This document shows positions 1 to 64,000 of a stretch of DNA of 64,000 bases, piece after piece. Position 1 is the stretch's first letter, and every line of letters starts with the position of its first letter. The stretch is from Brachycybe producta (taxonomy: Eukaryota; Arthropoda; Diplopoda; Playtdesmida; Andrognathidae). The stretch is taken from assembly GCA_036925085.1 (NCBI GenBank), contig JAUPFP010000019.1:4413501-4477500 (forward strand), in the 5' to 3' direction. The position numbers and the translations under genes were made by a program. The notes under the pieces are model-generated. The model had not been told where the DNA came from and did no database searches. It saw only the letters and a program-made list of their open reading frames with translations.

Positions 1-22
1 TGTTGTAATGTTTCTATTTCAG

Positions 23-79
23 TTAAATAAGTCGTGGTTGACAAACGTTTATCAGGAAAAACAGGTTTCACTTCAAGAT
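23..79 (+). CDS. abr/bcr: abr/bcr exon 1 of window (end of C2-like region)
   Basis: This 57-bp exon follows a polypyrimidine tract with AG at 21-22 and is followed by gtaagc at 80. It reads as 19 codons in phase 0 at both ends and contains the peptide SWLTNVYQEKQVSLQD. Alone it would be weak evidence. However, it joins in phase across a 68-bp intron to the next exon, and its position matches the stretch just before the conserved FGVKI segment in BCR and ABR, where a W followed by a beta-rich segment is also found. Earlier exons are outside the window. Confidence 0.75.
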
Positions 80-147
80 GTAAGCAACCAGTGATCATTT
101 CGTTTGTAAAAGCTTAATGAATTACATTTTTTGTGAATTTATTTCAG

Positions 148-257
148 TTTACCTTACTTCTCTGTTTGAAGTATACTAGGTGCGAATTGTCACTTCGTAG
201 GATTCCATCATCTAAACCATGCGGAGTATTCGGAGTGAAGATTAGTCTCGTGGCTAA
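148..257 (+). CDS. abr/bcr: abr/bcr exon 2 of window (C2 to RhoGAP linker)
   Basis: This 110-bp exon begins after atttcag and ends before gtaagt at 258, in phase 2. The translation contains KYTRCELSLRRIPSSKP followed by CGVFGVKISLVA. It lines up closely with the vertebrate BCR/ABR segment that reads SLKRxPSxKQTGVFGVKIxVVTK, directly before the RhoGAP domain. The next intron is about 20.4 kb and ends at exon 3. The start and end were chosen from consensus splice sites and from the in-phase join to both neighbours. Confidence 0.92.
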
Positions 258-627
258 GTAAGTTTATTTACAAAATGTTGTGTTTAGACATGACAATCCG
301 TTTGAATTGCTACTTTCTGTACGTAGTACCTTTTGAGAAAAAAGTTTTCAGTAGCTTTTAGAAATTAACACGAGCTTTGATGTACCCATAACCAAGATGA
401 ATTGTAACAATTTGCTCCCAAGGCTTATACAATGACCAAACCAAATTCTGGTGTGTAAGTAAAATATCCTCCAACCCATGCAACACAAGCACTCATATTT
501 GAGTGTTAATTCAAGGTGAGAAAGAAATATGGTGAGAACCACTTTCCTTCAGTCTGAACACCTGTGATGAAGGATCATATGAATAGTTTGAGAAGAATTT
601 ATGATTATGTGATACAGTTATTTCGTT
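258..627. other. start of intron 2, nothing recognised
   Basis: AT-rich intron sequence. A 64-codon minus-strand frame here has no recognisable similarity and no support. Confidence 0.6.
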
Positions 628-1005
628 TTTGTCCCCCCCCCTTTTCTGATGGTGCCACTGCCAGTTGCTAATGCTAAGCTGTATAGATGTTTTTTTTTAT
701 AAAATTTGGGCTCAAAAACATCAAGTGATGGTCAAACGTTAAGCTAAAAGCTTTTTCATGGCAATATGTGCTAAAATAAACATTTTTTAGCGGTTTGAAA
801 ATGACCCGTTTTCATGTTTTTTCATTAACTTTTTATGAAAAACTATTTCCGCCTTTTTCAAACTGTCATCAAGTTTTTTTTAAATATATTTTCACGAAAA
901 AACTTTTAGCTTTATCAGCAATTATTCTGGTGGCATATTAGATTTTTTTAATGTTTCCCTATCCCTACCGCAGTGGCGCCATCCGGGGACAAAAGAGGAT
1001 ATTTA
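628..1005. repeat. old MITE, copy 1
   Basis: The ends are inverted repeats: the left end reads ttttgtcccc followed by gatggtgccactgc, and the right end reads gcagtggcgccatc followed by ggggacaaaa. There is no coding capacity. A diverged relative lies in intron 4 (about 33140-33565); the two share gccactgc and aatRctaagctctata-like blocks and a similar T-rich interior. Exact termini and target duplication are not clear. Confidence 0.6.
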
Positions 1006-1240
1006 TTCAGCTACCGTAAGGATTGATTGAAGATTATTTCCAATATTCACCTTGACTAGGCAAAGCAGTTTTGTGGATTTCTACTTTTATGAACAGTGTG
1101 CGACGTTTTGTGATACAATACTTAATTGGCCAGAGTGATTGAACAGGAATAGGTAGCAAATACAGTATGTCGGATATAATGGATATTCTACATTTGCTTT
1201 GTTTTTAATCTTTGTTGTGGTTTTTTTGCAAAACCATGCA

Positions 1241-1456
1241 GAGTCAGGAACATGCCGATTTAACCAGAAATATATAGAAAGGTGGAATACATAGAAACTT
1301 AGAGAGTGGGGCCACTAACTTAGATCACCTGGTCTGGCAGCCTAGATAGGCCGAGTTTAAAAATGGCGTCATCTCAAAAAATGGCCAAATTTGCGTTCAA
1401 TTTAACCCAAAAAAATATAGTTTTTTTTTGCTCAAAAATAGTTAATAATGTCCCAG
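1241..1456 (+). repeat. left terminal inverted repeat of the foldback element
   Basis: Pairs with the reverse complement of about 17933-18274. The match is strong over the first 200 bases and reaches the block taataatgtccca at 1442-1455, whose complement tgggacattatta lies near 17940. The right copy has about 100 extra bases in the inner part. Confidence 0.75.
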
Positions 1457-1789
1457 TCAAGAAAAAATTGGATCGGCAGTCTGTAGCTGGCACCAACATG
1501 CTGCCAGACCATGTCAAAGTGCAAATATTATGAAATTTACATGTCAAACAGCATGTTATGAAAGTGGATTGAATGATTGCATACTTTCAGGGGAACATTT
1601 CAGTATTCATAATGTGTCTATATTTAATACAAATTTTAATAATACATGTTTTGGAAGTAGAAATTGCAACCTATGCAAATGTTAAGAATTTCCATATAAA
1701 AATTGCAGCAATAAATTATTAGTCAATAGCTGACAACATCATGCAACCAGATCATTTCAAAGTGCAAATATTTTGCAAGTGATGAATGG

Positions 1790-2104
1790 TACTGATGCTC
1801 TAGCACTATACTAGGAGTGTTTCTGAGTTTCTAGAAGTAATTTTGAACATCTGGCAGTGTTTCTAAACCAATAGAAATTGCCGAGCCACCATGAATGTGC
1901 TTAAATTTCCATAAATTTGTTAACCATGTAGACATGTTTCTAACTCTTTAGGAGTGTTTCTGAACCTTTAGCCATGGTATTTAGCTTTTAGGAGTTTCTT
2001 AGCTTTAGGAATGTTTCTGAGACTCTGGGCATGATTCAGAGCATCTAGCAGTGTCAGTAAACCTACAAGAGTGTTTCTTAGCATCCAGGAGTGTATCTAA
2101 ACCT
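1790..2104 (+). repeat. diverged 20-bp minisatellite, outer left array
   Basis: Degenerate units such as actaggagtgtttctgag and gcatccaggagtgtatct recur at roughly 20-40 bp spacing. They are older and less regular than the main array at 7430-8447. The run is interrupted at about 2105 by the LINE insertion and resumes after 7405. Confidence 0.65.
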
Positions 2105-2219
2105 TATCAATATTCGACTCATCTACTGCGTCTTCTCAAGTTCCTGTTAACTCAACTTTGGTTAGCTCTTTAATTATAATTACTTTTGATTCTGTGGGCC
2201 TAGCCAAAATTCTATCATC

Positions 2220-5200
2220 ATCATTTCCTGTACCTTATCCCGCAAGCAGCAGGGTCGGCCTTGCTGGTTCTAACTCTCCACTCGTTTCCGATTTTGCACC
2301 AAGCCCCCAGTGACCCCACATGCCACCATATCCCGTTTTACTACCACATCCCAGGTTTGCTTGGGTCTTCCTCTACCCCGTTTTATTCCCAGGTCTAAGT
2401 TCATTGCCTGTCTCAGCAGCCCATCTTCTCCACTCCTGAGGACATGCCCAAACCACCGCAGCCTATTTTCCTGCATCTTTTCTACTATATTTGTTACCCC
2501 TACACTACCCCTAATAAAATCATTTCTGATCCTATCCCTTCTGGTCACCCCACTCATAAACCTTAGCATTCTCATCTCAGCTACCTGCATTCTATCCTCA
2601 TGCACCTTCTTGATTGCCCAACATTCTGACCCATACAACATAGCTGGTCTGACTACTGTTCTATAAAACTTTCCCTTCAATTTTATAGGTAACTTCCTGT
2701 CACATAAAACCCCACTAGCCTGCCTCCACCTATGCCAACCTGCTTTTATCCGGTTTGTGATGTCTAAGTCTAAGCTCCCATCATCTTGCAGCACAGATCC
2801 TAAATATTTGAAGTCATGCACCTGCTGCATTAAACTGTCCCCAAGTCTAATCCCCTCATTCAACTGTTCTTTCCCATCCCACTGAAATTTCATGTACTCC
2901 GTTTTTGCCCTACTTATTTTCAACCCCTTTGATTCCAAGGCATTCCTAGTCTCCTCTAACCTTATCTCGAGTTCCAATTTAGATTCCCCAACTAAGACTA
3001 TGTCATCTGCAAACAGCATACACCAGGGGACCTCCTGCCTCACCCCTGCCAGTAACTCATCCAGGACCAAAATAAATAGATATGGACTAAGTGCTGAGCC
3101 CTGGTGCACACCAATCCTAACACGAAAACTGTCAGAGAACCCCCAGGCAGTCTTAACGCTTGTCCGTGCATCCCTATACATGTCCCTCACCATATCTATA
3201 TAACTCTCACCCACCCCCTTCTTCTGTAAGACCTCCCACAATAACGTCCGTGGTACTCTGTCATAGGCTTTCTCTAGATCTATAAATACCATGTGTAACT
3301 CTTTCTTGGCAGCCCGAAACTTCTCAATAACTTGCCTTACGGCAAAAATGGCGTGCATTGTGGATTTTCCTGGCATAAACCCAAACTGACTTCCCCCAAT
3401 TGCAGTTTTACCCCGTAGTCGAGCTTCAATTACTCTCTCCCAAAGCTTCATCGTATGACTCATCAATTTAATACCTCTATAGTTCCCACATTCCTGAACA
3501 TCACCCTTCCCTTTGAAAATAGGCACTAACCAGCTGTCCCGCCATGCACCTGGCATTCTATCCCCCATAGCCAATCTATTGAATAACTTTGTGAGCCAGG
3601 AAATGGCAACATTCCCCAAGACCTTCCACACCTCTACTGGTATCCCATCTGGCCCTAAAGCCTTCCCTAGCTTCATTTTTTGCAATGCCTGAACAATTTC
3701 CTCAGCCCTAACCTGCTCCACTTCTTCTCTATCATTATTTCTTCCAGTGAAAGGCTCCTGCTCAACCCCCTCATTCATAAGCTTACTAAAATATCCCCCC
3801 CACCTGTTCCGTACTGACTCCCTACCCCACAATACTTTGCCCCCATTATCCTTAACACTCACCACCTTTTCAATATCTCTGCCTTTATTCTCCCGAGCCC
3901 TAGCTATTCTATATACTGCCATTTCTCCTGCTCTGGTACCTAACTTGGCATACATGTCCGCATATTTCTTATGCTTTGCTATGGCTACCTGCTGTTTGGC
4001 CTCTATCTTGGCACGCTTGTATTCTATCTGGGCCTCCCTGCTTCCATCGTGCCACCAAGTCTTGAAAGCATCTTTCTTCTTTTTAACTGCCATCTGTACC
4101 TCCTCATCCCACCACCAAGTTTCTCTGTCTAATCGAGACCCCCCTACTCGTACTGTCCCTAGTACCTCGTTTCCACAATCACGGATCTGTTGGGCTACCC
4201 TTGTCCACAGCTCTCCTGCAGTGCCATCTAAATCCCATGCTATCTTACCTGCCACTTTCTTAAACTCTTCCACCTTGTCTGGTAATGCCCACCACCTAAT
4301 TGCTGTCTCTCCTCTATGTCTGACCACCTGTTTTGCACCCCTAGGTTTTAGGTCTAACACTACTAGCCTATGTTGTCCCGCTAAGTTTTCACTCGGTATC
4401 ACTTTACAATCCTTGCACTCGTTTCTATCCTCACTTCGAATCATGAAGAGATCAATCTGGGATTCTCCTGCCCTGCTCTTAAAAGTAATCAAATGTTCCT
4501 CTCGCTTCTGGAATAGTGTGTTTGCTAAAATTAACTTATGTGCCACTGCTGCCTCCAGGATACTTTCCCCTGCTTTATTTCGCTCTCCATAGCCCCACCC
4601 ACCATGTACCTCTTCATACCCTTCCCTACCTCTACCTACATGTCCGTTAAAGTCTCCACCAATTATGACCCGTTCCTTCCTACTCAGGCCCAACATTAGG
4701 TCATCAAACTGTTCCCAGAATTCTAGCTTCCTGGCTGTATCTAATCCAACCTGGGGGCCATATGCACTAACTACATTTATAACAATGCCACCCCAAACTA
4801 CCTTTACTACTAACAGCCTACTATTTATCCGCCTAACCTCAACCACACTATGTCTGAGTTCCTGATCTAGGACAATTCCCACTCCATTTCTACCCTCCTC
4901 ACTACTTGCATAAATTAATTTATACCCATCCCCAATGTCCCTGGATTTATCCCCTTTCCATCTTGTCTCCTGCAGACATGCAACATTTACCCTCCTAGCC
5001 TTTAGAACACTAGATAACTCCCTAGTCTTCCCTGTCAAACTCCCTATATTCCAAGTGCCAAACCTAAGTTTAGTACCTCCACTTCTACCACTACTTCCAA
5101 GACCTCCTTGTTGATGCTGGACTCGCTTCTTTAGCCCCACCCGTCCACTGTGGGGTAGCCCTTGCCAATTTGTCACAGCCACCGGGCGTTGCAGCTGCGC

Positions 5201-5464
5201 GTCGCTTATGGCGGGGGACGCCCTAGCCATATTCGGAAAACTATTTCGAACCAACATCATATGTTTTGGCAAATCTTTACAACCGGCTGCCAACCTGACG
5301 TCGACCCTCCACTTTTGCACCCGGGCTGGGGGACCGGCAATGGCGTGGTTTGGTTTTGGTCTGCCCTGAGTATTTTATGCCCTCAGTACCCTCCATATCT
5401 GGCGGGCATTCCCCTATCCGCCACCTGGGGAGGCACCCGATAGGGGACCAACTACCCCCATCAT
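2220..5464 (-). mobile_element. RTE-type LINE, nearly intact
   Basis: A 3.2-kb minus-strand element. Its 3' end is the RTE signature: gggataagg followed by an atgatgatgat tail (plus strand 2212-2245). It is flanked by the 8-bp duplication ctatcatc at 2212-2219 and 5465-5472, although the tail makes the left border ambiguous. The interrupted host sequence is the older CR1/Jockey-like LINE, which reads through across the insertion. It contains one long open reading frame and short untranslated ends. Confidence 0.88.
2270..5320 (-). CDS. RTE LINE ORF: endonuclease plus reverse transcriptase
   Basis: An uninterrupted 1016-codon frame. Residues about 85-330 are an apurinic-type endonuclease: GTWNIGSLTG, then QETRWKG with the catalytic glutamate, YGPQV, GGDFNGHVG, SQIDLFMI and the final histidine in AGQHRLVVLDL. 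Residues about 540-850 are the reverse transcriptase: VPIFKGKGD, GNYRGIKLMS, QFGFMPGKST, VFIDLEKAYDRVP (motif A), GVHQGSALSP (motif B) and LFADDIVLV (motif C with both aspartates). The C-terminal region ends with a KRDMVACGV-like block typical of RTE proteins. All catalytic residues I can check are present and there is no internal stop, so this copy is recent and may have been active. The start at 5320 is the first methionine of the long frame; the first 80 or so residues have no known domain. Confidence 0.9.
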   Translation of the reverse strand: MQKWRVDVRLAAGCKDLPKHMMLVRNSFPNMARASPAISDAQLQRPVAVTNWQGLPHSGRVGLKKRVQHQQGGLGSSGRSGGTKLRFGTWNIGSLTGKTRELSSVLKARRVNVACLQETRWKGDKSRDIGDGYKLIYASSEEGRNGVGIVLDQELRHSVVEVRRINSRLLVVKVVWGGIVINVVSAYGPQVGLDTARKLEFWEQFDDLMLGLSRKERVIIGGDFNGHVGRGREGYEEVHGGWGYGERNKAGESILEAAVAHKLILANTLFQKREEHLITFKSRAGESQIDLFMIRSEDRNECKDCKVIPSENLAGQHRLVVLDLKPRGAKQVVRHRGETAIRWWALPDKVEEFKKVAGKIAWDLDGTAGELWTRVAQQIRDCGNEVLGTVRVGGSRLDRETWWWDEEVQMAVKKKKDAFKTWWHDGSREAQIEYKRAKIEAKQQVAIAKHKKYADMYAKLGTRAGEMAVYRIARARENKGRDIEKVVSVKDNGGKVLWGRESVRNRWGGYFSKLMNEGVEQEPFTGRNNDREEVEQVRAEEIVQALQKMKLGKALGPDGIPVEVWKVLGNVAISWLTKLFNRLAMGDRMPGAWRDSWLVPIFKGKGDVQECGNYRGIKLMSHTMKLWERVIEARLRGKTAIGGSQFGFMPGKSTMHAIFAVRQVIEKFRAAKKELHMVFIDLEKAYDRVPRTLLWEVLQKKGVGESYIDMVRDMYRDARTSVKTAWGFSDSFRVRIGVHQGSALSPYLFILVLDELLAGVRQEVPWCMLFADDIVLVGESKLELEIRLEETRNALESKGLKISRAKTEYMKFQWDGKEQLNEGIRLGDSLMQQVHDFKYLGSVLQDDGSLDLDITNRIKAGWHRWRQASGVLCDRKLPIKLKGKFYRTVVRPAMLYGSECWAIKKVHEDRMQVAEMRMLRFMSGVTRRDRIRNDFIRGSVGVTNIVEKMQENRLRWFGHVLRSGEDGLLRQAMNLDLGIKRGRGRPKQTWDVVVKRDMVACGVTGGLVQNRKRVES

Positions 5465-5472
5465 CTATCATC

Positions 5473-6888
5473 CTTTAAAATTTATTCTGCCCCTGGGCCT
5501 TATTTATTAATAAACTTAATTATTTGCTAGCCCTTCCACTTTCTAACTTGTTTAATTTTTTTTTATGTCTCAGGGCTCTATCCCCTCTGAGTGGTCTTCT
5601 GCTGTTGTCATTCCAATACATAAACGGGCAAACGCGACCTTGTTGCCCAATATCGTCCTATTTCTCTCATTTCTGTCTTTGCTAAGACATTTGAATATGT
5701 TCTGGCTTCTGCCATTTATGCTTACTTAGATTCTAATAAGCTTCTTAGCGATCTCAGTTTGGCTTCTGAAAGGGGCGGAGCTGTGAACTAGCACTGATAG
5801 ATTGTGTGGATCATTGGACTCGTATCCTCGATTATGGTTTAGCTGTGCATGCTGCTTTTATTTGCTTTAAAAATGCCTTTGATAAAGTCAATCATAACAT
5901 TCTGTTCTCTAGGCTATCGAAATTGGTATTGGGAACAATCTGCTCTCGTGTATTCAATCTTTGCTTTCTGCCCGAGTGCAAAAAGTTCGACTCAATGGGA
6001 TTTCTTCATCTTGGGGCTTTGTCTCCTCTGGCGTCCATCAGGGCTCGTTGCTGGGTCCTCTACGCTTTCTATGTTATATTAATGATCTGCCCAATGTATT
6101 AGCTAGTTTTGAGTGTTGATTGTTTGCTGACGATGTGGTGTTGTTTTGGGGGGTTGATAATCACTTGTCTAGTCCTGCTTTTCAGAATGACCTATCTAGC
6201 TTGCTCGAGTGGTCTGTTTGCTAATCACCTCTCTATTAATATGACTAAATCTAAATTGGTCTGCTTTTCACTCAGCAGGGTGGACCACCCAGTTTCTTAC
6301 TTTATCGGCCCAGAAGTACTCACTTGTGTTCATAATATTGTGTATTTAGGGATTTCCTTGATTTCTACCCTTTCTTGGACGGCCCATTGTCGCATAATTA
6401 CTACTAAGGCCAGTCGAATTCTTGGCCTTTCACGTCGCCATTTTTCTTCTTGTCCTGCTCCTATCAAAATGATGCTGTATAAATTCCTTGTTCGATCCAT
6501 CCTTGAGTATGGGGCATCAGTATGGGATCCTTACACGGCTTTTAAGATTGATCTTATTAAGGCTACCCAATGAGCCACTGCAAGATTTATTTTAAAAAAT
6601 TACAATTTTAGTGTTAACTCTGGTGAACTAGTGTACCTTCTTAATCTCCCGCTGCTCAGGGATCGTAGAAGGGCCTGTCGTTTATCCCTTGCTAATGCCA
6701 TAATTGCTAACAAAACATGTTTACTTTCCAGCCGTTTGTCTCTTATTGTTAATATCCGCCCACGATGTGGTCTATGCTCTCTCCGTTACAAAGTCCCTTT
6801 TGCTAAAGCTAACCCGTACTTCTTTTTTTTTGTCCAAACTGTCCAGGATTTAAATGGGTCTCCTTATGTTATTGCACCGAATTGCTGA
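5473..6888 (+). pseudogene. CR1/Jockey-like reverse transcriptase, degenerate
   Basis: The coding remnant shows reverse-transcriptase motifs in shifting frames: SAPGP near 5490, AVVIPIHKR near 5600, FKNAFDKVNHNIL near 5860-5900 (motif A), VHQGSLLGPLRFLCYINDLP near 6030-6090 (motif B), and FADDVVLFWG at 6122 (motif C). It then continues in another frame with MTKSKLVCF, the long frame 6109-6573 (SILEYGASVWDP) and finally LRDRRRACRLSLANAI. At least three frameshifts and several stops separate these blocks, and motif A has ICF where IDF is usual. The element is dead. Confidence 0.75.
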
Positions 6889-7429
6889 GTTTATTTATTT
6901 TGTTATTGTTTCCGTGATATTTACTTATTATTTTTGATTTTCTTCGTATTCCAAGTTCTTACCAGTTATTTTGTCTGGCCGTTTTGTTCGTTAGACCTTT
7001 TAGATTTATTTATGTTAGTGAAATATTGATGGTATTTATTTTTCTATTGTTGTTATCTGGTTGGGATATATTTGTGTAATTTAATTGCTTTATCCTCATA
7101 TCTGTTTAATATGTGCTTATTCTATTTTTTCTTATTTGAGGACACTCTTTTCAGAAGTGATCTTGCCATGTACTGTTATTGCTTATTATTGGGTTTTTTT
7201 TAGCTCGCTATTAATCATGTACTGTATTATATTGTTTTCAATTTTTATATACATAGTGTAATTTATTAATTATGCATTTATTTAGCATTTATTGTGTTGG
7301 TTAGATCCACTATAAAGATTAAATGTGTTCCTATTTATGTATTGTTTCCCCCTCCCCATTGGCATCATGGGCGCTTGCACCTTTTGCCATCGTAACAATA
7401 ATAAGGATTGTTTATCACCATCTACTAGT

Positions 7430-8447
7430 CTGCTAGTGTTTTGAGCCTCTACGAATGTTTATGAACCTCTTGCAGTGTTCCTGACCTTCTAGGACTGTTT
7501 CTTATTCTTTACTAAAGATTCTGAGTATATATTCTGAGTGTTTCTAAACCTTTAGGTGTGTCTGTAATTTTCTATTAGTGTTTCTGAGCCACTAGGAGTG
7601 TTTCTGAGCCACTAGGAGTGTGTCTGAGCCTCTATGAGTGTTTCTGAGCCTCTAGGAGTGTTTCTGAGCCTCTAGGAGTGTTTCTGAGCCTCTAGGAGTG
7701 TTTATGAGCCTCTAGGAGTGTTTATGAGCCTCTAGGAGTGTTTCTGAGCCTCTTGGAGTGTTTCTGACCTTCTAGGAGTGTTTCTGAGCCTCTAGGAGTG
7801 TTTCTGAGCCTCTAGGAGTGTTTCTGAGCCTCTAGGAGTGTGTCTGAGCTTCTAGGAGTGTGTCTGAGTCTCTAGGAGTGTGTCTGAGTCTCTAGGAGTG
7901 TGTCTGAGTCTCTAGGAGTGTGTCTGAGGAACTAGGAGTGGGTCTGAGTCTCTAGGAGTGGGTCTGAGTCTCTGGGAGTATGTCTGAGTCTCTAGAAGTG
8001 GGTCTGAGTCTCTGGGAGTGGGTCTGAGTCTCTGGGAGTGGGTCTCAGTCTCTGGGAGTATGTCTGAGTCTCTAGGAGTGTGTCTGAGTCTCTAGGAGTG
8101 TTTCTGAACCTTAGGAGTGTTTCTGAACCTGAGGAGTGTTTCTGAACCTGAGGAGTGTTTCTGAACCTCTAGTAGTGTCTGTAGTTATCTAGGCATCTTT
8201 CTGAGCCTCGAGGATTCTTTCTTAATGTTTATGAATGTTTCTGAGTCACTGAGGGTATTTTTGAGGCTCTAGTAGTACTTTTACAATTATTTCTGAAACT
8301 CCACGAGTGTTTCTAAGTGTTTAAAAGTGTTTCTTAGCTTCTAGAACCGTTTCTGAGTCTTTTGAAGGGATTCTGAGCATAGATCAGTTTTTATAAATCT
8401 TTAGGAGTGTCTCTAGTTTTCTAGGAGTGTTTCTGAGCCGCTATGAG
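7430..8447 (+). repeat. 20-bp minisatellite, main array
   Basis: About 28 near-perfect copies of a 20-base unit (consensus tttctgagcctctaggagtg) run from 7560 to 8110, flanked by older and more diverged copies. Variants are clustered: GAGCC units with TTTCTGAG dominate the left half, TGTCTGAGTC units follow, then GGTCTGAGTC units. This is the pattern left by local unit duplication. The unit does not encode an open frame. The region 8048-8447 is repeated on the other side of the LTR fossil at 17059-17420. Confidence 0.9.
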
Positions 8448-9290
8448 TGTGACAACCCAGTTTTGCTCTTTAGTTGGAGCTGACTAAATCTCCTGTTGTC
8501 TGCTAGGCTGGCTAATTAGCTGCCAGGCAGACGACAAAATGGCCAGCAAGGGTCACTGTCCTCCCCCAGGTGGAGCAGCCTGGGGGTATATAATGGCGGC
8601 GGCCATTATATTCTGGACAGTGTGTGTGAGACCCTTGGATGAAGGTGGATGTGTTGGTTTTGTGCTCCACTTCAACAGGTGGCCAAGATGGCCACCATTC
8701 ATCTCTTTGTTCTCTGGAGTAGAGTCATCTTTTGTGTTTTCTCTGCTGGACCACTGTCCAGCAGATTACTTGTATAATTAGTGAGTGTTTTATTCTATTC
8801 ATTTATCTTGCATAAATTATCATCTTTGGTTGGCTCTCTGCTGGATAATTTAATCCAGCAGATATTGCCTAAACAACAGGGAGTGTTTTTATTAATTTAT
8901 TAGTGAATAAATTATATCATTATTTTCACTCTCAACCACTGTGTGTCGTGTCATTCTTTGGGGAAGTTCCGCGAGGAAGGTGGGGGTTTATGGTTGGGAG
9001 TCGCCGTACCACCACCGTCCTGTTCCGGCTTGTTTCCGTCTTGTCGGCCGGTTCTTCACGCGCCGGTTTCTACGGTGGACCCATCGGGCGGTCACCGTAG
9101 GTTCTCGTCGTGGCGCGGCGGTCATCCGACCGTTGACCTTCGGCGAGGCAGGCTCCGGTTGGCCGGTGCCACCCGGACACGTCGTCAGGAGGGCAGCCTG
9201 CGTTACGATCTCGGCCCCTAACAGTCTCGATCCGGTAAGTCGGGGAAGATTTGCCGGGGTGTTGTTTCGGACCCAAGTCGGGTCGTTACA
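8448..9290 (+). repeat. 5' LTR of Ty3/Gypsy fossil 1
   Basis: Begins TGTGACAACCC and ends GTCGTTACA. It contains a TATA-like ggggtatataatgg near 8581 and matches the 3' LTR at 16214-17058 over its full length. Confidence 0.9.
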
Positions 9291-10440
9291 ATTGGTGGAG
9301 GCGCCGGGTAGCGCCACCGCTGCCGCTCTTGACGGTCGAAAGACCGTAGAAACTGTTTGCCACTGCCGGGCGTGGACTTTGTCCACAGTACAGCGGTGAA
9401 AAACAGTTTTTGACCGTGAACTTTACCGGTAGATCGGTAGTAAACCGTGGGGCACGGACATTTGTCCGTGGGACTACGGTTGAAACCAGTCTACGGCCAA
9501 GTTTACCGGTAGTATACCGTTGTCGGTGGAACTACGGTAGGAACCGGTTCACGGTCAGGGTCGGTAGACCGGAGTCATGAGTACGCCTGTAGGGCATGGA
9601 CGTTTGTCCACGGTACTACGGTGGAAAACGGCTTAGAGCGTAGTAGTCTGGTAGAGGACCGTGGGACACGGACGGTTTGTCCGTGATACCGCGGTGGTTC
9701 CCTGGGAAAGCCCTAGGTTATCCGCAAGTAGGACGGTGGGCACGGTGGCTGACCGTGCAGGACCGTTCGAAAGCGGGATAACGGTGATTTTTACCGCTAG
9801 TATACCGGTAGCACGGTGGTTTACTGTGCACGGCCGGTAGAACACGGTAAAAAGGCATTTTTACCGCAAGTAGACGGTGGACTACGGACTTTTGTTCGTG
9901 GTTTCACTGTTGGTGGACGGTAGATTACGGACGGTTGTCTGTGTATCTCTGTTCAAGGACGGTGAAAGTTACTCCTGCCGTAAATCTAACCGTGGGACAC
10001 GGACCTTTGTCCGTGATACCGTGGTTGTTTACGGTTTTACCGGTGTTTGACGGTGTGTTGCGAACTTTTGTCCGTGTATCACCGGGCAAACACGGTAAAA
10101 AAGGGAGTTTTACCGTTAGTAGATGGTGAATTGCAGACTTTTGTTCGTGAATTACCGGTCGAACACGGTAAAAAGGTAGTTTCACCGCTAGTAGACGATG
10201 GTTTGCGAACCGTTGTCCATGAATCTCTGTTCAAAGACGGTGAAAAGATACTAACCGTACGTTTACCGTAGGACACGGACATTTGTCCGTGAAACTACGG
10301 TTTGGTACGGTTCTACCGTTAATTGACGGTGATTTCTGGACTTTGGTCCGTGAATTCACCGGATTTCACGGTAGAATCTTTCACCTACTAGTGGTGGCCG
10401 TTTCTGTCCATGTTCGCACGGTGGGAATCGGCTTAAACCC
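9291..10440 (+). repeat. hairpin-repeat leader of Ty3/Gypsy fossil 1
   Basis: About eleven diverged units of 75-100 bp lie between the primer site and gag. Each carries an inverted repeat of the type acggac-ttt-gtccgt, and many carry a second one of the type accgt-tcgaac-acggt. Clear examples are near 9450, 9665, 9990, 10070, 10150 and 10275. No long sense frame spans it. The same kind of leader is seen in fossils 2 and 3. Confidence 0.82.
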
Positions 10441-13400
10441 CGTTCTCCCCGATGGTAGGTTAGGTTTAGGAGCGACTGCCAAGACTGGAGGGAAGAAGGG
10501 TAATAAGACTAGGCGGCGGAGCCCGGGTGGAAATAAGTCCACAGCAGCCCCGTCTGGGTCTGGCCAAATGGCTGTAGGTGGAGGTCCCACCCGGAAGCAA
10601 CCAGGTCCATGCTACAAGTGCGACCAAATGGGTCACTTGAAGAAGGATTGTCTGGAGGCTTTGGCCCGAGGACAGGTTGCTAGTGTGACACCTGGCAGAA
10701 GCCAGGCGGTGCTGTATGGCACGGGTCTTGTACCCGTGGTACAGCAGGACCGTGAGTGTCTGTCTACCGTAAGTAATGGACAGACATACTATCTGCCTGT
10801 TGCCAGAGACGATGGTGCGCCATCGTTAAACCGGCAACGGTCGCTGCAGAACTGAGCTGCAGTCGACCGGGTACGCTTAAAAACTCAGGTGTCCGGCAAA
10901 GCCGGCGAAGTTCGGGCAGTGTCCAAGTGCGTGGGAATCCTGCATGAAGCAGGGGTGCCTCTGGCGAGGTCTGCGGACCCGGAGATTACCCGTTGGGTGT
11001 TTCCGCAGCCATGCCCCACATTGGTTGCTGCGCTTGCCCGGCTGGAGAGCTGGGTGGCACCTTTCTTCCCTGATTGTGGGGAAGAAGGTCCAAAATGTAC
11101 GGGCATTACGAGGGCTTCGAGCGTTGCTGCGCCCATGCTGTTGCCCAGGCCTGGTAGGTCTCGTGGTTTGGAGACTGGTACCCAGACCCCCGAGCATCCG
11201 GTACGACCATCCCTTGTGAATGGGAGGACGGATGACGCTCGGAAAAGTAATGTCGGGCAACGACGGTTGCCTATACCGGAATTACAGAGCCGTGCTTATT
11301 TGCGTGGGGCACCACGTGTTCTGGTGTCGATGAATGATCGGCTGGTTGAGTCGATCGTCGCCACCCTGGTGCCGAGGTATCAGTAATGAGCATGTCGGTG
11401 GCACGGGAGATGGGGTTACCGGTGCAGGAGGTTAACCTCCCCTCATGCCTGTGTGGCATGGGCGGGTACTCCATCGTGATAGAAGGAGTCATGTACGTGG
11501 ACATGTCCATCCACAGGAGGTCCATCAGATCCCATCTTCTCATTGAGGGTGAAGGAGAAGCCATAATGGGTGTTGACCTGGCTTCTCAGTTTGGGCTGAT
11601 GGTGGACGTCGTGAGCCGGAAAATTTATTTTTGGGAAGACATCTGGACCACACATCCAGATGCTCTTCATGCTGCACTGGCCGATCAGGTGTTGCAGGGT
11701 ACTTCGGTACAGCTTCCGTACTCGTTAGTGGAGGCGTTGGCGAAGCTTCACGATTCTGTGGAGCCTCGTCTACTCCCTCCTTACGGGATACCGGAAGGGA
11801 TGCCTGCAGATCCTGGTAAGGGTAATGGGTGGGTCAACATTGTGTCGCCTGAACTCGCTGAGACCAGTTCTCCTATTAGGAGCGGGGATGTTTGTTCCCT
11901 GCGACTGTTGGAGAACGTATGGCTACCAGCTCATGAGCGGAAGGTAGTTTCTGTGAGCTTGGTAGAGCATGCTGGCCCTGGTCAGCTGCTTCTCGTAGAG
12001 CCCCATCGTAAAGCCTTAGGTGGCCGTGGTCTGTTGGCGGTGGCAGGAATTTCCGAAGCCACAGGACAAGGCACTTACGATATATGGCTTGAGAATGTTG
12101 CTGACGTTCCCATTGCCCTGGAAACGGGAGGGTGTCGCAACGGCACAAGCTGTGGAGGCAGCCATTGTGGTGGGACTGGACGGTCCATCTAAGTTGAGAG
12201 GGGGAGACCCCACTCATGGAGATGGCCGGCCATGGGGGCTTCCGTCTAAGTTGAGAGGGGCGACCAGAAAAGGTCGCCGAGTCCTCAATGCGGAAGTGAA
12301 ACCCACTCTCGAAGAGTGTCTTAAAATCGGACCTAGTCTGAAGCCTGAAGAGGCGGCACAGCTTCGGGAGTTCCTGCTAGAACGCCGTGATCATTTCGCA
12401 TTCAATTACTTAGAGCTGGGGAAACCCCGCTCGTTGAACATACGATTGATACCGGTGGGCTACCTCCGGTGCGAGAAGGATTGCGAAGAACCGCTCCGGC
12501 GGCTCATGCGATCGAGCGAGAAGAGGTAGCGAAAATGTTGGATGCAGGTGTAATCCAACCTTTGCATAGTCCTTACGCAAGCCCTATCTTACTTGTTCGC
12601 AAGAAGGATGGTGGCTTTCGTTTGTGTTGACTATCGGAGAGTGAACACCCAGACAAAGGCGGATCAGTACCCGCTACCTCGCATCGATGATGCCCTCGAT
12701 TCGCTAGCCGGAGCAAAGTATTTTGCAACCCTGGACCTTGCTAGTGGTTACTGGCAGGTCAGGATGTCGGAGCCAGACATTTAGAAGACAGCATTCATTT
12801 GCTCTCAAGGTCTGTTTGAGTTCCAAAAAATGCCTTTCGGACTCTGCAATGCTCCTGCCACTATGCAAAGAGCGTTAGACCTCTTGTTGGCAGGACACAA
12901 GTGGGAGAGCTGCTTGGTGTACCTAGACGATATTATCGTCTTTGGGAGCACCTTTGAGCAGTTTCTCGAACGCTTGAGTACTGTCCTGAGACTGTTACGG
13001 GGGCGAAGTGGGAAGTGTTTCTTCGGATTTGACAAGGTCAAATATCTCGGTCATATTGTGAGTGCCGAGGGAGTTGCTCCGGACCCTGGACTCGTGAAAG
13101 CAGTCGAAGAGTTTAGTGTTCCTACAATGGTGACTGCCGTCCGAAGTTTTCTTTGACTGGCCGGCTACTACTGTAGGTTCATTAAGGACTTCGCCAAGGT
13201 CGCAAGGCCACTGCATGATCTGACCAGGAAGGATGCGTCCTTTGACTGGTCAGAGCAGTGTGGTCTAGCGTTTGAGCGGTTAAAGGCATTTTTAACCGAA
13301 GCACCGGTGCTCACTATGTATGATCCACGTGGTGAGGTGTTAATTCACACCGATGCGAGTGGGTACGGTCTAGGTGTTGTAGTATACCAGAAGCTACCTG

Positions 13401-14840
13401 AGGACAAGGCTCCTCGGGTTCTGGCCTACGCTAGCCGTCTCATGAAGGGACCGGAAACACAGTATAGTGTCACCGAGCAGGAATGCTTGGCGATCATGTT
13501 TGCCGTGGGTAAATTCCGACCTTACATCTTTAACCGGGACTTTGTGATCGTAAATGATCACCATGCACTCTGTCATTTGCAGACTGCCAAAAACCTGCAG
13601 GGCAGGTTGGGGCGTTGGCAAATGCAGTTGCAGGAGTACCTGTATAAGATTCAATACAAGAAGGGAAAACTTCATGAGGATGCCGACTGTTTGAGTCGGT
13701 ATCCGGTAAATGAAGTTGACGATTCTTCTTTGCCTGAACACGTCGAGGCTGACGTGGGTGAGGTAAGTTACCGGGTCCGGTCTGAGGTGGATTGGGTAAT
13801 GGAGCAGGCTAATGACAATTGGTGCTCCAAGGTGAAGCGTGAGCTCTTCACCAACCCCGACTCGAACTTAAGGTTCAACTTTGTGGTGGCAAACAAATTG
13901 TTGTATGCCATCAAATCCATACAGGATCGCACAAGAACTGTGTTGGTTGTGCCACGGTCGTGTCAAGCCTTCTACTTGTGGAAGTTGCACGATAGCTCCG
14001 AAGCTGGTCACTTCGGAGTGTACAAGACATACCAACGGTTATGTACTCGTTTCTACTGGTTAGGTATGAAACGTGACACGGTGGAGTATGTTAAATCATG
14101 CTTGGTGTGTCAGAGAGTACGACAGTTCGCAAGAGCTCAAGGATTCTTGCAACCGATAGTTCCTGAGTACCCAGTTAATGCCTGGGGAATGGACTTTGTT
14201 GGGCCGTTTCCTGCGTCCGTGGGTGGAGTCACCTATGTGTTGATCATGGTGGACTACTTCACCCGGTACGGCGTGGTGAAGGCAGTACTTGTGTTGTCAA
14301 GTTCCTGAAAGATGAGATCTTGTTGGTGTATGGCACACCGACAACTCTCATCTCGGATCGTGGTTCCCAGTTCTGTAGCAAACTTTTGTGAAAGTTCAGG
14401 GAGCGCTATAATGTAGCGTAGCACCACACGACGGTGTACCATCCGCAAGCTAATGGGCTTACGGAGCGTACGAATAAAACCGTAATGGAGACCATAAAGC
14501 GTTACCTTGATCCCCTCAAGGACCAATGTGACTGGTTCGAGAAGTTACGGCCCGCCGCGTGGGCCTCCAACACTGCGGTGCAGGAGAGCACGGCTGCGAA
14601 CCGAGGATGGGGATTGATAATCTCCTTCCTGACGGTCCGATCCGCGACTTGCCTGACCAGCAAGCCGTGGAGGAGCATGCTCGTCAGAATTTGGCGGCCG
14701 CTCAGGCAAAGCAGAACAGCCAGTATGACGCTGGCCGGTTGCAGCCACCCCTGTACCAACCTGGTATGAAGGTTTGGATGAGAGATATGGCTGGGAAACT
14801 CGGCCAAGCCAAGAAGTGGAGTTTTGCGTACTAGGCTGAA
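10440..14840 (+). pseudogene. gag-pol region of Ty3/Gypsy fossil 1
   Basis: From left to right it shows a CCHC zinc knuckle (CYKCDQMGHLKKDC near 10608), a protease-like stretch (11280-12200), a reverse transcriptase with MPFGLCNAPATMQRALD and YLDDIIVFG (12590-13160), an RNase H with HTDASGYGLGVVVYQ (13307-13750), an integrase zinc-binding region ending CLVCQRV, and an integrase core with WGMDFVGPF and an NGLTERTNK block (13800-14560). The order PR-RT-RH-IN is that of Ty3/Gypsy elements. Most of the gag seen in fossil 2 is not recognisable here. The region is broken. Confidence 0.88.
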
Positions 14841-15085
14841 CTGGGTACGGTGGTCCGGCAGGTTTCCTATGAGAATTCGTAGATGGGTATGGTCGGAAGG
14901 TGCGGGACTAGTTTCACGTTGATAACCTGAAGCCGTACGTTCCCACATGTGGAGTTCATGAGGAAGATGGCCTAGGTGGCTCTGACACCTCATCGAACTC
15001 CAGTGGGACCAGAGATGCTGAGTCCCAGGCTGATAGGACGGTTTAGGATGGTGATGTTCCTCCGGGACCGTTTAGTCGGCCTGGC

Positions 15086-16190
15086 TTGGCTAGTGAGTCT
15101 ACCGACTCTGAGGCAGAGGAAGCACCTCAGCCCCGGTATAACCTCCGTCCGAGGAAACCGAAGGCTTTTGAGGTGATGCAAGCTTCCTCTGGGCCACCAG
15201 AGAGTGCCAGGACCCGTCAAGGACTCTATGAGCCCCTGCCCTGGTGGGAGAGAGCAGGCCGATCCCTGGAGTGGGATCAGGTCTCCGAAGGTGGTCACGG
15301 TACCGAACCCGTAGGTTCGGTCGGTGGGAACTCTCTGCCGGGTCAGCTCGCATTCACCTAGATGCGGGGGCAGCCCGGTGGGGACAGTTAGTGTTCCTGC
15401 CAAACGTGGTCCCGTGCCTTCCGTAGGAAGGACACCCTTCTCTCTGGGTCCTGACGAGGGGGTTTTCGCACCCCTGGGACCGGAAGAGAGATCCAGGTCT
15501 CCCCAGCCCTTTGGCAAGGGACGACACTCTTTAGCCAGTTTTCCATATTCAGAAGGAGAGGTCTTTCTGAATAACCGATTTGGTCTGTGGCAGGACCAGC
15601 CGGGAACGGAGGGGTTCCAGTACCTTGGTTATTACCGTTTGGGAGAGCCACTCCCGGTACCATGGTTGCTGTCGTTGCCGTCATTTAGCATGCAATATGT
15701 GCTTGCTTTTGGTGGTAGAGACTTTCCAGTGTTGTTGGTCGTCAACCCGGTTAGGAGACGTTTTGCATTTTTGGATGTGATGCGGACAGGAGCTGGATTA
15801 GTTCGTCTAGTCCAGCTCGCGGCACCATACGTCCAGCGTCTCCTTGGATGCGACTTGGTTGGGGAGTTTGTTGCCCAACCGCTACGAGGGAGCGAGTGAT
15901 CCCGCAGCCGCCCTCGTAGATCTTCTGACAAGTCGGACCCTATCTGGGGTCCGCAGCTTGCCACTCTGGCCATCGAGGTGTTTCGACGGCAGGAGGAGGC
16001 GAGGCTCAGGGGGACTGAGTTCGATATCAGAGGCGGGTGGCATAACACCCGGATGTGCCTGTGGTGGGCATGTCGGTGGATATCGGAGTGGTTGGGCACT
16101 CCTGTGGTTCCACCGCCGATGAATTCAGCCTGAAGCTGAGTGGGGGTCACAGGAGCAATCCTTGCTGGCTCGACTGACCTGATCCTGGGG
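15086..16190 (+). pseudogene. region downstream of integrase in fossil 1, unknown product
   Basis: Coding-like sequence follows the integrase. It starts with an acidic, serine-rich stretch and PRYNLRPRKPK, then leads to a block with MQYVLAFGGRDFPVLLVV and APYVQRLLGCDL (15690-15860). The second block is conserved in fossil 2 at 47530-47700. I do not recognise a domain. It may be a C-terminal extension of pol or a separate reading frame. The region is broken. Confidence 0.55.
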
Positions 16191-16213
16191 CGGATCAGGG
16201 AAGTTGAGAGGAT

Positions 16214-17058
16214 TGTGACAACCCAGTTTTGCTCTTTAGTTGGAGCTGACTAAATCTCCTGTGTTGTCTGCTAGGCTGGCTAATTAGCTGCCAGGCAGAT
16301 GACAAAATGGCCAGCAAGGGTCACTGTCCTCCCCCAGGTGGAGCAGCCTGGGGGTATAAAATGGCGGCTATTATATTCTGGACAGTGTGTGTGAGACCCT
16401 TGGATGAAGGTGGATGTGTTGGTTTTGTGCTCCACTTAAACAGGTGGCCAAGATGGCCACCATTCATCTCTTTGTTCTCTGGAGTAGAGTCATCTTTTGT
16501 GTTTTCTCTGCTGGACCACTGTCCAGCAGATTACTTGTATAATTAGTGAGTGTTTTATTCTATTCATTTATCTTGCATAAATTATCATCTTTGGTTGGCT
16601 CTCTGCTGGATAATTTAATCCAGCAGATATTGCCTAAACAACAGGGAGTGTTTTTATTAATTTATTAGTGAATAAATTATATCATTATTTTTCACTCTCA
16701 ACCACTGTGTGTCGTGTCATTCTTTGGGGAAGTTCCGCGAGGAAGGTGGGGGTTTACGGTTGGGAGTCGCCGTACCACCACCGTCCTGTTCCGGCTTGTT
16801 TCCGTCTTGTCGGCCGGTTCTTCACGTGCCGGTTTCTACGGTGGACCCATCAGGCGGTCACCGTAGGTTCTCGTCGTGGCGCGGCGGTCATCCGACCGTT
16901 GACCTTCGGCGAGGCAGGCTCCGGTTGGCCGGCACCACCCGGACACGTCGTCAGGAGGGCAGCCCACGTTACGATCCCGGCCCCTAACGGAGTCTGGATC
17001 TGGTAAGTCGGGGAAGATTTGCCGGGGTGTTGTTTCGGACCTAAGTCAGGTCGTTACA
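16214..17058 (+). repeat. 3' LTR of Ty3/Gypsy fossil 1
   Basis: Begins TGTGACAACCC after a purine-rich tract (gaagttgagaggat) and ends GTTACA. It is a full-length match to the 5' LTR with about 20 differences by eye. Confidence 0.9.
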
Positions 17059-17535
17059 GTGTGTCTGAGTCTCTGGGAGTATGTCTGAGTCTCTAGGAGT
17101 GTTTCTGAACCTGAGGAGTGTTTCTGAACCTGAGGAGTGTTTCTGAGCCTCTAGTAGTGTCTGTAGTTATCTAGGCGTCTTTCTGAGCCTCCAGGATTCT
17201 TTCTTAACATTTATGAATGTTTCTGAGTCACTGAGGGTGTTTTTGAGGCTCTAGTAGTACTTTTACAATTATTTCTGAAACTCCACGAGTGTTTAAAAGT
17301 GTTTCTTAGCTTCTAGAACCGTTTTTGAGTTTTTTGAAGATATTCTGAGCATAGATCAGTTTTTATAAATCTTTAGGAGTGTCTCTAGTTTTCTAGGAGT
17401 GTTTCTGAGCCGCTAGGAGTGTCTCTAGTTTTATAGAAATATTTCTGAGCCGCTAGGAGTGCTTCTGAGCCGCTAGACCTATTTTTCAGCCTCTGGGGGT
17501 GTTTCTGAGCCTTTTGGAGTGTTTCTGAGTTCATA
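17059..17535 (+). repeat. 20-bp minisatellite right of fossil 1, duplicate of the left flank
   Basis: 17059-17420 repeats 8048-8447 almost unit by unit, including unique landmarks such as gtagttatctaggc, cagtttttataaatcttt and gaaactccacgagtg. The LTR fossil is thus flanked by a direct repeat of about 370-400 bp. The array then continues for about 100 bp before it reverses. Confidence 0.85.
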
Positions 17536-17860
17536 GAGGTTTGGAAACACAACTACATGTTCAGAAACATTCCTGTATGTTTAGAAACATTGCAAGATGG
17601 TTCAAATAACTCTTGGAGACTGGCACATTTCTAGAAGCCCAGAAACATTCTTATCGGCTCAGGAACCCTCCTAAAAGATCAAAACCATGCCTAGAGGCAC
17701 AGATACTCTGCAAAAGGCCTAAAACTATCCTAGGGCTTCAGAAAGATCCCTAGACTTCCAGAAACATTCTTAGATGGTCAGATACACTCCTAGAGGGACA
17801 GAAACCCTCCTAAAATGTTAGAAATACTCCTAGAGGCTCAGAAAGTTTTAGAGACCATAA
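17536..17860 (-). repeat. minisatellite in inverted orientation, right arm of the foldback
   Basis: Units such as agaaacattcctgtatg, actcctagagg and ctcctagaggctcagaaa are the reverse complement of the 20-bp unit. This orientation switch is what identifies the structure as a foldback. Units are more diverged than in the main left array. Confidence 0.75.
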
Positions 17861-17932
17861 TGGGCATGCATTTAAGAGGAAATCTCATCCAATCCCATGA
17901 GATTGGATATGCGATGAAATGGGACCAATTGG

Positions 17933-18274
17933 GACTTGGGACATTATTAAGTTAATTTTTTTAGCTAAAAATGGAAATTATATATTTTTGGTTAACTTGA
18001 ATGCAATTTTTTTTCCAGTTTGAATCAGTCCGTGTTGGTGACATCTTTGGACTACTAGAGAGATTTTTCTAAGTTAGAATATTTTTTTTTCGATTTTTAA
18101 GCTAAAAAGCAAAACTATATTTCGGGTTAAATTGAATGCAAATTTGGCCATTTTGAGACAACGCCATTTTTGAACTCGGCCTATGTGGGCTGCCAGACCA
18201 GCTGATCTTTGTTAGTGGCCCCACTGTTTTAGATTTTATGTATTCCACTCTTCTATCGGCATGTTGCTGGCTCT
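17933..18274 (-). repeat. right terminal inverted repeat of the foldback element
   Basis: Reverse complement of the left end. It carries ggctgccagaccag, gttagtggccccact and atcggcatgttgctgg in the order expected for an inverted copy. Confidence 0.75.
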
Positions 18275-19369
18275 TGGAATAGCAGTTCGCAAGTATTCAG
18301 CAAGACTTTCGAGATTTGTATCGAAAAGTCCTCGCTGTGCCAGTCCAATGACGACTTAAATGCCTAGTTGAAACTATAGCCCAAGAAATGTTTCTTCAGG
18401 TACAATAATGTCAATTATATTGCCCACAAATGGACCGGCCACTGCATGAACTTACCAAAAGTGTTTAAAGAGTTAAGATAAAATATATTAAAAAGAAGAA
18501 CACAAGGTAACTTTTTAACACAAAAATATGCTAAGACTACAAAACTGGCTCCACGTAGGTTTCTTCGTTAAAATACGAATTAGAAACCCAGTAAGCCTTT
18601 TTATATGTGACAAAAGTATCTTATAAGCTTGGTAAGCGTTCTGGAAAGATGAAGTCCTTGTGCGAGTTGAGTAGCTTTTGAGCAAGTGAAAGTTAATCAG
18701 AATGTATTAGAAAGACTTGAGACTTACAGTTTGTGGAAACAATGGCAGGCCGAGTCTCAGCTGGGTCAACCATGCTGTTGATTTGAGAGATATACAGGAG
18801 ACGAGAGATGTGCAACTATCTCCAAAGACCCCATTTTCATAAACATTTTCTTGGTGATGCTAGTGAATATGTAAGACCTGTAAATGGACCAGCTACTTGT
18901 TTCAGTTGTACCCAAGTTACTGGACCAGGCCATGAGCTTGTGACACCCCAAATTGGAGCTGCTATCAAGATATTTGGCCAGTTTATCCTGTGGAGTTTTT
19001 TTGACTCATGGATTCACCCGAGGAGGTTATCATAGAGCTCGGATTTGTATCAGGTTCTCATATACCAAAAACAGTGTTCCTGAATAACCAATTGTATTTA
19101 TGATGGGACCAATCAGAAATAGAGGGATACACCTACATACCAGGACAACTATAAGTTTACAGAGCCACTCACACAGCAATTGCAAGTGAATTGTACTCAT
19201 TTTGTTATCGTTTGGATAGTTTACTGTCCATTGTATGCTCATTATATCCATACTTTAAATTGCGGAAATTTAAATAACATGTTTTGGGAAAAATGGTACG
19301 GGATAGTTTTCTTTTTCGTGTTTTCCTGAAATGAGTATCCCCAAATTTTAGGCGATTGAGTTATTCACA
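18275..19369. other. intron sequence, nothing recognised
   Basis: About 1.1 kb of unique-looking, moderately AT-rich DNA. A plus-strand frame at 18808-19035 has no similarity I recognise. Confidence 0.5.
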
Positions 19370-20258
19370 GTGAACTGTCCCCGGCGAGTTGTCACCAGAT
19401 GATATTGAGATGTTTTGGGGCCCGCCCGGTTCATTACTTTGTATGCACCTTGTATGTTGTAGCTTCTGGGCCACTCGGTACTCATAGGTACCGATTGACC
19501 CAGGGTCTATTTTTAACTTGACCTTATCGTTCTCCCCTCTTTACCATTGTTCTCTACTGCCACATGAGTGGATTTTATTGCTGTTTGATTAAGTTGTTTA
19601 TGTTTTTCGTTTCCCCTTTTAATAGGGGATGAGTTTTGGTCTATTTGCGCCCAAACTTTATTTTGTCCAATCACAGAAAAGTGTCCTGAGAATCCGACTT
19701 CTGGATTCTCAGGGTATATAAGGAGTTGTATTTTTATGTTTGATGTTCACTTTGTAAAACAGAGAATCTATGCAAAATTCTGGCTAGATTCTTGCATTAT
19801 TATCTTCAAGTGTATTATTTTCAAGTGTTGTGTTGTAAACCAAGTTATTCTATTTCACTCATCGTTTTTATATGTGGAATAAATCCTCATCTTTATACTT
19901 AAAACTACTGTGGTGTTTTAATTCTTTTAAAGTTAATTATCTTGTGCCGATGCAAATCATCATCTCGTTACAGCTCTACACCATTGGATATTCCAAGTCT
20001 TCAACAGGTGCAAACCTGCATATTCACACTATTTTCAAGAGTAAATTTACAGATGCAAGTCCGAGAAGAAAAAAGATCCTCAAAACTGTGAGAGTCTTTA
20101 TAAGAGACTAGTGAGGACATTAAATATACGTTATATTGGTCTAGTCCTCCCGGGCCGATAGAATTAGTGACCTAGCCAATCACTATTAATACGAGTGAAA
20201 ACTCGCTCGTATCATTTAAAAAGAGCAGATTCTATCTGGGGGAAAAAGGTCCGTCACA
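19370..20258 (+). repeat. LTR of a second LTR family (probably solo)
   Basis: A TATA box (gggtatataagg near 19714) is followed by a polyadenylation-type gtggaataaatcc near 19875, and the end reads gtccgtcaca at 20249-20258. The segment agatcctcaaaactgtgag and the following tagtcctcc block match about 58640-58700 and, inverted, about 39670-39730. No internal region is attached. The left border is uncertain. Confidence 0.55.
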
Positions 20259-20620
20259 ATATAATCATTGTCATTGAAGGCTTCTCTGATTGATTGCCAG
20301 GATGGGCTGAATCTACTCCATTGGTTATGCTTAATCTTTAAGCAGATAGTGGCCGCTGTGGTTTCAACCTTGTGGTTGGTTAAGGCAGGGTCAGGATTTA
20401 CTGTGCATGTGAGTTGTTCAAATGTACTGAAATAGGTGATATTGAAGTGACTGCATTTGGAATGTGCACAATAGTGAGCTATCATACCTTATGAACTTCA
20501 TGGTCTGAACGAGATTTTACAGTTCTGGAAACCGAGATTATGCTCATATAACAAATTATTATTTCTTCTTATCTTTTATAGAGGAGGGTTGATTTTTATA
20601 ATTTTTATTTTGTATTTCAG

Positions 20621-20682
20621 GAAGGAGAAGCGATCGATTCCTTTTTTAATAACATGCTGTGTACGAGAAGTGGAAAAACGAG
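20621..20682 (+). CDS. abr/bcr: abr/bcr exon 3 of window (start of RhoGAP domain)
   Basis: This 62-bp exon follows tgtatttcag and precedes gtattt. It completes a lysine codon begun in exon 2, then encodes KEKRSIPFLITCCVREVEKR and the first base of a glycine codon. It corresponds to the opening helix of the RhoGAP domain (ERSKVPYIV..CVEE.E.RG in BCR/ABR). It is too short to be found by ORF length and was located by looking for the missing phase-2 to phase-1 exon. The match and both phases fit exactly. Confidence 0.93.
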
Positions 20683-21776
20683 GTATTTATTTCAAATTTT
20701 ATTCTTTTTTTTAATGTCGCCCCACATCTACTGTATTTCAAAAACCTAGGGGTGCTAAGCAGCATTTTGTCTTTTCTTCAAAAAAATGTTTATAATCAGA
20801 CTCGGCTCAACAAGATCTTTCCAACTAGTTATAATCATTTCTAAATAGGTAAAGGATTCACTTTTTGAGCAGTGTTGTTACTGTTTGAAATAGTGCTAGA
20901 TTGCAACACGTATGTTCGTTTTATGTAATTCGCATTTTACAGTCAGAATTACGCTGAAAAAACGGACAGGACATGTTGGTGTTGGAATCTTGTCAGGACA
21001 GTTATCACAAGTACTTTATGTTTTTTACAAACCTAAAAAAGTCAGCTACAACTTTATATTGATATGGGTCCGACACATTATCAGTATAACGTTTACAAGC
21101 TACTCATCAATCCTACCGCCTGTATCTTTTCTCCAGTTCATACAAATTTGTAGCAGACTGAGGCCCGTATTAAGGCATGTGCCAATTGCTACCATGAACA
21201 GGGATCCCTGATGTTTATTGGCCTCGTGTGCCCCACGAAAAATCACTTATCATATTTATTAATATACTAGCAGAGATACCCGGCGTTGCCCAGGGCAACA
21301 TATGAAGGTAACCATGCCACAATGTTTTTCTTGCTTGAACATGAATTATGCATATAGACCCTTATGTACACTTGCCCTAAAGGGACATTTGCCCTAAAAC
21401 CACTTTTTTTTCTTTTCATACGGTTAAATGGCTTTCGGGGAATGGGGGAGGGGAATGGCAAGTTGTACAGGAAACTGGCAAAACTTAAAGAGACCATTAC
21501 CTCTAGAACTTTCTACTTAAAATTATGAAGAGACTTACCTTTTGATTGTAAAAATGATGTTTTTTTAAAGTACCTTCTTAATTAAAAATACTTCAAAATG
21601 ATTCGGTATTTGGTAAAAATTTGCAATTTCAGATAGATGCGCCACCAAACAACATGAATTGGAACTAAAGCAATAAAAATTATACTAGTATACTCGAAAA
21701 ATATCGATATATAAGCCTAAAGTTTGCCTGTGTTGTCACGTCACATGACTTTTAATTCATTATTCAAATACATGTA
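20683..21776. other. intron 3 start; one short conserved repeat tail
   Basis: Mostly AT-rich DNA without recognisable genes. At 21277-21297 the phrase gatacccggcgttgcccag resembles a terminal motif common in several animal repeat families. I cannot assign it to a specific element. Confidence 0.35.
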
Positions 21777-22342
21777 TGTGACAGTACGGGGTTTCGATTC
21801 AGGGGCTCAGATTATTGCCACAAGAGAGCATGGAAGGCAATCCAATAAAATGGCCGATCGTCGTTGAAAAGATAGAATAAGAAAACTAAATGCAGAATAA
21901 ATGAAATATTTATTCTGCAAACAAACATATATAAGTTTGTGTCTCCTCAGAGGGAAGGGTACATGGGATGGTTAAGGATTATAGTTACACTTGTTGGTAG
22001 AAAATAAGCGGTCCTCTCGGACAGAAAGCAGACGGCTTATAGAGCGTCTGCATGAGCGTCATATAAGCAAAGAAAGAACCGCGAGATTTGAACATCGCGC
22101 CTTTTATACCCTCATGCTTGACCACGCCCCCATTCTACGGGGACGTTTCCAAACATGAGGCTCCAGAATGTTCCAATCCCGCGGAAGTGACGTCATAGAT
22201 CACACTCACGCGGACACAGAAGAGAGAAAGGAAACAGAGAGGGAGATGGATATAGTTATCCATCTCAGCGAGTACAAGATTTGTATTGATGATTGGACGA
22301 TTCCAATTTGAGAAAAGGTAAGTAAAATATCACCCCGTCACA
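21777..22342 (-). repeat. solo LTR with TGTA target duplication
   Basis: A 566-bp segment runs from TGTGACAGTACGGGG to CACCCCGTCACA and is flanked on both sides by TGTA (21773-21776 and 22343-22346). Read on the minus strand it has a TATA box (gggtataaaaggcg) and downstream AATAAA signals, as expected for an LTR. A TGACGTCA octamer (CREB-type site) lies in its upstream part at about 22190. No internal region is present, so two LTRs probably recombined to leave one. Confidence 0.8.
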
Positions 22343-22346
22343 TGTA

Positions 22347-23381
22347 TTAACATTTTTGACAATGCATATATTTGCAGCATTAAAAATATTGAAATTGTTG
22401 TTGGGTTTATATCATTAGGGTTTTATATTTTCTGGTTTTGACAATGCATTTTCTATGCTGCACTTCGACTCTTGTCCCTCTGCCATAGGCCTTTATGGCT
22501 GCTTGCAGAGTAATTTTTCAAATTCAAATTAACTATTACTTTGAATTCACTATTCAAATACATGTATTTCCTATTAATTTCAACGTGGATTTCATATTTG
22601 AATTATCCCACCTACCACGTAGCTCTAGTTGATGTGAAAGTTGTATTAGAGTTGAATATGACTACGGAATACATGTATTTTATTAAGGAACTAGAAAGAA
22701 AGCCCGTCTTCCATGGGTGTGATAGCGTTTCACACTTGATTGATTCGCCTGAAATTTTCAACATAAAGAGAGCATCTTATATTATAATTTTTCTGCTAGG
22801 CAGAAAACAAATTTTTTAAAAATTTAAAAATTAAAAACTGGAGAACTTTTCACTTTTATTACAGTGACAAAATAAAATACTGAACACAACAGTAACATTA
22901 AAATTAATAAAGTATACAACTGTCCTGAAGTTTTATAACTGAAAACATTTTTTTCTACATACTGCAAATTATCAAAAATTCTGCCCGAAGTAGCTAAATT
23001 GGCATTTTTCAGCTGTACTAATCTAATATCATACTTTGCTAAGGGCTGACTCTCTCTATCCCTCCTTCACTTCCTCCCTCCCTTTGTGCACGACTATTCT
23101 CGGAAACTACACACTCTAGAATCGTGAAAATTAACCAGTATACACATCTTTAGATCGGCTTCTTCGTAGGCTACATTAAAATTTCCAATTTTCTTCCGTT
23201 TACCTCATTTTTGTGAAAAATAATGAAATTTCACCAAAACTCCTGAACATTAAAAGTTGGCAGCCAAGGAAGCAGGCTTTATTGCATCACGTTTTTCTAA
23301 AGAATAAACTAACCCACGTGGGTTATGGTAAAGGTCACCTTTGATCTCACAATTTACATTGGTAGCAAAATTAGTTATGTC
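22347..23381. other. intron sequence, nothing recognised
   Basis: AT-rich. A plus-strand frame at 22541-22819 looks like chance; no gene or element could be supported. Confidence 0.5.
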
Positions 23382-24245
23382 TGTAGTAAGGCTGGACCCA
23401 GTCCAGGGTTTTCTTTGGTTCTTTCTGCTTCTGTTTTGGTGGCTGGCCCTGTGCTAGCCGGTTGAGTCGAGATTGTACGCCGCTTCGCACCGTTCAAGCT
23501 CGGGCTCTGCAACCTGCCAGGTGATCCAGGTCGGCTCCAGTATCCTCCTCGGCTTGTTGTGTCTTTTGGGGTTCCGTTTGTACGGGACTCCTATTTCCCA
23601 CAATTTAAAGAAACAATGACGACTTGACAACAAAAAGACTTCCTCTTCAGGGACTAACTTGTTTTATTTTAGATGATTCGAGACATAGCGAATGAACAAA
23701 ATAATACATAAGTGACTGATCAAACTTGGAAAAGAAGTCCACAAACAATGAAATGAAATTATTATTTTCAGAACGAAAATCAACGAAATCAGCACTGCTC
23801 GAAATTCAGTGCACAATCAGCCCTGAGCTTGCCTTGTGCAAACACTTTTATGTTTTGGCCCTTGTGCGGGGCCACTCTATTCTAGGGCTTGCCCATTGGT
23901 CCATTGACCAATGGTCAGTCCCGACTACCAAATATCTCCTTATTTGGAAGCAAATTCTAAGAAGAATTTGCATAATTCCAGAGAAGTAATTCTAAAATTA
24001 ACGGCCTTTTTCAAAGGAGAGAAACTTCAAATTTTGTTTGAAGTTTCTATTTTTAGCAACTGTTTTCTATCATTATCCATCTGTCAAAATCAGTGAGAAT
24101 TCCGAATGAATTCTCATCGAATTTAATGTCTTTTTGAGACTGGTCATTTTTGGACACCACAGGGTGCCATCCGGCGAAAGGGGATCAAAGGGAGCGACCT
24201 CACTCACACATGTGCAGCTGGCACATGTGTGGGTGGTGTCACACA
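23382..24245 (-). repeat. 3' LTR of fossil 4
   Basis: On the minus strand it begins TGTGACACCACCCACAC after the purine tract and includes ccggatggcaccctgtgg, also found in the 5' LTR. The lower border (ctgtagtaag, 23381) is the best TG..CA fit but is not secure. Confidence 0.65.
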
Positions 24246-24532
24246 CCCCCCTTCTTCGCTTGAGGCACATCCCTGGGCCTCCGACCTTCGAACTTTTAAG
24301 TCTCACCTTCCTGCTCTTGGTAGTTCCCAACCCCCTCTTGCACAAGCCAGGCTCTTTCACTGAAGCATGCATAATATAAAAACATGATATCACAAACAGG
24401 TAAACTGTAATGAAAAAATAAAAATTACAAGAACGAAATTAAAATGTAAATTTTTATTAATAGTGGAGGGATCAATGACCCCTCGCTTTTTTGGCTTCTC
24501 TTTCTCTCGCTGCTCCTCTACCTCTCCATGGC

Positions 24533-26660
24533 CTAGAAGAGGTAGGACCTGACGTCAAGCAGTCCTTCGAGGTCTTGGACATTGACAAATTCTGATGGCC
24601 GACTGTGGCGCTGTCCTCGTAGACAATTTAACACCTCGATGGTGGCGTCACGAGCTCCCAGCTCGAAGCATTGAGGTTGACAGCCTCTCAGGCTGTAGCT
24701 GGCCTCGTCGAAAATCAGTGCAACCTCCTCCAGAAGGTCGCCAGTCAACGGGACCTCACTGTACCGTACCATGTTGACGGGGCAGCCGGTAGAACCCACT
24801 ACTTCATTGAGGAACGCCCGAGTGGCGCTCCGGTTCCGTTCGATATCCCAGCTGCTCCGGGTATGGTAGACGGTGGCCTGTCCTTATCGTGGAGCCGTGA
24901 CGACTGCAACGGACCAGCCTCGCTCTGCCAGTCCAATGACAACTTCTTTGCAGTCTCTCCGAAGCGGGATGCACTGCCGAGGTCCTCTTATCTCGTAGCA
25001 TCCTGCGTACTGCATGGCGGGTGGCGATCTGTCGAGGTACCACTCGATGACCAGCCGGTTCAAGAGGAGAAGCCCTTCTCTTGGTGACGCAGACCAGTAC
25101 TCGTCAGCGGTGGGATAACGCCGATCCCATGGCTCCATCGATTGAAGAAAATCGATCGGCCTCCGAGGAGACTGAGGCTGAACTTCCTCCTTTGCGGGCT
25201 CGGTCTCAACTGGTGGTCCCCGTGGCGCTCCTAGTGCCCTCTTTGGCACAGCCCCCTAGGCGAGGAAGAAACTGCAACCATCCGCTGCGAGCCCGTAGCG
25301 GTGATTGTAACTCTTGGTGCCTGGCTTCCCTGTCTCGCATGGTTCTGCCCACCTGTTGGGGACCCGACTCGCTGTCGAAATGCTCTCTCAATGAGCATCG
25401 TCCAGGCCGGTTCTGTGACGGTGTAGTTGGTGCTAGTCTTGAACAGACGAATCTGTCCAAGCGGCGATCTATAAAAGAATCCGGCCACCACGTGCCTCAT
25501 TGACCGGATCTTGGTAGGTTGCTTGATTGGAGGCTGGACATCTAACCAGCTCCAACGCTGATACCCAGCTCTGTCTAGGTGGTCCATGAAGCGGATCTTT
25601 CCTATACTGTGCTCCTTCGGAAGGGGTCGTGGTGGCGCTTCCAACGTGTCCACATCCACGATGACGATGCGCTCGTTCTCATTTTCGTAAATGAATTCAC
25701 GCAGGTTTAGGCCCCACTTTGCGTAGGCCAATGCAATTAGGGCCAGCAGGTCCTCATCAAATTTAAATTGGGCCTGGGCATTTTCCAGGTCCCAAAACGG
25801 ATGCCCATCAGAATCCACCAATCGATCCTGAACCTTCTTTTTAGTCGGATCTTCCTCCTTCGGCAGCTCTCCCTCCACTAACTCTGGGAGCTCTCCTTCC
25901 TTTAACTCTGGGAGCTCTCCTTCCTTTAACTCTGGGAGCTCTCCTTCCTTTAACTCTGGGAGCTCTCCTTCCTCGAGCTCTTCCCCAGCATCTGGAGCCT
26001 CTATGTTGATGACCGGGGCCTCTTCAGGGTCCTGTTCAGCTCAGCTCACCTTCTTCTCCTGACCTCCAGGTGGTGAGGGTCTCTTCTCTTCTTCTCCAGG
26101 GCTTGCTAGCTCCTCCGACTCAGTTGACGTCGATGACAACTGGATGACTTCCGGAGAATCGGGCCGGCGTCTTTTCTTATGGTGGCCCTCTAGGTGGTCC
26201 CTTCTTTGAAGCTCTAGTGATGAGACCTGGACAGGCGACAGGGTTGGAAGACTACCTGTCGTTGTGAGGTCCAGCGGCCCATCAATGCCCATCTTGGCCA
26301 TGGCAATGGCCAAGTCACCTCACTCTGGTGGAGCAGCTCCTTCGACTAGAAGACCCCAGACCTCCTCCTCATCGCTGTCATCGCTCCATCCATCGGTTGA
26401 AGGTGGCAGTGGTCTCGAGGTTGGTGATGGGGATCGGCCCATCATCGGGACTGGCCTTTTTCAAATCCGTACTGCATACGCGAATGGTGGCAGCGGTCTC
26501 GAACTCGGCGGTGGGGATTGGCTCATTGTTGGGAACGGCCTTTCCCCCATCGGCACTTCATACTGCCCGTCTGGTTGGGAGAGGTGGCTCCAATTCATTG
26601 AGCCAACTGCGCCATGTTGCACGGGTGCGTCCTTGGCGACTCATATTGTTGTAAGTAGAA
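24533..26660 (-). pseudogene. frames downstream of integrase in fossil 4, unknown product
   Basis: GC-rich, coding-like minus-strand DNA with frames at 24533-24799, 25231-25878 and 26041-26313. The middle one contains HPFWDLENAQAQFKFDEDLL and RIVIVDVDTLEAPPRPLP. No domain is recognised; neither an envelope-type signal nor a transmembrane segment is obvious. It sits where some Ty3/Gypsy lineages carry a third reading frame. A short tandem repeat lies within it. The region is broken. Confidence 0.45.
25868..25985 (-). repeat. 24-bp tandem repeat coding for an acidic octapeptide
   Basis: Four to five copies of ctccttcctttaactctggg-type units, 24 bp each. On the minus strand each copy reads GELPELKE in the frame of the surrounding sequence, so the array keeps the frame. 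Confidence 0.85.
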
Positions 26661-27063
26661 TTAGATGAAAAGTCACTTGTCAACAGTTCTACTTTCTCGA
26701 GCGCGTACTGAACTCTTTCAATGTGAGAGTCCCGACTGTCTTGGGAATGACTTCGATTCGGCGATAGAAAAACACGCGAAACTTGTTAAATTGAAGGAAA
26801 CCGGCGAAACTTGACGTGGATCCTTCAAGACAACTTTTAAAGTCGCGAAAAACTTGAAAACTTGGGCGAAAAACGTATAAAAACCCGAAAATTACTGTTA
26901 AAAATGCGTAAACCAAAACTTTCCAAACTATCTCTTCAAAGAACAAAAGAAAAATGGTGACCATTAAAAACAATGCAATTCGATCTTGCATTAAAGGAGG
27001 GGGTACTTGAGGGGGTCCATGTCCTTGACATGATATGGGTTACTTCTTTCTTTCTTATCGTCC

Positions 27064-27119
27064 CGCTCTTTTCTTTTCCCCTTTTATTAAAAACAATAAA
27101 AGGGGAAAAGAAAAGAGCG
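27064..27119. repeat. perfect hairpin, 25-bp arms
   Basis: Arms cgctcttttcttttcccc followed by ttttatt, and the exact complement, are separated by aaaaac. Both strands contain AATAAA at the loop edge. It lies between the integrase part and the downstream frames of fossil 4. Confidence 0.85.
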
Positions 27120-27177
27120 TTGCTCCTCATGAGCAAAGGATGTTGACTTTGACAACAGCTGATTAGGATGTCCCTCT

Positions 27178-28740
27178 TTACTCTCTTATGTTTCTCTCTT
27201 CCTTTTTCTCGCTTTTTTGTGTTTCCTCTTGGTTTTCTAGACTTTTCGACGACTTCTTGAAATCTTCTCTAATTTCTGTCGAATTTTTTATTCTCTCTTT
27301 TACTTTGGGCACATTTAGGACGTTTTCATCTTCATTATAGCCAATGATTTGGCCGATATAATCGTCTGCTTCACCGATATAACCCACTAAGTTATCATCT
27401 TCTGGATAACTTATGCCCAAAAGTGGATTTACGTCGTTATCGTACACGGAAATCTCAGGTATGTGTCCATTTTTGCTTACCTCCGTGACATTGGCGATGT
27501 CTTCTTCGTCTTTGCTGGCGGTCTCGCTTTCATAGTCGAATTCGTAGTATTTTGGTGCTCTTCCAACCCATACTCCATCATCTGGGGTCCTACTTTCCAG
27601 ATTTTCGTCGTCTTTAGATAAGTTAGAAAGCTCTCCTTGAGTAGACAGGTGACCAATTACTTCTGTTTCGTCGGTTCCGACCTCATCTCTCCCCTTTTCT
27701 ATTTGGACACCTATCCTCAGGTGTGACTTGATTTGAGGCTTCATGTTGACAACATTCATCGAATCCTTTACCTATTTTTTATGGTGATTTCGGAATCCTA
27801 ATTGGTATACATTCTCTGACATTTGTCCCAGGACCGTATATCCCATTCTCCAAGCTGATAGGAGTTTCTTGGATTGTCCTGGCCATATGCGCATGTCTCT
27901 GACCATTACTAACTTTGTACTCGTGAGGAGGTTTGTGGTGCTTGTCAAAGTACTTCTTCCTTTTCTGGTGGGATCTCTGTAGATTCCAATTGGCGAGTCT
28001 CGCATCTCTTCTGCGAAGGAAGTCTTCTGGTGTCTCATCTTCTTTTTCAGTTGGGAAGACGGGACATTCGGGCACCTTGTTGTCGATTTTGGTTCGCTGC
28101 TCTCGACCATACATGAGTCTGTTTGGAGTGAACTTCATTGAACTGTCGACCGAATTGTACGATTTTACTGCATCTACTAGGTGACTAGCCCAGTCCTTCT
28201 GGTCTCTACCAGGCGTTAGGTACTTATTTACCGTTTGCATGATTGTATGATTCGTACGCTCAGCCAAACCATCCGACTGTGGGTGATAAGCTGTTGTCTT
28301 GCAGTGCTCGATCTCGAACTCTGTTAAGAACTCCTCCGTTGACTCTGCTGTAAACGGAGTTCCTCTGTCTGTGATGAGAATCTTCAGTGTGGCTATGGCA
28401 AAGAGCTCTGTCATCATAAAGTTCTGTACCACTTTAGCCATCTGTGTTTTGGTGGCCTTTGCGACGCAAAACCGTGTCGAATAGTCGACTGTCAAAATGA
28501 TGTACTGTACACTGCCCGTGGAAGGTACTAGGGGACCTATGAAGTCTATACCCCAGTTTTCACATGGTCCTCCTAATGGCATCTCTTCAAGCAATCCCTC
28601 AGGAGTGTCATTTCCTTTCTAGTTGATCTGACAAACTGGGCATGACTGAACGTACTCTATGGTGTCAGCCTTCATGTTGCTCCAGTAGAACTTTCTGTGG
28701 ACATGCTCCCAGGTCTTCGTTTGACCTTTTTGACCGGCCT
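27178..28740 (-). pseudogene. integrase and C-terminal part of pol, fossil 4
   Basis: The frame 27779-28594 shows the integrase core: WGIDFIGPLV, LITDRGTPF, TTAYHPQSDGLAERTN and a C-terminal basic region. Upstream CPVCQ-type zinc-binding residues are near 28625-28650. The next frame (27178-27759) is acidic with no recognised domain. The assignment to Ty3/Gypsy rests on the integrase sequence and the PR-RT-RH-IN order. Confidence 0.85.
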
Positions 28741-28825
28741 CAGGATCGTCGTGACATAAGTTCAGGACTGGCACGATTAGTTGAGTAGGTACCACATTTA
28801 CGAACTTTGGAACTGAACTCCCGTG

Positions 28826-29990
28826 TTACACACACGCAAATAGCATGCCACCAAATATGCAGAACAGTTTACTATATGCACAATTGGGATCCTCTCTCAA
28901 CTCATTGAACATCACATTCAACTCGGGATCTTCTCTCTGCTCGTCCTTCCAGTCCCAAGGTTGGGTGACGTGGAAGATGACGGAATCTTCTAGGTCTAAT
29001 TCTTCTGGTCTGGCCTTCCAATTGCCAGAGACATCTATGGGATATCGTGAAAGGCAATCGGCTTCGACATGCAGTTTTCCATCCTTGTATTGGATCGTGC
29101 AGTTGTGCTCCTGCATCAACAGTTGCCAACGACCCAAACAACCTTGTAGCTTTGGTGCTGTCCTCATGTAACAGTCATGGTGATCTGTTACGAGTGTGAA
29201 ATGTTTGTTGAAAATGTAGGGTCGAAATTTTGTGACCCCATAAATCACTGCCAAACATTCCTTATCGGTTACACTGTAGTTAAGTTCAGCACCTCGAAGC
29301 GTTCTCGAAGCACTGCCGATAATCTCTTCTTGTCTCCGATCGGCCGTTAGTATAGCATTACACCAACACCGTGTCCGCATGCATCTGTATGCATGAAGAT
29401 TTCTGCGGTGGTATTATACACCGACATGATAACAGCTGTGGACAGTTTCCTCTTTAGTGTGACGAAGGCATCCTCACAATCTACTGTCCATACGAACTCT
29501 GCCTCTTTCTTTGTTAACTCTGTTAACGGTTTAGAAACCATTGCGAAGCTAGGGATATGTCGTCTGTAATATCCCGCCAGACCAAGAAAGCTTCGAATGG
29601 CGGTTGTATTCTGCGGCCGTGGAAAGTTTTCCAGCACTTTGACCTTAGCTGGATCCGATAACACTCCTTTTGGTGTGATATGGTGTCCCAGGTAACTGAC
29701 TTCCTTGTGTCCAAAGAAGCACTTTTTTGGGTTCTTCTTGAGATTTGCCTTCTCCAAGAGGCCCAAAATGGTTTCCAGTCTCTCTGAAAACTCTTCAAAT
29801 GTCCGACCGAAGACGATAATAGACCAGTGAGCAATTATCTAACTCCCGCTGTAAAGTGGCTGGGGCATTATTTAGCCCGAATGGCATCCTGGTGAACTTG
29901 AAAAGACCTCTGTGCGACATAAACGCTGTCTTCGCGATGTCCTCTTCTGCCATCTGCACTTGCCAATAGCCATGTTTTAAGAAATAATTG
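28826..29990 (-). pseudogene. reverse transcriptase and RNase H part of pol, fossil 4
   Basis: Frames at 29347-29766 (KKCFFGHKEVSYLGHHI, FLGLAGYYRRHIPSF, FMHTDACGHGVGVMLY) and 28826-29380 (NYSVTDKECLAVIYGVTKF, LVTDHHD) are the thumb/connection and RNase H regions of a Ty3/Gypsy polymerase. The palm region is only partly present near the Tc1/mariner copy. Confidence 0.85.
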
Positions 29991-31230
29991 TTTTACACGT
30001 GCTTTTTTAACTTTCAAAATAACTGCAACATAATTTTGAATATTCATTGAATACATTACATGACATTATTACAAAAAAAATTAATTTAGTTCTAACAAAA
30101 TTGGTGTTTTTGTCAACATACTATTTCACTGACCTTAAACTGTCCTACCCTTCTCAAATAATGGTGTGTTTTGTGGTAATATTTTTTAATTTTCTTATAG
30201 CTCGTTTTTTTTCAAAATTTTCATTTGCATCAACATTTGTGTTGTTTAAAATGGCTAATACTGGAAGCACAACTCCTAGAAAATGAAGCAGTATGGTGAC
30301 CATGTACCAACTTATTTGTTCTATGACAAAAATTGTCAAAAATGTTTGACTTCATAAGTCAACAGTTTCCCAAATTGTGTGTCACAGTGGAAAACCACTG
30401 GTCATCGTACCTCACAGAAAAAGGGCAATTCTGGAAGTAAACGAATTCCCAGGTGTGGTTCTGACAGTTTTTATAAAACTGAGTTTCCAAAATTTTCTTT
30501 TATCGAAATAATTGGCTGTGGAATGGCATTCCTCAATTAGAACGGTTGCTTGTGCAGGAACTGTTCGAAGATGCCTAACTGGAATAGGTCTGAAAGCTTG
30601 TATGCCAGTCAGAAAACTTTTTCTCACTGCAAGGCAAAGAAAATTATGGCTGTAATGGGGAAAAGAACATGCTAGTTGGTTCAATGAAAAGTGGAACTGT
30701 CATTGTTTACTGTTGAATTAAAAATAAACTTGATTTATGCTAATGGTGGTCAACCTGTGCTTCGGTATGTTGGTTAATCTATGAGCCACAAGTGCACCAT
30801 TGGAAATCTAAAATTTTCAGGAAGTGTTATGGTTTGGGGCTCCATTATTGCAAAAGGAGCAGGTTGATTGGAAGTTGCTAATGGTACAATTAATGCTGTT
30901 GTTTACCAGAACATTCTATCAAAAAGTTTGTTACTAACAGTTGCTGACAAATTTCTGGAACAAGAATGTATATTTTAAGACGATTCTGCACCTGCACATT
31001 GTACCAAATCTACAAAAACATAGATGACAGTCCATAACATAAGTTTCTTGTCTTATCCTGGCAATTCCTCAGATCTAAACCCAATTGAAAACTGTTGGAG
31101 AAAAAGAGAGTTGCCGAGAAAGCTCTCAATACAAAAGTGGAGCTTATTTAGGCCATTTTAAAAGTATGGTACCACGAGATAAGTCAAGAAGAAGTTGACA
31201 CCCTTATCATTTCTATGCAGAGGTGAAAAA
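29990..31230 (+). mobile_element. dead Tc1/mariner transposon
   Basis: A plus-strand transposase remnant. Recognisable pieces are KPLVIVPHRKRAILEV (near 30400), VMVWGSIIAKGAG (near 30828), DDSAPAHC (near 30980) and SSDLNPIENCW (near 31070). The last two carry the second aspartate and the glutamate of the DDE triad, spaced about 34-35 residues apart. At least six stops and several frameshifts interrupt it. It inserted within the pol region of fossil 4. Its terminal inverted repeats were not clear. Confidence 0.72.
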
Positions 31231-31660
31231 AGGGGGAGGGGAAACTGAAATTGAAATGAAAGGAGTAAAAAACGGAACAAATGACGCGCATATATATAAA
31301 ATTATAAAAAATGGGAAGGGATAATGTAATAGTAGCTAAATTAAACTAGAATTTATCACGGGCAATTGTGCCCAGCATTAGAATTTTTTTTTGCTCCACT
31401 ATTTTATAAACGTCATCAATTTCTAATTGGTTTGTTACTTGGTCTGACTGGGCACAATTGCCTGTGAATTTGGCTCCCGTTATTAATAACGGGTTACCCC
31501 ACTAGTTTCTTGATATTAATTAATGTTTAATGATTAAATACATTAATTAAATAGTAGTGGGGTAACCCGTCATAAATGACGGGAGCAAAATTCACAGGCA
31601 GTTGTCCTTTTTTACTCCTTTCATTTCAATTTCAGTCACCCCTCCCCTTTTTTCCTCCCT
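31205..31660. repeat. nested palindromic MITE
   Basis: The outer arms are about 31212-31258 (gggaggggaaactgaaattg, then aaatgaaaggag) and its complement at 31608-31652. Inside lies a second hairpin: cctgtgaatttggctcccgt and aacgggttaccccac at 31461-31502 pair with 31555-31604. The block ggcaattgtgcccag occurs at 31361 and, inverted, at 31447. It is non-coding. Typical of one hairpin element inserted into, or derived from, another. Confidence 0.7.
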
Positions 31661-32039
31661 CCATGTTTCTCTCTTTTTCCCCTTCCATGTTTCTCCCTCT
31701 CCCCTTCTACACTTTCCAACCTTTCCCCCCCTCTCTGATTTAATATCATGGGCTTCTTGGATGGGGAGTGTGCAACATATAGTTGACCTTGAGAAAAAAA
31801 GCCCTTCATTTATTCAAATTTATATAAATTCCGACGTGCTTCATTGGTTTTACAGTGTTACTTCAGAGACAGATAGATACACCGACCTGGAATATTATAT
31901 ATATATAATTATATAACTTTCCAGCAATTCATTTTGTGATAATATAATAATCAATTTATGTCCAACTTTACAATAAAACTGAAACTTTTGGAAAAAAGGT
32001 TGTCTTGCACTTATTTTTCACAGCACTGTATATATTTTG

Positions 32040-32511
32040 TGTCCAAAACGATATTTGACTTTAGAATATTCTACTCAAAATGCTTCATGAATTCAGCATT
32101 TCTTCAAAAATCAACGGAATTCAGCCCTGAGCTTGCGTTGTGCAAGTACTTTTATTGTTTTGTCTCCTGGGTGGGGCCACTCCTGATTCCCAAATATCTC
32201 CTTATTTGGCATCAAATTCCGAGAAGGAATTTGCATAATTCCAGAGAAATTATTCTGGGAGTAATAGCCATTTTCAATTGTGTGAAACTTCAAACTTTCT
32301 GTTTGAAGTTTCTACTTTTAGAAACTCTGTTTTCTATAATCGTTTAAACTGTCAAAATTCGTGAGAATTCTGATTAAATTCTCAGCGAATTTGACATCTT
32401 TTGAGACTGGTCAGCTTTGGACACCACAGGGTGCCATCCGGTGAAAGGGGTTCAGAAGTGAACGGCCTCACTCACACACGTGCAGCTGGCACATGTGTGG
32501 GTGGTGACACA
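32040..32511 (-). repeat. 5' LTR of fossil 4 (diverged)
   Basis: Shares with 23760-24245 the blocks cagccctgagcttgc, caaatatctccttattt, gaatttgcataattccagag, ggacaccacagggtgcc and cacatgtgtgggtggtg, in order. It starts TGTGTCACC on the minus strand at 32511. Confidence 0.75.
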
Positions 32512-32992
32512 AATGTATGGAATGTTGTGGATTCACTAGCAGGTTAGTTGTTTTGCACATTTCCCAATCAATCTGCAGATTGTTTGAGTCCGCAGATTGA
32601 CAGTAACATATACATATACATGTGCTGTATAATGGTATGTTATATAATGTACATCTACATAAACGTAACAACCTTTCAGGTAAAATTGTTTATTCAACAT
32701 AAGCCCTCTGGGATGCTTGCAGAGAACAGTGAATTAACGTTTAACGTGATAAATAGAATAAAACGAAATATTTTTTGGTCTGATCGCTTTGAACACAAAT
32801 AAGAGGCTGAGCACGCCTAAGAAAAATCGAACTGCTTTCTGGATTATTAAAATCTTTCTCTAAAGTGACAACTGTGGCAACCTGTTATTTATTTTGTACA
32901 TGTGAAATTTTTAAGTTTTTGTGTTCAACATCACAGGTTGAGGTTCTAAGTTGTAACACATTCAACTAATTAAGTTTTTATTTTGTTTCAAG

Positions 32993-33070
32993 GATTGCAT
33001 GAATTGGGGCTTTATCGTGTATCAGGTTCGGCTTCGGATGTGCAGAAATTACGCAGAATGTTTGAATCAA
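32993..33070 (+). CDS. abr/bcr: abr/bcr exon 4 of window (arginine-finger exon)
   Basis: This 78-bp exon lies between ttgtttcaag and gtaagt. It finishes the glycine codon of exon 3 and encodes LHELGLYRVSGSASDVQKL, then RRMFES. The motif G-L-Y-R-V-S-G carries the invariant arginine finger that RhoGAP proteins insert into the GTPase active site, so the domain is expected to be catalytically active. It ends in phase 1 inside an asparagine codon completed by exon 5. A diverged MITE and a solo LTR lie just downstream in the intron. Confidence 0.95.
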
Positions 33071-33139
33071 GTAAGTTTCAATACAGTGGAAACTGTTTAA
33101 CACGAAAACGAATTACATGAAGAATGGCTCAATAGATAG

Positions 33140-33565
33140 TTATTTTTGTTTTTGCCCATCTGGAAGGCTCCACTGCAGTAGATAATACTAAGCTCTATAA
33201 ATCTTTTCTGCAAAGTTTGATGCAAAAACGTCAAGCAAAACTTTTTTTAGAAACAAAATTACAAAAGAATTGAAATTGTTTTCAAAATTAGTATGGTAGA
33301 AGATTATGCTAACGTTTTTTTTGTGGCAATATCTTAAAGATATGATTCTGAAAAAACATTATCATTTGCATTATTTTTGTAGCAGTATAACCAGCTATTC
33401 TAATGTCCAAAATATTTTGAATTTTTTTTAAACGTTTTCTTGAAAAATATAACTTTTCTCAAATTGTGGGTTGGGGGAAAGAGGTCTTCTATAGAACATA
33501 CTAGCCACTGCAATGGCTTCATCCGTGGGAGGGGGTGCAAAAACAAAATAAATATCTAGTCATCT
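33140..33565. repeat. old MITE, copy 2
   Basis: Relative of 628-1005. The left end has tttgtttttgccc and tccactgcag; the right end has cactgcaatggcttc and gggggtgcaaaaacaaa, again an inverted pair. It is non-coding and lies 70 bp after exon 4. Confidence 0.55.
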
Positions 33566-33577
33566 ACCTTAATATAC

Positions 33578-34315
33578 TGTAACAACCCGGTTGGTCGCCA
33601 CAACACCCAGGCAAAACTTCACCGTCTTACCTGCCGCTGAACTCCCTTGGGACAGGTTCCCAGTGTTGGCTAGCCCTCCTCTTGTCTACCCGTGTTCACA
33701 GCTAGCGCCTTTCAGGAGTTCTCCCCGCAAGTTGACGGTGAATTCCCGCCGACCGAAACGAAGAATCCACGGTAGATCCCCGTTGGATCCTACCGTGGAA
33801 CCGTGTGCGAAGCACCGGCCGACATGACGGATACAGGACGGTGGTTGGACGGTAAAATTCCCACCAGAACCCCACCCTCCCCACGGATACTTCCCCAGAG
33901 AACCAATAAAGGTGACATGAACAACATTGTGGTTTAAGTAAAAAGAAGATAATTTATTCAAGAACAATAAATTATGAATGAACACTATTTATTTACAGGA
34001 TATCAGCTGGACTCCTTGTCCAGCAGAGACCAAAACAAAGCATCAAAAACACAAAGAAGATTGAGGAAAGGTGACCATCTTGGCCACCAGCAAAACCAAA
34101 GCACAAAACACACGCAATCTTCCTCTAAGGGTTCAATACACTGCCCAGTATATAATGGCGCCAGCCATTATAAACCCCACAGGCTGCCCCACCTGGGGTT
34201 GACAGTGACCCTTGCTGGCTTTTCTGTCGTCTGCCGGGCAGCCTACTACTGGCGCCTAGCAGACGACACCAGGAGTTTAGTCTTGCTCCCAAAAGAGTAA
34301 AACTGGGTCGTCACA
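33578..34315 (-). repeat. solo LTR with ATAC target duplication, fossil 1 family
   Basis: A 738-bp segment from TGTAACAACCC to GGGTCGTCACA, flanked by ATAC at 33574-33577 and 34316-34319. On the minus strand it begins TGTGACGACCCAG and follows the layout of the fossil 1 LTR (ccagcaagggtcactgtc, gccaagatgg, tccgtggggaggg). It is a clean example of LTR-LTR recombination and confirms the true termini and the 4-bp duplication of this family. Confidence 0.92.
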
Positions 34316-34473
34316 ATACTTAATATACTTCTTTTCTCAGATTTAAATTCATTTTTAGATAAAATGAATGAACTGAAAAGTATTAGCTAATGTGGTTAAC
34401 TTTGGTTCCAAGAGTGCAAATCTAAAAGTTCTTTTCAATTATAATATGAAATAAAATTAAAGAATAATTTGCC

Positions 34474-34696
34474 AAGTTACTTGTGATTATAAAATTTGTT
34501 GTAAAAACACTAATTAACCATTGTGTTATCCGTCACATCTAAAGCTAAACAATAATAAATAGAAGGTTATGAAAGTTTCCCATAATTAAGTTACTTGTGA
34601 TTATAAAATTTGTTGTAAAAACACTAATTAACTATTGTGTTATCCGTCACATCTAAAGCTAAACAATAATAAATAGAAGGTTATGAAAGTTTCCTA
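34474..34696. repeat. tandem duplication of about 113 bp
   Basis: The segment aagttacttgtgattata through gttatgaaagtttcc occurs at 34474-34580 and again from about 34587, nearly identical. A young local duplication in the intron. Confidence 0.9.
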
Positions 34697-34807
34697 TGAT
34701 GATGGCTCTGAGCTGATTTCATGTGTATGGGAGACTGGGGTTAACTGTACCATGCAGTTACAAAATCACATACGCAGTAGGCCTACTTCAGTTACTTTAA
34801 CTGGGCT

Positions 34808-36680
34808 ATTATGCCTAGTTGTCACAACCTTCATGTAGCTCAGGCTAAGGACTCAGCCTATGTATAATGGTTGTGAGAACACACACTAGATAGTGGTCAA
34901 TGTCAAATGTAAGCTTTGGTTAAGTAGCCTTGGTTAACCATATGTAGCCTACACATTATTTAGTGTGAATGCAAGAAAAAGTTAACTTGATCGTACGCCA
35001 CCTGGTGGTCATAAATCTGAATAGAAAATGTCGTCATTCATTTTCTATTTCCATTGTTAGATGTTTCAGTCTATTTGTTAATTTTTTAAAATAATTTAAA
35101 ATTATCAATTGATCGTTATTTAATAATTACTTATTTGCATAAACTATAAATCATCAACCTACCTACAATTAAAATACGTTGCATTTAGTGTGTTGAATGA
35201 AGACACATGCAATTCAGTTTTGTTAGTATGGACAATATCAGCCATTTTTCCTCTAATTATGTATACATCATGCAGGCTACACACATGCACAATGTCCACA
35301 CATAATGGCCAGTGCCAAATTTGTAAAAATGAAATAAATATGCTGTAGTCAGCGCCACCTTTAGGAAGGTCGCAAAGCCCATATGTAGCTGCTCACATGT
35401 GAACACAGTCGTTTATGCCTAGTTCTCACAACCTTCATGTAGCTCGGGCTAAAATAGCCTTGGCTAAACGACTGTGTTCACATATGAGCAGCTACATATG
35501 GGCTTCGTGACCTGCCTAAAGGTGGCGCTGACTACAGCATATTTATTTCATTTTTACAAATTTGGCACTGGCCATTGTGTGGACATTGTGCTGTGTATAG
35601 CCTGCATAATGTATACATAATTGGAGGGAAAATGGCTGATATTGTCCATACTAACAAAACTGAATTGCATGGGTCTTCATTGAACACACTAAATGCAACA
35701 TATTTTAATTGTAGGTAGGTTGATGATTTAGAGTTTATGGAAATAAGTAATTATTGAATAAAGATCAATTGATAATTTTAAATTATTTTAATAAATTAAC
35801 AAATAGACTGAAACATCTAACAATGGAAATAGAAAATGAATGACGCCATTTTCTATTCAGATTTATGACCACCAGGTGGCGTACGATCAAGTTAACTTTG
35901 TTTTGCATTCACACTAAATAATGTGTAGGCTACATATGGGTAACCAAGGCTACCTAACCAAAGCTAACATTTGACATTGACCACCATCTAGTGTGTGTTC
36001 TCACAACCCTTATACATAGGCTAAGTCCTTAGCCTGAGCTACATGAAGGTTGTGAGAACTAGGCATTAGCCAAGGCTATTTTAGCCTGAGCTACAAGAAG
36101 GTTGTGAGAACTAGGCATAAGGGTTGTGAGAACACACACTAGATGGTGGTCAATGTCAAATGTTAGCTTTGGTTAGGTAGCCTTGGTTACCCATATGTAG
36201 CCTACATATTATTTAGTGTGAATGCAAAACAAAGTTAACTTGATTGTACGCCACCTGGTGGTCATAATTCTGAATAGAAATTGGCGTCATTCATTTTCTA
36301 TTTCCATTGTTAGATGTTTCAGTCTATTTGTTAATTTATTAAAACAATTTAAAATTATCAGTTGATCTTTATTCAATAATTACTTATTTCGATAAACTCT
36401 AAATCATCAACCTACCTACAATTAAAATATGTTGCATTTAGTGTGTTCAATGAAGACTCATGCAATTCAGTTTTGTTAGTATGGACAATATCAGATCTAT
36501 ACACAGCACAATGTCCACACATAATGGCCAGTGCCAAATTTGTAAAAATGAAATAAATATGCTGTAGGAGTGCCACCTTTAGGCAGGTCACAAAGCCCAT
36601 ATGTAGCTGCTCACATGTGAACAGTCGTTTTAAGCCAAGGCTATTTTAGCCCGAGCTACAAGGAGGTTGTGAGAACTAGT
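34808..36680. repeat. three copies of one repeat in +/-/+ arrangement
   Basis: The unit is about 545 bp, from gttgtgagaacacacactag to gctcacatgtgaacacagtcg. Copy 1 is at about 34868-35411 (+), copy 2 at about 35464-36010 (-), and copy 3 at about 36120-36626 (+). Each contains ccacctggtggtcat and aatggccagtgccaaatttg. The junctions are short copies of ctagttctcacaacc and agctcgggctaaaatagcc. Copies 1/2 and 2/3 can each form a hairpin with arms of about 500 bp. It is non-coding and probably a MITE or foldback unit that inserted into itself. Confidence 0.85.
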
Positions 36681-36689
36681 GTTGCTTCT

Positions 36690-37939
36690 ATTTCCTTTAA
36701 GTTTTAAAGGAAAGCAATTTAGTAATTTATGAGGTTCGCTTAAGTCATTTAAGACTTTAAAATAAAAGAACAATTCAGAATTTTTTGAAATAACATTTTA
36801 TTAATATTTTTATTATTATTCCCTCAATCCCATTTAAACCTTAATACAAGAAAAACCCTTTGATATTAAAAATCTGTTAAAACATAGTAACCCATTACCA
36901 AAACCAAGAAAAATAAAAAATACAACCCAATACAAAATAAAAACACATATACAACTTACAAACACTGGAACATGATGAACTTAATACAAGGTTCCCAGCC
37001 AATTCTTTTGGTTTCAACTATGAAGACCCAACAGTAACTTTGTGTGGAAAACCCAAGTGGGAACCAGCTCAAAGTTTGTGGGGAAACGACACAGTGCCCA
37101 GCAGAATGATGGATAAATCTTGTGTTAAGTTGTTTGTTGATGAGGTAGACAAATGAAGTGAGGTAATTCAAAAGAAGCTCAGAGGCTTTCTCTGTTCTGC
37201 TCAAATTTGAGCTCTTTTTATTCAGTTTTGGAGGGGCTAAACTCTACCTCATGAACCCATGTTATTGGTTAGTTTCATAATAATTTTTATAATAATATAA
37301 AAAATTATACCTAGAATATATATAAAAATAGTGGACATATACGAAAAAGTTAAAAAAAGAAGACCCTAAGCTATAGCTAACAGTTTTTCTAATCCCCAGT
37401 ATATTATTACAGAGTTAGTTTAAACCATAAAAAACTGTCTGGCTAAAGAGACATAAGAAAATTGTCATTTACCCTCCCCCTTACTGATTGTATAAGAAGA
37501 CATTGTATAAAAAGTAGAAAGAGAGAGAGAAAAAAAAAAACTTAAAAAATCATCTTCCACCCTAAGTGTATATATAAAAAATTACAGCCCTAAACCATTG
37601 CAATAACTGAATAAGATAATAAAACTAGTTTTTTGTTTGAAAATTGAGAAAGAGGAAAGAACTTAAAAAAGTTAATACATGTAAAAAATAAACACAAAAA
37701 ATAGTGAGGGGTAGTTTTTAAGTGGCTCATTTTATGTCTCGCAAAAGTTTGTTTTGAGGGGAGAAAAAAAGAAAAATATAGTGTCATTCATAAAAAATGT
37801 TATGTAAGCCTATTGCTTCCATAACACTAGGCACTATAAGTCGGAACCTCGTATGGCAGTCATTTCATCATGCTTGTGGTCACTTTATGTACATGTAGTA
37901 GTAGTTCAATTTTGTATCTCTTGTTTTCTTCATTGCCAG
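36690..37939. other. end of intron 4, nothing recognised
   Basis: Very AT-rich with homopolymer runs. The minus-strand frame at 36956-37204 has no recognisable similarity. Confidence 0.5.
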
Positions 37940-38074
37940 ATGCATATGAGGCAGAACAACTTATGAAAGAAATGGACATTCATTCAGTTACTGGACTATT
38001 TAAACTTTATCTACGAGAATTGCCAGAAGGGCTGTTTACAGATGACTTGTATCATAAGCTACTGGATGCTTTTT
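37940..38074 (+). CDS. abr/bcr: abr/bcr exon 5 of window (RhoGAP core)
   Basis: This 135-bp exon starts after cattgccag and ends before gtaagc, phase 1 on both sides. It encodes EAEQLMKEMDIHSVTGLFKL followed by YLRELPEGLFTDDLYHKLLD. The segment LYLRELPEGLFTD is the conserved RhoGAP block containing the K..LR.LPEPL signature; here the usual second proline is glycine (LPEG rather than LPEP), a small but noticeable departure. Only 77 bp separate it from exon 6. Confidence 0.95.
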
Positions 38075-38151
38075 GTAAGCGTTTTTTATTTCTTTTCTAT
38101 TCTACTAATACTGTTACAACTAACTTGTGGTGGGTGTTTTGTTTTATACAG

Positions 38152-38257
38152 GCATGAGTAACAGTGAGAAGAAGAGCAGGGAACTGCTAAAACTATTTCA
38201 ATCTTTGCCTTCAATCAACAAAGAGATTGTATTGTATCTCATCAATCATATGACAAA
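38152..38257 (+). CDS. abr/bcr: abr/bcr exon 6 of window (RhoGAP helices)
   Basis: This 106-bp exon follows ttttatacag and precedes gtatgt, entering in phase 1 and leaving in phase 2. It encodes SNSEKKSRELLKLFQSLPSI followed by NKEIVLYLINHMT, matching the helical segment LxxLLxSLPxxNxxTxxFLxxHL of RhoGAP domains. A solo LTR begins only 59 bp after the exon end, inside the 20.9-kb terminal intron. Confidence 0.94.
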
Positions 38258-38316
38258 GTATGTTGGAATATTTATATTTACTTTTTCGTTTGAATCATAT
38301 GTCGAAATCTAAATAT

Positions 38317-38921
38317 TGTAACACTCCCGTATTCACACAGCCCTCAGAAAGACTTTTGAGTTGCCATTTGGAAGTGTCCGTTGAGTGTCAATACTTATGT
38401 ATTTCGCTCTCTTGGCGGCTGTGTTGATATTTAAGTACCAGGGACACAAGGGTCGGTACCTCAGGAGTCCAGAGGTAGAGAACGAAGCTTGTGAACTAAC
38501 CTTACAGATGGTCCCAGTTCAATATCATCCGATGTATTCGCATTTAGTCTAGTGGCAGCTGTAAGTCAGAGTCCCACGTCCCAGAATTAACTGAAGTCCA
38601 CACATGAAATTTTAATGAAAATAACGTATCTTTATTAAATCAAAACGACTCGCTGGATTGAGAGACGGTCATACGTACAAGATGAAAGTTATAGCTCTAG
38701 ACGGTTGTAGACTACTGGTTAGACTGATCTCTCTCAATCCATGGTCCTTAATTTATACTAAATATAGCGCTATAACAGCTGTTTAATAACACAAAGGCTC
38801 CAGGTGTGTCTCAATCCATGGTCCTTAATTTATACTAAATATAGCAATATAACAGCTGTTTAATAACACAAAGGCTCCAGGTGTGTCCAAACCTCTTAGA
38901 CACACCAGGACCTGAATAACA
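38317..38921 (-). repeat. solo LTR with ATAT target duplication
   Basis: A 605-bp segment from TGTAACACTCCCG to CTGAATAACA, flanked by ATAT (38313-38316, 38922-38925). On the minus strand it starts TGTTATTCAGG and has a TATA box (agtataaattaagg) and AATAAA (about 38631), then ends GTGTTACA. A 78-bp direct duplication (38732-38887) doubles the TATA-containing part. The ATAT duplication is low-complexity, so the border is less sure than for the other solo LTRs. Confidence 0.7.
38732..38887. repeat. 78-bp tandem duplication carrying the TATA region of the solo LTR
   Basis: The block tctcaatccatggtcctta through ggctccaggtgtg occurs twice head to tail with a couple of differences (gcgctataac versus gcaatataac). 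Confidence 0.9.
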
Positions 38922-39560
38922 ATATGTAAAATTCAACAATAAATAAATAATTTAGAATGACTTGAAACACTAAACGATTAATTACTATTTTGTTTCGCTC
39001 CACAGGTTCTTTTTTTAGTCAAGAGTTCTGCATCATCGATTCAACCAGGATGAGTCCTGTTTGAATCGACGATATAGGGTGCAGGGAGGTGTCGTCTTGA
39101 TGACCCTCCGACCACCCCAAGCATAAGGATTAGATACCTGTCTATTAAAATAGTTGATTATACAGGGCTCTCATAAATAAACGAATATCACTATTCGTAA
39201 TTGATGGCGTTTTCTAGCACAGTTCAACAGTAAATATACATGAACAGGTGCACATACAGTAATGCACTTATTCTTAATGCAAGTTTTCAACTTAACTCTC
39301 CACCACACATCAGAATATTCTTTTTAGCGGTCTTTTGACACCGGAGATGTTTCTTTATTAGGAATTCCATTGAAATAAAATAAATAATTTCCGCAACAAC
39401 TTTAAACAGTCTAAAAGTAAATTAAGCACCATACCGTACACATGCGTGCTAGTGTCACCTAGTAATGTGAAAACAAATGAAAGTAGGGGAAGTTACTGTT
39501 GTTTTCAATGAGGACAAATAACTGATCGATGAGAAGGAGGGAGTCTTATCTGGCCTCATA
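38922..39560. other. intron sequence, nothing recognised
   Basis: A short inverted repeat (gattcaaccaggatgagtcc and tgtttgaatcgac) lies near 39036-39070; otherwise unremarkable. Confidence 0.45.
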
Positions 39561-39561
39561 G

Positions 39562-39780
39562 ATTATAACGAACCCAACTTCAGGGGAATAGAATCTGTTT
39601 TAGGTATTTCCATTTGATCTTTTGGACGAATTAAAAGTGGTTAGCTATTCCACTTATTCTACTCTGGTTCGGGAGGAAAAGAACAAACTAGTCCTTCTTA
39701 TTTCCTCACAAGTTCCTCTTTTATGAATTTTTACAGCTTTTAGGGATATTTAGCTGTCTGTTACTTCTCAGGCTTCCCGC
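39562..39780 (-). repeat. LTR fragment, family of 19370-20258
   Basis: On the minus strand it ends aagttgggttcgttat and contains tagtttgttcttttcctcc, aligning with the 3' parts of the LTRs at about 20050-20258 and 58600-58816. It is cut off on the right by fossil 2. Confidence 0.55.
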
Positions 39781-39865
39781 GCTCGGGTCGTCTCCAACTT
39801 ACCGTCACGGTAAGTTGGAGAAAAACTTGCCGGGGTTTATTGTAGCGCCCAGCGGGGTCGTTACA

Positions 39866-40620
39866 ATTGGTGGAGGCACTGGGTAGCGCTACCGCCAGCC
39901 TCTCTTGTGCAGTCGGTAAGACCGGAGTCGTGACTACGCCGGTAGAAATGCTGAAAGCGGCTGAGGGCGTAGTAGTCCGGTGAAGGACCGTGGGATACCG
40001 TGGTGGTCACCGGGGAAAGCCCTAGGCTATCAATAAGTAGGACGGTGGGCACGGTGGTTGACCGTGCAATACCATCTGAACGCGGGGTAGTGGTACTTTG
40101 ACCGTTTATTGTCCGTGGGACAGGGGGTACACCGTGGAACTACGGCGGAAACCCGTTTATGGACAGGTTTACCGGTGATATACTGTGGGACACGGACCGT
40201 TGTTCGTGAAACCGGCTTAGGGTCAGGTTTTACCGTAAGTAGACGGTGGTTACGGACTTTTTCCGTGTATCACCGTTCGAACACGGTAAACAGGTGATTT
40301 CACCGTTGGTGGACAGTAGATTACGGACCGTTGTTCGTGTATCTCCGTTTGAGGACGGTGGAAGGTCAATTTTACCATAAGTAGATGGTGAATAACGGAC
40401 TTTTGTCTATAGATCACCGTTCGAACACGGTAAAAAGTACTCCAACCGTGAATTTAACCGTGGGACACAGATTTTTATCCGTGACACCATGGTTATTTAC
40501 GGTCCTGCCGCTAATTGTCGTTGTTTTGCAGACTTTTGTCCGTAAATTCACCGTATTTTATGGTAGAGTTCCCTCCAAATAAGTGGTGGCCATTTCTGCC
40601 CGTGTTTCCACGGATGAAAT
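39866..40620 (+). repeat. hairpin-repeat leader of fossil 2
   Basis: Repeated units with acggac..ttgttcgtg, acggacttttgtc and caccgttcgaacacggtaaa occur at about 40190, 40250, 40330, 40395, 40465 and 40530. Organisation is the same as in fossil 1. Confidence 0.8.
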
Positions 40621-40999
40621 CGGCCAAGACCCTGTTTTCCCGATGTCTGGTCGGGGAAGCGGTTTATTGGAGGGTTTGGAGCTGTGTTCCCGCACCGTCG
40701 GCTGTGGATGTCAGCCAGTGGGGCAGCACCCGGCTGGGGGTGCTGTTGGCGGGAACGGACACGGTGATTCCACGGAGGAAGGTGCCATAGGGGGTGTTCC
40801 TACGGACCAACTTCTAGCCGGAGACTGTGATGGTGCGACCGCACCGTGGGAGCAATGTCACCGGTGGAGCACCGTTGGATGGTGAAGTAGGGGTTGCTCT
40901 GACCCCGGCTGGGACAGGTGACGGCCGATGGCCGTCCTGTTAACCTCTACCGCCTCCCGTCCAGGACGGGAGGTGGTCTCTTATGTGAAGAGGATGTGT

Positions 41000-42260
41000 G
41001 GTCCCGGTCAGGTGCCAGTTCGGTGGACATGGCATCATGGTTGGCATCGATGACCGAAGAGCAACTCCGGTGGGTTGCCCGTGGGATTGACCGCCTGTGG
41101 TTGCAGGGCGCAATCCCCATGGAAGGGCAACCGGAGTTCTCACTGTCACCTGTGCACCAGAGTGATGCACAGAGGGGGCGCCACCGGCTCCGGCTGAGCG
41201 GCTGCCTCCAGGGGGAGGAACTTGGATTACTCCTGTGGGAGTTAGTCGGGAAGTTCCTTTGGCCATTCAGCGACCAAGGGTCCACCTGGTGGATCCCACG
41301 GATGCTGGGCCTAATGCTGATACTTCGGGGAACCGGAGCAGGGCACCACGGCGGGTAAGTACCGTGCCGTGGACCTCTGCACCGGCCGTCCCGTCGGAGA
41401 TCCAGGTGTTTGGGTTCTTCAACCCGGTTCACTCGTTCATTCGGTTTGATGGACGAGAGGACATAACGCCTTTTCTCCAGCAGTTCGAAGCCAAGGCTCG
41501 GGCCCAACGCTGGACAGATTAGGCCAGGTGCAACTTCTTTACGTACCTGCTGGATGGTCCGGCTGAAGAACATTACGCCTGTTTGGTGAAGTTCAAGCTG
41601 AACCTGACCTGGCCGGAGCTGAGGCAGGCTATGCTTCACCGCTTTGGAACCAAGAATCAGGCTCAGGCCTGTTTCGACTGTTTCGAGGCAATGAAGCAAG
41701 GGCCTGCGGAATCGCTTCAGGCATTCTACTGGTGCTTTATTGAGCTGGCGGAACGAGTTTTTCCTGGTGAGGACGAGTCTTGTCGACTCCTCCGGTACAA
41801 GAAGAAACTGCAGCCGGAGATTCTCAGACCTCTCTGGGGATCGAAGGCCGAGACGGTAAGGGACTTTACCGCTGAGGCAATGTTGGTTAAGGCTGACATG
41901 CTCACGGCGGGAGCGTTACCTGCCCGTACCTTGACGGTACCAGCGACCAAGGCTGCGGCCAAGGCCTCTGGTGCTGTGGCACAGCCCAAGGGCTCTGCTA
42001 CGTCTGCTTCTACCTCTTCGGGTGCGAAGGCGGTGGCACTGTCCAAAGCAGACGGAGCTACTGCTAAGACCGCAGGGCAGAAGGGTAAAAAGACGAAGCG
42101 GCGGAGCCAGGGTGGAAATAAGTCCACAGTGGCCCCGTCAGGGTCCGGCCAACCGGCTGGTGGTGGAGATCCTACTCGTAGGCAACCAGGTCCATGCTTT
42201 CGGTGTAACCAAATGGGTCACCTTAAGAAGGGACTGTCCAAAGGCTGTTGCCCAATGACA
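41000..42260 (+). pseudogene. gag region of fossil 2
   Basis: Recognisable retrotransposon gag features: FGFFNPVHSFIRFDGREDIT and QQFEAKARAQRWTD near 41410-41520, then FYWCFIELAERVFPGEDESC near 41730, a basic alanine- and lysine-rich linker, and a CCHC-type knuckle (CFRCNQMGHLKK) near 42195. The same blocks occur in fossil 3. Broken. Confidence 0.85.
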
Positions 42261-42479
42261 GGTTGCCTGAGTATCACCGGGCGAAAGCCCAGTGATGCGG
42301 TACATGCCGGGTCTTGCACCTGTGGTACTGCAGGGGTCCGGGAGTATCTGTCCACCGTAATTGATTGACAGATGTTCTATCTGCCTCTTGCCAGGGACGA
42401 TGGTGCGCCCTCGTCAAAACGGCACCGATCGCTGCAGAACTGAGCTGCAGGCAACCGGTAAAGCTTAAAAACTCAGGTG

Positions 42480-45400
42480 TCCGGCAATGCCAGCGAAGTA
42501 AGGAAGGGACGTACCTTCGGGCAGTGTCCAGATACGTGGGTATCCTGCATGAAGCATGGGTGCCTCTGGCTAGGTCTGCGGACCCGGAGATTACCCGTTA
42601 GGTGTTTCCAGAGCCATGCCCCACACTGGAAGCTGCACTATGCCGGCTGGAGAGCTGGGTGGCACCTTTCTTCCCTAATGGTGGGGACGAAGGTCCGAAT
42701 GGTACAGGCATTACGAGGGCTTTGAGTGTTGGTGCACCCATGCTGTCGCCCAGGCCTGGTAGGTCTCCTGGTTTGGAGACCAGTACCCAGACCCCTGAGC
42801 ATCCGGTACGACCGTCCCTTGTGGACGGGAAGACGGATGAGGCTCAGAAAGTAATGACGGGCAGTGACGGTTGCCCATGCCAGAATTGCAGAGCCGTGCG
42901 TATTTGCGTGGGGCACCACGTGTTCTGGTGTCGATGGATGGTCGGCTGGTTGAGTTGATCGTCGACACCGGTGCCGAGGTTTCGGTTATGAGCATGTCGG
43001 TGGCACAGGAGATGGGGTTACCGGTGCATGAGATTAGCCTCTCCTCATGCCTGACGGGCATGAGCGGGTACTCCATCTAGATAGGAGTCGTGTACGTGGA
43101 CATGGCAAGCCACGGGAGGTCCATACATATCCATTTTCTCTTCATTGAGGGTGAAGGAGAAGCCATTATAGGTGTTGACCTGGCTTCTCGGTTTGGGTTG
43201 ATGTTGGACGTCGTGAGCCGGAAAATTTATTTCCGGGAAGACATCTGGACTGCACATCCAGATGCTCTTCATGACGCACTGGCCGATCAGGCTTTGCAGG
43301 GTACTTCGGTACAACTTCTGAACTCGTTGTTGGAGGCGTTGGCGAAGCTTCACGATTCTGTGGAGCCTCTGCTACTCCCTCCCTTCGGGATACCGGGAGC
43401 TTGCCTGCAGAACCTGGTAAGGTGGATGGGTGGGTCGAGATTGTGTCACCTGAACTCGCCGAGACCAGTTCTCCAATTATTAGTGGGGAAGTTTGTTCCC
43501 TGCGACTGTTGGAGAATGTCTGGTTATCAGCTCATGAGCGGAAGGTAGTTCCCGTGAGCTTGGTAGAGCATGCTGGTCCTGGACAGCTGCTTCTCGTTGA
43601 GCCCCATCGTAAAGCCTTAGGTGGTCGTGGCCACCCTAGTGGTGGGACTGGATGGTCCATCTAAGTTGAGAGGGGGAGACCCCACTTATAGAGATGGCCA
43701 CCCATGGGGGCCACTTGTCAAACACACCATTGATACCAGTGGGTTACCTCTGTGCGGGAGGGATTGCAAAGAACCGCTCCGGCGGCTCGTGCAATTGAGA
43801 GAGAAGAGGTAGTGAAGATGTTGGATGCAGGGGTGATCCAACCTTCACATAGTCCCTACGCGAGCCCTATCTTGCTTGTTTGCAAGAAGGATGGTGGCTT
43901 TCGTTTTTGAATGGACTATTGGCGACTGAATGCCCAGACAAAGGTGGATCAGTACCCGTTACCTCGCATCGATGATGCCCTCGATTCACTTGCTGGAGCG
44001 AAGTATTTTGCAACCCTGGACCTTGCTAGTGGTTACTGGCAGGTCAGGATGGCGGAGCAAGACATTGAGAAGACAGCATTCATTTGCTCTCAAGGTCTGT
44101 TTGAGTTCCGAAAAATGCCTTTCGGACTCTGCAATGCTCCTGCCACAATGCAAAGAGCGCTAGACCTCTTGTTGGCGGTACATAAGTGGGAGAGCTGCTT
44201 GGTGTACCTGGACGATATTATTGTCTTTGGAAGCACCTTTGATCAGTTTCTTGAATGCTTGAGTACTGTCCTGAGAAGAAATGTTTCTTCGGTTTTGACA
44301 AGGTCAAATATCTCGGTCACATTGTTAGTGCCGAGGGAGTTGCTCCGGACCCGGGACTTGTGAGAGCAGTCAAAGAGTTCAGTGTCCCTACAACAGTGAC
44401 CGCCGTCCGAAGTTTTCTTGGACTGGCCGGCTACTACCGTAGGTTCATTAAGGACTTCGCCAAGGTCGCAAGACCACTCCATGACCTAACCAGGATGGGT
44501 GCGTCCTTTGACTGGTCGGAGCAGTGTGGTCTAGCGTACGAGCGGTTAAAGCAAAGCAAAGTGCAAGTTAACCGAAGCACCGGTGCTCACCATGTATGAT
44601 CCACGTAGTGAGGTGTTAATTCACACCAATGCTAGTGGGTACGGTCTAGGTGTCGTAGTATACCAGAAGTTACCTGAGGACAAGGCTTCTCGGGTTCTGG
44701 CCCACGCTAGCCGTCTCATGAAGGGACCGGAAACACGGTATAGTGTCACCGAGCAGGAATGCTTGGCGATCATGTTTGCTGTGGGTAAATTCCAACCTTA
44801 CATCTTTAACCGGGACTTTGTGATCGTAACTGATCACCATGTGCTCTGTCATTTGCAGACTGCCAAAAACCTGCAGGGCAGATTGGGGCGTTGGCAAATG
44901 CAGTTGCAGGAGTAGCGGTATAAGATTCAGTTTAAGAAGGGGAAACTTCACGAGGATGCTGACTGTCTGAGTCGGTATCCGGTAAATGAAGTTGTCGATC
45001 CTTTACCTGAACACATCGAGGCAGACGTGGGTGAGGTAATTTCCCGGATCCGGTCTGAGGTGGATTGGTTTAAGGAGCAGGCCAATGACATTTGGTGCTC
45101 CAAGATGCGGATTCAGCTCCGCACCGACCCCGACTCGAACTTACGATTCAAGTTTGTGTTGGCAGGCAAGTTGTATGCCATCAAATCCATTCAGGATCGT
45201 ACTAGAACTGTGTTCGTGGTGCTGAGGTCGTGTCAAGCCTTCTGCTTGCGGAAGTTGCACGATAGCTCCGAAGCTGGTCACTTCGGAGTGTACAAGACAT
45301 ACCAACGGTTATGTACTCATTTCTACTGGTTAGGTATGAAACGTGACATGGTGGAGTATGTTAATTCATGCTTGGTGTGTCAAAGGGTACGACAGTTCGC

Positions 45401-45950
45401 AAGAGCTCAAGGGTTCTTGCAACCAATAGTTCCAGAGTACCCAGTTAATGCCTGGGGAATGGACTTCGTTGGGCCTTTTCCTGTGTCTGTGTGTGGAGTC
45501 ACCTATGTGTTGATCATGGTTGACTATTTCACCCGGTACGGCGTGGCGAAGGCAATACGAAGGGCTACGGCCGCTTGTGTTGTCAAGTTCCTGAAAGATG
45601 AGATCTTGTCCGTGTTTTTTACACCGACAACTCTCATCTCGGATCGTGGTTCCCAGTTCTGCAGCAAAGTTTTGCGAAAGTTCAGGGAGTGCTATAATAT
45701 AGCACAGCACCACACGACAGCATACCATCCGCAAGCCAGTGGGCTTACCGAGCGTACGAATAAAACCGTACTGGAGACCATCAAGCATTACCTTGATCCC
45801 CTCAAGGACCAACGTGACTGGCTTGAGAAATTACAGCCCGCGGTGTGGGCCTACAACACTGTGGTGCAAGAGAGCACAGAGGTGTCTCCGTACCAATTGT
45901 TGTTTGGCCGCGATTCAAAGTTTGGGATTGATAATCTCCATTTCTAATGG
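42480..45950 (+). pseudogene. pol region of fossil 2
   Basis: The protease motif DTGAEVSVMS is near 42965. The reverse transcriptase shows [37 protein letters not shown] and YLDDIIVFG (43920-44360), then FLGLAGYYRRFIKDF (44416). RNase H carries the AGYGL-type block and SVTEQECLAIMFAVGKF (44620-44915). Integrase (45027-45947) has H..H..C..C residues ending CLVCQRV, then WGMDFVGPF, LISDRGSQF and TTAYHPQASGLTERTNK. Broken, but more of the integrase is continuous than in fossil 1. Confidence 0.88.
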
Positions 45951-46207
45951 TCCGGTCCGCAACTTGCCTGACCAGCAAGCTGTGGAGGAGCGTGCTCGTC
46001 AGAATTTGTCGGCCGCTCAGAAAAAAGAGCCGGTACGATGATGGCCGGGTGAAGCCACCTCTGTACCAGCCTGGTATGAAGGTCTGGATGAGGGATCTGG
46101 CTGGTATGCTCGGCCAGGCTAAGAAGTGGAACTTCGCGTACAAGGCTGAACTGGGTACGGTGGTCCGGCAGATTTCCGACCTAGTCTAAGAGGTAGAATT
46201 CGTAGAT

Positions 46208-47990
46208 GTGTATGGTCAGAAGGTGCGGGACCGGTTTCACGTTGATAACCTGAAGCCGTACGTTCCCACATGTGGAGTTCGTGAGGAAGATGGGCTTGGT
46301 GGCTCTGAAACCTCTTCGGACTCCAGTGGAACCAGTGACGCTGAGTCGAGGACTGGTGGAAGTGACAGGATGGACGATGTCCAGCCCGGAACTTCCGGTC
46401 AGCCCTTCTTAGCTAATGAGTCTACCGACTCTGAGGCAGAGGAAGCACCTCAGCCCCGGTACAACCTCCGTCCGAGGAAACCGAAGGTTTTTGAGGTGGT
46501 TCAACCTTCCTCTGGTGCACCAGTGAACACCAGGAATTTACAAGGACTCTATTAGTCCTTGCCCTGGTGGGAGAGATCGGGCCGATCCCTGGAGTGGGAT
46601 GATGGCCAGATTAGAAGAAACAATCTGGGAGCCCAGGGACCCCTGGACGGGACACTGCCTGTCTGTCACGGACAGATGGCGGTCGACCGGGGAGAACTGG
46701 GTGGAGAAATCCGCACTTCTCAGTGGCAAACTAAAATTGACATCTGCAGGTGAGTTTTCTTCTCAGGATCTCTTCCCTGAGTCTTTGCATAGAGATTTGC
46801 ACTGTGTATCTGCCCCTAAAAAGGCAGATGACAGTGGAATCACTATGGTAACGGTAGTGGAGGCAGCTATTAGTGTTTTAGCCACCAAGCCGCCACCGTT
46901 ACCTGTTTTGCCGGTAGAATTAGCGGCTAAGCACCATCTTCTTTTTAGAAAAACTCATCATTGGATGCACAACGTTATAAAGTAAGTCCCCAAAGGGGAA
47001 TTTTCTTTTCCTGCCCTGTGGCAGTATTAATTTATTGTTATTTGGTGTGTCAAGCGGTCATTGACCACTTGAACACGTGGTTTTGGTGGAGGCGTCACCA
47101 TCATGGAATTGACGGAGATGGTACCACCAATGGGGCCGTGAATAACATGGCGTTTTACCGCCCAGGCGCCGTGGAACTTGTTAGAGACCAAGTTCTATGG
47201 AGTTTGAACGGTGAAATGGTGTTTTTACACGGTTCTGTCCATGAAACCACCGTGGAAGACGGTTTTCACTGTGGACCACGGTGTTCCAGCAGACAGAAAG
47301 TGGTTTTTCACAGTAAGAGTCCGTGTAAACCACTCCCCAAGCCATTGAAATAATGGTGCCGATTTTGGACGGGCCAAACAGCAGTTTGGCCGTTTCTGAC
47401 CGTGCGGTTCCCGTGAAGGACGGTTTTTACCGTGAGTCACAGGTTGTGCACGGCGGAAACGCGCAATACCACGGGTATTATTGCCTGGGAGAGCCACTCC
47501 CAGCCCGTTAGGTGCCATTGTTGCCGTCATTTGCCATGCGTTATGTGCTGGCATTTGGCAGTACAGACTATCCGGTGTTGCTGGTCGTCAACCCGGTAAG
47601 GAGACACTTTGCTATTTTGGATGTTGTGAGGACAGGAGCTGGACTAGTACGCCTAGCCCAGCTTGTGGCACCATACGTTCAGCGTCTCCTTGGCTGCGAC
47701 TTGGAAGGTATGGTTGGGAAATTAGTTACCCAACCACTGCGAGGGAGCGAGTCTGATCCCACGGCCGCCCTCGTGGACCTTCTGACAAGTCGGACATTAC
47801 GTCAGGATCCGCAACTTGACACCCTTGCTATCTATGTGTTTTGGCAGCAGGAGGTGTCAAGACTCAGGGGGACTGAGTTTGATCCCGGCTTCGGGTGGCG
47901 TAACACCCGGATGTGTTCATGGTGGATACATCGGTGGATGTCGGAGTGGATGGTGGCTCCGACGACTCCACCACCGGTGAACCCAGTCTG
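46208..47990 (+). pseudogene. region downstream of integrase in fossil 2, unknown product
   Basis: A first frame (46208-46555) has an acidic, serine-rich stretch followed by PQPRYNLRPRKPK. A later frame (47512-47991) starts with the LPSFAMRYVLAF-type block and includes PVLLVVNPVRRHFAILDVV, APYVQRLLGCDLEG and TLAIYVFWQQEVSRLRGTEF. The latter is conserved with fossil 1 and forms about 160 continuous codons here. No domain recognised. Between them lies AT-richer sequence and another stretch with the tacggt/accgtg motifs (47150-47450). Confidence 0.55.
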
Positions 47991-48070
47991 AAACTGTATC
48001 AGGTCACAGGAGCAATCCTTGCTGGCTCGACCTACCTGATCCCGGGGCGGATCAGGGAAGTGGAGAGGAT

Positions 48071-48405
48071 TGTCACAACCCAGTTTTGCTCCTTTGTGGA
48101 GCAAAACGAAAACTCTTGTGTCGTCTGTTTGGCTGCCAGCAAGGGTCACTGTCCTCCCCCAGGTGGAGCAGCCTGGGGGTGATATATAATGGTGATATCC
48201 ATTTATATCTGGACAGTGAAAGTGTACCCTTTATGCAGTGTGCATGTTTGTTTGTGCTCCATCAAATTCATCAGGTGGCCAAGATGGCCACCATTTTATC
48301 TTTTCTTGTGGAGGTGATTGGCCTCTCCTCCTGGCTGAATTAGCCAGGAGATTTATTCGTCTTTTCTACGTGAGTGTTTTTATTTGTTTAATAACCCCCC
48401 TCCCC
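48071..48405 (+). repeat. 3' LTR of fossil 2, 5' portion only
   Basis: Starts TGTCACAACCCAG and follows the family pattern (ccagcaagggtcactgtcc, gccaagatggccaccat). It stops in a C-run at the junction with an inverted LTR of fossil 3. Confidence 0.85.
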
Positions 48406-48692
48406 ATGGTACTCCCCAAATGATTGACACAACACAGTAAAGATTAAATAAAAGAATATATTTAATGCACTTACAGATATGCAGTGGTATTTACACATCT
48501 TGGCTGGTCCATTTAACCAGCCAAGAAACAATATACATAAAGAAGGCCAAAGCCACAAAAGAGATGAAGAATTGGAGGCCACCTTGGCCTCCAGCATCCA
48601 AGTATCCAGGCATGTAGTCCACAACACTGCCCAGAATAAATGGCCGGCCTGGCCATTTATACCTCCAGGCAACTCCACCTGGAGGGGGACAG
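48406..48692 (-). repeat. 3' LTR of fossil 3, downstream part
   Basis: On the minus strand it carries ccccctccaggtggag, tataaatggccaggcc (TATA region) and tttatttaatctttactgtg (polyadenylation region), then stops at the junction with fossil 2. The rest of this LTR continues at 51474 beyond the transposon. Confidence 0.75.
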
Positions 48693-51473
48693 TAGGGTGG
48701 TCCTTTGATATATATGGTAATTTTTAAATTCAAATATTTCATGTTCTGACCCCCCAGAATTGTTCTCCCAACCAAAAAAATAGTCTACATAAAAGTTTAT
48801 AAATTTTAATTGATATTTAGAGGTAGCTCAATGAATTCAAAGTTTTCGTAATAGCGTAATCATTACGTATTCTCCTAAAATTATATACCATTGTTTATCT
48901 AGTGTCACTAATATTGAAATAATTAGAATGAACTATTTTGTATACATAAGTTACAATTAAAACACAACAATGTAATTTATGCACATTTTATTAACATTGG
49001 ACCAAACAAGTAATGACTACAAAGTAGCTAATGTAGTCTTTTTGCAATCTGGATAACGACTAGAATGTTCTTTCACAACTTGAAGCAAATACTGTTTCTG
49101 ATCTTCATTTTTTGTTAATATTGGATTGTACTCTTTCATCAATGCCACACCTCTTTCAGCATTGTCATTCACAACTTGTAAATGTTTTATGATATCCTTA
49201 GCTTGCTTGTAGTCTTCTCGCAGATGCCATATCTTTGGATCATGTTCTAAGAACCTTTTGGAAATGCCAAGATGGTCAAATAAGTGTATTGAGTTCTTCG
49301 ATACAAAGTCTTCTATTCTCATATTAACGGAGCCACTGGCACTCATTTGGATTCTCTTCAGAGGCTGATCTGCACCTTCCGTTTCATAAAGATATTTTAG
49401 CATTGCCTGTTTTGATTTGATTGGCACACTGTCATCAAAAATGCCAATCCAACTAGTTCCTCACTTAAGTACCAAAGATGTCCCTCAAATTTCTTGCAAG
49501 TAACATTGGATATTGAAGGATTTATTTTTTTTATAATCTCTAAGCTTTTGCAGAAGCTGTAGATCATTGAAAGCTGCAGTAATGGGAAGTGGGGCAGTGA
49601 ACCAAGCCTTGATGTAGACATAAACAAGAAAGACACATATGTTGCATAGTCCTTTTTCTTCTCTTGCAGCGAGAGTAAACTGGTTACGAAACAGCCACAT
49701 TTTTAGTGAGTATATTGCTTTGGACATCCATCTTGCATGATGTACAGCCCCAGGGGCTAAAAATCGCACACCTCGTGGTGGTGTACCTCCCAGAAAGATA
49801 ATAGCTAATTCTAAACATTCTCTGTAATCATCTCTGATTTTAGTGTCAGTTTGTTGAAGCTGGTTAGTACAGAATTCAATGACATTGTTTTTTTCATCTT
49901 TCATCACAAGCTGTACCGTTTCACTGCTGTCTAAAGACATGTAAGATGACTGATCTATTTTAACCCAGAACTGCTTGAATCGCTTGAATATGGTTACATC
50001 AGGGCCAGACGAGGTACAACCCATGGCTTCATTAAATGCACTAGCAAGAACAAGTTCTAAGATATGGTAACGACATGCCAAGTACAGAAGTTCCTTCTGC
50101 AATTTCTGCTCTAACAGAATACAAGTTCCATTTCTGTGACCTGTGTTGCTAGATGTGGTATCGAAGCACATAGCTTTCACTTGATCGACAACATCCCATT
50201 CTTTAAGTAAATCTGCAACAGCAGTTGCCTGACACTCCCCAGTGCCTGCCTGCAACTTAGGCACACCTAGAAGCTGGTTAACACCTAAACCTGAAACAAT
50301 CACAGGAAGGCGATCCACTTTCTCATTTCCTGTTAGATCCAGAAGAAGTTTGCCATCCCAGTGTACAACGAGTGGTGTAGAAGTGTGGAATTCGTTTTTT
50401 AGTCTTAATGCCACTTTTTTACGTATGCTACCTCTCTGTCTTCTTATTGATGACCTATTGAGATTAAAATCTTTTATGTTGTGGCCAAGACCCTGAGCTG
50501 CTGCTGCCAAGAGAAATGTAGCTTTACGGTCACTCAACTTAGCTCTATCCAATGCCGATGCTACTGATGGCGTGACAATGTTTATATGTGCCCTCTTATT
50601 TTGTTTAGTTGGTGATTCTGATGTGGATTGTTTCCTTATTGTGACATTCTGATTTGGAACTACATTGTATTTGTTTCCACTACTACTAGCTTGATCATCA
50701 CTGTCACTGCTGAAATCTAAGACATTTCCCACAAACGCTTTTTGTTGGTTTTCACACTTCTGCTTAAATTCTTCGAATTTTCTTTTCCGTTTGTCAATCC
50801 TCAATTCCTTTCCAGCCAAAACTTTGTCAACTTGACCAAAGCATCCTCGCCGACCTTTTTCTCTCTGTGCAAGTAGAAAATCCTTGTCTTCTTGAATAGT
50901 AATCATTGTGAGGGCATCCTTATGAGCAATGTCAAATAAATTATCGAGGTCATCTTTAAACTGACTCTCATGACTTTGCTGAACAGCACTTTTCCTATTA
51001 CAATTTTTTTTCAGTTTGACCCACTTCTCATGAAGCTGTTCTGTCTTCTTAACACAGTCCTGTTCATGTCTTATGGGAATTCGGGCTTTTTCCCAAAATA
51101 CTGCAGCTTCTTTTACAGCACTACGGGAACTTTCACGGATTGTCTTTTTTAAGGTTCGGTGGTGATAAAAAAATACACTGAGCACTTGTTTATTAGAGTG
51201 TAACTTGGATCCCTTGATAGAGGTCTCTTCTGACCCAATAAGCCACAAAGTATTGGTCTTTCTGGTTGCAGTAGCCATAACTATTAATTTTTCACTTTAC
51301 CTGCAATAATAGAGAAAAATCTTAAAAAAGAAAGAATTTCATATTCATTGAGCTACCCCTAAATATTGCTTGACTGTAATATAACTTTGCATAACATAAT
51401 TTTATACATAGTAGAGCAACATGAGAGGGTCAGACAAAGACTTTTAAAAACTTAAAAAATAAGGACCACCCTA
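48693..51473 (-). mobile_element. cut-and-paste DNA transposon with 9-bp target duplication
   Basis: A 2781-bp element with short terminal inverted repeats (TAGGGTGGTCCTT at both ends, then a diverged T-rich stretch and a shared TCTGACCC block at about 50 bp inside). It is flanked by GGGGGACAG at 48684-48692 and 51474-51482. Removing the element and one duplication restores an LTR matching the region near 56640, so the borders are secure. It encodes one transposase on the minus strand. A 9-bp duplication is typical of Mutator-like elements; hAT makes 8 bp. The superfamily is not certain. Confidence 0.88.
49017..51278 (-). pseudogene. transposase-like gene of the 2.8-kb transposon, nearly intact
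   Basis: The main frame (51278-49485) encodes 597 residues starting MATATRKTN. An N-terminal third with a basic coiled region and acidic patch (DFSSDSDDQ) precedes a catalytic region containing VVHWDGKLLLDL, MCFDTTSSNTGHRNG and CRYHILELVL. These resemble the aspartates and the C-x2-H element of RNase H-fold transposases. PPRGVRFLAPGAVHHARWMS lies further on. The same frame resumes at 49427-49017 (VPIKSKQAMLKYLYE..., ending KKTTLATL). Between them, the family-like sequence EGHLWYLSEELVGLAF is in another frame, so two compensating frameshifts lie near A/T homopolymers (about 49520 and 49437). Related uncharacterised proteins are widespread in aphids and Hydra, as far as I recall. The product is probably a transposase; no superfamily domain was recognised. 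Confidence 0.75.
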
Positions 51474-52430
51474 GGGGGACAGTGGTCACATCTGACCTCT
51501 CACACATTGCATCCATTGGTGAGAGGGCTGCCTCCTCCAATATGACCACGGCCTCCAAAGACATTGGATCGGCGGGAAGAACTCCGTGGGATCCCGTACT
51601 TGACGGTTTACCCACGGAGGTCGAACTACTCCCGTCAGAATCCGAAGAGCCCTCTGAAGAGGAGTCATGACTCCGCCACTGCTTTGAGGCATCAACCACC
51701 GAATCAACGGTGGTTTCGACCTCCATCTCGTGTTTATGATTAAGGATGCTCCCAAGGAGACGTACTCACTGTCCTCGACCACCCTAGACCAGTCTAGGAG
51801 GTCTCGAACAGCCGGAGACCCAGGTTCCAGGGTACTAGTGGTTACCACACCGGTAGCCGCTTTTTCACCATCTACACCCGCTTCTGCAGTCTCTCCAACC
51901 GGAGAAACTACCGCCGCCACTGACTGAACGGTGGTAGCAGCCATTTCTCTGGTGGGGGACTGCAGGTATCTGCCCCAGAAGGCTTCGACACCGGTCGGAG
52001 TCGACTGGGCAGACTCCGGACTTTCCACGGCCTCTGACGCCGGGAATCAACTGATTTCACGGTAGCGTCAGCCGTTTTCAGCCTGCCAGATGATGGGAGC
52101 TCTCCGATCCCGACTCCAACAGCCTTGCATCCCCAGAATGCAGCGGGCTGAGGGAGGGGGACCCGTTGGCCACTCCCGCCGTCTGTCTCCTTCTCCTTCT
52201 CTGTGGCGGACCTGGACAAAAGGGAACAAACCGTTAAAAACATGTTTTTACCGTGGAAAAGTGAATTCCACGTGTTTTCAACGTGAGAATTCCCGTTCTC
52301 ACCGTCCAAAGTCGGTAATTCACGGTCAAAACCGTGTTTTACCGCCTTCGTACGGTGAAAACTACTTTTCTCCCTTTCGGAAAGGGAGCGGACGCAATCC
52401 TTCTTTCACTAGAGGTTGCCCACCGGTATC
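51474..52430 (-). other. upstream part of 3' LTR and 3' region of fossil 3
   Basis: The first part resumes the LTR (gtggtcacatctgacctctc, comparable to aggtcacctctcaccc near 56650). Beyond it lies a GC-rich stretch with accgtg/cacggt motifs (52200-52380). A minus-strand frame at 51486-52028 is not clearly real. Confidence 0.5.
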
Positions 52431-52438
52431 AATCGGTA

Positions 52439-54978
52439 TCAATGTTCGACCAGAGAGGTTTCACCCAACTCTGTAAAGTCGAATGCGTAATGATCCTGGC
52501 ATGCCAGCAGGTGCACAGCTTGAGCCGTGGCTACACGCTCTCCTGTTTTCAGGGCAATAGGTGCATTCCCCACATTGTCAAGCCAGATATCATACGTGCC
52601 AAGCCGGTTAGCTGCAGCGATACCTGTCACTGCTAACACACCACGTCCACCCAAGGCTTTCCGGTGCGGCTCCACGAGAAGCAGCTGGCAAGGGCCGGCA
52701 TGCTCTACCGTCACAGATATGACACGTCGTATGTGGGCTGGCAGCCAGACATTCTCTCTCAGTCGCAAAGAACAAACTTCTCCGTGCCAAATAGAGGTTC
52801 TGGTCTCGGGCAGCTCTGGTGAAACAATGTTCATCCACCGATCAACCTTCTCGAGTGCAGGCGGAACCACTGGGAGTTGCCGTCCCGGAGGCAAAGCCCC
52901 TGGTATCGGCGGTGGAGTTGCTTTCACCTCCCTAGGTTCCCCAAGCGCTCGATAAGTGAATGCGGCTTGGAGGGCATCTGGATGTGCAGTCCAGACATCC
53001 TCCCGGAAGTAGATCTTCCGGTGCACGATATCTACCATCAAGCCGAAGCGTGAGGCGTGATCAATGCCCAACAACGCTACGCCCTCTCCTTTCACCAAAA
53101 GGAGAGGCACCTTGATGGTTTTCTTGTAGATGGTCAATCCCACGTTTGCGACCCCTACTACCTCGATGGAGTGCCCAGCCATTCCAAGAAGGAATGAAGG
53201 AACCGCCAGTTCCTCTATAGGCAACTCCATCACTCGTGCCACCACAATGCTTAGGACCGACATGTCGGCCCCGGTGTCTATGATCATCTCCAAGAGACGA
53301 TCGCCTATCGACACCCACACCTGTGGTGAACCTACGTCGTAGGCCCGGCTCTGAAGCTCAGGAATGGGAACCCGTGGGTTCCCACCATCGACCTTCTGCA
53401 CCCCGTCCACCTTACCGTCCACACCGGATGGTAATCCCAGATGTGCAGAAGGCTGGGACACTGTCTCAGAAACCAGAGACTTCCCAGGCACAGTAGGAGG
53501 TATGGGGGCACCAACTCCTCTCGCCTGCTCGATGACGGCACGATCCAGCACCACCACTAGGCATGTAGGGTGAGGGGGCAAACCAGTGATCCAGCTGACT
53601 GCACACGGCCTCCAATGTGGAGCATGGCGATGGAAATACCCACTGGGTAATTTCCGGGTCCGCAGACCTCGCCAGAGGCACCCCTGCCTTATGCAGGACA
53701 TCCACATACTTGGAGACCGCCCGAAGGTACGTCCCTTGTTCAGAACTCTGGCCATGACAGGCACCTGAGTTTTGAAGCTTAACCGGGCGCCCACCACTCA
53801 GTTCGGTGGTGACCGGCGGCGGAAGTAGAGTCGGTAGTAGAACTGGCCATCATGAACAGTAGCCAGGTACTTCCGACCCTCCAGCCACACTGGCGCTAAG
53901 CCAGCGGTTGGCTGGAGCTTCTGACTTTCGCCAGGCATCACTCTGGCAACCTGTCATTTGACCGAAGCCTTCGGACAATTGTTCTTCAGGTGACCCATCT
54001 GTTTACACCCGTAGCAAGGACCTAGTCGCCGGAGTGAGTCTCCTGTATGGTCCGCACTTTGAGGCATTGCTGCCAGCTGACCTCCACCGGAGCCTTGGCC
54101 CCTGCTTTGTCTGACTTGGACGGTGCAGTAGCCTTCGCACCCGTGTGGCTCGAAGATGAAGCCTTGGCAGAGCTCCCAGAGCTAGCCGTGGTTCCGGAGG
54201 ACTGGGCGCTAGCCCTGTCCTGAGGAACCCCTCTAGTATGGTTAGGTAATTTTCCTGTCAGAAGCAAATTGGCTTCAACCAGCCGTACCTTTCTGGCATA
54301 TGCTTCTACCGTACCGGCCTTACAACTGACCAGTTGATCAGTGATAGCCGTCAGTAGTTTCCGTTTAAAAAGGAATGAGCCGACAGCTCTCATCTTCGCC
54401 CGGAGACACTCGGTCGGACAGTTCCAAGAACCGCCAGTAGAATGCCTGCACAGACTCGGTAGCCCCCTGTTTCATCGATTCGAATTCGCCGAAACAGAGG
54501 TGAGCCTGGTTACTTGTGCTGAAGCGGCTACGCATAGCGTCCTTCAGCTCAGTCCAGGTCAGGTCTGGAAGAGTTTCCACCAAAGTGGCATAATATTCTT
54601 CTGCCGGACCGTCCAGCAGAAATGTAAAGAAACTGCATCGGGACTCGTCCGTCCTGCGCTGAGCTCGGGCTTTCGCTTCGAACTTGCGGAGAAAAGGCGC
54701 CAAGTCCTCTCTGCCGTCGTAAAGAGCAAAAGAGTGGACCGGGTTAAAGAACCCGAACGCCTGAACCTCCGCAGGAACCGTGTTAGCGGGTGTCCAAGTA
54801 GCGGCTGCCTGCTCCGGTTCCCCGAAACATCAGACTCGGACTCAACTTCCGAGGGTATCACCAGGTGAACTCTCGGCTGCTGTCCGGGTGCGGGAGGAAC
54901 TCCCCGGCCCATCCCCCTAGGAGATGGCTTGGGCGCTTCCCGCGGAGGTACCAGCCTGGCTTGCACCGGTGGTGCCAT
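52439..54978 (-). pseudogene. gag and protease regions of fossil 3
   Basis: Gag (54022-54978): FEAKARAQRRTDESRCSFFT, AFYWRFLELSDRVSPGEDES and a serine/alanine-rich basic tail. The protease region (52439-53797, 452 codons) has DTGADMSVLS near residue 175 and MVDIVHRKIYFREDVWTAHP further on. It then reads YDIWLDNVGNAPIALKTGE, like the start of pol in fossils 1 and 2. Order and content match fossil 2. Broken overall, although the protease frame is long. Confidence 0.82.
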
Positions 54979-55559
54979 GCGCCTTCATGCATGGGCGACA
55001 GTGAAAACCGAGGATCCACCCTCGGCTCAATCGCCGACCAGGACAGCTGTCCTTCCAACCGAAGGACATCTATCCCGTAAGCAATCTCTATGAGTTGCTG
55101 CTCGGACAGCCCGGCCAAAAAGGCCTGGCCCTCATGCAGTCTCATGCTGGATTTCCACCATGTCCCGATGGAGTTGACCGCCATGTCCAACCGGATGGCC
55201 GGCAGTGGAAACTTGGACATTCGGCCGTGGCCGATCGTCCTCCCCAAGGAGATCACCATCGGATCCACTGTCTTCTAACGTGTATTCTCCTGGAAGAATG
55301 TCACTGCGGCGTTTCCGCACCGTGACCTATTCATCCGGGAAATCCCCGTCTACGCTACCGCCGTGTCCGCCTGTCTCCAGGGGGACTCTGCCTTTCGCCC
55401 AAGGGGACGGTCGACTACGCACCTGCGTAACTCCAAACCCTTGTCTGCTCCAATTTCCCGACCTTCCGTCGGTACTCTTGGAGTTGGCTCCATTTTTCAC
55501 CGTAAATAAACGGTAAAATCCGGACAAAACCACCAGGTAGCGGATTTCCACCGACGAAA

Positions 55560-56041
55560 ACGGTGATCTCACAAACAAAAGTCTGTAAGCGACCGTAACG
55601 AACGGATGGGACCATGCGAAACCGCGGTATCACGAACAAACGTCCGTGTCCCATGGTGAGGAATGGTCAGAGTTTGACCCTACAGGTTTCTACCGTGGTA
55701 TATAGGACAAAAGTCCATCTCCCACGGTGTACTTCTCGGTAAACAACCTTCTTACCACTTTCGACCACGATGCCACGGACAAAGTCCGTACCCCACGGTG
55801 TACTTATGGTAAAACACCGCACACCACCAGAAACCACGGTACAACAGACCGTAGTCCGCTCCCCACGGTAAATCACAGTAAAAATACGGTAAAACAGTGA
55901 CTTCTGCCGCTGTCCCACGGTTTAAAGTCCGCGCCCAGCTGCGTACTCGCACTGTGCGGTGATTCGGCCGACTAAACGGTCGAATCCACGGTAATTAACC
56001 GTGCGAGAGATGGGGTACAGGTACCCGGCGTCTCCACCAAT
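55560..56041 (-). repeat. hairpin-repeat leader of fossil 3
   Basis: On the minus strand, units such as tacggactttgtccgtgg, cacggacgtttgttcgtg and cttacagacttttgtttgtg recur between the primer site and gag, like fossils 1 and 2. Confidence 0.78.
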
Positions 56042-56800
56042 TGTAACATCCCGCCGGACTGTTACAATACACGGTAAACAAAAACCTGAAAAACGCTTTG
56101 ACTTACCGGTGACCAAGCTCCGACGACGGGGACGGGACCGTACCCGCAGCTGCCTCTCCTCACGGTGCACCCCTTGGGTGGTGCCGGCGCGGAGCTTCCT
56201 CGATGGTGACACACCACCTCGCCGAGAATATCGCGGTGAACCTCCGGTTTCACCGCGAGCCGACACGATTTACCAGCCGAAAGAGGTCGAAATAGACGGT
56301 GGAGTTTCCCCAAACCGGAAACCCACCCTCCCGCGGTAAACCCCCAAATAAAGACACGACACAAGTATAAATAAAAGATGATAAAGTGTGTTTATTTACA
56401 CTTACGACGAACGGTGAAAGATATATACAGTATGGCTGGTCCGTGCGACCAGCCAGATATCCGTTATACAAAAACAAAGGCCAACTGGCCAAGGCACAAA
56501 AGGAAAGACCACACGCCGGACAGTGGAGATCACCCTGACCTCCACCCACAGGTCTGGTCACATCCACAGCCTACAACCAACTGCCCAGATCCTGTGGCTG
56601 ACCAGACCACAGGAAACCTCCAGGCAGCTCCACCTGGAGGGGACAGAGGTCACCTCTCACCCATAGACTCCATGGTGAGAGGTCTGCTGGCACCAAAATG
56701 GCGTCCGTCCTAACAGCCTACTGTAGCTGTCAGGCAGACCACCATAGAGAATTCGTCTGCTCAATCAAAAAATTAAAATTGAGCAGACCAGGTTACCACA
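56042..56800 (-). repeat. 5' LTR of fossil 3
   Basis: Minus-strand LTR from TGTGGTAACCTGG (56800) to GATGTTACA (56042). It contains ctccaggtggagctgcctgg, tatatctttcaccg and a region with ataaacacactttatcatc. The following attggtggagacgcc is the primer-site-like sequence. Confidence 0.82.
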
Positions 56801-56809
56801 ACTTGTACA

Positions 56810-57222
56810 GAGGGAACTGTTGCAATGTTGCTATCTGTAAAAACAATGCCATTTTCTTAAAGTACGTGTTTTTTTTTAATTCTGCCAAAATATCACTAAA
56901 ATTTTTAGTGTTACTTTCGATTATTGCAAAATTGTATTTTCTTATTGTATATTGTTGAAATGAATAAAATGAATGACTATTACTAACCTGTTTTTTCAAC
57001 ATTTTTGGTTTTTCATTCATCAAAGCATCTTCAAAATCTTCATTTGAAAAGTGTTTACTACAAATTCTGACATTTTCCTGATTAACTTTATCTCTTCTGT
57101 ACATTTTTGGATCCACTGCTTCCTAATTTTCGGATCTTTAGGAAAGTGGAAAAAACTAACGCTCTCCTAATGATTTTTCTACTATAATATTGTTTTGGCA
57201 GATAGCAACACTGCAACAGTTT
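56810..57222 (-). pseudogene. decayed THAP-domain fragment
   Basis: The minus strand encodes CCSVAICQNN (first zinc ligands), VFSTF, PKDPKIRKQWIQKC and then ENVRICSKHFSNEDFEDALM with KPKMLKKQ. This is the C2CH order of a THAP zinc finger, spread over shifting frames with at least three frameshifts. KKQ is followed by gttagt, a possible splice donor at about 56996. A second, inverted copy of the start (NCCNVAICKNN on the plus strand) lies at 56818-56850, so the segment is bounded by an inverted repeat of about 35 bp. THAP domains occur in P-element and Kolobok transposases and in host regulators; I cannot tell which this was. Confidence 0.68.
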
Positions 57223-57620
57223 TGTGACACCACCCGCACATGTGTCGGGCATACACATGTGTGATATTATCACTTACCAGAACTTCTTCATCTTGGCCCC
57301 CCTTGTGCCCAGGTGGCCCTAAACAGGTGTCGCAAAAGAAAAGGGTTTCACCGCCAGCAACATATGTAATCATTTATATAGAGAAAATTGCCTTTTCCTC
57401 AGTGCTGGTGACACGAGATAACTTAAGATGGATTCCCCGAATATATTTATATAATTCTGGGAAAAAAGTTCTAAATCAAAAAAATATTTTGGGACCAGAG
57501 ATTGCCATTTGTGAGTCTCATCTGTTTGCGACCCCTGGTCACGAGTGGCCCTTCCCAAGGACCAGAATGATAAAACTGGCATGCGAGGTACCCTCGGGAG
57601 GATAGAAGGCAAGAAGTGCG
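57223..57620 (+). repeat. LTR-like fragment related to the LTRs of fossil 4
   Basis: Begins TGTGACACCACCCGCACATG and resembles the start of the fossil 4 LTR (TGTGACACCACCCACACATG), then diverges. The end is not clear. Confidence 0.45.
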
Positions 57621-57839
57621 GAAAAGTGAGTTTTTCTTCCTCAGCAGTTTAGTAATTCAAAATGTGTAATATTCTAAGTCTGAAGTAGTTTTTGGGACAC
57701 TTCAAATATGCGAGAGTAATTATGGGCATCTGGAGGCATTGTGAGCTTAGTGTATCGCCCAAAACAATGCAATTCAATGTAAAAATGTATTGCCGAAAAC
57801 TATGCCTATCTCCATGATAGGAAATACATTGTTATAATG

Positions 57840-58816
57840 TTGCTTATGCAGGGCCGAACTGGCTAGTGGTTGGCCCCACCGGCTATGAATTTATGTTGGC
57901 CCCATTTTTTTAATTTATTTATTTTTGGCCCCCAATTGACCGACAATCGCGGGTCAGCCGGCCGGGCCTGTGCGTATGTATCGATTGAAATGATAAGTCC
58001 AGGAGCGATCCTGGCTCGTTTATTTTTGTCTGGATTGGCATGGAACTTTGTCAACCCTCTGTACTATCATACAGAGGTTTGACCTAGTTCTATCAGCTGA
58101 TGATGCCAATATCCTGTCTTGGGTCACTTCACAGGGCGTGGGTCCTTTTTCCTCCCAGTCCCACCCCTTTATACAATGAGATCATCCTGATAAGCCTCAA
58201 CATTAAGTCTATGGGGTTGTATCTTTCTTTTGTATATTTGTTTTAATTGATGATGAGTCACTTTCTATATTTTTGGTGACCACTGGTCAATCATGTTGAT
58301 TGGCCAGTTTGGTTGATACTTGTGTTTGTGCCCAATTAGAGGACTCTTGAGAAAGTGTTCTGAGTATCCTCTTTTTGGGTATAAAAAGGCCGTGTTTTTG
58401 TATGTTTGTTGAGCTATTTTGATTTAACTGATCGATGATGAATCTATGCCCAACTAGGGTCAAATTCGGAATCAATTGTATTTGTGGATAAATAAATGGT
58501 TATTATGAACAAAAAGTTGCAGAAGTCATTTTTATTCTATTGAATCGACCAAAGAACTTAAACATTTTGCCATCTAGAATGAAACTTCAGAAGACAACAC
58601 GATCAGCCAGCTTTTAATTGGGCAAAAGTTGGAGGGGTTGCAGACAGCGAAAGATCCTTAAAACTGTAAAGGTTCTTGTGAGAAGACGAACGGGACTAAT
58701 TTGTTCCCTTCCTCCTGAACCAGAATAGGATTACTGGCAACCACTTTCCGACTGCTGGAAAGAGCACAACGATACTTTGAGACAATTCTATTCACCCCTG
58801 AACGTGGTTTGTTACA
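57840..58816 (+). repeat. LTR-like copy of the 19370-20258 family with flanking repeat debris
   Basis: A TATA box (gggtataaaaagg near 58377) and aaataaatgg near 58490 are followed by aaagatccttaaaactgtaa and the end ggtttgttaca at 58806-58816. The left part (57848-57960, gggccgaactggctag and tggccccac) is another repeat piece. Segments flanking this unit (about 57690-57830 and 58900-59110) share aggcattgtgag and caaaacaa blocks, so older repeat sequence surrounds it. Confidence 0.5.
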
Positions 58817-59191
58817 CTGTATATAAAATACATTACTAAGGTGTTTTTGTTTTATTGTATTAAATTATTATTCTGATGGGAGTGATGAAAATTTTTACAT
58901 TGGGCGTTTTGTGGTGTTTGTGGGCACAACAGGGCTCCAGAGGCACCGAAAGTTCCAGGAGCATTGGGTTTTCTACGTTCATTTGGGGGCACTGGGGCTC
59001 TGGCGCATTGTGATCATCAAGGACTCTAGGGGCATTGTGAGGGTTAAGCCTTGCTCAAAACAAGGTTTTCAATGTATGAATGTAGTGTCTAAAACTATGC
59101 ATTTTCAATGTAAAAAGTTTTTTTCATTATGGTTATTTTGAAAAAAAGTTTATGTTTCTTTTAATAGACCTTGTATTTCATTTTTGTGTAG
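58817..59191. other. end of intron 6
   Basis: Repeat-like debris including tctaggggcattgtgag and T-rich sequence leading to the acceptor of the last exon. No gene seen. Confidence 0.5.
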
Positions 59192-59423
59192 GATCAATAA
59201 AGACGAATCAGTTAATAAGATGTCATTACAAAACTTGGCAACAGTTTTTGGACCTACACTGATCCGCCCCAGTGCGAAATTGGAAAGTAGCAGTGCATCC
59301 GATCGTCTAGCTTCTGGAACGATCGACGTAATGGCACAAGCTGGGATCCTTTATTTCTACTTAAAGAAGCATGCCGGAGGTGAATCACTTGTCAGTGATG
59401 ATAGTAGTCAAACGCAAATGTGA
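59192..59423 (+). CDS. abr/bcr: abr/bcr terminal exon, stop at 59421-59423
   Basis: The last exon follows a tttttgtgtag acceptor, completes a lysine codon, and encodes NKMSLQNLATVFGPTLIRPS, the conserved RhoGAP C-terminal block. It continues with DVMAQAGILYFYLKKH and a short hydrophilic tail ending SSQTQM before TGA. Vertebrate BCR and ABR end in a PDZ-binding S/T-x-V motif; this protein does not, so it may lack that interaction. The exon sits 20.9 kb from exon 6. There is no sign of a further coding exon because the frame closes cleanly and the GAP domain is complete. Confidence 0.95.
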
Positions 59424-59539
59424 TTTGTTTTAATTAATTGCTTAACTTTCGGTCAAGTTAGAGACCATTCCCTCCAGAAAGTTCTTGTTTAAACTTACCC
59501 AATGGTTACCAAAATGATTTTTAAATTTAAAATTAAGTC

Positions 59540-59545
59540 AATAAA
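59540..59545 (+). promoter_or_regulatory. probable polyadenylation signal of abr/bcr
   Basis: AATAAA lies about 117 bp after the stop codon in AT-rich DNA, followed by A-rich sequence. It would give a short 3' untranslated region. This is inference from position and motif only; transcripts would be needed to confirm it. Confidence 0.5.
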
Positions 59546-59742
59546 ATCACAAAAAACTTAAAAATTAAGTGACTTTTCACCAAACAACGCCCTTAAATTT
59601 CAAGAAACGAAAGTTAGCCCTTAAGTTAGTGGTAGATTGTCGGTGATTGTCACATAAATACACATTTTCATAATTCCTAATTCATATACATGTACTGCCT
59701 ACTCCTATTCAACTCACTACAACCTTATAATCACCTCCAGAG

Positions 59743-59971
59743 CCACGTGGCAGGACAGGCTATTAGAAAACGGGATAAACAGACGTTTGCTCCGCCCTTT
59801 TTATGACGAACGGTAACTTCTAATTGTTTTGTTGTGTGATTCGACGTTGAAAAGGGCGGAGCATGTGACGTCAGACTACGTAACCAACCAATTAGAAGTT
59901 GCTGTTCGTCATAAAAAGGGCGGAGCAAACGTCTGGTTATTCCGTTTTCTAATTGCCTGTCGTGGCAGGTG
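59743..59971. repeat. hairpin MITE downstream of abr/bcr
   Basis: Inverted arms of about 80 bp: attagaaaacgggataaaca, then gacgtttgctccgccctttt and tatgacgaac on the left, and the complement on the right (59885-59955). The loop contains gtgacgtcaga, a perfect TGACGTCA octamer. It lies 320 bp after the stop codon of the host gene. Confidence 0.85.
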
Positions 59972-60606
59972 GGATAATTGAAAAATCAAAGCGATAGTAC
60001 GTCGATATGAATAGGAACTACATACTGTATAGTATACAGTATTTGAATAGTGAATTAAAAGTAATGTGAGATGACAACATCAAAACTCCAGTAGAGGAGT
60101 ATACTTTGGTGTTTTTTATTGCCAATGTCTGTTGTTTGGTGGTGCATGTATCAGATAAAGTCCAATTATATTTTTTAAATTATATTATAATGACTTATTT
60201 TTTAAATCTAAAACTAGTTTTAGCAATCGTTGGGTACCTCTTGACAATGTTTTCCAAATAATTTTTTGGTAGTAATGGTTTCTTTAAATAACTGATCCTG
60301 ACTTCATTGTTTCCAAGGGAGTCAATATTTGCAGTTTTTTTTACCCAGGTTTACATGTGAAAAAATACAATTTTATTATTTAATGTATTACTTAGTGAAA
60401 TAAACATGACGTTTCATCATATATCACTGATATCAGTGGCTTAGGGTAAGCATTTGTAACTAGCTTTATCTTGCATTTTATAAATGCAACCTCAAGATAA
60501 TATTTTACTGTGCATAGGTGTGCAAACCGTTTTATCCACAATGCTGATGTTGTTTAGGTGGTATATTGTCATGCTTAAAATGTCTTTTTTCTTTTGCCTT
60601 TACAAT
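59972..60606. other. intergenic, nothing recognised
   Basis: AT-rich; includes a small inverted repeat (tactgtatagtatacagta). Confidence 0.5.
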
Positions 60607-61045
60607 TAGGCGGCTTGCTCGCTTACACGTGAGAAAAAGTGAGTATAAAGACAATGCACAGTAAAAATAGAGCGTGTGGCCAGTTACGTAGGCAATCCCG
60701 TGCGAGCTTGTTCATTTTAATACCGTGCGCTTTGCCACACGTTAGTTTGAAACATGGGAAAAAATGGATTTAACAACTATACTACACGCTCCAGGTAAAA
60801 TTGTGCAAAATACAGGCGCTCGTACGTTCGCGGCATAGGTAATACATGCATAATTGGGCTTTACACGTCCCTTCTTTCATGTGCGCCTATAAGATAACTC
60901 ACTTTCGTGCGCAAAAGAATGTGCGTGCATTTTCGTGATAAAATTCAATCACACACGAGTACATGCACGGTGTTTACCTTGCGGAAAGTTGTACACTCCC
61001 GGGCGTGTGGGGAATCATCTCTGTGTAAAGGCCGCCAATGTGTAG
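60607..61045. repeat. probable TIR element, non-coding
   Basis: The left end reads aggcggcttgctcgcttacac; the right end reads gtgtaaaggccgcc. Both are compatible with imperfect terminal inverted repeats (GGCGGC..TTACAC). The interior is richer in CpG than its surroundings (gtgcgcc, cgtgcgc, cgcggc). No frame. Borders approximate. Confidence 0.45.
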
Positions 61046-61834
61046 ATGCAAAAAGTTTCTGATTCGCATTGGTCAGTTTAAATAATTAGGTAGAATTGAA
61101 TGTTACTTTACCAGGATAATGTATTCAATTTTTATTTTTGCAGTGTAAACATGGTATAAAATGATATCATTGTTACCTTATTTTGCTTACATTATTAACT
61201 CTGCGTTTCCTCTGCAATCACATTAGGTGTATCTGCCTTCTTCCTCGGAAGAAGCTTGCAACGTCATTTAGAAAAGGGATGATTTCAAACGTTTTCAACA
61301 GTTTAAAAAAGTTATTGAATTCTTTTATTATTACACCTTTTTTATCAGACAAAATGACACAATTGTGGATTTTTTGTCAATCCCTATGACATCACAGACT
61401 AAATTTTTAGGTTGAGGCAGATATAAATATTATAATTAAAAGTTAGTTATAAGTGCTGCAACTGTTGAATCTCTTAAAGTTGTTTTGAATCCCCATAAAC
61501 GTAGGCCCCCTAATAACTGTTTCCCAGCAACAAAGGTAAATCAACTAAGAGCTTTTCTTATGGAGCATTTCTTGCCAAAACTGAGTGTGGCCGATAGATG
61601 GTGCAGACTGTACTTATAGTGAGTGCTTCAGTTACAATAGTGTTCAATGTACGTACAAAAAATAGATGACATTTTAAGAAGTTTTGGCGGTTTTTTTTTC
61701 TAACATGGATTAATTTTACATTTCCATATGTATCTAAAGAGTATCTTGTATGGTTATTTATAAAATGCAATATAAAGCATAAAATGCGTTTTGTTTGGGC
61801 AACCGTTTAAAATTTCAGAACATTACTGTTAATT
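61046..61834. other. intergenic, nothing recognised
   Basis: AT-rich DNA. The frame at 61558-61770 has no support. Confidence 0.5.
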
Positions 61835-64000
61835 ATATTATGCAAAATGCAGACAAATCACCAGAGGATATTATATTACAAAATAGATTTCAATACAAGC
61901 TAAATTATTGTAAGAACACTAACATAATAAGCTCAAGCCAGAATTCTAACATACATGTAATTACCTCATGCTTCTCAAATAAAGACCTTTACCACTGAAT
62001 TGTGAGCTATCAGGGATCAACATTCAAAGACTAAAAAGATTCTTGCACATCCCAGGGTTGGTATAGATATAATAATTCTCCTATGGTGGGCACGAGAACT
62101 GCACGTGCGGTGACATTTGGAAATTTATTAGGTTAAAATGTGCAATGGAATAGGGCTGTGAGCAAAATTTCAGCTCACTGGGATTTAAGTATTTTGGAAA
62201 ACAAGGCACAAAGATTTCACGCAGACAAACCACACAAATTGGAGATGTAGTTCAATAAGTGTGATAAGAAAAAGTTTAACAGCTTCACAATGAATTTCAA
62301 AGTGTCATCGTGATTTAGAGAAACTTGCGACTTTGACAAACCTACCATCCTCCGGTCCTATTCAACTGCCTACCCTGTTGCCTTTTGTGTTTTCCTTGTA
62401 CAATACAGAGAACCTTGAATAGGAGGAGCAGGTAATATTGTGTTGTGAGTTTTTGATGTGTTTTAAAAAACAGGATTTTTGTTCTATGCAATTGTAGAAA
62501 ACATAATGTTTGTGTTTTTTGGTGTGGCTAGGCTTGTACTTCATTCGTTCTATCACCTTTTGATACAAAACAACAACTGACTATTTTAAATAACAGGTTT
62601 GGCAAAAAAAATTCTATGCATATATTGCAAATTTTGCATTATTTATTTTGTTTTCTTCTAAATATACTTTTGATTCACTCTAGTTTTCTAAGAATTTACA
62701 AAAGTTATTCATTATAGATATAAAATATTTAATACGCGATTCTTAACAATTAACTGTTTGTACCAGCTTTGAAAACAGGTTTAAAGCCAGTTTCACTTGA
62801 AAATATGATAAGTGAAACCGTCTTTAAACCTGTTTTCAAAGCTGGTACAAACAGTTAATTGTTAAGAATCGCGTATTAAATATTTTATACATATATTTTA
62901 TATCTATAATGAATAACTTTTGTAAATTCTTAGAAAACTAGAGTGTATTTAAGATTTTTTCATAAAAATTTCAAAGTGAAGCAAAAACGTAAACAATAAA
63001 AAAAAGGTAAACAAACCATGATGCAAACAAATTACATTAGTGATTATATTGCAGGCATCAGTAGTTAAAAATAACTAATAATTAAGAAATAATCTCTGAA
63101 AAAAACAACTTGGAAGTAAAATAGTAACAAAAGGAACCATGTGTGTGATTGGAATGCTTAAAAAATCAAAAGTATATTTAAAAGAAAACAAAATAAATAA
63201 TGCAAAATTTGCGATATATGCATAGAATTTTTTTTGCCAAACCTGTTATTTAAAATAGTCAGTTGTTGTTTTGTATCAAAAGGTGATAGAACGAATGAAG
63301 TACAAGCCTAGCCACAGACCAAAAAACACAAACATGTTTTCTACAATTGCATAGAACCAAAATCCTGTTTTTTAAAACACATCAAAAACTCACAACACAA
63401 TATTTTCTGCTCCTATTCAAGGTTTTCTGTATTGTACAAGGAGAACACAAAAGGCAACAGGGTAGACAGTTGAATAGGACCGGAGGATGGTAGGTTTGTC
63501 AAAGTCGCCAGTTTCTCTAAATCACGATGACACTTTGAAATTCATTGTGAAGCTGTTAAACTTTTTCTTATCACACTTACTGAACTACATCTCCAATTTG
63601 TGTGGTTTGTCTGCGTGAAATCTTTGTGCCTTGTTTTCCATAATACTTAAATCCCAGTGAGCTGAAATTTTGCTCACAGCCATATTCTATTGCACATTTT
63701 AACCTAATAAATTTCCAAATGTCACCGCACGTGCAGTTCTCGTGCCCACCATAGGAGAATTATTATATCTATACCAACCCTGGGATGTGCAAGAATCTTT
63801 TTAGTCTTTGAATGTTGATCCCTGATAGCTCACAATTCAGTGGTAAAGGTCTTTATTTGAGAAGCACGAGGTAATTACATGCATGTTAGAATTCTGGCTT
63901 GAGCTTATAATGTTAGTGTTCTTGCAGTAATTTAGCTTGTATTGAAATCTTTTTTGTAATCTAATATACTCTGGTGATTTGTCTGCATTTTGCATAATAT
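61835..64000. repeat. large palindrome, continues beyond the window
   Basis: 61835-62803 reappears as its reverse complement from 62805 to 64000. The centre is a short hairpin: gtttcactt and aagtgaaac around an 11-base loop at 62799-62809. The arms agree at well over 90 percent by eye, with scattered differences. The right arm has about 215 extra bases at 62946-63163. No reading frame longer than chance is present. The last bases of the window still pair with 61835, so the outer end is not reached. Confidence 0.92.

What the first reader, a model, noticed from the sequence alone, without database searches (positions are those of the whole stretch)
9291..10440. Array of hairpins in the leader of a Ty3/Gypsy family
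Between the primer site and gag, three independent fossils (9291-10440, 39866-40620 and 55560-56041) carry tandem, diverged 75-100 bp units. Each has one or two short perfect or near-perfect inverted repeats (acggac/gtccgt and accgt/acggt). Paired changes within arms appear in places (for example gttcgtg or gtctgtg variants). Inference: a structured RNA leader, perhaps for packaging, translation or pairing. I know of no named family with such a leader.
Basis: partly seen in the sequence, partly recalled or inferred. Interest (0 to 1): 0.75.

Follow-up and report, generated by a model that had tools for sequence, protein, structure and literature searches.

The report
RNA hairpin array in retrotransposon leader
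A family of virus-like jumping genes in what is probably a millipede genome carries, ahead of its first gene, a long row of similar hairpins whose two arms changed together in evolution, which points to a real folded structure, probably in the RNA, whose job is still unknown.

Summary
Three Ty3/Gypsy copies in the window carry, between primer site and gag, a row of similar hairpins about 72 nt apart. In the genome (295 Mb; cox1 closest to millipedes) the inner palindrome occurs 2341 times against 9 for the control, and 68 of 69 leaders examined have at least three in about their first 640 nt. Each unit is a three-tier arm: a nearly invariant inner stem with a tetraloop, a covarying outer stem, and a basal stem. 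Exchanging halves between units weakens folding (0 of 2000 permutations as good). That test does not choose the strand. A lean to the sense RNA comes from shared changes that favour G-U over A-C (67:36). The leader avoids ATG (0 in 1207 nt in L017, 7.6 expected), so ribosomes probably scan it. Function is not shown. I favour a repeated element of the genomic RNA, most likely for Gag binding and packaging (about 0.37); translation control, RNA export and a DNA element remain open. Tandem-repeat leaders are known in Drosophila Ty3/Gypsy elements; my searches found no report of an array of covarying hairpins. Real; a new variant of a known kind.

The parts
8077..9290 (+). 5' LTR of copy a (at least this part); a 20-bp tandem array lies at 7435-8276
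   Evidence: 8445-9290 matches 16211-17058 at 97.1%, 8077-8450 matches 17058-17422 at 92.8%; tandem array
9293..9310 (+). primer binding site of copy a, matching the 3' end of tRNA-Ala(AGC)
   Evidence: 520 sites in the genome with at most one mismatch, 0 for the control; 12 nt of the complement are seen at the 3' end of tRNA-Ala genes (the letters beyond were not printed)
9291..10451 (+). leader of copy a: hairpin array between primer site and gag ATG (10452)
   Evidence: fold z -12.9 on 9291-10290; sequence; model hits
9440..9483 (+). hairpin unit, 62.2 bits
9581..9625 (+). hairpin unit, 31.8 bits
9654..9698 (+). hairpin unit, 48.2 bits
9870..9913 (+). hairpin unit, 33.4 bits
9985..10028 (+). 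hairpin unit, 55.8 bits
10119..10162 (+). hairpin unit, 31.5 bits
10261..10304 (+). hairpin unit, 55.7 bits
10322..10365 (+). hairpin unit, 20.6 bits
   Evidence: weaker matches start at 9358, 9501, 9917, 10046 and 10191 (E 0.03-0.62)
10452..10855 (+). remnant of gag of copy a: ATG, then a deletion of most of gag, then the zinc knuckle
   Evidence: zf-CCHC in the frame 10283-10855; deletion between 10460 and 10469, junction found once in the genome
16211..17422 (+). 3' LTR of copy a (at least this part)
39866..40620 (+). leader of copy b with decayed hairpin units (40178, 40239, 40309, 40453 at E<0.01)
   Evidence: fold z -6.8
55557..56041 (-). leader of copy c with five hairpin units at E<0.01 (55618, 55689, 55761, 55830, 55903) and a weak one at 55557
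   Evidence: fold z -4.8 on the minus strand

Best explanation
The leader is a selected, modular folded structure of a Ty3/Gypsy retrotransposon family, most likely acting in the sense RNA. About 7 to 12 three-tier stem-loop arms stand in a row between primer site and gag. Shown here: the array is present in 68 of 69 leaders examined, the two halves of each arm covary, and the 5' region avoids ATG. Favoured but not proven: the structure is that of the sense RNA. Inferred: capped full-length RNA is scanned through the leader to the gag AUG, and the arms form a repeated (multivalent) binding platform that marks the full-length RNA, most likely for Gag during packaging, since the array sits where retroviral packaging signals sit. 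Unit number changes in steps of one arm, probably by slippage in reverse transcription.
For: Location between PBS and a gag ATG whose open frame carries Retrotrans_gag. 2341 inner palindromes against 9 for the control. 68 of 69 leaders have at least 3 units in about the first 640 nt; model matches per leader run from 7 (L051) to 12 (L007) among those counted. Chimera test on 85 distinct units: native -19.6 against -16.7 kcal/mol, 0 of 2000 permutations. Third tier, 40 units: -12.5 against -10.1, 0 of 2000. Pair counts on 20 units: 94.3% paired against 90.4% in shuffles (0 of 500) and 29-48% slid. One-step changes from a Watson-Crick pair, G-U to A-C: 150:121 for variants in one copy, 44:26 in 2-3, 23:10 in 4 or more; shared together 67:36, p 0.003 against 1:1. 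Per-column rates of the same transitions are about equal in unpaired leader columns (ratio 1.00-1.03) and in gag (0.83-0.95) but 1.28 (single) and 1.57 (shared) in stem columns. ATG: 0 in the 1207 nt of L017 against 7.6 expected, 0 of 500 shuffles, CAT not depleted. The inner stem is nearly invariant, a possible recognition element.
Against: No binding, packaging or expression data. The compensation test is as strong on the antisense strand (gain 2.19 kcal/mol, z -8.3, against 2.83, z -8.7, in sense), and the antisense strand also folds better than shuffles, so these do not separate RNA from DNA. The wobble lean is not significant in singletons (p 0.09), the rise from single to shared is not significant after correction (p 0.10), and shared U5 variants lean the same way (ratio 1.35). 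Raw G-U over A-C counts in class II outer stems (62:11) are no evidence, since slid registers reach 107:38 and 25:4. Excess folding continues into gag (z -2.0 to -11.9 in the 15 of 16 leaders where computed). Counts between subfamilies are noisy: L017 to L040 had 6 double changes that keep a pair and 12 that break it. Class I units at one fixed offset were not clear (78 of 1000). Some sublineages have an upstream ATG (876-878 in 7 of 29 fam0 copies and about 949 in 3; for those before the PBS). The inner stem was used to pick units, so its conservation is partly by choice of data.
Confidence: 0.37

Rival explanations
1. Translation control: the arms slow, pause or reroute scanning ribosomes (shunt or internal entry) and so set the ratio of Gag made to RNA packaged.
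For: ATG avoidance in the 440 nt before the PBS (0.31 per copy against 3.70 shuffled in fam0) and in the leader (1.59 against 8.71) suggests that ribosomes meet this RNA. The last arm ends about 80-100 nt before the gag ATG.
Against: Avoidance of ATG is the mark of plain scanning; internal entry would not need it. Scanning alone does not explain why many similar arms are kept.
Confidence: 0.22
2. RNA export or stability element: repeated arms bind a host export or double-strand RNA-binding protein, like the transport elements of simple retroviruses.
For: Conserved stems with a repeated asymmetric 2x3 internal loop. Repeated internal loops are known from the MPMV transport element (recalled, no call).
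Against: Internal-loop letters are variable (mean entropy 1.46 bits against 0.47 in the inner stem).
Confidence: 0.15
3. DNA element: an array of protein-binding palindromes or cruciform-prone repeats, with a role like the Su(Hw) insulator in the 5' UTR of gypsy or the insulator of ZAM.
For: Same place and same tandem layout as the known insulators; nearly invariant palindromic core; compensation is equally strong on either strand.
Against: Lean to G-U over A-C among shared changes (67:36). A site for a DNA-binding dimer should keep its letters, not covary, but the outer stem covaries. No Su(Hw) site, TGCATA core or TERM motif (up to 2 mismatches) in about the first 640 nt of 69 leaders, both strands; other binding proteins are not excluded.
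Confidence: 0.13
4. By-product: hairpin-prone sequence amplified by reverse-transcriptase slippage, without function.
For: Copies differ by whole units; for example L034 lacks one 72-nt spacing of its subfamily.
Against: Compensatory changes and ATG avoidance point to selection; the layout is kept across three subfamilies that are hard to align.
Confidence: 0.07

Closest known systems
gypsy and ZAM (also Idefix) insulators of Drosophila Ty3/Gypsy elements
   Same: tandem repeats in the 5' UTR of a Ty3/Gypsy element; 19 of 49 Drosophila LTR-retrotransposon 5' UTRs tested are tandemly repeated (PMC8872304: abstract and two sections seen); the gypsy insulator has 12 Su(Hw) sites (PMC2374998: passages)
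   Different: those are described as DNA-protein sites; here the unit is a covarying hairpin arm, and Su(Hw) and TERM motifs were not found
Retroviral packaging signal (psi)
   Same: structured RNA in the 5' UTR, bound through the NC domain of Gag (PMC5035970: start of abstract in the listing)
   Different: psi is a few distinct stem-loops (recalled, no call); here one kind of arm is repeated about 7 to 12 times. Gag binding was not tested
MPMV constitutive transport element and IAP RNA transport element (recalled, no call; the search found 0 papers)
   Same: stems with repeated internal loops in retroelement RNA
   Different: location and number of units; internal loops here vary in sequence

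Membership tests
Ty3/Gypsy LTR retrotransposon | paired LTRs | tested here: met
   copy a, 97.1% over 851 bp; in the stretches compared nothing for copy b and only a 36-bp match for copy c
Ty3/Gypsy LTR retrotransposon | tRNA primer site just after the 5' LTR | tested here: met
   (tRNA-Ala)
Ty3/Gypsy LTR retrotransposon | gag, RNase H and integrase domains of the Ty3/Gypsy type | tested here: met
   Retrotrans_gag in L009; zinc knuckle, RT_RNaseH and Integrase_H2C2 in copy a; Ty3 Gag-Pol is the best match among solved structures; relatives named 412 and 17.6. A tree to place the clade was not built
gypsy-type insulator | tandem repeats in the 5' UTR | tested here: met
gypsy-type insulator | Su(Hw) binding motif | tested here: not met
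   0 in about the first 640 nt of 69 leaders, both strands
gypsy-type insulator | enhancer-blocking activity | not testable with these tools
   needs a reporter assay
retroviral-type packaging signal | conserved structure between primer site and gag | tested here: met
retroviral-type packaging signal | the structure is that of the sense RNA | tested here: inconclusive
   lean to G-U among shared changes 67:36, but compensation is equal on both strands
retroviral-type packaging signal | Gag binding and RNA packaging | not testable with these tools
   needs binding and packaging assays
any RNA family in Rfam 15 | match above the gathering score | tested here: not met
   none in the window; in the leader of copy a and in L017, L040 and L051 only miRNA models far below threshold

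The most novel reading that the evidence does not exclude
A retroelement that carries a modular, countable RNA scaffold: the same three-tier arm repeated about 7 to 12 times in a scanned leader, kept by compensatory evolution and tuned by gain and loss of whole arms, as a multivalent site for recognition of its genomic RNA. No described retroelement leader that I know of works this way.
Probability: 0.3. Interest if true: 0.75.

Novelty: new variant of a known kind. Interest (0 to 1): 0.57.

Why it matters
How Ty3/Gypsy elements of animals recognise their own RNA is, to my knowledge, poorly understood, and the papers on tandem-repeat leaders that I saw read them as DNA insulators. This family, with 520 primer sites in one genome and at least three subfamilies, offers a clear case in which the repeat is a folded structure under selection, so its role can be tested by removing arms, re-pairing them or changing their number.

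Tried and rejected
Subfamily-to-subfamily pair counts from single copies (7 comparisons) were noisy. Double changes that keep against break a pair were 6:12, 14:3, 7:1, 11:2, 6:5, 4:0 and 1:0, and slid registers were often not far behind. Counts over many copies gave 11 kept against 2-5 slid (reference L017) and 11 against 4-9 (reference L057), but single changes that break a pair were not fewer than in slid registers for L057 (36 against 30-47). A first sorting of units mixed the two classes and was replaced.

Strand test: I first compared G-U and A-C changes in stems with raw counts of the same transitions outside stems (and the Fisher tests). That comparison is unsound, because the sense strand is rich in G and T and so gives fewer C>T and A>G by composition alone. 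Normalised per column the background is near 1:1, and I now use 1:1.

Within-unit pairing of the basal arms was better than pairing with the next unit in 28 of 40 cases. A non-autonomous lineage founded on copy a was rejected: its gag-deletion junction occurs once in the genome at up to 3 mismatches. Rfam gave nothing above threshold. An exact unit pattern had 0 matches in viral contigs.

Literature: searches showed no paper on an array of hairpins in a Ty3/Gypsy leader. I saw listings only (10 of 69 papers, 5 of 8, 10 of 29, all in the others), passages or sections of PMC8872304 and PMC2374998, and passages of PMC7523956, in which the word gypsy does not occur. Only open-licence PMC papers were searched.

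Left out of counts: L029 (primer site with more than 3 differences), L002, L005, L046 and L052 (same places as L035, copy a, L034 and L008), L001, L003 and L004 (no primer site, or the same place as L035). Of 520 primer sites, 69 leaders were examined, the three window copies included. The 20 units were picked by eye from 37 printed and are mostly class II.

Full report
What is there. The window lies at C19:4413501-4477500 of a 295.3 Mb assembly. Its mitochondrial cox1 (contig C442), read with the invertebrate code, is closest to millipedes (Abacion 90%, Antrokoreana 89%, Narceus 88%), so the host is very probably a millipede; the species was not identified. Copy a of the element has LTRs that are 97.1% identical over 851 bp, a primer site matching tRNA-Ala, a leader, a gag remnant with a zinc knuckle, and a frame with RNase H and an integrase zinc-binding domain. 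That frame finds proteins named transposon 412 and 17.6 and the Ty3 Gag-Pol structure. Copy b (39866, +) and copy c (56041, minus strand) have the same kind of leader.

The array. The inner palindrome ACGGAC-N4-GTCCGT occurs 2341 times in the genome against 9 for the reversed control, and the primer-site pattern 520 times (up to one mismatch) against 0. I examined 69 leaders: the three window copies and 66 others. In 68 of 69 there are at least three inner hairpins (up to 2 mismatches) in about the first 640 nt (760 and 490 nt for copies b and c), mean 5.3; the exception, L044, has one there and further units on the other strand nearby. Spacings of 70-73 and 61 nt recur, with wider gaps between blocks. 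With a model of the unit at E up to 0.1, L051 has 7 units, L061 8, L040 9, L017 11 and L007 12. Of 59 leaders clustered, 29, 15 and 11 fall in three subfamilies and 4 stand alone, copies b and c among them. Between subfamilies 0 and 1 the best local match has a median of 117 nt, so the shared layout outlasts the alignable sequence.

The unit. In L017, L057 and L051 the inner stem (6-7 bp, tetraloop), an outer stem (6-8 bp) beyond an asymmetric internal loop, and a basal stem have high pairing probability in nearly all units; the unit at 264 of L051 is the exception. Mean entropy over 85 units, in the register of class II, is 0.47 bits in the inner stem, 0.96 in the outer stem, 1.14 in the tetraloop, 1.46 in the internal loop and 1.66 in the flanks. 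The inner stem was used to pick the units, so its value is biased low.

Folding. The window leaders have z -12.9 (first 1000 nt of copy a), -6.8 and -4.8. In 16 leaders with local folding (span 120) the sense z runs from -3.8 to -16.8 and the antisense z from -3.8 to -15.1. So z does not tell the strand. Excess folding continues into the start of gag (z -2.0 to -11.9 in the 15 of 16 that could be computed; profile).

Compensation. Among 85 distinct units from 12 leaders, native halves fold at a mean of -19.6 kcal/mol and exchanged halves at -16.7 (0 of 2000 permutations; within class II, 50 units, 0 of 2000; within class I, 28 units, 5 of 2000). Class II outer stems are 90.6% paired, against 86.9% with 3' halves permuted (1 of 1000) and 29-57% slid. 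Class I at one fixed offset was not clear (64.3% against 62.5%, 78 of 1000; slid +1 63.1%). On 20 units picked from 37, 5 pairs have changes on both sides (2.2 in shuffles, reached by 1 of 500), and paired cells and covariation score exceed all 500 shuffles and all slides. The basal stem is better within its own unit than with exchanged arms (40 units, -12.5 against -10.1, 0 of 2000). Between subfamilies 0 and 2, double changes that keep a pair number 11 against 2-5 in slid registers (reference L017) and 11 against 4-9 (reference L057).

Which strand. The exchange test gives nearly the same result on the antisense strand (gain 2.19 against 2.83 kcal/mol, z -8.3 against -8.7), so compensation alone does not separate RNA from DNA. 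A one-step change from a Watson-Crick pair to G-U keeps pairing in the sense RNA and one to A-C breaks it; a Watson-Crick pair has equal chances of both, so the null is 1:1. Within the three subfamilies the counts are 150:121 for variants in one copy (p 0.09), 44:26 in two or three, 23:10 in four or more (p 0.035), and 67:36 for all shared variants (p 0.003), with the reference required to carry the common pair. Rates per column of the same transitions are about equal in unpaired leader columns (ratio 1.03 single, 1.00 shared) and in gag (0.95, 0.83), mixed in U5 (0.78, 1.35), and 1.28 and 1.57 in stem columns. The difference between single and shared variants is not significant (p 0.10). Variants share ancestry, so the p-values are approximate. 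From single-copy comparisons the sum is 98:55 over 7 overlapping pairs, and 54:34 (p 0.04) over four less overlapping ones (counts, p-values). I read this as a moderate lean to the sense RNA.

Ribosomes. L017 has no ATG in the 1207 nt from primer site to gag ATG; 500 shuffles have a mean of 7.6 and never 0, while CAT is not depleted (6 against 4.5). Over the copies, ATG per leader is 1.59 against 8.71 shuffled (fam0, 29 copies), 3.27 against 7.48 (fam2, 11) and 1.07 against 4.25 (fam1, 15); in the 440 nt before the primer site 0.31 against 3.70, 2.45 against 4.93 and 0.60 against 4.23. Copies with a shortened leader also count their gag ATG here, which works against the result. An ATG taken as the gag start is shared by 14 of 14 fam2 copies (923) and 21 of 21 fam1 copies (631; in 7 of the 21 a long open frame is in phase with it), and in these two subfamilies no ATG upstream of it in the leader is shared by more than 2 copies. 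In fam0 an ATG at 876-878 is shared by 7 of 29 and one at 949 by 3. The last ATG before the primer site is at -254 to -269 in 6 of 11 fam2 copies and at -300 to -303 in 6 of 29 fam0 copies. Because units are related by descent, the effective length of the test is smaller than it looks; the U5 region is independent of the array and agrees. So the 5' region is probably scanned.

Function. The data show a selected folded structure in a probably scanned leader; they do not show what binds it. Position and repetition favour recognition of full-length RNA by Gag. Translation tuning and RNA export or stability remain. A DNA element is less likely, because the outer stems covary, the shared changes lean to G-U, and Su(Hw) and TERM motifs are missing, but it is not excluded.

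Comparison. Tandem repeats in Ty3/Gypsy 5' UTRs are known: the gypsy insulator has 12 Su(Hw) sites (PMC2374998, passages), and 19 of 49 Drosophila LTR-retrotransposon 5' UTRs are repeated, with ZAM acting as an insulator (PMC8872304, abstract and two sections). Those are treated as DNA elements. My searches, listed in Tried and rejected, showed no report of repeated hairpins with compensatory changes in such a leader, and Rfam has no match.

Noticed in passing
window 10460-10469, copy a: Most of gag is missing directly after the ATG (10460 matches L009 2727, 10469 matches L009 4147); the junction occurs once in the genome.
   Followed up: yes
window 7435-8276 and 17058-17529: The LTR carries a 20-bp tandem array (about 35 copies in the 5' LTR; shorter arrays on the 3' side).
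   Followed up: no
L080-L082 (C15, about 61.6-65.6 kb): Cluster of tRNA-Ala(AGC) genes on both strands, 6-7 per 3 kb; the 3' end of some matches the primer site. One of the ten pattern matches (C1:13915923) is the primer site of L056 itself.
   Followed up: partly
G000:C1:12697416-12698753 and pieces on C17: Further cox1 matches in large contigs, probably nuclear copies; the C1 one is nearly full length with one TAA.
   Followed up: no
window 2270-5320, minus strand: Open frame of 1016 aa with endonuclease and reverse transcriptase domains, a LINE-like element.
   Followed up: no
L009, L017, L040 and L051, start of gag: Excess folding also inside the start of gag (z near -6 in some 120-nt windows).
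   Followed up: partly
L044: Hairpin units on the opposite strand to the primer site, as if part of the array were inverted.
   Followed up: no
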